33,628 bases of DNA from a bacterium (GTDB lineage: Bacteria > CLD3 > SB21): assembly GCA_019695335.1 (NCBI GenBank), contig JAIBAF010000039.1:1-33628 (forward strand), written 5' to 3'. A program made the translations under genes and the position numbers. This document shows positions 1-33,628 of this stretch, in pieces. Position 1 is the stretch's first letter, and every line of letters begins with the position of its first letter. The notes beneath the pieces are model-generated. The model saw nothing but the letters and a program-made list of their open reading frames with translations, did no database searches and had not been told where the DNA came from.

Positions 1-1262
1 ACCATATTGGCCGACGATACGTTGGATGTAAATTCCGACGTCATGATCGCAACGAGCGCCGACACGGCCAGCAAACCAATTCCGGAGGATGGAACCCATC
101 CCGTCAAATTGTTTCCTAACATTTCTCCCAATTTTGTCTCAAACACCATCTGCCCCAAAGCGATTCCGCCGCCGTACAACATCAAAACGCCCCAGTCGAT
201 TTCAAACGCTTCGCGAACCGGAATCGTAAATTTTTGTTTGGCCCAATCCACCGGCAACAAGAACAACAAACATGTTCCAATCAACGCGGCTACACTTTCG
301 GGAATAAGTTTTGAAAATGTTTTGGTCGCCGTATGATTGTCACCCAGCGTTAATGCCAGAATTCCAGGCGTAATCCAAAGAATAACCGTTACACCAAAAG
401 CAATCAGCGTGTTCCTCTGGCCGGTTGTCAATGGACCGAGTTGCTCGCGTTCGCGAAACATCCATTCGCGAATGCCTGAAAGTTTAGAAATACCTGCCGG
501 ACAAAACCAATTCAAATACGCAAAAAGCAACAGATACAACACGACCACAATCGGGATGCTGAAGGTCATCCATTGAAAAAACGGAATCTCAACGCCCAAT
601 TCGCGGCGGATAAACCCTAGCCCAATGAGATTGGTCGGCGTTCCGACCGGTGTTGCGAGGCCGCCGATACTCGCCGCAAAAGCGCACATCAGCATGACAG
701 CGCTGGCATATTGATCGGAAATGGACTGATTATTTAATTTTCTCAGCGAAGTAATGATGGCCAGCCCGATAGGAAACATCATCGCACACGTTGCGGTATT
801 GGAAATCCACATGGAAATAAAACAACACACACCGCCATATGCGAGCAAAATTCGCGAAGGGCTTTCACCAACCCATGGACGCGTCAAAACCCAATAAGCA
901 AATCGCCGGTCAAGTTCATGATAACTCAAAGCCCGTGCTAGAATGAACGCCCCGATAAATAAAAACATGATCGGATCGGCGAACGGCGCAAAAGCTTTCA
1001 CGGCAGGCGCGACATTCAGGATCACCATCAACGTCGGCGCCAAAAGTCCGGTCACGGCGAGCGGCAAAGCTTCTGTCATCCACAAAATCATGATACAGAC
1101 AACTATGGAAGCCAATGCGTGCGCTTCCGGCGTCAGGCTTTCAAATCGGAAGATCAAAATTGCGATTAACGCGATCGGAGCAAGCAGCAAACCAGTCCGC
1201 TTACGCAAAAATTCAAAACGTGCTTCGCCGCCGCTCAATGGATGTGGAGCTTCTTCAGACAT
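1..1262 (-). CDS. SLC13/DASS family Na+/dicarboxylate (or other divalent anion) symporter, C-terminus cut by window edge
   Basis: Inner-membrane secondary transporter expected to import dicarboxylates such as succinate with Na+. The reading frame is open from an ATG at 1262-1260 to the left edge (420 complete codons, no stop), so the last part of the protein is missing. The N-terminus has a WMTEALPL segment (about residues 61-68), typical of SLC13. Multiple hydrophobic spans follow. The first Na+/substrate motif S-N-T is at residues 144-146 and the second is S-N-V at 413-415, a pairing also known in mammalian SLC13 members. No good ribosome binding site precedes the ATG. The gene is divergent from the Na+-pumping decarboxylase operon and shares its upstream region, which fits a joint role in Na+-linked dicarboxylate metabolism. 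The substrate is inferred from family and context; sulfate or citrate cannot be excluded. Confidence 0.88.
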   Translation of the reverse strand, partial: MSEEAPHPLSGGEARFEFLRKRTGLLLAPIALIAILIFRFESLTPEAHALASIVVCIMILWMTEALPLAVTGLLAPTLMVILNVAPAVKAFAPFADPIMFLFIGAFILARALSYHELDRRFAYWVLTRPWVGESPSRILLAYGGVCCFISMWISNTATCAMMFPIGLAIITSLRKLNNQSISDQYASAVMLMCAFAASIGGLATPVGTPTNLIGLGFIRRELGVEIPFFQWMTFSIPIVVVLYLLLFAYLNWFCPAGISKLSGIREWMFREREQLGPLTTGQRNTLIAFGVTVILWITPGILALTLGDNHTATKTFSKLIPESVAALIGTCLLFLLPVDWAKQKFTIPVREAFEIDWGVLMLYGGGIALGQMVFETKLGEMLGNNLTGWVPSSGIGLLAVSALVAIMTSEFTSNVSSANM

Positions 1263-1497
1263 CGATTATTTTATTCTGTACAATGATTAGATTAGAAGCT
1301 ATTACTTCAAAATCTCAAATACCATAATAAAGTTAAAGCTTAAAAGTGAACGCTTTTGAGTTTTGACTTTTAACTTCAGCTATTCTGTTTATATACAATC
1401 TCTTATGACAGATATTGTCCTGACCAATATCATTTTTTAGCATTGATGGTATCCGTATCTTTTGGCGGTGTGAAAGTCACATTAGAACGGAAAATTT
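1263..1497. promoter_or_regulatory. Divergent intergenic region between the SLC13 symporter and the decarboxylase operon
   Basis: This 235-base AT-rich gap must hold the promoters of both flanking units. I could not find a convincing -35/-10 pair for either. It contains an 8-base inverted repeat TTAAAAGT (1340-1347) / ACTTTTAA (1366-1373), overlapped by a second one, AAGTTAAA (1330-1337) / TTTAACTT (1369-1376). It also holds a short palindrome GACA-N5-TGTC at 1407-1419. No open reading frame of note is present. Confidence 0.5.
1407..1419. promoter_or_regulatory. Possible operator palindrome GACA-N5-TGTC upstream of the decarboxylase operon
   Basis: The arms GACA and TGTC flank GATAT about 79 bases before the mmdA start codon. 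The base before the left arm is T, giving TGACA. The half-site matches the TGACA/TGTCA arms near 29611-30520, but the spacer is one base shorter and one outer base differs. A four-base arm can easily occur by chance, so this is weak on its own. Confidence 0.2.
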
Positions 1498-3051
1498 ATG
1501 CCCACTGTTAAAGACAAAATTGAAGAACTGCGCTCGAAAAACCGCAAAACAAGGCTTGGCGGCGGAGCGCAACGCATCTCTGCTCAGCATGAAGCAGGCA
1601 AATTAACAGCGCACGAACGGCTGGAAATTTTGTATGACAATAATTTTTATGAAGAACTTTATCAATTTGCTCATCATAACGCCACGGCTTTTGGCATGAA
1701 TGAGAAAGAATTGCCCGGCGACGGTGTCGTGACCAGTGTCGGTGCGATCCGGGGGCGTCTGGTTTACACTTCATCGCAGGATTTTACAGTCATGGGTGGA
1801 AGTGTAGGCGGAATTCATGCATGGAAAATTTGTCAGATTATGGATATGGCATTGAAAGCCGGTGCGCCGTATATCTCGATCAACGATAGCGGCGGTGCAC
1901 GTATTCAGGAAGGCGTGGATTCACTGCGGGGTTACGGACGGATTTTTTATTACAATACGCTTTTGTCAGGCGTGGTGCCGCAGGTTTCAATCATCGCCGG
2001 GCCGTGCGCCGGGGGCGCGGCTTACTCGCCCGCACTTATGGATTTTATCATTATGGTCAAAAACACCGGCCAGATGTTTATCGCCGGTCCGGAAGTCATT
2101 AAAGAAGCTACCGGTGAAATCATTTCAGCGGAAGAACTTGGCGGCGCATTTGCCCAGGCATCACAAAGCGGCAACGTGCACTTTATCGCTGACAACGATC
2201 ATCACGCTATCGCCATTGCTCAAACTTTGCTAAGTTATTTACCCGCTAACAACACCGAAGATCCGCCGTCATTGCCAAGTGAAGAATTAACTCTGATCGA
2301 AGATGAAACTTTAAATCAACTTATACCGGACGATTCCCGTGAGCCGTACAACATGTACGATGTTTTGCAGCGTGTGTTCGATCCCAATACGATCTTCGAA
2401 GTACATAGTCATTATGCACGCAATATGATCTGTTTGTTTGCCCGCCTCAATGGCCGCGTGGTCGGAGTTGTCGCTAACCAACCGATGGAAAAATTTGGCG
2501 CCATTGACATCGACGCATCCGATAAAGCATCCCGGTTTATCCGCTTCTGTAATGCATTCAACATTCCGCTGATTTCGTTCGTCGACGTACCCGGATTTTT
2601 ACCGGGCGTGGAACAGGAATTCGGCGGGATCATCCGTCACGGCGCTAAAATGTTATTTTCCTTTTCCGCGGCCACCGTTCCAAAAATTTCCGTTGTCGTG
2701 CGAAAAGCTTACGGCGGCGCATATCTCGCAATGTCGGCCAAAAGCCTCGGCGCCGATCGCGTGGCGGCATGGCCTACAGCGGAAATTGCCGTCATGGGAG
2801 CAGAAGGCGCGGTGAGCGTACTTTTCAAAAACGACATCAAATCTGCGTCTGATCCGAAAACTAAACGAAAAGAATTGATCGAACACTATAAAGAACAATT
2901 TGAAACACCGTACGTCGCGGCATCAAAAGGCTTGGTCGATGCAGTAATCGAACCTAAACAAACGCGAACTTATCTGAGTGTCGCTCTCGAATCATTGCGT
3001 AATAAACGCGATTTACGCCCGCAAAAAAAACACGGATTGATCCCATTGTAA
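1498..3051 (+). CDS. mmdA: Methylmalonyl-CoA decarboxylase alpha subunit (biotin-dependent carboxyltransferase)
   Basis: Carboxyltransferase of a Na+-translocating decarboxylase complex. It moves the carboxyl group of a short acyl-CoA, most likely (S)-methylmalonyl-CoA, to the biotin of the carrier subunit and releases propionyl-CoA in the cytoplasm. The 517-residue protein is the usual size for MmdA/PccB and has the two-lobe crotonase-like fold. The N-terminal lobe carries SGGARIQEG (131-139) and GPCAGGAAYSPAL (168-180), which build the oxyanion holes. The C-terminal lobe has the VDVPGF segment and the KAYGGAYLAM stretch. Propionyl-CoA carboxylase beta subunits look alike. The adjacent OadG-like, biotin-carrier and Na+-channel genes decide for a decarboxylase. 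Glutaconyl-CoA decarboxylase alpha subunits are usually longer (near 590 residues). The ribosome binding site before the ATG is weak. Confidence 0.88.
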   Translation: MPTVKDKIEELRSKNRKTRLGGGAQRISAQHEAGKLTAHERLEILYDNNFYEELYQFAHHNATAFGMNEKELPGDGVVTSVGAIRGRLVYTSSQDFTVMGGSVGGIHAWKICQIMDMALKAGAPYISINDSGGARIQEGVDSLRGYGRIFYYNTLLSGVVPQVSIIAGPCAGGAAYSPALMDFIIMVKNTGQMFIAGPEVIKEATGEIISAEELGGAFAQASQSGNVHFIADNDHHAIAIAQTLLSYLPANNTEDPPSLPSEELTLIEDETLNQLIPDDSREPYNMYDVLQRVFDPNTIFEVHSHYARNMICLFARLNGRVVGVVANQPMEKFGAIDIDASDKASRFIRFCNAFNIPLISFVDVPGFLPGVEQEFGGIIRHGAKMLFSFSAATVPKISVVVRKAYGGAYLAMSAKSLGADRVAAWPTAEIAVMGAEGAVSVLFKNDIKSASDPKTKRKELIEHYKEQFETPYVAASKGLVDAVIEPKQTRTYLSVALESLRNKRDLRPQKKHGLIPL

Positions 3052-3066
3052 AAAACGTGAGAATTT

Positions 3067-3414
3067 ATGGTTGAAAAGCTTCTTGAATCGGTTTTGTTGC
3101 TGTTCGTAGGAATGGGCGGCGTGCTCATTTCGCTCAGTGGTTTCGCCGCAATGATCTGGTTGTTTAAGATTCTCGATGAAAAATTTAATACTTACCGGAT
3201 CCGCCACTATTCAGAAACCCTTGAAAGCACACCGAGCGAGGACGAGCCCAATGATGAATTAGTTGCCGTCATAACGGCAACAGCCGTGGCCATACTGAAA
3301 AAACCGGTTGTCATCAGGAAAATTCATTTCCTCAATCGATCGGCCGGAAGCAGTTGGGCCGTCACCGGCCGGCTGAATATTATGGCTTCGCATTTAATCA
3401 GCAAAAGGAAATAA
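3067..3414 (+). CDS. mmdD: Small membrane anchor subunit of the Na+-pumping decarboxylase (OadG/MmdD type)
   Basis: Small integral membrane subunit that assembles the carboxyltransferase and biotin carrier onto the membrane beta subunit. The 115-residue protein has one N-terminal transmembrane helix (about residues 7-36, starting ESVLLLFVGMGGVL). An acidic linker around residues 55-63 follows, and the C-terminus ends in the W-x-x-x-G-R-x-x-I-M family signature (WAVTGRLNIM). The gene starts 15 bases after mmdA and ends 5 bases before the biotin carrier gene, so it belongs to the same transcript. OadG-family proteins are short and diverge quickly; the identification rests on the helix, the C-terminal motif and gene position together. 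Confidence 0.82.
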   Translation: MVEKLLESVLLLFVGMGGVLISLSGFAAMIWLFKILDEKFNTYRIRHYSETLESTPSEDEPNDELVAVITATAVAILKKPVVIRKIHFLNRSAGSSWAVTGRLNIMASHLISKRK

Positions 3415-3419
3415 CGTCT

Positions 3420-3812
3420 ATGAAAAAACTTTTGATCACGGTCAATGGAAAACGTTATGAGGTTGACGTGGAGGTTGTACAGGATGACGAGCCGGTTGAA
3501 ACGCCCCGCACTTATCATCCTTCGGCACAAATGAATATGTCCAGTTACAGCTCGGCCATTCCAAAACCCAAATCCGGCAAATCCCCCAAAGGGGCCGACA
3601 AAAAAACGCTGACGTCGCCGATCAATGGAGTTGTTTTGGAAATTCCTGTAAAGGAAGGACAAGAAGTCAAAGAAAACGAAGTATTGTTTATCCTCGAAGC
3701 GATGAAAATGAAAACCAATATTTCATCGCCCCAAACTGGAAAAATCAAAACCATTCACGTCAAAGTAACTGACACGATTACAGCTGGACAAATACTGTTG
3801 ACATTCGAATGA
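3420..3812 (+). CDS. mmdC: Biotin carboxyl carrier subunit of the decarboxylase (MmdC type)
   Basis: Carries CO2 as carboxybiotin from the carboxyltransferase to the membrane beta subunit. From the ATG at 3420 the protein has 130 residues. It starts with a short structured segment (MKKLLITVNGKRYEV), has a Pro/Ser/Lys-rich flexible linker at about 28-62, and ends in a biotinyl domain with the EAMKM motif (93-97), whose Lys96 is the expected biotinylation site. An AGGAAAT ribosome binding site lies just upstream of this ATG. An in-frame extension to 3354 would overlap the preceding gene and adds nothing conserved, so I reject it. The gene is third in the decarboxylase operon. Confidence 0.9.
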   Translation: MKKLLITVNGKRYEVDVEVVQDDEPVETPRTYHPSAQMNMSSYSSAIPKPKSGKSPKGADKKTLTSPINGVVLEIPVKEGQEVKENEVLFILEAMKMKTNISSPQTGKIKTIHVKVTDTITAGQILLTFE

Positions 3813-3835
3813 TCAGGTTTTTTGTCTGGATTTAA

Positions 3836-3857
3836 ATTGAAAATTGGCAATTTCAAT
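3836..3857 (+). other. AT-rich inverted repeat between mmdC and mmdB
   Basis: A 7-base stem, ATTGAAA / TTTCAAT, with an 8-base loop sits in the 92-base gap before mmdB. No T-run follows it, so it does not look like a terminator. It could set transcript processing or stability between the soluble and membrane subunits. It may also be chance in AT-rich DNA. Confidence 0.25.
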
Positions 3858-3904
3858 CTCTCAATTTACTTTCGGATTCATGCTGACTATAACAATTTTT
3901 TAAA

Positions 3905-5041
3905 ATGATAGACCATTTATACAAATTCATCGAAGGTATGGGATTCTGGCAATTGACGTGGGGAGAAGTCGGAATGTTAGGCGTTGCATCTTTGTTGATT
4001 TATCTCGCCATCAATAAAGGCTTCGAACCACTATTGCTATTGCCTATCGGATTAGGCGCGTTTTTAGCTAATCTGCCCGGAAGCGGGTTACTGAATGTTC
4101 CTCACGATAATGAAATCGGTGGCTTATATTTTTATCTTTCGAAAGGAATTGAACTGGAAATATTTCCTCCACTGATTTTTTTAGGTATTGGCGCGATGAC
4201 TGATTTTGGACCGTTACTCGCCAATCCCAAAACTTTTTTGCTGGGAGCGGCGGCGCAATTCGGTGTCTTTATTGCGTTATTAACCGCCGTAATCCTTGGC
4301 TTCGACCTTAAAGAAGCGGCCGCGATTGGCATTATCGGTGGCGCCGATGGGCCTACAGCCATTTATCTGACTCTGAAAATGGCTCCGCATTTACTCGGCC
4401 CGATTGCCGTTTCAGCTTATTCATATATGGCACTCGTTCCCCTGATCCAACCGCCCATCATGCGATGGCTGACGACCGAAAAGGAACGTCAAGTAATCAT
4501 GGAAACTCCAAAACCGGTTTCCAAAAAAGTTCGGATTATTTTTCCTTTGGCTGTAACAATTTTTGGCGTTCTTATTGTTCCGCCGGCGGCGCCATTGCTG
4601 GCCATGCTGATGGGGGGGAATTTGCTGCGCGAGAGCGGTGTCGTTGAACGACTAAGCCACATGGCTCAGAACGAGTTGATCAATATCGTGACGTTTTTTT
4701 TAGGAACTTGTGTGGGGATGACAATGGGAGCAGAAGTATTTTTGAGATTGGAAACTTTAAAAATTCTATCCTTGGGCGTTGTAGCATTCGGATGTTCAAC
4801 GGTCGGCGGGTTATTGTTTGGCAAACTGATGTACCGTTTCACAGGCGGTAAAGTCAATCCGCTGATCGGATCTGCCGGTGTTTCCGCCGTACCGATGGCT
4901 GCACGCGTTTCGCATAATGTTGGTCAGGAATACAATCCTCAAAATTATTTGCTCATGCATGCCATGGGTCCGAATGTCGCCGGCGTCGTCGGAACGGCCA
5001 TTGCTGCAGGTATTTTACTCGCAATTCTTGGCACCAATTAA
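3905..5041 (+). CDS. mmdB: Na+-translocating decarboxylase beta subunit (OadB/MmdB/GcdB family)
   Basis: Integral inner-membrane subunit that decarboxylates carboxybiotin and couples this to Na+ export. The 378-residue protein matches the family size and has about nine to ten hydrophobic spans. It carries the strongly conserved [10 protein letters not shown] motif (about 145-154), whose Asp148 corresponds to the functionally essential Asp of OadB. A C-terminal [15 protein letters not shown] segment contributes to the Na+ path. The ATG at 3905 fits the usual N-terminus but lacks a visible ribosome binding site, and the gene is separated from mmdC by 92 bases. Its TAA stop overlaps, on the opposite strand, the stop of the convergent radical SAM gene. 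Confidence 0.92.
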
Positions 5042-6057
5042 ACCGTAGCGCCTCCGCAACTGCTTCCGCCTCCGGCCGTACAACCGAAACAATGCGCACC
5101 GAAAATAATATTCCGGCTCACTAGTGAATCCATGTTGAAGTTCCACACCGTGAGCGGCTGATGATTCTCCACCTGAAGCTCAAGCATTTGATTAAAATCA
5201 CAATCGTAGATTTTTCCGTCATACCCGACGCTTAAAAGAGTCCGGCACATTACGCCTTGAGCGGCTACGGGATTAAATGCATTGATCAGTTTGCTCATAT
5301 ACTCGTCGTATTTCCCGTGACGTTCCAAATCATCTTTAAATCGGTGAATAGGCATATTCGTTATCGTAAAAAGATGATTGAACGCGATATTAAATTTTTC
5401 CTTTAAATGTTTTTTATAATCGGCTTCAAGACTGGCTTGCGATGCGGGTAAATACGTTCCGACGGGATTATATACAAGATTTAATACAAGCCCGCTGTCA
5501 TCGGCGCCGTAGCCTTGCGCATTCAACCGTCGCAGTGCTTCGATGCTTTTTTCAAAAACGCCGTGCCCACGTTGTTTATCGGTAAAATATTCTTCGTAAT
5601 AGGGCAAAGAAGACACAACTTCAATTCGGTTTTTTGCAAAAAATTCCGGCAAATGATCTCTGGATTCTTTTGTAACTGGATGACCGTCGAGCGTAACCGT
5701 GAGATTATGCCGCACTATAACTTTCTTTTTCAGCTTGACTGCTTCCGTTACAAAAAATTCAAAATACGGATTTAATTCGGGAGCCCCACCGGTAATATCC
5801 AATGTTTTGATCGTTTCATGCGCGCTTAAAATCTCAAGACATCGTTCGATAGTGGATTGATCCATGGCTTCCGTTCGTTTGGGCGAAGCGTCAACGTGAC
5901 AATGGCGGCATGCCTGGTTACACATTTTAGTAACGTTGACCTGTAATGTTTCAATCGAAACCGGGTGAAGTTGAAGCTGATGACGTTCGACATGCTCGTA
6001 AAAATTATAACGTTGTATCATTGCGGGATTAATCACAGGCAGGATAACCGTACTCAT
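5038..6057 (-). CDS. arsS: Radical SAM protein of the arsenosugar biosynthesis ArsS type
   Basis: Radical SAM enzyme of the family named for arsenosugar biosynthesis. Characterised members join a dimethylarsenic unit to a 5'-deoxyadenosyl group to make the arsenosugar precursor. The 339-residue protein has the [4Fe-4S] motif C46-x3-C50-x2-C53 inside [14 protein letters not shown] and the TGGAPEL strand-loop near residue 90. A Cys-rich tail [14 protein letters not shown] (323-336) is characteristic of this family, some members of which carry selenocysteine; this copy uses Cys throughout. The gene begins 21 bases after the AhpD-like gene, and this pairing is a recognised hallmark. No ArsM methyltransferase is visible in the window, so the substrate supply is unknown. 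An upstream ATG within a few codons would change little. Confidence 0.88.
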
Positions 6058-6078
6058 ACTTCATTCTTTCTGTTAGGT

Positions 6079-6411
6079 TTAAGCGCCTTCTTTTTCAAGA
6101 TTATTGAGCATCTGCACGCCGTGCACCAACGTCATACCCGCTTCTAACGCAGCCGTGACGTGAATCGCCTCCGTCATTTGATCCGGACTGGCGCCGGTTT
6201 CCAGGCATTGCGTCGTATAGGCATCGATACAATACGGACATTGTTTGGCATGCGCAACCGCCAGACCGATAAGCGCCTTCTCCCGTTTCGTCAATGCGCC
6301 GTCTTCACCAGTAACTTTGTTATAATACGTGAAAAACATATCCATTAATTCCTTCCGGAATTTTCCGACTTCGGCAAACCGTTTGAGGTCATTACTTTCG
6401 TAGTAATTCAT
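6079..6411 (-). CDS. AhpD-like carboxymuconolactone decarboxylase family protein paired with ArsS
   Basis: Small thiol-dependent peroxidase-like protein of the kind annotated as arsenosugar biosynthesis-associated. The 110-residue, all-helical protein carries the redox pair C58-P-Y-C61. In some relatives the first Cys of the pair is selenocysteine; here it is an ordinary Cys codon. The residue three places after the second Cys is Tyr, where classical AhpD has His. Its partner role with the radical SAM enzyme comes from family knowledge and from the 21-base spacing to arsS. A good ribosome binding site (AAGGAG) lies 6 bases before the ATG. The exact reaction is not known. Confidence 0.85.
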   Translation of the reverse strand: MNYYESNDLKRFAEVGKFRKELMDMFFTYYNKVTGEDGALTKREKALIGLAVAHAKQCPYCIDAYTTQCLETGASPDQMTEAIHVTAALEAGMTLVHGVQMLNNLEKEGA

Positions 6412-6514
6412 AACAAGCTCCTTATTGAAGTAGAAATTAGGATTGTGGAATTATAAAGATGTTTATAAAAAATGTGGGTCGGATTATATAACTGCAATTC
6501 AAACGTATTATTCC

Positions 6515-6537
6515 AAAAAAAGTTTATTACTTTTTTT
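6515..6537 (-). terminator. Weak A/T hairpin after ettA
   Basis: Nine pairs (seven A-T plus G-C and T-A) close a 5-base loop in the 134-base gap between the ettA stop and the AhpD-like gene. It lies directly after ettA and is symmetric enough to act in both directions. The stem is nearly all A-T, so it would be weak. It may separate the ettA unit from the arsenic pair. Confidence 0.35.
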
Positions 6538-6545
6538 TGAAACCG

Positions 6546-8219
6546 TCATTCCCTAGCCAATTTCCGATACTTGATCCGATGTGGCCTTTCGGCATCAATG
6601 CCCATACGTTCCCGAAAATTCTCATGGTATTGAGAAAAATTACCGTCAAACCAATAAACTTTACTATCACCTTCAAACGCAAGTATATGAGTCGCTACAC
6701 GATCGAGAAACCAGCGGTCGTGGGAAATGATGACGGCGCAACCGGCAAACTCCTGCACGGCTTCTTCAAGCGCACGTAGCGTATTCACGTCCAGATCGTT
6801 GGTCGGTTCGTCCAATAACAACACATTGGCGCCTTCTTTCAGCATTTTGGCGAGATGAACACGGTTACGCTCCCCACCTGAAAGTTGCCCGGTCTTTTTC
6901 TGCTGATCACTTCCGCTGAAATTAAAACGTGCGACGTATGCACGTGAATTAACCTCGCGGTTACCCAGCATGATGATTTCTTCGCCGCCTGAAATTTCCT
7001 CCCAGATAGTTTTATTGGGATCAAGCGGACGATTCTGATCGATATATCCTAACTTAACGGTGTCACCCATTCTGATCGTTCCCGAATCCGGTTTTTCATG
7101 GCCAATAATCATTTTAAACAGTGTAGTTTTACCCGCTCCGTTAGGACCGATCACACCGATAATTCCTCCAGGAGGCAATGAAAAATTCATATTTTCGTAA
7201 AGCAGTTGATCGCTGAATCCTTTCGCCACATCGGTCGCTTCGATAACAAGATTACCGAGTCGCGGACCCGGTGGAATATAAATTTCCATTTCCTCATTCC
7301 GTTTCTCGCCTTGTTCGGACACCATTTTTTCATACGCTGCAATGCGTGCCTTACTTTTGGCATGACGGCCTTTGGGATTCATACGCACCCATTCCAATTC
7401 CTCCGCCAACGCCTTTTGACGTTTGGATTCCTGCTTTTCTTCAACTTCAAGCCGTTTCTTCTTCTGTTCTAACCATGACGAATAATTTCCTTCAAAAGGA
7501 ATACCTTCACCACGGTCAAGCTCCAAAATCCATCCCGCAACATTGTCGAGAAAATAACGGTCATGCGTAACCGCGATAACCGTTCCTTTATACTGTGCCA
7601 GATGTTGCTCCAGCCAAAACACCGACTCGGCATCAAGGTGGTTGGTCGGTTCATCCAGCAAAAGCACGTCCGGTTCTTGTAAAAGTAAACGGCACAATGC
7701 AACACGGCGACGTTCGCCTCCCGACAAAACTTTAACGGAAGTTTCACCGTCCGGGCAACGCAGAGCATCCATGGCCATTTCAAGCCGGCTGTCAAGATCC
7801 CATGCATTTCTGCGTTCGATCTCTTCTTGCAATTTGCCTTGCTTCTCGATCAAAGCATCAAAATCGGCGTCAGGTTCGGCCATTTGAGCAGCTACCGCTT
7901 CATATTCTTTTAGTAAATTGACCGTATCTTGTACAGCCTCTTCGACAACCTGCTTAACGGTTTTTCCAGGATCAAGCTCCGGTTCCTGCGGCAAATAACC
8001 AAACGTAATGCCTTTTTGAGCCGTCACTTCGCCAATATAATTTTTATCGATACCGGCGATAATCCGTAATAAAGTACTTTTACCGGCGCCATTAAGGCCG
8101 AGTACGCCGATTTTTGCACCGTAAAAGAAAGATAGATAGATGTCTTTTAAAACCTGCTTGTTGGGTTTGTGGATTTTTCCAACACCCACCATGGAAAAGA
8201 TAATTTTGTTGTCGCTCAT
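6546..8219 (-). CDS. ettA: Energy-dependent translational throttle protein EttA (ABC-F ATPase)
   Basis: Cytoplasmic ABC-F protein that binds the ribosomal E site and gates entry into elongation according to the ATP/ADP ratio. The protein has 557 residues, almost identical in length to E. coli EttA (555). It has two ABC domains: Walker A GLNGAGKST (41-49) with LSGGERRRVAL and LLLDEPTNHLD, then GPNGAGKTT with LSGGERNRVHL and LLLDEPTNDLD. Between them is the charged linker that contacts P-site tRNA. No membrane segment is present, which fits ABC-F. The N-terminal start (MSDNKIIFSMVGVGK) matches the family. The peptide deformylase gene lies 37 bases upstream on the same strand. Confidence 0.95.
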   Translation of the reverse strand: MSDNKIIFSMVGVGKIHKPNKQVLKDIYLSFFYGAKIGVLGLNGAGKSTLLRIIAGIDKNYIGEVTAQKGITFGYLPQEPELDPGKTVKQVVEEAVQDTVNLLKEYEAVAAQMAEPDADFDALIEKQGKLQEEIERRNAWDLDSRLEMAMDALRCPDGETSVKVLSGGERRRVALCRLLLQEPDVLLLDEPTNHLDAESVFWLEQHLAQYKGTVIAVTHDRYFLDNVAGWILELDRGEGIPFEGNYSSWLEQKKKRLEVEEKQESKRQKALAEELEWVRMNPKGRHAKSKARIAAYEKMVSEQGEKRNEEMEIYIPPGPRLGNLVIEATDVAKGFSDQLLYENMNFSLPPGGIIGVIGPNGAGKTTLFKMIIGHEKPDSGTIRMGDTVKLGYIDQNRPLDPNKTIWEEISGGEEIIMLGNREVNSRAYVARFNFSGSDQQKKTGQLSGGERNRVHLAKMLKEGANVLLLDEPTNDLDVNTLRALEEAVQEFAGCAVIISHDRWFLDRVATHILAFEGDSKVYWFDGNFSQYHENFRERMGIDAERPHRIKYRKLARE

Positions 8220-8256
8220 GAATTCCTGATTAGTTCTTAATTAAATAAATTACGGA

Positions 8257-8772
8257 TTATTTTTTATAAAACTTTTCCCACTCCTGCCGTAACGCAAATG
8301 CATCCGGCGCAACAACTCTTTGAACTGCAAGAATACCGTTTGTATGATCGATCTCATGCTGCAGCAATTCTGAAAAAGCATCTTGAGCGTCGAGACGATA
8401 TTCATTGCCTGATCTATCACAATACTTCACGCTAATACTTTTTGCTCTAGACACACGAACTAATAAATCTGGAAAACTAAAACAATCATCCCAAAGCTCG
8501 AATCTCTCATTGCTCTCAGTCACAATCTCAGGATTGATCATCGGACCGTCAAACGAACCATCCGGCATCCGAATATAAATGATCTTTAGCAACATGCCGA
8601 TCTGAGGCGCGGCAATCCCACGCCCAAAATTATTTTTAACACGAAAATCCGCAAGCGTCTCTTTTAAATCGGCGACGGTTTTTTCTACTTCTGTTGCGTT
8701 GAAATCAGTAATGACGACGCATTTTTCCCACAACAACGGATTACCTAATTTTAGAATTTCCCTGACGGCCAT
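8257..8772 (-). CDS. def: Peptide deformylase family protein with a variant second motif
   Basis: Metallohydrolase that removes the formyl group from nascent N-terminal formyl-Met. The 171-residue protein keeps motif 1 GRGIAAPQ (50-57) and motif 3 HEIDH (139-143). Motif 2, normally EGCLS, reads DDCFS (95-99). The three metal ligands (Cys97, His139, His143) and the catalytic Glu140 are all present, so activity is likely. The altered loop, without the usual Gly, suggests a divergent paralogue rather than the housekeeping copy; I cannot see whether another def exists. It starts 6 bases after the stop of the membrane protein gene and 37 bases before ettA, as part of a run of same-strand genes. 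Confidence 0.85.
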   Translation of the reverse strand: MAVREILKLGNPLLWEKCVVITDFNATEVEKTVADLKETLADFRVKNNFGRGIAAPQIGMLLKIIYIRMPDGSFDGPMINPEIVTESNERFELWDDCFSFPDLLVRVSRAKSISVKYCDRSGNEYRLDAQDAFSELLQHEIDHTNGILAVQRVVAPDAFALRQEWEKFYKK

Positions 8773-8778
8773 ACTGAA

Positions 8779-9150
8779 CTAAACTTTTTTTGCAATTCGC
8801 GCCGAAATAAATGAATAAACGCACATCATGACAAATACTAAGCAGGCAATGGCCATAATTGATTGCGACACAACGGCCGCAGGGCGAGCAACTTCATTAC
8901 CGCTTAGTAATGTAAATAATTTGATCAACCCGCTGAACGATCCGATCAATCCAAGTAAACCCAGTAATACCGCTATGTGCATCATGTGTTTACGTAAGTT
9001 TTCTTTACGAGCGATATATCCCAGTATGACCAATGCTATTCCGAAAAACGCTGGAATAAGTGCGGTTACGCTGACACGGTCGGTGACAAAATATCCCCCG
9101 ACGCCTAAGGCAATGAAAAGGAAACCAAATAACATGGTGACTTTCGGCAT
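8779..9150 (-). CDS. Small four-helix membrane protein of unknown function
   Basis: I do not recognise a characterised function. The 123-residue protein has four clear hydrophobic helices (about 5-21, 28-46, 56-81 and 93-115) and a basic loop after the second (ARKENLRKHMMH). It ends in a short basic tail (ARIAKKV). Similar short proteins starting MPK-x-T with an L-I-P-A-F-F-G segment occur as hypotheticals in several phyla. An AAAGG ribosome binding site precedes the ATG. The gene sits directly upstream of the deformylase gene, with 6 bases between, so the two are probably co-transcribed. Confidence 0.7.
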   Translation of the reverse strand: MPKVTMLFGFLFIALGVGGYFVTDRVSVTALIPAFFGIALVILGYIARKENLRKHMMHIAVLLGLLGLIGSFSGLIKLFTLLSGNEVARPAAVVSQSIMAIACLVFVMMCVYSFISARIAKKV

Positions 9151-9215
9151 GTGAAAAACCTTTTTTAAATGATGGGGGCAAATGTAGAGGATAAAGGCGG
9201 ATAAATCAAGTCTGC

Positions 9216-9255
9216 AAAAAAAAAACCGTAAACAGGATACCCATGTTTACGGTTT
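9216..9255 (-). terminator. Intrinsic terminator of the outer-membrane protein gene
   Basis: A perfect 12-base inverted repeat, AAACCGTAAACA (9223-9234) and TGTTTACGGTTT (9244-9255), closes a 9-base loop. Read on the minus strand it is followed by an uninterrupted run of T (9225 down to 9216). It begins 23 bases after the stop codon of the beta-barrel gene. Confidence 0.88.
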
Positions 9256-9277
9256 GTAAGTTTTACCATTTTTCGAA

Positions 9278-9934
9278 TTATAAACGTAATCCAAACATCA
9301 AACCGGCAGAAAAATAAAACGTCGTCAGGTTCTTGTCAAATTTGTAATTATTTTCAAAAAGGTTTGGCGAATGAAATCCACCACTAGACTCGCCAAGGCT
9401 CTTATTTTTTGAAAAAAGATAATTCATTCCGGCAGAGATGTTTACAATAGTTTCATCCGATAAATTGACTTCACCGCCGCCGGCTAAACTGATCGAGGGC
9501 ATGCTTACGTCTATATTATTGTACGTACTAAATGTCGTTTGCAGATCAAATCCGAGTTTTGTAAGGCCGAACCCGCCTCGAATATAAGGCCGAAAATTAT
9601 TATACAAAAAATAATATGCACCAAATCCTTGAAAAGTAGATTGTTTTAGCGATCCTTCTGTATTCTTAGCCAAAGCACGATAACTGGCTCCGCTCATGCC
9701 TACCTCTATATTCGGCTGAATCATATAACCAAAGCTAAGTTCTGCACCGACTCCCGGCTGATATCGGCTTATGACTTGATCGTCACCGAAGGCAGCTACA
9801 TTAAACGCCGCTGTGCTAAATTCAATGGGCGCCGACATGCCCATTTTCCCGTTGATTTTAAAGTGCTTTTGCTGCGCCGTTAGCGGCAACGCCAATACAA
9901 GAATGTACAGGAACGAAATTATAAACCCTCTCAT
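9278..9934 (-). CDS. Outer-membrane beta-barrel protein (opacity/OmpA-barrel like)
   Basis: Predicted outer-membrane protein without a recognisable specific function. The 218-residue product begins with a classical signal peptide (MRGFIISFLYILVLALPLTA, likely cut after Ala20). The rest shows alternating hydrophobic/polar strands rich in Gly and aromatic residues, including PYIRGGFGLTKLGFDL and the final strand TFYFSAGLMFGLRL. This resembles small eight-stranded barrels. A strong AAGGAG ribosome binding site lies 6 bases before the ATG, and a TATAAT-like box is on the minus strand at 9958-9953. The gene stands alone between a weak terminator upstream and a strong one downstream, so it is a single-gene transcript. 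Confidence 0.78.
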   Translation of the reverse strand: MRGFIISFLYILVLALPLTAQQKHFKINGKMGMSAPIEFSTAAFNVAAFGDDQVISRYQPGVGAELSFGYMIQPNIEVGMSGASYRALAKNTEGSLKQSTFQGFGAYYFLYNNFRPYIRGGFGLTKLGFDLQTTFSTYNNIDVSMPSISLAGGGEVNLSDETIVNISAGMNYLFSKNKSLGESSGGFHSPNLFENNYKFDKNLTTFYFSAGLMFGLRL

Positions 9935-10027
9935 AAAATGCTCCTTCGGTATATTATAACATACACTAAATTAACCGCGTTATCAAGTTGAGGCGATAAA
10001 ATTAATATACAAATCTTCACTTCAACT

Positions 10028-10048
10028 AAAATACCCTGTTTGGGGTAT
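10028..10048 (-). terminator. Probable terminator after the CDF transporter
   Basis: A 6-base stem, ATACCC / GGGTAT (10031-10036 and 10043-10048), plus one G-T pair, closes a tight 4-base loop 9 bases past the stop codon. On the minus strand the sequence continues TTTAG, so the T-run is short. It marks the likely 3' end of the long minus-strand cluster. Confidence 0.55.
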
Positions 10049-10056
10049 GAGGCTAC

Positions 10057-11013
10057 TTACACCTTCATATGCACTTCATTGTGGCCTTCGAGCGGTTCAA
10101 GATGAGACGTAATTTCCGTTTCTACGGGGAATGCTTTACTGATGGCTAGTTCTATATGAGTGGCTTGTTCGTGCGCTTGGGATATAGGAATGTCTTTCGG
10201 AAATAATAAATGAAATTCAATCAGCCATTTTGTTCCGGCATTGCGATGCCGGACGTCGTGAAATTGTATGCCGTATTTGGCGGTTTCATCAGCCAATATT
10301 TTATTCAATTTCCGGTCAACTTCCGGGTCGGATTCGTCCATCAATCCGCCGATCGAACGCCGCATTAGCTTTCCGCCCGACCAAAGAATATTCGTCGCAA
10401 CGAGAATGGCGACCATTGGATCAAACGGTAGCCATCCTGTCGTCCAAGTCAGCACCAATCCGACGATCACGCCGAAGCTAGTCCAACTGTCCGTAAGCAC
10501 ATGTTTGCCGTTTGCCTCGAGAATGAGTGAATGATGCTTTTTGCCTTGATAGACGAGGTACCAACCGAGAACGCCGTTGATGACCGTCGCCAGAATTACG
10601 AAAAACGTCCCGGCCTCGATATTTTCGAGATATAATCCATGGATCCATTTCATAACCGCTTCATAAATGATATACAACGCGGCCATCACGATCATCGCGC
10701 CCTCAAAGCCAGCCGAGAAAAAACTGATGCGATCATGACCGTACGGATGACTTTTATCGGCAGGCACGGAGCTCAGCCATAAACTATACGCAGCAAACGA
10801 AACGGCCAGCACATGAACTACCGATTCAGCTGCATCGGATAAAATGGCCGCCGACTGCGTGATCGCATACGCGTACACTTTCATGGTCAGCATCAAAAAG
10901 CCGATAGCCAGCGACCAACGCATAGCTATGCGCGTTTCACGAGCCGCTTTCAGAGCTTGTTCGGAAGTCAGAGATTGGACTGGTTTATGGATGGGATGCA
11001 AAACAGTTTGCAT
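10057..11013 (-). CDS. Cation diffusion facilitator (CDF) family metal exporter
   Basis: Inner-membrane divalent-metal/proton antiporter. From the ATG at 11013 it has 318 residues: about six transmembrane helices, then a cytoplasmic ferredoxin-like domain from about residue 235. The usual (D/H)xxxD of helix 2 reads E63-x3-H67 (AESVVHVLA), and helix 5 has H171-x3-D175. A conserved HPYGHDR loop is at 89-95. The helix-2 change places it in a CDF clade whose metal I cannot predict. A longer frame back to a TTG at 11109 would overlap gltX, and its extra 32 residues look unlike CDF proteins, so I chose the ATG 19 bases after the gltX stop. A hairpin follows the gene. Confidence 0.88.
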   Translation of the reverse strand: MQTVLHPIHKPVQSLTSEQALKAARETRIAMRWSLAIGFLMLTMKVYAYAITQSAAILSDAAESVVHVLAVSFAAYSLWLSSVPADKSHPYGHDRISFFSAGFEGAMIVMAALYIIYEAVMKWIHGLYLENIEAGTFFVILATVINGVLGWYLVYQGKKHHSLILEANGKHVLTDSWTSFGVIVGLVLTWTTGWLPFDPMVAILVATNILWSGGKLMRRSIGGLMDESDPEVDRKLNKILADETAKYGIQFHDVRHRNAGTKWLIEFHLLFPKDIPISQAHEQATHIELAISKAFPVETEITSHLEPLEGHNEVHMKV

Positions 11014-11032
11014 GTTTCGCTCTATGTGAGAA

Positions 11033-12499
11033 TTATTTGCTTTGTGCAATGATCTCGTCAAAATGAGCAACGGCATGACGTATCCGACGAATAACCGTTT
11101 GTTGTCCAAGAACGGACATTAAATCAAACAAACCGGGACCAAGTGTCATTCCTGAAATCGCCAGCCGAACCGGGTGGATCAATTCGCTTGCTTTGATTTT
11201 GATTTCATCCGCATACGAACGGAAAACTTTTTCGATATCGTCATGCATAAATGTTTCTGATTGTTCTAACAAATCGCCGATAGCCGTGAGCCTGATTTTG
11301 GCCTCGGGTGTCCAACGCTTTTTGATGCCTTCAGCATCGAAAGTTTCCGGGTCTTTGAAGAAATAACCTGAAAATGTAAGTAATTCATGAATAAAATTAA
11401 TACGCTCTTTCATCAAACCGATAGTGCGCAATACATATTGCTTCGGATAATCCGAATAACCGTGTTTTTCCAGGTCGGATTTCAACATATCATAAATTTC
11501 TTCATCCGATTTGCGGCGAATGTGCATAGTATTTAGCCAATTTAACTTATCCACGTTAAATACCGCGCCGGCTTTGTGAATACGTTCAATGGAAAATTCT
11601 TTGATCAATTCTTCCATCGTAAAAATTTCACGTTCGTCGCCTGGATTCCATCCGAGCAAAGAAATAAAGTTAACGACGGCTTCTTTAAGATAACCTTTAG
11701 GCGGATAAGCCCGTGCTTCAACGTCACCCTGACGCTTGCTCATTTTGCTCCGGTCGGCATTGAGCAACAACGGCAAATGAGCAAACTGTGGTAAATCCCA
11801 GCCGAAATATTGATATAATAAAACGTGTTTAGGCGTACTCGACACCCACTCTTCGCCGCGAATAACATGCGAAATTTTCATGAAGTGATCATCGACTACA
11901 TTCGCAAGATGATACGTCGGGTAGCCGTCCGATTTAACTAAAACCTGATCGTCAACGTTAAAACTCGAAAACTCAACTTCGCCGCGAATGAGATCGGTAA
12001 AACGGATCGTCGTCTCATCAGGAACTTTCATACGTACGGTAAACGATTCACCGGCTTCTAATTTTTTTTGAATTTCATCTTGTGAAAGACGCAAGCATGT
12101 ACGGTCGTATTTCGGCGGTAATTTTGACTTTTCCTGAAATTTCCGCATTTGATCCAAACGCTCGGACGAACAAAAACAGCGATAGGCTTTACCTTCATCT
12201 AAAAGCTGTTTCGCGTGTTTTTCGTACAGATCGAGACGCTGCGATTGATAATACGGGCCAAAGCCCCCGTCTTTATTAGGACCTTCGTCGATTTCAATTC
12301 CAGCCCAATCAAGCATATTTAAAAAATCTTCGACGGCGCCTTCGACAAAACGGGCGCGATCCGTATCTTCAACCCGAAGAATAAACTTACCATTATGATG
12401 GCGTGCGAAAAGATAATTATATAAGGCGGTACGCAATCCGCCGATATGAAGAAATCCCGTTGGACTGGGTGCGTAGCGGACTCTGACTTCGTTGAACAT
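11033..12499 (-). CDS. gltX: Glutamyl-tRNA synthetase
   Basis: Class I aminoacyl-tRNA synthetase that charges tRNA-Glu in the cytoplasm. The 488-residue protein is full length. The HIGH-type motif lies in PSPTGFLHIGG (H18-I-G-G21) and KMSKR is at 252-256. Cys residues at 108, 110 and 135 may be part of a zinc site. The C-terminal anticodon-binding helical region follows. Whether it is discriminating or also charges tRNA-Gln cannot be decided from this window. AGAGGA precedes the ATG as ribosome binding site. It lies 35 bases after lspA and 19 bases before the CDF gene. Confidence 0.96.
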   Translation of the reverse strand: MFNEVRVRYAPSPTGFLHIGGLRTALYNYLFARHHNGKFILRVEDTDRARFVEGAVEDFLNMLDWAGIEIDEGPNKDGGFGPYYQSQRLDLYEKHAKQLLDEGKAYRCFCSSERLDQMRKFQEKSKLPPKYDRTCLRLSQDEIQKKLEAGESFTVRMKVPDETTIRFTDLIRGEVEFSSFNVDDQVLVKSDGYPTYHLANVVDDHFMKISHVIRGEEWVSSTPKHVLLYQYFGWDLPQFAHLPLLLNADRSKMSKRQGDVEARAYPPKGYLKEAVVNFISLLGWNPGDEREIFTMEELIKEFSIERIHKAGAVFNVDKLNWLNTMHIRRKSDEEIYDMLKSDLEKHGYSDYPKQYVLRTIGLMKERINFIHELLTFSGYFFKDPETFDAEGIKKRWTPEAKIRLTAIGDLLEQSETFMHDDIEKVFRSYADEIKIKASELIHPVRLAISGMTLGPGLFDLMSVLGQQTVIRRIRHAVAHFDEIIAQSK

Positions 12500-12534
12500 G
12501 CAAATCCTCTTAGAATTTAAAACTCATCTATCAT

Positions 12535-13032
12535 TTAATTCAATTGGCTCAGGTTGTGACGCCGTATAAAAAATTGTACGGTGATCAATAGCGCCACACC
12601 TATCATGACATTCATATCGGCCAGATTAAAAATTGCCGTGCGAAATTCTCCAACTCCAATATTCAAAAAATCCACTACAGAACGCTCATTGAAAATGCGA
12701 TCGATCATATTGCCCGTCCCGCCGGCGAAAACAAGTGCTAATGCTATAAATTGCAAATGGGTTAAGTGATTCGAGATAAACATAAACATGAGCAGAGTCA
12801 GTAAAATGGCGCTCGGAACAATGATCAATAACCACATACCGGTCGTTGCCGTAAGACCGGAACCCATTCCGTACATCGCGCCGGTATTTTCAACGTATTG
12901 AAGGCGAAGGGTATCGTAAAAATACGAATGCATTTCAAACGGATTTAAGTGTTTTTTAGCCAGTGATTTCGTTGTCTGATCGCAACCGACGCAAGCAATC
13001 AGGATCATACCAAATAACCAAAGCTTTTTCAT
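12535..13032 (-). CDS. lspA: Lipoprotein signal peptidase (signal peptidase II)
   Basis: Inner-membrane aspartyl protease that cleaves the signal peptide of diacylglyceryl-modified prolipoproteins at the lipobox Cys. The 165-residue protein has four transmembrane helices. The conserved blocks are GNMIDR (107-112), VVDFL with catalytic Asp121, and FNLADMN with catalytic Asp139. Its ATG overlaps the TGA of coaBC by four bases (ATGA), a sign of translational coupling. Predicted lipoprotein clients in this window are LptE and the ABM-like protein at 29200-29556. Confidence 0.95.
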   Translation of the reverse strand: MKKLWLFGMILIACVGCDQTTKSLAKKHLNPFEMHSYFYDTLRLQYVENTGAMYGMGSGLTATTGMWLLIIVPSAILLTLLMFMFISNHLTHLQFIALALVFAGGTGNMIDRIFNERSVVDFLNIGVGEFRTAIFNLADMNVMIGVALLITVQFFIRRHNLSQLN

Positions 13033-14255
13033 AACGAACTACCTGAAACTAAAGTGACGACTTTGCCTAAAATTGTACGAGCCGCTTCATGTTTGGACAT
13101 CAAAGGATATTTTTTGACGTCGCGTGAGTCTACAATTGTGATAATATTCGTGTCGTGATTAAACCCTGCACCGGGCTCTTTCGGATTATTCAGTACGATA
13201 AAATCCAAATGTTTTGTTTCTAATTTCTTTTTAGCGTTGGCTAATTCATTATCGGTTTCGATGGCGAATCCTACAATGATCCGGTGTTGTTTTTGTACCG
13301 CTACCGAAGCTAAAATATCGGGCGTTTCTTCGAGTTCAATCTGGATTTTCGTAACGCCGGGTTGTTTTTTTATTTTGTTGGCGGCAGAAGTGACCGGTTT
13401 GTAATCGGCAACCGCCGCTGTCATGATCAGAATATCGGTTTCCTTAAAATATTTTTCGACGGTTGTTTTCATGGCTTCGGCTGACGTGACGTTTTCAACC
13501 TTTACATCGGGCGGCGCCAACAGGCTTACCGGGCCGCTGATCAACGTAACCTCGGCCCCCATCAATGCCGCTTGACGTGCAACAGCATAACCCATTTTAC
13601 CGGAAGAATGATTCGTCAAAAACCTCACGGCATCCCACGCCTCCTGCGTCGGACCGGCGGTTACGAGAATTCTTTTTCCTTTAAGCGCATCGGAACCGAA
13701 CAGAGTTTTATCTACAGCCCAATAAATTTTTTCAAGTTCCGCCAACCGTCCGACACCTTCATATCCTTCAGCAAGAAAACCAAATTCAGGATCGACAAAA
13801 CGGTACCCGTATGACTTAAGAGCTTCAACATTTTTTTGGACAATCGGATTGAGCCACATTTTGTCATTCATCGCTGGTGCAATGATGACCGGGGCCGTGC
13901 TGGCCATCACTACGGTCGAGAGCGGATCATCAGCGATACCATTCGCAATTTTGCCGATGATATTTCCGGTTGCAGGCGCGATCAGGAAAACATCGGCCCA
14001 TTGGGCGAGATCGATATGATGCGTACCCGTTACGTCGGACGCTAAAGGATCACGGCCTGGAAAAATTTCAGTGGTAACTTTATTTTTCGAAAGCGTTTCG
14101 ATCGTCAGTGGTGTGATGAATTCACAGGCCGATCGCGTCATGATTACGCGTAATTCAGCGCCGTTTTTGATAAAATAGCGGACGGCTTCCGCCATTTTAT
14201 AAGCGCTGATTCCACCGGTAATACCAATCAATATTTTTTTGCCTGCGTATTTCAT
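13029..14255 (-). CDS. coaBC: Bifunctional phosphopantothenoylcysteine decarboxylase / phosphopantothenate-cysteine ligase
   Basis: Catalyses two consecutive steps of coenzyme A synthesis: CTP-dependent coupling of 4'-phosphopantothenate with cysteine, then FMN-dependent decarboxylation. From the ATG at 14255 it has 408 residues. The N-terminal CoaC half has GGISAYK (14-20), the active-site His in THHIDLA (about 79-80) and PAMNDKMW (127-134). The substrate clamp that in E. coli contains catalytic Cys158 reads LAEGYEGVGR here, with Glu in the Cys position. The C-terminal CoaB half has VTAGPTQEAWDAVRFLTNHS and the nucleotide-binding NKIKKQPG. An in-frame TTG 33 bases further up is unlikely to be the start. 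Confidence 0.94.
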   Translation of the reverse strand: MKYAGKKILIGITGGISAYKMAEAVRYFIKNGAELRVIMTRSACEFITPLTIETLSKNKVTTEIFPGRDPLASDVTGTHHIDLAQWADVFLIAPATGNIIGKIANGIADDPLSTVVMASTAPVIIAPAMNDKMWLNPIVQKNVEALKSYGYRFVDPEFGFLAEGYEGVGRLAELEKIYWAVDKTLFGSDALKGKRILVTAGPTQEAWDAVRFLTNHSSGKMGYAVARQAALMGAEVTLISGPVSLLAPPDVKVENVTSAEAMKTTVEKYFKETDILIMTAAVADYKPVTSAANKIKKQPGVTKIQIELEETPDILASVAVQKQHRIIVGFAIETDNELANAKKKLETKHLDFIVLNNPKEPGAGFNHDTNIITIVDSRDVKKYPLMSKHEAARTILGKVVTLVSGSSL

Positions 14256-14290
14256 AATCTGTGTGTACCTATTGTAGCCAAAGAACAACG

Positions 14291-14359
14291 TGAAAAAAGA
14301 AATTCCAACCTACAAACATTTCCCTGAATGAATCGGAATCGTGTTTGTAACTTGGAATT
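14291..14359 (-). terminator. Long hairpin with T-run between rpoZ and coaBC (terminator or attenuator)
   Basis: Arms at 14301-14318 and 14342-14359 pair over 18 positions with only two adjacent mismatches, around a 23-base loop. On the minus strand the stem is followed by TC and six T (14298 down to 14293). It starts 26 bases after the rpoZ stop and ends about 40 bases before the coaBC start. This leaves almost no room for a separate coaBC promoter, so partial read-through or attenuation is plausible. Confidence 0.65.
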
Positions 14360-14384
14360 CGTAAAACAGCGAACGGCTTACGTA

Positions 14385-14672
14385 TTATTTTTTAGAATCT
14401 TTTTCGATGTATTCGAAATCCAGTTGCCCGTCCAGCAATTCATTCAAAGCCGTTGTAACCGGTTTCGGCAATTTTTCCAGATCCAAAATGTCTTCACGGT
14501 TAACTTTGACATTTTCATCTTCCGGACTGTCTTCGCCTTCCATCACCGTTCGGACCTGGATCATCTGTTCGTCATTGATCTGGCGCGCTCTTTTAGCTGC
14601 AACCATGACCGCTTCAAACACATTCTGCACTTTTTCATCAAGCTCACTGAAAGGAAATGCTTTTACCGGCAT
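14385..14672 (-). CDS. rpoZ: DNA-directed RNA polymerase omega subunit
   Basis: Small RNA polymerase subunit that helps assemble the beta' subunit. The 95-residue protein contains the omega signature NVFEAVMVAAKRARQINDEQ (about residues 14-33), in a form most like Chlorobi/Ignavibacteria-type omega proteins. The C-terminus is acidic. The ATG at 14672 has a perfect AAGGAG 7 bases upstream; an extended in-frame start is not supported. It precedes coaBC, an arrangement frequent in bacteria. gmk, often the gene before rpoZ, is displaced by 12 kb in this genome. A sigma-70-like promoter (TTGCGT-N17-TATATT) lies upstream. Confidence 0.88.
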   Translation of the reverse strand: MPVKAFPFSELDEKVQNVFEAVMVAAKRARQINDEQMIQVRTVMEGEDSPEDENVKVNREDILDLEKLPKPVTTALNELLDGQLDFEYIEKDSKK

Positions 14673-14721
14673 ATTTAAACTCCTTATATCTAAAAAATAC
14701 AATACTCTAAATTGGGCGACC

Positions 14722-14750
14722 AATATAGGCTATTTCGCTAAACGACGCAA
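14722..14750 (-). promoter_or_regulatory. Candidate sigma-70 promoter of rpoZ
   Basis: On the minus strand TTGCGT (14750-14745) and TATATT (14727-14722) are separated by exactly 17 bases. The pair sits in the gcvP-rpoZ gap, 50 bases before the rpoZ start codon. The match is good for a primary-sigma promoter but is a prediction only. Confidence 0.45.
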
Positions 14751-14759
14751 TAGTAAATT

Positions 14760-14784
14760 CATTTTTCCATTAACTTGGAAAATG
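14760..14784 (-). other. Hairpin just after gcvP
   Basis: Nine base pairs with one bulged base and a 6-base loop begin 3 bases past the gcvP stop. No T-run follows on the minus strand. It could define the 3' end of a processed gcvP transcript or act as a weak terminator upstream of the rpoZ promoter. Confidence 0.35.
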
Positions 14785-14786
14785 TA

Positions 14787-17639
14787 TTAATTCATATACT
14801 CTTCAATCGGCGGACAACTGCAAATCAAGTTACGGTCGCCGTGGGCATCGTTGACTCTGCCGACGCTTGGCCAGAATTTATTGTGCCGTAAATACGCCAA
14901 AGGAAATGCCGCTTTCTCACGAGGATAAGCATGTTTCCAATCATCTTTAATGATCACATCAGCCGTGTGCGGCGCATTTTTCAAAACATTGTCTTCTTTA
15001 TCCATTTTGCCGGATTCAATCTCTTCAATTTCTTTTTGAATGGCAATCAAAGCATCGCAAAAACGATCCAACTCGGGCTTAGGCTCACTTTCCGTCGGCT
15101 CGATCATCAGTGTTCCGGCAACAGGAAATGAAACGGTCGGTGCATGGAATCCATAATCCATCAGGCGTTTGGCAATATCGATCACGTCTACGCCTGCACT
15201 GATCTTGAATTTTCGAGGATCGACGATCATTTCATGCGCGACACGCCCGTGTTTGCCGATATACAGCGCATCATAATGTCCTTTCAATCGCGCCATAATA
15301 TAATTAGCATTCAGAATTGCATATTTTGTCGCGTCCGTCAATCCTTCGGTGCCCATCATGCGAATGTACGCGTACGAAATCAGGAGGATACTGGCGCTGC
15401 CCCATGGCGCCGCCGAGACAGGCGTCATCGCTTTTTCGCCTCCGATTTTTATGACCGGGTGTCCGGGGAGAAACGGCGCCAGGTGTTTGGCCACACAAAT
15501 CGGGCCCATTCCGGGACCACCGCCGCCGTGTGGAATACAAAATGTTTTGTGTAGATTCAAATGGCACACGTCCGCGCCGATCATCGCTGGATTGGTCAAT
15601 CCAACCTGCGCATTCATGTTCGCTCCATCCATATACACTTGTCCGCCATTGTCATGAATGATTTTGCAAATATCGATAATCGCTTCCTCGAAAACACCGT
15701 GTGTCGAAGGATAGGTCACCATCAATGCCGCGAGATTATTTTTATGTTGCTCCGCTTTCTGTTTTAAATCACTGACTTCAATATTTCCGTGATCATCGCA
15801 TTGCACAACAACCACCTGAAATCCGGCCATAACTGCACTGGCTGGATTGGTGCCGTGCGCCGATGAGGGAATCAATGCAATATTGCGATGTACTTCACCG
15901 CGGTGTTTGAAATACTCACGAATAACCAACAAGCCTGCATATTCGCCCTGTGCTCCGGCATTCGGCTGCAAAGATGTCGCGGCAAAACCGGTGATCTCAT
16001 TCAGATGCTCGTTGAGCTCACGGAAAATTTGTTCATAACCTTTAGCCTGATCTTGCGGGACAAACGGGTGAAGCCCGCCGAACTCAGCCCAACTTACCGG
16101 AATCATTTCCGTAGTTGCATTGAGTTTCATCGTACACGAACCGAGCGCGATCATCGAGTTAGCCAGTGAAAGATCCTTGAGTTCGAGCGACTTGATGTAC
16201 CTTAACATTTCCGTTTCCGAATGATATGTGTTGAACACAGGATGTTGCAGATACGCGCTTTTGCGAATCAATGGTGCCGGCAAGGAAATAGTCATGGATG
16301 AAGGATTAGCCATTGTTACGGGCGATGCGTTACTCGATTTAGAAAAAATATCAATCAACTTCTGGACATCCGAGGATTCGGTAGTTTCGTCGACCGAAAT
16401 GCCGATCGTTTTCGCATCGATATACCGCAAGTTAATTCGGGAATCCAGCGCCGTTTTACGGATAGATTCGGTTTTTGCTCCGGCATCGACCGTCAGTGTA
16501 TCAAAGTAATGCTCATTTAATTGCTTATAGCCTGCTTTTTGAATTCCGGCTTCGAGAACTTTAGTTAATTGATGTACGCGCGTAGCAATCGTTTTAATTC
16601 CTTCGGGACCATGATATACGGCATACATACCGGCCATGTTGGCTAGCAACACTTGCGCAGTACAAATATTACTCGTCGCTTTCTCGCGGCGAATGTGCTG
16701 TTCACGCGTCTGCAATGCCATGCGCAATGCACGGTTACCCTGTGCATCGATGGTCACACCAATGATGCGTCCGGGCATTTTTCTTTTGAATTCATCTTTT
16801 GTGGCAAAAAATGCCGCATGCGGCCCACCGTAACCCATCGGAATTCCGAAGCGTTGTGATGAACCAACGACCGTATCCGCGCCCCATTCGCCCGGCGGCG
16901 TGAGTAACGCGAGAGCTAACAGATCTGCAGCCGCGACAACGTAGATCTTCAGATCGTGTGCTTTTTTACAGAAATCCGTGTAATTGTATACCGCTCCATT
17001 ACCTGCTGGATATTGAACCAATGCTCCAAAAAATTCCTGTGATAATGGTACCGACCGGTGATCACCGATTACTAATTCGATGTCCAGCGGAATAGCCCGT
17101 GTTTTAAGTACTTCGATGGTTTGTGGAAAACATTCTTGCGATACGAAAAATTTATTTCCCGAACCGTCTGCTTTTGATGCATAAAACATATGCATCGCTT
17201 CCGCCGCAGCCGTCCCTTCGTCAAGTAACGACGCATTGGCAATTTCCATTCCGGTCATATCCATTATCATAGTCTGATAATTCAATAAAGCTTCCAGACG
17301 ACCTTGCGAAATTTCAGCCTGGTAAGGCGTATATTGTGTATACCAACTCGGATTTTCAAAAATATTTCTTAAAATAACGGTCGGAGTTATACAATCGTAA
17401 TAACCCATGCCGATATAGGATTTGAAAACCTGATTTTTTGCAGCAATCTGTTTCAACTCATCGAGTAACTGCCGCTCACTGATCGCAGCCGGTAATGACA
17501 TTTTTTGTTTGAGGCGAATGGGTTCTGGAATCGTTTCGTTTATCAATTGTTCGAGAGATTGGACGCCGATCGCTTTTAACATGGCTTCTGTGTCTTTCGG
17601 TCCCGGGCCGATATGTCTGCGTTTAAATTCGCTGTTCAT
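14787..17639 (-). CDS. gcvP: Glycine dehydrogenase (decarboxylating), P protein of the glycine cleavage system
   Basis: PLP-dependent enzyme that decarboxylates glycine and passes the aminomethyl group to the lipoyl arm of GcvH. The 950-residue protein is the single-chain form, with N- and C-terminal halves fused, as in E. coli, rather than the split GcvPA/GcvPB. The N-terminus begins with the typical FKRRHIGP. The PLP lysine is Lys698 in [20 protein letters not shown]. The glycine-rich loop between HKTF and GPI is intact. An AAAGAG ribosome binding site is 4 bases before the ATG. gcvH is upstream in the same cluster, separated by two signalling genes, and no gcvT is visible in the window. 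Confidence 0.97.
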
Positions 17640-17687
17640 GATACTCTTTCACCGTGTGAAGTTATATGGAAGTTTATAATGCTTAAT

Positions 17688-18728
17688 TTAATGAATACGA
17701 CGCGCTGTCAGCACCTGATTATTTCCGTAGGCTTTGGCATCGCGTAACGAAATTTCTAAACTTTTAATCAGATCAACGTCAGTTTCAATCCAGTCGTGTT
17801 CTAAACCAACAACGACCAGTGTCGTGGTAAGTTTGACAGACGTGGCTACAACTTTTTTGTCAGGCGGCAATAAATCTTCGTACACAGGAAACGGGTAAGC
17901 CGCTACCGCTTCTCGAATCAAATTCGCTTTATGCAAACTGTTATTTTCCGGCGTGTGCGTAAAAATGACGGCAAACTTACCTCCGTCGTAACGGCAAACA
18001 ACGTCAGAATTACGAACAGAATTAACCAGCAAACTGGCGCATTCCTTCAACAATACATCGCTTAGTCTCGGGCCATAGGTATCGTTAATTTTTGTAAAAG
18101 AATCGACATCGACTAACGCAACACAGGATTCGTGTTTATATCTTTTAACAGCGCTGATCTCTTTTTGAATCCGTTGGTGAAAATATTTTTTATTGTACAA
18201 CGATGTCAGCGGATCGGTAATGGTCAACGACGAAAGGTATTCGGTTTTTTCGGCAAGATCGGAATTGATTTTTTTTAACGAATCATTAGAATTCAAAAGT
18301 TCGTCTTTATGTTGCTGCAGACGTTCGATTTCAGTAAGTAAGTCATCATACAATTTTTTGTTACGCAAAAGCGTTTTGACTTTGATAATCAATTCCTGAG
18401 CGTCGTACGGTTGAATAAAATAATCGTCGGCGCCCCGGTCGAATCCTTCAGCCTGACTGGCGAAGTCTTTCATGTTAGCCGTTACGAAAATGATCGGAAC
18501 GTGCTTGAATTGCGACCGTATCGTTTCACACACATGGAAACCATCAATACCCGGCATGCGTACGTCGAGCAAAATCAGATCGGGACAGCGTTCTTCAACC
18601 ATCTTCAACGCCGACGCTCCGTCACCGGCTTCGATAAATGTATACTCCGGTTTTTGTAATGTTTTTTTCAGTGAATAGCGGTTATCATCGATATCGTCGA
18701 CGATCAAAATGGTATATTTTGCGTCCAT
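17688..18728 (-). CDS. Response regulator with a degenerate GGDEF domain
   Basis: REC domain (residues 4-118), coiled-coil linker (about 125-165), then a GGDEF-fold domain (168-340). The phosphoacceptor Asp55 lies in LILLDVRMPG. The conserved REC lysine of the KP motif is replaced by Gln (FIQPYD, residue 106). In the GGDEF domain the signature RYGGDEF reads RYDGGKF (246-252), removing the catalytic acidic pair. The upstream DxDxFKxINDTYG motif is mostly kept (VDVDSFTKINDTYGP) but with Pro after Gly. This protein therefore probably does not make cyclic di-GMP and may act as a binding or output adaptor. It starts 42 bases after the hybrid kinase stop and is its likely partner. Confidence 0.85.
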   Translation of the reverse strand: MDAKYTILIVDDIDDNRYSLKKTLQKPEYTFIEAGDGASALKMVEERCPDLILLDVRMPGIDGFHVCETIRSQFKHVPIIFVTANMKDFASQAEGFDRGADDYFIQPYDAQELIIKVKTLLRNKKLYDDLLTEIERLQQHKDELLNSNDSLKKINSDLAEKTEYLSSLTITDPLTSLYNKKYFHQRIQKEISAVKRYKHESCVALVDVDSFTKINDTYGPRLSDVLLKECASLLVNSVRNSDVVCRYDGGKFAVIFTHTPENNSLHKANLIREAVAAYPFPVYEDLLPPDKKVVATSVKLTTTLVVVGLEHDWIETDVDLIKSLEISLRDAKAYGNNQVLTARRIH

Positions 18729-18770
18729 GAAAAACTTTCTAACGGGCTACTCTTCCGGGGACAAAACAGG

Positions 18771-20855
18771 TTAAGAACCATTCCCGTTTTGCAGGATGCG
18801 GTGAATTTCTTCCAGTAATTTTTCTCTCGAAAACATCGTTTTTTGAAATACGTGATACCGTTCGCCGGATAATTTTTGTTGATCTTCATGCGTTAACAGT
18901 TTCCCGGTTAGAACCAACACCGGTGTTTTATCCGTCGATTGGTCATTTTGCAAACTTTTCAAAACCGCAAATCCATCCGTTTGCGGCATCAACAAATCAA
19001 GGATCACCAGATCGTAAGATTTTTTCCTTGCCAATTGGATGGCCATTTCGCCGCTCGTCGCCACTTCAGAAACAAAATCATCGCTTTCCAGAATTTCTTC
19101 GACTAATTCGGCTTGTGAAAGATCATCATCGACAATCAGAATTTTTTTCAATCCGCGCTCTTCGCTCAGCTTATGAAGGCGTTTGAGAAACATATCCTGC
19201 GAGATCGGTTTGACGATATAATCGGCCGCGCCAAGACTGAATCCCAACTTGCGATTGTCCAGCATCGACACGATTGCGATCGGAATGTCTTTAGTCGCCG
19301 GATTCTTTTTCAAAGCCTGCAGCACTTCCCACCCGTCTTTGCGAGGCATCATGATGTCTAAAGTGATGACGTCAGGAACAAATTGTTCGGCCTTTTGCAC
19401 TCCTGTTTCTCCGTCTTTAGCCACCAGCACCTGGAAGGCATCGCCTTCCAGATATTTTTTAAAAATATAAATTGCTTCATCATCGTCTTCGACAACCAGA
19501 ATTTTTTTCTTTTGCGGATCAGGCATAAAAGGCTCCTCGACCGCTTCTGTTTCGGCCGGAATATGACGCGCTTCGGAAACCATTGCCTCGATATCTTTTT
19601 CAGAAGGCTGTACTGCGCCACGGCGTTGTGCGGGCAGAATAAAACGGAAAGTTGAGCCTTGCCCCACTGAGCTTTCCACCCAAATGCGTCCGCCGAGTAA
19701 TTCGACTAATTTTTTAGTAATAGCCAGGCCAAGACCTGTTCCGCCGTATTTGCGCGTAGCCGATCCATCAATCTGCCGGAAGGGATCGAAAATCGTTTCA
19801 AAATTACTGCTGTCAATGCCGATACCCGTATCGATGACGGCAAACTCAAGGACGTCGTGAAATTTCGTCCGTCCAACTTTTAAAATGATCGATCCTTTCG
19901 GCGTAAATTTGATCGCATTGGAAAGCAGATTGAGCAAAACTTGCTTTAATTTGTTTTCATCTGTGCTATGTACATCGATATCGGGTTCTTTTTCGATCGT
20001 AAATTCGAGGCCGGCTTCGCGCAGCATCGGGCGAATGGTCATTTCGATCCCACTGAGAAATGCGTCCATTTCGTATTCGGAACAAATCAAATCCATTCGT
20101 CCGGCTTCGATTTTTGAGATGTCGAGAATATCATTGATCAAACGCAGGAGATTTTTACCGCTTTTCTCAATGATTTTGATTTGTTTGTCCTGTTCTTCTG
20201 TCAGCTCTCCATCCATTCGCGCCAACAGAATGCTGGACAATGCAAGAATGGAATTCAACGGTGTACGCAATTCATGGCTCATGTTGGATAAAAATTCCGA
20301 CTTGAGCCGGTTTGCCTCCATCACGCCTTTTTTGATTTCGTCGATCTGACGGTATGCTTTTTCCAGTTCCTGATTGCGTTGTTCGAATTCGTACTTCTTT
20401 TTTTCAATGTCCCGATATGCTTCACTGACTGATCGCTCAAATTGCATCGTTTCAGTGAGGTCACGAAATTCCAGAATAGTTTGTTTCGTCGTCGGAATCA
20501 CGCGAAGGCGGACATAACGAATGTGTGGATTGAGAAACTCCAGCTTAACATCGGCTTTCTTTTTATCTGAAAGCACTTCTTTAAAAGTTTTGCTGTCTTT
20601 AAACATGGCCGTCATGCTGGCCGTGATTTCAGACGCACTGAGTTTGGCTAGTTTGGATGCTTCAAGGCTAAACATACCGCAAAAAGTCTGATTAGCTGAA
20701 ACATAACGTCCATTGGAATTCAATACAAGAATGGCATCGGATAAATGTTCGGCCACATTCAAGGACGGACTTGAAGACACAGATGTCTGCGAAGATTTTG
20801 CTTTAGGTCTACGGCTGACGGTTTTATTCGTACGCCGGGTGGGTTTTTTCTTCAT
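18771..20855 (-). CDS. Soluble hybrid histidine kinase: PAS - HisKA - HATPase - REC - REC
   Basis: Sensor kinase without transmembrane helices, so it senses a cytoplasmic cue. The 694-residue protein begins with a basic disordered segment (1-30). It continues with a PAS domain (about 33-140), a coiled coil (140-185), a HisKA domain with phospho-His194 in SHELRTPL, and an HATPase domain (about 295-410) with the N, G1 and G2 boxes (NLLSNAIKF, DTGIGI, GGTGLGL). Two receiver domains follow, with Asp500 and Asp620 as likely phosphoacceptors. The second REC has K-T instead of K-P at its switch lysine. It lies between gcvH (32 bases upstream) and the degenerate GGDEF regulator (42 bases downstream). 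The PAS ligand is unknown. Confidence 0.92.
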   Translation of the reverse strand: MKKKPTRRTNKTVSRRPKAKSSQTSVSSSPSLNVAEHLSDAILVLNSNGRYVSANQTFCGMFSLEASKLAKLSASEITASMTAMFKDSKTFKEVLSDKKKADVKLEFLNPHIRYVRLRVIPTTKQTILEFRDLTETMQFERSVSEAYRDIEKKKYEFEQRNQELEKAYRQIDEIKKGVMEANRLKSEFLSNMSHELRTPLNSILALSSILLARMDGELTEEQDKQIKIIEKSGKNLLRLINDILDISKIEAGRMDLICSEYEMDAFLSGIEMTIRPMLREAGLEFTIEKEPDIDVHSTDENKLKQVLLNLLSNAIKFTPKGSIILKVGRTKFHDVLEFAVIDTGIGIDSSNFETIFDPFRQIDGSATRKYGGTGLGLAITKKLVELLGGRIWVESSVGQGSTFRFILPAQRRGAVQPSEKDIEAMVSEARHIPAETEAVEEPFMPDPQKKKILVVEDDDEAIYIFKKYLEGDAFQVLVAKDGETGVQKAEQFVPDVITLDIMMPRKDGWEVLQALKKNPATKDIPIAIVSMLDNRKLGFSLGAADYIVKPISQDMFLKRLHKLSEERGLKKILIVDDDLSQAELVEEILESDDFVSEVATSGEMAIQLARKKSYDLVILDLLMPQTDGFAVLKSLQNDQSTDKTPVLVLTGKLLTHEDQQKLSGERYHVFQKTMFSREKLLEEIHRILQNGNGS

Positions 20856-20887
20856 ACTGCTTTTGAGTGAAGAGGTAATCGGGTCAA

Positions 20888-21268
20888 TTAATGCGCAATC
20901 GATTCACGATACGTTTTAGCCGCCAGTAATTTTTCTTTAGCCGACATATCGCTGATTTTAATTTTGACGATCCAGCCGCTTCCGTAACAATCTTTGTTGA
21001 TCAGTTCCGGTTCGTCTTTCAATTTTTCATTCACGGCAATAACCTCGCCGGTAAACGGTGCATATAAATCGCTTACCGTTTTAACCGCCTCGATCGATCC
21101 GAGAGGTTTTCCGGCTTCGACTTTTTTTCCTACGGAAGGCATTTCGACAAAAATAATATCGCCTAATTCGGATTGCGCGTATTCCGTGATGCCCACGGTT
21201 ACTTCAGAATTATTTACTTGGGCCCATTCATGACTGGACGCATACAATAAATTTTCGGGAAAATTCAT
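20888..21268 (-). CDS. gcvH: Glycine cleavage system H protein
   Basis: Lipoyl carrier that shuttles the aminomethyl group of glycine between the P, T and L proteins. The 126-residue protein has the family's biotinyl/lipoyl fold, with the lipoylation motif GSIEAVKTVSDLYAP and Lys63 as the modified residue. Its N-terminus (YASSHEWAQV) is typical. AGGAG lies 6 bases before the ATG. The gene is first of a run that includes the hybrid kinase, the GGDEF-like regulator and gcvP. The two signalling genes between gcvH and gcvP are unusual. Confidence 0.96.
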   Translation of the reverse strand: MNFPENLLYASSHEWAQVNNSEVTVGITEYAQSELGDIIFVEMPSVGKKVEAGKPLGSIEAVKTVSDLYAPFTGEVIAVNEKLKDEPELINKDCYGSGWIVKIKISDMSAKEKLLAAKTYRESIAH

Positions 21269-21346
21269 ATCATTCTCCTGTTAGCTTATGCTTACTAAAA
21301 AGCGTGGTAAGATAATGAAATTCCGGTTCAAATACCATGACGGTCA

Positions 21347-23491
21347 TCAGCCGACGGTTTGACTGCTCCATAAATACAAACGTTTTAACTCGAGAATTTT
21401 ACGTTCAATTTTCGCATCGGTCGGATTTTTCTGTTTTAAAACTTTACAAGCCTGATACGCTGATCCGAACTGACCGCGTGCGGCCAACTGGTCAACCATT
21501 TCCATCGTAGCGTTTTCCAGATCAATTTCTAATTCTTCAACTTCGCCGCCTTCTTCTTCAATAACCGCCACCTCTTCAACCGGTTTAGTTTGCGCTTCTA
21601 CAACCGGTTTGGTTACAGGTTTTTCTTCAACGGCAGGTATAATTGGTTTTTCTTCGGTTTTTTCGACTTTAGCTGTTACAATTTGCTCGACGGTCGGAGC
21701 AGCCTCCTCAGTTTTTTTCTTGACTTCGGTAGTGGCTTTTTCTTTGGCCGGTTCTTTAGTTTTTATTTCTTTTTTGGCTTCAGATTTGGGTGCTTTTTTG
21801 ACGGCTTCTTCCAGGCGCGCTTCTTCGATAGCGTCAGTGTCCGTCAGACTGCCGAAATAATCGCTATAACCAATTGAAGGTTCATCACGATCGACAGGCT
21901 CAACGGAATCGAATGCACCGTCACCGCTGATCAACTGGTAGGTCGCAAAATCAAGAACGTCGTCATCCGAGTCAGGTGATCGGGAATAATCGGCTAAGGA
22001 TATCGGTGCATCATCATCGCTTTCGAAAGAAGCCTCCTGAACCAAATCAGAATCGGAAAGAGATTGTTTGTAGGTGCGATAAGTAACCGGAGCGTCTTCG
22101 TTCACTTCTGCGGTTAATTTTTCTACAAGATTTGCGGCGGCAGATGTTTTGGATTTTGCAGGAACAACCAGTTCATCAGGCTCTTCTGCAATGTCATCAT
22201 CCGTAAAAATAGCTTCCATCAATGCCGATTCGTCGGTCAGAATATCCAGATAATCTTTATAGGACATTTCGACTTCATCTAATGCAGCTTCTTGCTCTTC
22301 TGCTGATAAGATTTCAGTCTCTTCCATTGGTTCAATTGGTTCAACTGGTTCAGGCTTGACTACGGGCTCGGGCTTCTTCTTTTTTGGTGGCGCTTCGTCG
22401 ACCACCAAATTCGTTTCTTCGGCTTTAACAATCGGCTTTTTCGTTTCCGGTTTCTTAATAGTTTCTTCGATAATCGCTTTGGCTTTGGCAGCACCTAATT
22501 CTGCAAGCTTTGCTTCCATCGCGTCATGTTCCAGAATAACAGCTTTACCTGCTTTTTCCAATTCATGCCGCAATTTATATTGGTCGAATGAAACTTCGTC
22601 TTCTTCGCGGAAATACATCAAGCCGTTTTTGTCGACGTAAGCCGGAACAAGTCCTTTAAGATCGACATCGGGTGCTTTCTGAACAGTTTTTGTTTCGACC
22701 GGTTGTTCTTTGGGCTTAGAAATTTCTTTGACAACTTTTTCTTCAACAGGCTGCAGATCCGTTTGTGGTTGCTTGATATCTGCCAATGTTTTGTCGATCG
22801 GCGTAAAAAACATCTCGGCTTCTGAAACCGGTGTTTTGATTTGTTCGACGGGTTTAGGAGTTTCTTTGACTTGAGGTTGCGGAACAGGTTGCGGTTTTAC
22901 TTCCGGTTTCAGTTCAGTTTTGACAGGAGTTTTCACCGCCGCTGATTTGGTTTCAGTCGCCGGTCGCGGTGCCATTTTCACCTCATCCCCCTCGTCATCG
23001 TCTCCGCCATCCTTGAGCTTTTGGTATTGGTCTTTGAGATCAATCAAAGCTTGTATGATTTGCCGGTTGATCGGATCCATACGTAACGCAGTGCGATAAC
23101 GCGCCACGGCCGTTTTGATGTCATCCGCTTCCAATGCAAGATCGCCCAAGAATTTATGCGTGCGCAAATTACCGGGATGTGACATCAGAAAATGTTCGAG
23201 TATTTCCTGTGCTTTGGGCTTATTACCGCGCTGATAATACGCTTTGGCCATCACGAGAAACGCCGTATCATAAAACGGGTAAGTCTTCATGCCTTCTTCG
23301 CAAATACGGATTGCTTCATCAAATTCGCCGATACCGATATAGGCGTCGGCCAATTGTGCAAACCGTATGGAGTTTTTATCAACAGCCAGTTTGGTTTCAA
23401 TCTGCTGTATCTGCGAAATCAGATTAATTTCGGCGAGAATCTCACCGGTTCCGATTCCGCTGACGGCTGCCGACTTGTTTTCTTTTGCCAT
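21347..23491 (-). CDS. TPR protein with a long acidic, low-complexity central region and repeated short motifs
   Basis: A 714-residue, probably cytoplasmic scaffold protein of unknown function. Residues 40-160 form about three to four tetratricopeptide repeats (for example AQLADAYIGIGEFDEAIRIC and GDLALEADDIKTAVARYRTA). Residues 165-400 and 565-650 are rich in Lys, Pro, Glu and Val, hence likely disordered. Within 300-545 a short motif recurs: VSFDQY (300-305), MSYKDY (409-414), VTYRTY (469-474), ISLADY (497-502), a weaker LDFATY (513-518) and IGYSDY (540-545). Most of these are followed by an Asp/Glu-rich stretch. The C-terminus (663-706) has another TPR-like hairpin. The layout recalls FimV-like scaffolds. 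There is no signal peptide. It sits between the glycosyltransferase gene and gcvH. Confidence 0.78.
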   Translation of the reverse strand: MAKENKSAAVSGIGTGEILAEINLISQIQQIETKLAVDKNSIRFAQLADAYIGIGEFDEAIRICEEGMKTYPFYDTAFLVMAKAYYQRGNKPKAQEILEHFLMSHPGNLRTHKFLGDLALEADDIKTAVARYRTALRMDPINRQIIQALIDLKDQYQKLKDGGDDDEGDEVKMAPRPATETKSAAVKTPVKTELKPEVKPQPVPQPQVKETPKPVEQIKTPVSEAEMFFTPIDKTLADIKQPQTDLQPVEEKVVKEISKPKEQPVETKTVQKAPDVDLKGLVPAYVDKNGLMYFREEDEVSFDQYKLRHELEKAGKAVILEHDAMEAKLAELGAAKAKAIIEETIKKPETKKPIVKAEETNLVVDEAPPKKKKPEPVVKPEPVEPIEPMEETEILSAEEQEAALDEVEMSYKDYLDILTDESALMEAIFTDDDIAEEPDELVVPAKSKTSAAANLVEKLTAEVNEDAPVTYRTYKQSLSDSDLVQEASFESDDDAPISLADYSRSPDSDDDVLDFATYQLISGDGAFDSVEPVDRDEPSIGYSDYFGSLTDTDAIEEARLEEAVKKAPKSEAKKEIKTKEPAKEKATTEVKKKTEEAAPTVEQIVTAKVEKTEEKPIIPAVEEKPVTKPVVEAQTKPVEEVAVIEEEGGEVEELEIDLENATMEMVDQLAARGQFGSAYQACKVLKQKNPTDAKIERKILELKRLYLWSSQTVG

Positions 23492-23534
23492 GCACTGCCT
23501 CGTTTATAAGTTGCCCAGCTCCCGGAGCGTGGCT

Positions 23535-25040
23535 TCAGGCCTGGGAATCAATGCTCCGCTTCAAGGATAAGAAAGCCACCATTGAAAATCCGAACAACGT
23601 CCAGAAATTAAAAAAGATCATTCCGAAAAAATTGGCTTTGTCCGTCAATATATTATGAATACCGACGGCCGAAGTCCAGATGGCATAGACGATCATGAGT
23701 AATTCGAAAAATACAATTTTATCCATACGAATTTCGTATTTCTTGCGCATCGGCTGATGGGTCTGACTTTTCAGAAAACCCCACTTTGGTGTCCGAATAA
23801 AAGCGGATTTAATATTAAAAAAGCCCTCCAACACGGCTTTGGAATTGCTGATCGACAATCCGATACTGCCCATCATGAAAATCGGAAAGAGCAACATTTT
23901 TTTCTTCCAGTTCCGGTTGATTGTTTTTTCCGAATACAAATAAAAAATGAACAGTCCTATAATCGTGATAACAAATACCGTCATAATATCCAGAATCACG
24001 TTGAACCGTCCATCGGCATTATGTACGAAAAGAATCGTTGAATTCAGAATACATGACAGCAACACAAAAATATACGAAAAATTGCTCGTGAGATGGAAAA
24101 GCGCTTGTATTTTGATCCACAACGGCAATTCCGCTTTGAGTATTTTCGGCACTAGTTTTTTAGCGGTTTCAATCGAACCTTTTGTCCAACGAAATTGCTG
24201 GGACTTCAGCGCGTTGATTTCGACTGGTAATTCGCCCGGCGACACAACGTCATTGAGATATACAAACCGCCATCCTTTGAGCTGTGCTCGGTAACTGAGA
24301 TCAAGATCTTCTGTTAGCGTATCATCCTGCCAATTGCCAGCGTCAAAAATACATTGTTTCCTCCACACACCTCCGGTACCGTTGAAATTGATAAAAAACC
24401 CGGCACGGCTTCTGGCTAATTGCTGAATCACAAAATGGCCGTTGAGCCCAATGGATTGCGTTTTCGTCAGAATGGAATATTCTTCATTCAGATGCCCCCA
24501 TCGCGTTTGTACCATACCGATTTTTTCATCAGCAAAATAGAAGATCGAATCTTTCAGAAAATTCGGTTCCGGCGTAAAATCCGCATCAAAAATCGCGATA
24601 AAATCGCCGGTAGCGTGATCGAGCGCTTCACGCAGCGCGCCCGCTTTATACCCTTTGCGATTAGTGCGGTGGAATAACCGAATCGTGTAACCCATCTTCG
24701 AATATTTTTCAACCGCAGCCGATGAAAGATGGATCGTTTCATCGGTCGAATCGTCCAGCACTTGAATTTCCAGTTTTTCTTTCGGCCAATCCAAAGCGCA
24801 AGCCGCATCAATCAAGCGGGTCGCAACATTGCATTCGTTGAAGATCGGCAATTGAATGGTTACCTTAGGATGAGTTTCAACTGCCGTGCCGCCGATATGT
24901 CGTTTTTTAAATTCGCTCTTATTGCGATGCTTGAGAAAATAATAAATCATCACAAAATTGTGTGTACTGAAAACAAACAGTACGAACATGCACAACAAAT
25001 ATGCATAAAATAACAAACTACTTCCGTCGATCGCTAACAT
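23535..25040 (-). CDS. Membrane-bound family 2 glycosyltransferase (cellulose/mannan synthase-like)
   Basis: Processive inverting glycosyltransferase that would polymerise a beta-linked polysaccharide from a nucleotide sugar and pass it through the inner membrane. The 501-residue protein has one N-terminal transmembrane helix (about 9-36) and a cytoplasmic GT-A domain. The catalytic set is complete: DD (96-97), DAD (152-154), TED (243-245) and QQFRW (281-285, the QxxRW motif). Several C-terminal membrane helices follow, from about 305. Its size and motif spacing resemble plant CslA/bacterial mannan-synthase-like enzymes more than BcsA, and there is no PilZ domain. An AAGGAAGG ribosome binding site precedes the ATG. 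No accessory synthase subunits are next to it, so the product is unknown. Confidence 0.88.
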   Translation of the reverse strand: MLAIDGSSLLFYAYLLCMFVLFVFSTHNFVMIYYFLKHRNKSEFKKRHIGGTAVETHPKVTIQLPIFNECNVATRLIDAACALDWPKEKLEIQVLDDSTDETIHLSSAAVEKYSKMGYTIRLFHRTNRKGYKAGALREALDHATGDFIAIFDADFTPEPNFLKDSIFYFADEKIGMVQTRWGHLNEEYSILTKTQSIGLNGHFVIQQLARSRAGFFINFNGTGGVWRKQCIFDAGNWQDDTLTEDLDLSYRAQLKGWRFVYLNDVVSPGELPVEINALKSQQFRWTKGSIETAKKLVPKILKAELPLWIKIQALFHLTSNFSYIFVLLSCILNSTILFVHNADGRFNVILDIMTVFVITIIGLFIFYLYSEKTINRNWKKKMLLFPIFMMGSIGLSISNSKAVLEGFFNIKSAFIRTPKWGFLKSQTHQPMRKKYEIRMDKIVFFELLMIVYAIWTSAVGIHNILTDKANFFGMIFFNFWTLFGFSMVAFLSLKRSIDSQA

Positions 25041-25131
25041 ACCTTCCTTAGGGTTTTGGGTTTAGGTTTACCAGTTTATTTTGTATTGTGTGATCACCGC
25101 ATGAGAGTTAGGGCTCGCAGGCGGTTGTGTA

Positions 25132-25620
25132 TTACCAATTTGATATAAGTTTATTCACGACGTTTTGAGTAATCATTTTGATTGCATCTTCGATCCCGGC
25201 GTTGCGATTTTGCGTACCGCTCAATGAATATCGGCCCCAGCCTGAAATCGATTCCTCCCATACCGGCTTTTTGTCTTTCACATTTTCAAAACGAATAGTC
25301 GTATAAATCGTAATTTTATAATCCTTCGTGGAGAAATTATTGCCGCTGCCTTCATATACAAACGGCACATCGTCCAATTTTGTAATTTTTCCAACCAACA
25401 ATGCATCCGCCGTCCGGCGATCCGTTACTTTCAGATTATTGTCTTCAATGATCGCATTGGTAATATCGTTGGTCACCTTCTCACGAATGCCAGGTTCGGA
25501 AGTCAGATTGTCAAACACCGGAATTGCGACATTTTTTAAACTGCCAACATTGGCTCCGGAAAACGAATACGAGCAAGCGCTCAGACTGATCATCCAAAAA
25601 AATTTAACAAACGCTTTCAT
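25132..25620 (-). CDS. lptE: LptE-family LPS-assembly lipoprotein
   Basis: Outer-membrane lipoprotein that plugs LptD and helps insert lipopolysaccharide. The 162-residue product has a short lipoprotein signal peptide ending in the lipobox L-S-A-C, with Cys16 as the lipidation site. The mature part has the LptE/secretin-like pattern: NVAIPVFDNLTSEPGIREKVTNDI, then RTADALLVGKI and a C-terminal helix. Its ATG overlaps the TGA of the upstream sigma-54 activator (ATGA), so the two are translationally coupled. This also shows the organism has an LPS-type outer membrane. Confidence 0.85.
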   Translation of the reverse strand: MKAFVKFFWMISLSACSYSFSGANVGSLKNVAIPVFDNLTSEPGIREKVTNDITNAIIEDNNLKVTDRRTADALLVGKITKLDDVPFVYEGSGNNFSTKDYKITIYTTIRFENVKDKKPVWEESISGWGRYSLSGTQNRNAGIEDAIKMITQNVVNKLISNW

Positions 25621-26891
25621 AGATCCAGTGCATATTGCTTGATCTTGCGGTATAACGTACGTTCTGACAATCCGAGCGATTTGGCCGCCAGGCTGCGCTT
25701 GCCGTCATATTTTCTAAGCGCTTTGATGATCAGGTCTTTTTCCGCTTCATCCACCGTCATCGTTTCACGGTCGGTCAACATGTCGTCCACATTGTAGACT
25801 TCCGTTTCAACCACTTTATGTGGCTGAAGTTTTTTCTCAAAACCGGCGCCGGCCACTTGCGCATGCATACCGTCGTTAATACCGAATTTTGACGCCAGAA
25901 AATGCTTGATGTCCGTTACATCTTGCTTGAGTGACAATAGCGTTCGATACAAAAGCTCCCGTTCCGCTTGTTCCGGTGTCAGATGCGTCGGAACTGGCAA
26001 ATGGATATTTTCGTCATTATCCCAGTCATCGACATCTTTAAAATTTTTCAAATTCCGCATAACGTCGTCGGCCGTAACACGTTCTCCGCGTTTGAGCGTC
26101 AGAAGGCTTTCGACAAGATTGCGCAATTCGCGTACGTTACCCGGCCATCGGTAATCCACCAACGCGTCAATCGCATCCGGTGTAAAGCCTTTGAAAGAAC
26201 CGTGGCTTTGTTCACTAAATTCCTGTACGAACGTCTCGATCAAAATCGGAATATCGTCTTTGCGCGTACGAAGCGGCGGCAATTCCAACGTAATGGCTTT
26301 CAACCGGTAATAAAGATCCTTCCGGAATTCACCACGGCGGACCATTTGTTCAAGATTCTTGTTGGTCGCAGCGATGACGCGTACATCGGATTTTTTGGTC
26401 GTCGATCCGCCCACTTTCAGAAATTCGCCGGTTTCAAGCACACGCAACAATTTGACTTGTGTTGCCAGCGGCATGTCGCCGATTTCGTCGAGAAAGATCG
26501 TTCCACCATTGGCCGTTTCGAAATAACCTTTGCGTTCAGAAACCGCGCCGGTAAACGCGCCGCGCTCATGTCCAAAAAGTTCGCTCTCCAAAATTCCTTC
26601 GGCAATGGCGCCGCTATTAACAATAACTAACGAGCGGTGACTGCGCGGACTGAGTTTGTGTATCGCTTTCGCGACAACGTCTTTACCGGTTCCGCTTTCA
26701 CCTACAATAAGTACGGCTACTTCGGACGGCGCTATTTTCACAATATCGTGAAGAATAGTTCGTATGACGGACGAACGTCCGATCAGTCCGAACGACGACG
26801 CCAACGTATCTAAGTTTTGTTCATCCGGCCGGTCTTCGCTCGCAAGCAGAAATTGCTTACCGTTGCCGGCATGCTGTTTATCTTCAGACAT
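25617..26891 (-). CDS. Sigma-54-dependent transcriptional activator without a receiver domain
   Basis: Bacterial enhancer-binding protein that remodels sigma-54 RNA polymerase. The 424-residue protein has a short N-terminus of about 35 residues with no REC, PAS or GAF domain. An AAA+ domain follows: Walker A GESGTGKD (64-71), GAFTGA loop (111-116), Walker B TIFLDEIGD (131-139) and the arginine-finger region. A Fis-type helix-turn-helix lies near 380-424 (KRSLAAKSLGLSERTLYRKI). Lacking a sensory domain, it must be controlled by abundance or by a partner, as in PspF-type activators. It starts 5 bases after gmk and overlaps lptE by four bases. Target promoters are unknown; I saw no convincing -24/-12 element nearby. 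Confidence 0.92.
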   Translation of the reverse strand: MSEDKQHAGNGKQFLLASEDRPDEQNLDTLASSFGLIGRSSVIRTILHDIVKIAPSEVAVLIVGESGTGKDVVAKAIHKLSPRSHRSLVIVNSGAIAEGILESELFGHERGAFTGAVSERKGYFETANGGTIFLDEIGDMPLATQVKLLRVLETGEFLKVGGSTTKKSDVRVIAATNKNLEQMVRRGEFRKDLYYRLKAITLELPPLRTRKDDIPILIETFVQEFSEQSHGSFKGFTPDAIDALVDYRWPGNVRELRNLVESLLTLKRGERVTADDVMRNLKNFKDVDDWDNDENIHLPVPTHLTPEQAERELLYRTLLSLKQDVTDIKHFLASKFGINDGMHAQVAGAGFEKKLQPHKVVETEVYNVDDMLTDRETMTVDEAEKDLIIKALRKYDGKRSLAAKSLGLSERTLYRKIKQYALDL

Positions 26892-26896
26892 GGTAA

Positions 26897-27466
26897 TTAT
26901 TTTCGAATAATCTCCAATATTTCGTTCGCTGCACGTTCGATAGTATCATTGATAATCGTATGATCGAAATCGCCTGCTTTTTGCATTTCTTCTTCCACAC
27001 GTGCAAGACGAATTTTCATACTTTCTTCCGTTTCCGTGCCACGAGCCATAAGACGTTTTTTCAATTCGTCCATCGATGGCGGTTTGATAAAAATCAAAAC
27101 CGATTGATCGGGATATTGTTTTTTAACACTCAAAGCGCCGTTCACATCGAGATCAAGAATAACGTTACAACCCATACGCAGATCGGGTTCGACCGCCATT
27201 CGTAGCGTCCCGTAAAAATTGCCGAAATGGTGATTGTATTCGATAAAATCGTTTGCATCAATATGGGCTTTAAATTCTTCTTCAGTAATAAAATAATAAT
27301 CTTTGCCGTCGCGCTCACCATCCCGTTGCTTACGCGTCGTAGCGGATACGGAAAAAACGGTCGTCGGATCTTTTTTAATCAATTCATTTTTAAGCGCCGT
27401 TTTACCGGCTCCCGAAGGAGCACTGAAGACAATAAGTTTACCTTGCGACGATTTTAACGTAGTCAT
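26897..27466 (-). CDS. gmk: Guanylate kinase
   Basis: Cytoplasmic nucleotide kinase converting GMP to GDP with ATP. The 189-residue protein has the P-loop SAPSGAGKT (15-23), the GMP-binding stretch SVSATTRKQRDGE, YNHHFGNFYGT and the lid region with RLMARGTE. It is the first gene of the long minus-strand cluster. A sigma-70-like promoter (27538-27510) and a perfect palindrome next to the start codon lie upstream; no ribosome binding site is evident there. In many bacteria gmk directly precedes rpoZ; here eight genes intervene. Confidence 0.95.
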   Translation of the reverse strand: MTTLKSSQGKLIVFSAPSGAGKTALKNELIKKDPTTVFSVSATTRKQRDGERDGKDYYFITEEEFKAHIDANDFIEYNHHFGNFYGTLRMAVEPDLRMGCNVILDLDVNGALSVKKQYPDQSVLIFIKPPSMDELKKRLMARGTETEESMKIRLARVEEEMQKAGDFDHTIINDTIERAANEILEIIRK

Positions 27467-27468
27467 AA

Positions 27469-27483
27469 TTTGTCACTGACAAA
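27469..27483 (-). promoter_or_regulatory. Perfect palindrome TTTGTCA-C-TGACAAA touching the gmk start codon
   Basis: Two 7-base arms flank a single central base, ending 2 bases before the gmk ATG. A one-base loop cannot form an RNA hairpin efficiently, so this looks like a protein-binding site on DNA. It occupies the position where a ribosome binding site would be and lies about 20 bases downstream of the predicted transcription start. The half-site TGTCA also occurs in the operators at 29611-30520, with a different arrangement. Confidence 0.45.
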
Positions 27484-27509
27484 ATTACATTTTTGACGCT
27501 TTAAGAAAG

Positions 27510-27538
27510 AATATAGGAGATAAATCATTATGTATCAA
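27510..27538 (-). promoter_or_regulatory. Candidate sigma-70 promoter of the gmk cluster
   Basis: On the minus strand TTGATA (27538-27533) and TATATT (27515-27510) are separated by exactly 17 bases. The boxes lie 44 bases before the gmk start codon, in the only sizeable gap (205 bases) upstream of the fourteen-gene run. The rest of the gap (27539-27671) holds no recognisable gene. Confidence 0.55.
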
Positions 27539-27671
27539 GAACTTTTTGAGGTTTTGGGATGAGGAATACGAAGATAAATATTTACAAATAATGAGGTAAG
27601 ACTTCAAAAAATTGGGGTGATGCCTCGAATCGCATATATCAGCAATCGTTCATGTTCAACTGGCTGTAGAC

Positions 27672-28751
27672 TCATCTACGAAGCATAAAAGCTTTCTCAC
27701 TAAATTTTTGACCATTGACCAAAATCGTAATGGTGTGCATACCAGGATAATGCTTTCGGGTGGTAAGATCGCGGAAGGAATGTTTTTTATGAAAGGTCGT
27801 AACGGAATTGCCTGAAAATTCACGTTCAGCAATCATGAAAACTTTTTTAGTATGCTTGCCGCGGGATTTCATAAAACTGATTGTGTACTCCACACGCAGT
27901 TTAACAGATTTTTTTGTCAACAATTGAAATGAAAAAATACCATATTTACCGATTCGCAGTGATTTCGGTTTCCATTGAAAAGAACTTAAGCTCACCCCGT
28001 TGGTAGAGTCAAATCCGAAAAACTTCAACGTGCTTTCGTCACTGCGTTTCAGCAAAGTTCGGCAAGCATGCCTGACGATCCAATCGGTTTCAGGTTTTTT
28101 GCCATACCATTTTTTGGCTACTTCTAAAACCAGTGCAGGATGATCTTTGGCGATATCGTTCAGGTTATTCGCCACGCTTCGGCGCACATATTCCGACGGA
28201 TCGGCTTTTAGCTGTTCGATTACCGGCAAAATCGGTATGGGATTTTTTTTGAATTCCGGCAACGCCATTGCCCACGGAAGCCGTGGACGGCACCCTTCAC
28301 TGGCTAATCGTCGTACATGGTGGTTTTCATGGTGCGCCCATGTTTCCATCGTACGCATAATACGATCGCCATAACGAAGAATAAATGGCCTTATCGCAAA
28401 TTCCGAACTTGAAAATTGAGTGAAATATTCAAGTGCAGGAACCGATGTTTCCGGATCGTCCAGACCAGCCACCTCCACATAATCCGGAAAGAACATGGCA
28501 TGAAATCCATTAAACTGAGGCGCAATTTTTTTAAGGATCGCCAGCGCTCGCTGGTAATTTTCAGGTAAATGACACTGCAGTGCCAGCGTTATATGCCGCA
28601 ATCGCGATTTCAATTCGAGCTCACTCCATGCGTCATCAAAAATATTTTGAATGAATAACTTACGGTCGAATGCCGGATAAATTTTTTTAATACACTCAGC
28701 GAGCTTATTTATATAGGTACGGTTGTATATGTTTTTTAATTGATCCGGCAT
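27672..28751 (-). CDS. alkC: AlkC-type DNA alkylation repair glycosylase with C-terminal Ig-like domain
   Basis: HEAT-like-repeat DNA glycosylase that removes cationic alkylated bases such as 3-methyladenine without base flipping. From the ATG at 28751 it has 359 residues. The N-terminal helical-repeat part runs to about residue 250 and includes FHAMFFPDYVEV and HHVRRLASEGCRPRLPWA, which are strongly family-like. Residues about 260-359 form a beta-rich region (KHSFRDLTTRKHYPGMH) that matches the Ig-like domain of AlkC, absent from AlkD. An alternative TTG at 28772, placed only 3 bases after GGGAGGG, would add seven residues. The ATG start gives the usual family N-terminus (MPDQLKNIYN). It is the last gene of the accessory block; its stop overlaps a small 5-base hairpin. 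Confidence 0.87.
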   Translation of the reverse strand: MPDQLKNIYNRTYINKLAECIKKIYPAFDRKLFIQNIFDDAWSELELKSRLRHITLALQCHLPENYQRALAILKKIAPQFNGFHAMFFPDYVEVAGLDDPETSVPALEYFTQFSSSEFAIRPFILRYGDRIMRTMETWAHHENHHVRRLASEGCRPRLPWAMALPEFKKNPIPILPVIEQLKADPSEYVRRSVANNLNDIAKDHPALVLEVAKKWYGKKPETDWIVRHACRTLLKRSDESTLKFFGFDSTNGVSLSSFQWKPKSLRIGKYGIFSFQLLTKKSVKLRVEYTISFMKSRGKHTKKVFMIAEREFSGNSVTTFHKKHSFRDLTTRKHYPGMHTITILVNGQKFSEKAFMLRR

Positions 28752-28802
28752 GATGGCATTTTTTAAATTCAAAACCCTCCCGGGTTCGAGTGATTACGAT
28801 AG

Positions 28803-29180
28803 TTATTTGTACGAATGCAAACCGACGGTATTGCCTTCCGGGTCTGAGATCAGTGCAATAAATCCGTTAGGCGGGATGGCCATACGAGGCATGACTATTT
28901 TTCCGCCCGCCTTTTCTGCACGAGCGATAAAACCATCCAGGTCGCCTTCGGCGTTTAAATAGGCAACCGTTCCATTGGACGAAGCTTTCATATTCGGGGA
29001 ACAAACAATCGACCCTCCAACTCCGCCGTTATCTTTATCGAAAGGAAAAATTCCAATTTTCATTCCGCCGACATCTTCGGTTTCTACTATTGACGTACCT
29101 AAAATCGTTTCGTAGAATTTTTTCGCGTGTTCGAAATCTTCAACATAAATTTCAAACCAGTTTACAGCGTTCTTTTTCAT
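28803..29180 (-). CDS. VOC (glyoxalase/bleomycin-resistance fold) family protein
   Basis: Small cytoplasmic protein of the vicinal oxygen chelate superfamily; the substrate is unknown. From the ATG at 29180 it has 125 residues with the paired beta-alpha-beta-beta-beta modules: NWFEIYVEDFEHAKKFYETI at the start and FIALISDPEGNTVGLHS at the end. The classical first-module metal His is replaced in the NWFEIYV strand, whereas the C-terminal Glu/His region is kept, so metal binding is uncertain. AGGAG sits 6 bases before this ATG; an in-frame start 18 bases upstream is less likely. It starts 19 bases after the lipoprotein gene and is probably co-transcribed with it. Confidence 0.82.
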   Translation of the reverse strand: MKKNAVNWFEIYVEDFEHAKKFYETILGTSIVETEDVGGMKIGIFPFDKDNGGVGGSIVCSPNMKASSNGTVAYLNAEGDLDGFIARAEKAGGKIVMPRMAIPPNGFIALISDPEGNTVGLHSYK

Positions 29181-29199
29181 GCTTTCTCCTTTTTGCATT

Positions 29200-29556
29200 T
29201 TAATAATTCTTCAAATGTCCGAAATAAATATCGCTTTCGATTGCATTCATCAATCGTGTACACGAATCTGTTTTGTGGAAATCATCAAAGGCCTTTTGTG
29301 CGTGTTCTTTCGATCTCCATCTGAGGATATCAACAAACACCCTTGAGGTATCGTCGGTGCGCAACGATTGCATTGAAATAAATCCGTCATATCGCCGAAG
29401 TTGTTCACGAATTTCCTTCATCAATTCAGGCATTTGACCGACATTTTCAGTTTTTACGCGTGTGACGGCCACTTCAATGACTTCTTCACTGATGGTTTCC
29501 GTCGGACGGCAGCTTATCATTCCAATAAAAAACAACAAACTCAAAAAACGTTTCAT
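29200..29556 (-). CDS. Lipoprotein with an ABM/stress-responsive dimeric alpha-beta barrel domain
   Basis: The 118-residue product starts with a short hydrophobic signal (MKRFLSLLFFIGMIS) followed by Cys16, a plausible lipobox (M-I-S-C, slightly off the Leu consensus). The remaining roughly 90 residues form a ferredoxin-like alpha-beta unit (VAVTRVKTENVGQMPELMKE, then VFVDILRWRSKEHAQKAFDDF) typical of antibiotic biosynthesis monooxygenase-like domains, which normally dimerise. Such domains are usually cytoplasmic, so an exported lipid-anchored form is unusual. GGGAG precedes the ATG. A TGACA-N6-TGTCA palindrome lies 62 bases upstream. Its function is unknown. Confidence 0.72.
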   Translation of the reverse strand: MKRFLSLLFFIGMISCRPTETISEEVIEVAVTRVKTENVGQMPELMKEIREQLRRYDGFISMQSLRTDDTSRVFVDILRWRSKEHAQKAFDDFHKTDSCTRLMNAIESDIYFGHLKNY

Positions 29557-29610
29557 GAAGACTCCCTAGTTGGTTATACATTATGTTCTATATAAGATAA
29601 TCAATGGAAG

Positions 29611-29626
29611 TGACATCCTTATGTCA
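29611..29626. promoter_or_regulatory. Palindrome TGACA-N6-TGTCA upstream of the lipoprotein gene (site A)
   Basis: Perfect 5-base inverted repeat with spacer TCCTTA, embedded in TGGAAGTGACA...TGTCAG (29605-29627). It shares the 11-base left part and 6-base right part with site B, while the spacer differs. It overlaps the last codon and stop of the TfoX-domain gene. Confidence 0.55.
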
Positions 29627-29887
29627 GGAACGTAACGACCGCTGAACTTCTTTTTTCAATTTGGCTTTCACTTCCTGTGAAAGCTCAAGCCAGTTGATAT
29701 TCCGGATAATTGCTTCGATCCCATACAATGCGTTGAGTGTAACATTGTTGCCAAAGCGCTCTTTCAAACGCAGATAGATCTCTACCGAACCGAGAGACTC
29801 GATATCCTCACGGGTATGTACGCCAATTGTGTGCAACCTTCCGGCTGTCACAGGACCAATCAGTTTAATCAATGGATCGGGATTCAT
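29624..29887 (-). CDS. Stand-alone TfoX C-terminal domain protein
   Basis: The 87-residue protein corresponds only to the C-terminal domain of TfoX/Sxy competence regulators: LIKLIGPVTAGRLHTIGVHTREDIESLGSVEIYLRLKERF, then LNALYGIEAIIRNINWLELS. The fold is a helix-hairpin-helix-like bundle. The N-terminal TfoX domain is absent, and nothing in the upstream gap encodes it. Free-standing TfoX_C proteins are common and their role is unclear, so I do not infer competence control. The start codon lies inside a 6-base inverted repeat and overlaps the stop of a five-codon upstream frame. There is no clear ribosome binding site. A TGACA-N6-TGTCA palindrome is 40 bases upstream. Confidence 0.85.
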   Translation of the reverse strand: MNPDPLIKLIGPVTAGRLHTIGVHTREDIESLGSVEIYLRLKERFGNNVTLNALYGIEAIIRNINWLELSQEVKAKLKKEVQRSLRS

Positions 29888-29901
29888 GACTTTTTAGTCA
29901 T
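29886..29901 (-). other. Hairpin and mini-frame covering the TfoX-domain start codon
   Basis: The arms ATGACT and AGTCAT pair around a 4-base loop on the transcript and bury the start codon. The same bases contain a five-codon frame (Met-Thr-Lys-Lys-Ser) whose TGA overlaps the TfoX-domain ATG. Either could couple or restrain translation. The arms are short, so chance is possible. Confidence 0.3.
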
Positions 29902-29919
29902 CAATATAACGGCTGGAAG

Positions 29920-29935
29920 TGACAACGTTGTGTCA
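29920..29935. promoter_or_regulatory. Palindrome TGACA-N6-TGTCA upstream of the TfoX-domain gene (site B)
   Basis: Perfect 5-base inverted repeat with spacer ACGTTG, inside TGGAAGTGACA...TGTCAG (29914-29936). The flanks are identical to site A. The centre is 40 bases before the start codon, a position where a repressor or activator could act on the promoter. Confidence 0.55.
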
Positions 29936-29971
29936 GCAGAAAAAATAGGAAGGGGTAACTGGCAGATAAAA

Positions 29972-29994
29972 CAAAAGGCGCTTAAGAAGCGCCT
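29972..29994 (-). terminator. Intrinsic terminator overlapping the 3' end of the ankyrin gene
   Basis: An 8-base perfect stem (AGGCGCTT / AAGCGCCT, 29976-29983 and 29987-29994) with a 3-base loop is followed on the minus strand by TTTTGTTTT. The last codons and the TAA stop of the ankyrin gene lie inside the hairpin, so the terminator is partly coding. Confidence 0.85.
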
Positions 29995-30470
29995 AATGAT
30001 TGAAGATATTCCAAAACCGGTAACGCTTCGTCCCCGCCTTTTTTGGCGTGATGAATCAGCGAAAGACCATGCGGACCTTTGGCGTTGATCGTCTCCGGAA
30101 ATATGGTCAACATGGTTTTGACCAACTCCAGCTTACCCAACATTACGGCGGAAAAGATATCATACCGGGCGCCGGCCTTGATCAGGTATTCGGCAATATC
30201 GCGGCTGCCTACGTGCGAAGCGCCGCCTAATGCAGTTTCGTAATCACCGCTTCCCCAATCCCATGTCGCGTTCAATAAAGCCGGCAAATCGTTCAGCATT
30301 TCCTTGGTTTTATCAAAATTACCATGACCGACCGTAACAAATTCTTTTACTAATTCCGGTTTGATTTGGGGGCCTTTGTCCTTTTTTTGAAACACGGAAA
30401 AATCAGGCACAATCAAACCTGCGGCCGAAATCATGGACATTTTAAGAAATTTCTGACGCGATACTTTCAT
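29982..30470 (-). CDS. Ankyrin-repeat protein with a Tat-like but RR-less export signal
   Basis: From the ATG at 30470 the protein has 162 residues. The N-terminus VSRQKFLKMSMISAAGL has the layout of a twin-arginine signal (S-R-R-x-F-L-K plus hydrophobic segment), but the second Arg is Gln. The mature part contains two to three ankyrin-type repeats (ETALGGASHVGSRDIAEYLI, FSAVMLGKLELVKTML, GLSLIHHAKKGGDEALPVL), which would bind a protein partner. AAGGAG lies 7 bases before this ATG; a longer frame to 30521 is unsupported. The gene has a near-palindromic TGACA-N6-TGTCA relative upstream and its own terminator downstream, so it is transcribed alone. The partner and role are unknown. Confidence 0.8.
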   Translation of the reverse strand: MKVSRQKFLKMSMISAAGLIVPDFSVFQKKDKGPQIKPELVKEFVTVGHGNFDKTKEMLNDLPALLNATWDWGSGDYETALGGASHVGSRDIAEYLIKAGARYDIFSAVMLGKLELVKTMLTIFPETINAKGPHGLSLIHHAKKGGDEALPVLEYLQSLGAS

Positions 30471-30504
30471 AACCACGCTCCTTTTTTTCGTCAAATTAAC
30501 GTGA

Positions 30505-30520
30505 TTACAGACCAATGTCA
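30505..30520. promoter_or_regulatory. Imperfect palindrome TTACA-N6-TGTCA upstream of the ankyrin gene (site C)
   Basis: Same spacing as sites A and B with one mismatch in the left arm (TTACA instead of TGACA) and spacer GACCAA. The TGGAAG flank is not conserved. The centre is 42 bases before the ankyrin start codon, nearly the same distance as site B from its gene. Confidence 0.35.
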
Positions 30521-30577
30521 TCGCGTTTTATGCGAAGCGTTCAATAAAATAGGCAAGATGTGATATAATAGGGACGA

Positions 30578-31339
30578 TCAGAGTTCACCGAAAATGCGTT
30601 TCGCCCGATCCTTATAACTGCGACTGAGTTTGAGTCGGGCTCCATTCGAGAGAAAAATGAAATATTCACCGTTAAAATGCGGTTTCAATTCTTTGATTCG
30701 CTCAATATTGACAATCGTAGAACGGTGAATACGTACAAATTTGGATGTATCGAGCTGTTCTTCCAGTCTTGTAAGCGTCTGATGCAAAAGATGTTTCTGT
30801 CGGCCGCAATGCAACGTAACGTAGCTGCCTGAGGCCTCGACCCAGTCGATCTCATCGGTTTTGACAAAATAAATCCGTCCGGATTCTTTGATCACAAGAC
30901 GTTCCAAAGCAGCCGGATGTTTATCCGTTGTTTGCAACAGCGATTCGAGTTTTTGTTCGATCACAGATGATTGTTGCCTAACCTGCTTTCGTACACGCTC
31001 GAGCGTGTCACGAAAACGCGACGGATCGAAAGGCTTTAACAAATAATCGAGCGCATGCGCTTCGAATGCACGCAGCGCATATTGGTCGAACGCAGTAACA
31101 AATACAGTAACCGGCATACGCGATACGCCCACCGTTTGAATGACTCCAAATCCGTCAAGATCGGGCATACGAATATCGAGGAACAAAACATCCGGTTTTT
31201 TTTCAAGGATAGCCGTGACTGTTTCAAAACCGTTGGAACATTCGGCAACAATGTCGACATCGGGTTCAGCCTGCAGAAGCAACCGAAGTACGTCCAGAGC
31301 CAGCGGCTCATCATCCGATAGGATCGTTCGAAGTTTCAT
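30578..31339 (-). CDS. LytTR-family response regulator
   Basis: DNA-binding response regulator of the LytR/AlgR type. From the ATG at 31339 it has 253 residues. The REC domain has acidic residues in SDDEP (8-12), phospho-Asp55 in VLFLDIRMPD and Lys102 in LLKPF. A linker and a LytTR domain (about 150-250) follow, with the family pattern (KFVRIHRSTIVNIERIKEL, then LSNGARLKLSRSYKD). The start codon lies 29 bases inside the end of the upstream kinase gene, so the two are translationally coupled and form a cognate pair. No ribosome binding site is seen, which fits coupling. The targets are unknown. Confidence 0.93.
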   Translation of the reverse strand: MKLRTILSDDEPLALDVLRLLLQAEPDVDIVAECSNGFETVTAILEKKPDVLFLDIRMPDLDGFGVIQTVGVSRMPVTVFVTAFDQYALRAFEAHALDYLLKPFDPSRFRDTLERVRKQVRQQSSVIEQKLESLLQTTDKHPAALERLVIKESGRIYFVKTDEIDWVEASGSYVTLHCGRQKHLLHQTLTRLEEQLDTSKFVRIHRSTIVNIERIKELKPHFNGEYFIFLSNGARLKLSRSYKDRAKRIFGEL

Positions 31340-32381
31340 AATGTAAAGGTAATTGAATGGTTGCTGAAACGCCACGCGGGCGGTTTTGGAGAATTAGACG
31401 CGCACGATCACCGTAAAGTTGCCGCAAACGTTTACGCGTATTCGTCAGGCCAATGCCTTCATTAATCATATCAGGCAATCCCGGGCCATCGTCGATAATA
31501 ACAACAATCAAATTTTCACCGGAGCATCGCGATTGAATGACCAATTCACCGGAATCGGAAGTTGCGGCCAACGCATGTTCCAGCGCATTTTCGACCAGCG
31601 GTTGCAAAATCCAATTGGGCACGAGCGCATCCAGCGACGCTGAGTCGATGTCGCGCGTTATGCGAAGGCGATTGGCAAAACGAATACTTTGAATGTCGAG
31701 GTAAAGATTGATGAATTCCAATTCTTTTTTCAGTGGAATTTCATTGGTTTGAGGCGATTCAAGAGTCAACCGAAGTAAATCGCTCAGCCGTGTCAGCATT
31801 TGAATCGCTGCATCATTTTCTTTTTTCAATACGAGTGCGGAAATTGCGTGATGGGTATTAAACAAAAAATGCGGCTGCAACTGCATACGGAGCGCCAACC
31901 ATTGCGCTCTAGCTAGCGCATTTTCGAGGTCCGCTTTCTGAATATAATAATCGTACGCATGCGTAATACCGACAATGACCCAATAGATCAAAAGATTGAC
32001 ATGAAACTTGTACGTAAAAATTCCAAGAAAAGAAATCAACGGCGGCGAGGATTCGCTCGACCACGTTCGTACGACATAACTGACGGACACTTCGGCTACA
32101 AACACTACCAACGCAGCGACCAGTCCTGCGGCAAAATGCACCATCAGGCGCAGGGCCATTTTATCACGCTCGATCGGATAGCGTCTGGCCCAATTCATCA
32201 CCAACGGCGTTACAATCGCCCATACCAGCCAGCCGGCCGACCAAAGCAATAATCCTCCCCAATCGACGTTTTGATTTTTTAATACGTTGGATAAAACGTA
32301 TTGTCCGGTATTGATTACAGCCATGAGCAACCAAAAACCTGACAGAACAAAATAAAAACGGCGTCTGAAATTTTTTATCAT
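31311..32381 (-). CDS. LytS/YehU-type membrane sensor histidine kinase
   Basis: Inner-membrane sensor kinase of the His_kinase (LytS-like) family, partner of the downstream LytTR regulator. From the ATG at 32381 it has 356 residues. Four transmembrane helices (about 8-28, 42-62, 79-103, 115-140) have short loops and no large extracytoplasmic domain, so the signal is probably sensed in the membrane. The phospho-His is His171 in LQPHFLFN. The ATPase domain has LVENALEHAL, DDGPGLP and GIGLTNTRKRLRQLYG. An in-frame extension to 32504 would run through a strong hairpin and looks non-coding. The ATG has no ribosome binding site. Confidence 0.9.
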   Translation of the reverse strand: MIKNFRRRFYFVLSGFWLLMAVINTGQYVLSNVLKNQNVDWGGLLLWSAGWLVWAIVTPLVMNWARRYPIERDKMALRLMVHFAAGLVAALVVFVAEVSVSYVVRTWSSESSPPLISFLGIFTYKFHVNLLIYWVIVGITHAYDYYIQKADLENALARAQWLALRMQLQPHFLFNTHHAISALVLKKENDAAIQMLTRLSDLLRLTLESPQTNEIPLKKELEFINLYLDIQSIRFANRLRITRDIDSASLDALVPNWILQPLVENALEHALAATSDSGELVIQSRCSGENLIVVIIDDGPGLPDMINEGIGLTNTRKRLRQLYGDRARLILQNRPRGVSATIQLPLHYETSNDPIG

Positions 32382-32396
32382 AAATATTAATAATAA

Positions 32397-32440
32397 ACAA
32401 CGGCTCCAGCGAAAACAAAAACTATTCGCCGAGCCGTTGT
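32397..32440 (-). promoter_or_regulatory. Strong hairpin 16 bases upstream of the LytS-type kinase start
   Basis: Perfect 10-base arms ACAACGGCTC and GAGCCGTTGT, extended inward by a second 5-pair stem (GCGAA / TTCGC), enclose an 11-base loop. On the minus strand the hairpin is followed by a T/A-rich stretch leading straight into the start codon. It could be the terminator of the M28 peptidase gene, or a 5'-leader hairpin controlling the kinase. Its closeness to the start codon favours a regulatory role. Confidence 0.6.
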
Positions 32441-32465
32441 AAAAAATACGTGAAATGTTAATTAT

Positions 32466-32491
32466 GTTCTCTGAACGAAGCCGAAGAGAAC
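32466..32491. repeat. REP-like inverted repeat, copy 1
   Basis: The arms GTTCTCT and AGAGAAC flank GAACGAAGCCGA. The core CTGAACGAAGCCGAAG resembles short palindromic sequences (CTGAGCG-AG-CGAAG type) that I have seen scattered in intergenic DNA of FCB and other genomes. A second, oppositely oriented copy lies 30 bases away. Confidence 0.5.
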
Positions 32492-32521
32492 AGATTAAGA
32501 ACAATAATCAGAACGATGGCT

Positions 32522-32554
32522 TCTCGATCCTTCGACTACACTCAGGGCTCGAGA
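32522..32554. repeat. REP-like inverted repeat, copy 2
   Basis: The outer arms TCTCGA and TCGAGA enclose CCTTCGACTACACTCAGGG. The reverse complement of the core, CTGAGTGTAGTCGAAG, matches copy 1 at 12 of 16 positions in the opposite orientation. It ends 16 bases before the M28 peptidase stop. Confidence 0.5.
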
Positions 32555-32570
32555 TGGATTCAATTTGATT

Positions 32571-33628
32571 TTACTTACCCATATCCTGATCGCGTTTCGC
32601 TTTGAACTCCGATCCGTTTTTCCATTTCGGAAATGTCGATTCATTGCTCAGACGATAACCGACTTTGAAAAGCAGGCGCAGATCGTCGACCATACCGGAA
32701 AGATCCCACGTTGCCGGATCGTATTGATCGGACGGCTGATGATAGCGCTGGCTTTCATATTCTTTCGATTTTTCAGAGGCAAATTCTTTTCCCTTTTCCA
32801 GATGATCAAACCGGCCTTTGGCGTAAAGCGCCGGTACGCCGACTTTGGCAAAATTAAAATGGTCCGACCGGAAGAACGATCCTTTTTCCGGCGTCTGATC
32901 GGGAATAATATAACGGCCTTGATCTTTAGCCGCCGTGGTAATGTAATCGTCAAGATCCGATTGGCCATAGCCGATCACAGCAACGTCTTTCATTTTCCCG
33001 ACCACGTTCAGCGCATCCATGTTAATAGCGGCTACAGTCTTATTGAGCGGATAAATCGGATTCTGCGAATAATACGCCGATCCGAGCAAGCCTTGTTCCT
33101 CCGCCGTCACAGCCAGCAGCACAATTGAACGCGATGGCTTGACATTCAATTTTGTAAAAGCACGGGCTATTTCAATCAATCCGGCCGTACCGCTGCCATT
33201 ATCGACGGCGCCATTATAGATCGAATCACCATTGACGGCAGGCCCGACGCCAAAATGATCCCAGTGCGCTGTATAAAAAACATATTCATCTTTACGATTG
33301 GTTCCGGGCAATACGGCTATAACATTTTTTGAATTCGCCGTACGGATGGAATTGTGTATGGTGACCGAATATTTTAATCCGAGAGAATAACCTTTAAATC
33401 CGCGTTGGCAGGCCGATTGCCGCAATGTCTCATAATCTTTGGATTTGCCGGCAAGATCGAATAATTTTTTTGCGGCATCATACGTTACCCAACCTTGCAT
33501 GGCGCACGACGAATGACCGTTATCGTTATTTTGCAATTGCAATTTAGCTGTACCGGCGCCATGCTCTAGTACTTGCCATGGATAACCGGCAGGACCGGTT
33601 TCGTGAACGATCAGAACACCCGACGCGC
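32571..33628 (-). CDS. M28 family zinc aminopeptidase, N-terminus beyond the window edge
   Basis: Exported metallo-aminopeptidase, cut at the right edge; the frame is open from 33628 to the stop at 32571 (352 codons). The visible N-terminal part (ASGVLIVHETGPAGYPW) looks like the end of a PA domain, which in this family is inserted before the catalytic domain. The di-zinc site is complete: His in YTAHWDHFG, Asp in GAVDNGSGTAG, the Glu pair in TAEEQGLLG, Asp in INMDAL and His in FRSDHFNFAKVGVPAL. Homologues carry signal peptides and are periplasmic or secreted; that part is outside the window. Two REP-like repeats and a hairpin lie between it and the LytS-type kinase. Confidence 0.9.
   Translation of the reverse strand, partial: ASGVLIVHETGPAGYPWQVLEHGAGTAKLQLQNNDNGHSSCAMQGWVTYDAAKKLFDLAGKSKDYETLRQSACQRGFKGYSLGLKYSVTIHNSIRTANSKNVIAVLPGTNRKDEYVFYTAHWDHFGVGPAVNGDSIYNGAVDNGSGTAGLIEIARAFTKLNVKPSRSIVLLAVTAEEQGLLGSAYYSQNPIYPLNKTVAAINMDALNVVGKMKDVAVIGYGQSDLDDYITTAAKDQGRYIIPDQTPEKGSFFRSDHFNFAKVGVPALYAKGRFDHLEKGKEFASEKSKEYESQRYHQPSDQYDPATWDLSGMVDDLRLLFKVGYRLSNESTFPKWKNGSEFKAKRDQDMGK

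Follow-up and report, generated by a model that had tools for sequence, protein, structure and literature searches.

The window examined here, a stretch of 33,628 nucleotides of bacterial DNA, raises the question of why the same palindrome, TGACA-N6-TGTCA, should stand twice within a few hundred bases, in both cases with TGGAAG before it and G after it (sites 1 and 2, Table 1). A sequence-only reading had taken the pair, together with a one-mismatch form before an ankyrin-like gene, as possible binding sites of a dimeric regulator with an unrecognised regulon. Its sequences, coordinates and flanks proved accurate, as did its centre-to-start distances of 62, 40 and 42 bases, which are correct because all three downstream genes lie on the minus strand. 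We found that sites 1 and 2 are real promoter elements, and we believe that they are probably operators of YafY-type WYL regulators, which would most likely activate repair and detoxification genes in response to damage. The first TGA of site 1, read on the minus strand, also terminates the TfoX_C reading frame. A role as a terminator or other RNA structure was rejected, as the predicted folds are ordinary (z-scores of -1.8, 0.3 and 0.3) and no match was found in Rfam.

Table 1. Features of the window discussed in the text (positions are counted from the first letter of the window).
Feature	Position	Strand	Sequence	Context
Palindromic site 1	29611-29626	-	TGACATCCTTATGTCA; minus strand reads TGACATAAGGATGTCA	Upstream of the ABM-glyoxalase-AlkD-like gene cluster
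-10/-7-type element of site 1	29592-29599	-	TATCTTAT	Follows site 1 after 11 bp
Whole element 1 (palindrome plus TAnnTT)	29594-29626			0 mismatches
Palindromic site 2	29920-29935	-	TGACAACGTTGTGTCA; minus strand reads TGACACAACGTTGTCA	Promoter of the TfoX_C-domain gene
-10/-7-type element of site 2	29901-29908	-	TATATTGA	Follows site 2 after 11 bp
Whole element 2 (palindrome plus TAnnTT)	29903-29935			0 mismatches
Third palindrome, TTACA-N6-TGTCA	30505-30520	-	TTACAGACCAATGTCA	Before the ankyrin-like gene; chance half-match, no site
DNA-alkylation-repair AlkD-like HEAT protein (PF08713)	27672-28772	-		Third gene behind site 1
Glyoxalase/VOC protein (PF00903)	28803-29198	-		Second gene behind site 1
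ABM-like lipoprotein (PF03992)	29200-29556	-		First gene behind site 1
TfoX C-terminal-domain protein (PF04994)	29624-29887	-		Behind site 2
Ankyrin-like gene	29982-30470	-

The palindrome is enriched across the genome from which the window comes (G000; 3.76 Mb in 130 contigs), where 11 perfect copies were found versus one for the backwards control and about 3.6 expected from base composition (P ~1e-3). A genome of the same genus (G001) also holds 11 perfect sites, versus none for the control. When a -7 element was required 11 bp beyond the palindrome, with up to two mismatches allowed, the count was seven versus none for the control. Most one-mismatch sites fall within genes, so the idea of enlarging the regulon through them was dropped and the regulon was defined by near-perfect sites with a -7 element only.

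Alignment with G001 shows which bases are held. This genome keeps the order ankyrin, site, TfoX_C, site, ABM, glyoxalase, with both sites present and a TfoX_C ortholog that is 77% identical, and the arms of the two window sites are unchanged in it (10/10 each, 20/20 together), while the remaining intergenic stretches have diverged, with 29/54 (around site 1), 22/32 and 25/46 bases identical. The TGGAAG flank is not kept in G001 and is no part of the motif, and the spacer is neither free nor random, reading YAA-NGN on one strand in most sites. The third palindrome is counted as a chance match, since its right arm is lost in G001, where it reads TACGA, and no TAnnTT stands at +11; by chance alone the window should contain roughly one one-mismatch site of this kind. 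The proposal that a dimer binds these palindromes in a regulon not yet recognised holds for two of its three sites and is unsupported for the ankyrin-like gene, and the regulon is far larger than was then proposed, reaching through the phylum and beyond.

Oriented towards its gene, the element reads TGACAYAANGNTGTCA-N11-TAnnTTTG, in which a constant spacing separates the 16-bp palindrome from a Bacteroidetes-type -7 promoter element downstream of it. Among 31 sites from five genomes, each oriented towards its gene, TAnnTT lies exactly 11 bp past the palindrome in 24, and the best offset reached at most seven in 20,000 shuffles. TAnnTTTG is the -7 box of Bacteroidetes primary-sigma promoters, some of which show no recognisable -33 motif (PMC7366714). 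The TG that follows TAnnTT was recovered without being imposed in the 119 loci listed by the wide scan described below (T 0.76, G 0.65). The fixed spacing to the -7 box places the palindrome at about -39 to -24, and because it occupies the -33 position no TTTG is possible there. A site over the -35 region at fixed spacing from the -10 element is also the arrangement of PafBC- and DriD-type promoters, and it was this PafBC-like register, with the DriD-like shape of the element, that led to a search for WYL proteins. At the uvrB gene of G003 and the RDD gene of G000 no more than about 6 bp separate the -7 element from the start codon, so that the mRNAs may well be leaderless.

A scan of about 85,000 species, in which only TAnnTT was imposed beside the palindrome, gave at least 119 loci; judged by record titles, about 105 of the 119 listed (about 88%) belong to Bacteroidota, Balneolota, KSB1, Ignavibacteria and allied phyla. 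At 45 of these 119 listed loci the stretch around the site, up to 8 kb long, also contains a YafY-type WYL gene, and in most of the 45 the site begins -8 to +49 bp from the WYL stop codon, with six arranged divergently. At 40 listed loci a WYL gene lies within 200 bp of the site, versus a mean of 7.1 for random positions in the same loci. About two thirds of the listed loci have no WYL gene nearby, as is expected for a distributed regulon, which is not proof of one. Twenty Bacteroidota genomes taken from the scan contain 50 sites with at most one mismatch, and none in the backwards control; 19 of the 50 lie within 1.3 kb of one of their 52 WYL genes, where about 0.06 would be expected. These genomes were picked for having at least one site, so their 27 one-mismatch sites are the less biased part, and 11 of these lie near a WYL gene. 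In a Firmicute, [Clostridium] aerotolerans, the element precedes the YafY-type WYL gene itself, and autoregulation is possible there.

In the family to which the window belongs, the motif and the full-length YafY-type WYL gene occur together. This 317-aa regulator is found in G000, G001, G002, G003, G007 and G008. G004-G006 lack it, are also free of the motif and have only a second, divergent WYL group; G002 (85% complete) has the gene and no element. The protein of G000 (contig C89) carries HTH_11, WYL and WCX domains and a shorter form (contig C45) HTH_11 and WYL without WCX, so that the N-terminal winged HTH and WYL domain of WYL transcription factors, usually joined by WCX, are present. 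Sequence searches (8e-20 for PafBC) and fold searches gave PafBC and DriD as the closest solved relatives, and the basic residues of the WYL domain are conserved in the alignment. The structure model, with a mean pLDDT of 66.7 and low global TM-scores, was taken as support for the WYL assignment only. No adjacent pair of the pafB/pafC type was found in G000 or its relatives, where the WYL genes are single. There is no site before the full-length gene in G000, and only the short form adjoins one in that genome. Short forms of 226-230 aa without WCX, in which the element lies about -3 to +15 bp from the stop codon, are common to G000 (contig C45) and Flavobacteriia (three loci). The second, divergent WYL group occurs throughout the family (for example on G000:C6, G001:C345 and G004:C10), and in G000 and G001 its gene is divergent from ssb and close to recA.

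Probably, a YafY-type WYL regulator (winged HTH and WYL, with or without WCX) is bound at sites 1 and 2 as a homodimer, which would contact TGACA and TGTCA and straddle the -35/-33 region. The element sequence TGACATAAGGCTGTCA is the predicted target of such a protein, and the primary-sigma -7 box TAnnTTTG would be the only other element of these promoters. DNA damage would yield single-stranded DNA, which the WYL domains may bind, most likely as in PafBC and DriD, and the dimer may then recruit or adapt RNA polymerase at promoters that have no good -33 element. Alternatively, the element could be a WYL operator at which the protein represses, covering the -33 region until it is released by a ligand. 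Some WYL proteins, such as BrxR and CapW, are repressors; both are among the structural relatives of the regulator, and the palindrome does overlap the promoter. We nevertheless consider repression unlikely, as the position and spacing of the site equal those of the PafBC and DriD activator sites, and the two closest solved relatives are themselves activators. The exclusion of TTTG from -33 by the site itself also argues against it, though promoters of this group do not always show a -33 motif (PMC7366714).

If a WYL protein does activate from the element, the question is which genes it would serve. Those of the window had been described as otherwise unrelated, yet in other genomes ABM, glyoxalase, AlkD-like and TfoX_C genes are again grouped behind the element and are therefore no random set. 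AlkD-like homologs (E ~1e-100) lie behind the site in Allomuricauda, where the gene directly follows the element, in Flavivirga and other Flavobacteriaceae (two loci), where the order is WYL gene, element, then ABM and AlkD-like homologs, and in a member of the Melioribacteraceae, with the order element, VOC, TfoX_C, AlkD-like. Aquimarina (two loci) has ABM-like genes and weaker AlkD-like homologs in the same order as Flavivirga, and in Aquimarina, Flavivirga and others the first gene after the promoter is a weaker ABM homolog. Glyoxalase homologs directly follow the site at two loci, one of them in Roseivirga (L261; the other is L209), where ABM comes next, and other VOC genes lie behind it in G007 and G008. 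These two genomes, from another family of the class, have the element before recA, uvrA, uvrB and glyoxalase genes, and G003 has it before uvrB and before an ABM gene that has a DinB-family gene next in line. Pfam families downstream among the listed scan loci include DinB, RecA, UvrB, glyoxalase, OmdA, GyrI-like and abhydrolase. The targets in relatives thus include the DNA-repair genes recA, uvrA, uvrB, DinB-like and AlkD-like.

In G000 itself the set includes the ABM/glyoxalase/AlkD-like cluster, TfoX_C, a DUF1579 gene, an RDD gene, a HEAT gene and an HlyD gene, and the AlkD-like gene is the only clear repair gene among them. No site lies within 250 bp of recA in this genome, and the pattern searches likewise found none for uvrA or uvrB; here the regulon may therefore leave out the core repair genes. 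Proteins of about 100 aa with the motif LLGWxxLPxxL repeatedly follow the element in Balneolota and relatives (nine loci). Pairs of a LytTR response regulator and a histidine kinase adjoin element-bearing genes at two places in G000, at 30578-32504 of the window and on contig C8 before the HlyD gene.

The element before recA, uvrA and uvrB at first suggested an SOS box, bound by a canonical or non-canonical LexA-type repressor of the S24-peptidase kind. DinB-like targets would fit this as well, and non-canonical LexA proteins do exist in Bacteroidetes, where S24-peptidase repressors control an SOS-type response in the same superphylum (PMC8565304). However, canonical LexA (PF01726) is absent from the motif-bearing G000, G003, G007 and G008 and present in the motif-free G002, G004 and G005; the single weak PF01726 match in G001 is a different HTH-S24 protein. 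The S24 proteins of G007 and G008 are signal-peptidase-like only, with no S24 regulator among them, the published Bacteroidetes motifs (GGA-N5-TCC and CTAA-N5-TTAG) differ from this one, and the sites adjoin WYL genes, not S24 genes. LexA or another S24 protein was therefore rejected as the regulator, and we regard it as very improbable. In G000 (contig C118), G001 (C211) and G003 (C6), the gene immediately preceding an NAD-synthase-like gene encodes an S24 LexA-type cleavage domain of 137-138 aa without an HTH, although G000 and G003 have no canonical LexA. That the two sites are a copied intergenic segment, as the sequence-only reading had allowed, or a chance pair of palindromes with no regulatory meaning is scarcely credible, for in spite of their common TGGAAG flank and of there being only two good sites in the window, the footprint in G001, with arms kept and flanks diverged, and recurrence in unrelated genomes and through the phylum with fixed promoter spacing exclude it.

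Bacteroidota and their relatives have many WYL regulators, and in the open-licence literature we found no described WYL operator in these groups and no prior report of the element. The element provides a sequence handle with which the genes under WYL control can be predicted in each genome, and for lineages that have lost or never had canonical LexA it points to a damage response independent of that repressor. It likewise gives a stress or repair role to the poorly understood ABM, VOC, YdeI, GyrI-like, TfoX_C and AlkD-like genes. More broadly, homodimeric YafY-type WYL activators may run the inducible DNA-damage response, with recA, uvrA and uvrB in it, through one conserved promoter element, both in the present lineage without LexA and in parts of Bacteroidota, Balneolota and KSB1, a proposal that we find about as easy to believe as to doubt. 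If so, there would be a LexA-independent analogue of the SOS response over several phyla, with the alkylation-repair and detoxification genes as an accessory module.

Among known WYL systems, SiwR of mycobacteria is a homodimeric activator that controls DinB-like genes, is encoded next to these and glyoxalase-like genes and binds a palindrome between -35 and -10 (PMC10693628); its neighbours make the gene content found here fit a WYL activator. SiwR is, however, a local regulator of one operon with the half site GGA at -26, whereas the present element serves many genes in many phyla. The actinobacterial PafBC is a WYL-domain activator of DNA-repair genes including recA, and its RecA-NDp promoter reads tTGTCRgtg-8nt-TannnT (PMC5656591). 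In both systems TGTC stands 12 nt before the TA of the -10 element and there is no good -35. PafBC differs in being a heterodimer with a non-palindromic site, in contrast to the single YafY-type proteins, the palindrome TGACAYAANGNTGTCA and the Bacteroidetes -7 box found here. DriD of Caulobacter recognises ATACGAC-N7-GTCGTAT, which overlaps -35 and keeps a constant spacing to -10 (PMC12340889). It shares with the system proposed here a homodimeric wHTH-WYL-WCX activator and a palindrome over -35, while the half sites here are TGACA and TGTCA with one base more between them (GAC-N8-GTC), before another gene set and in another phylum.
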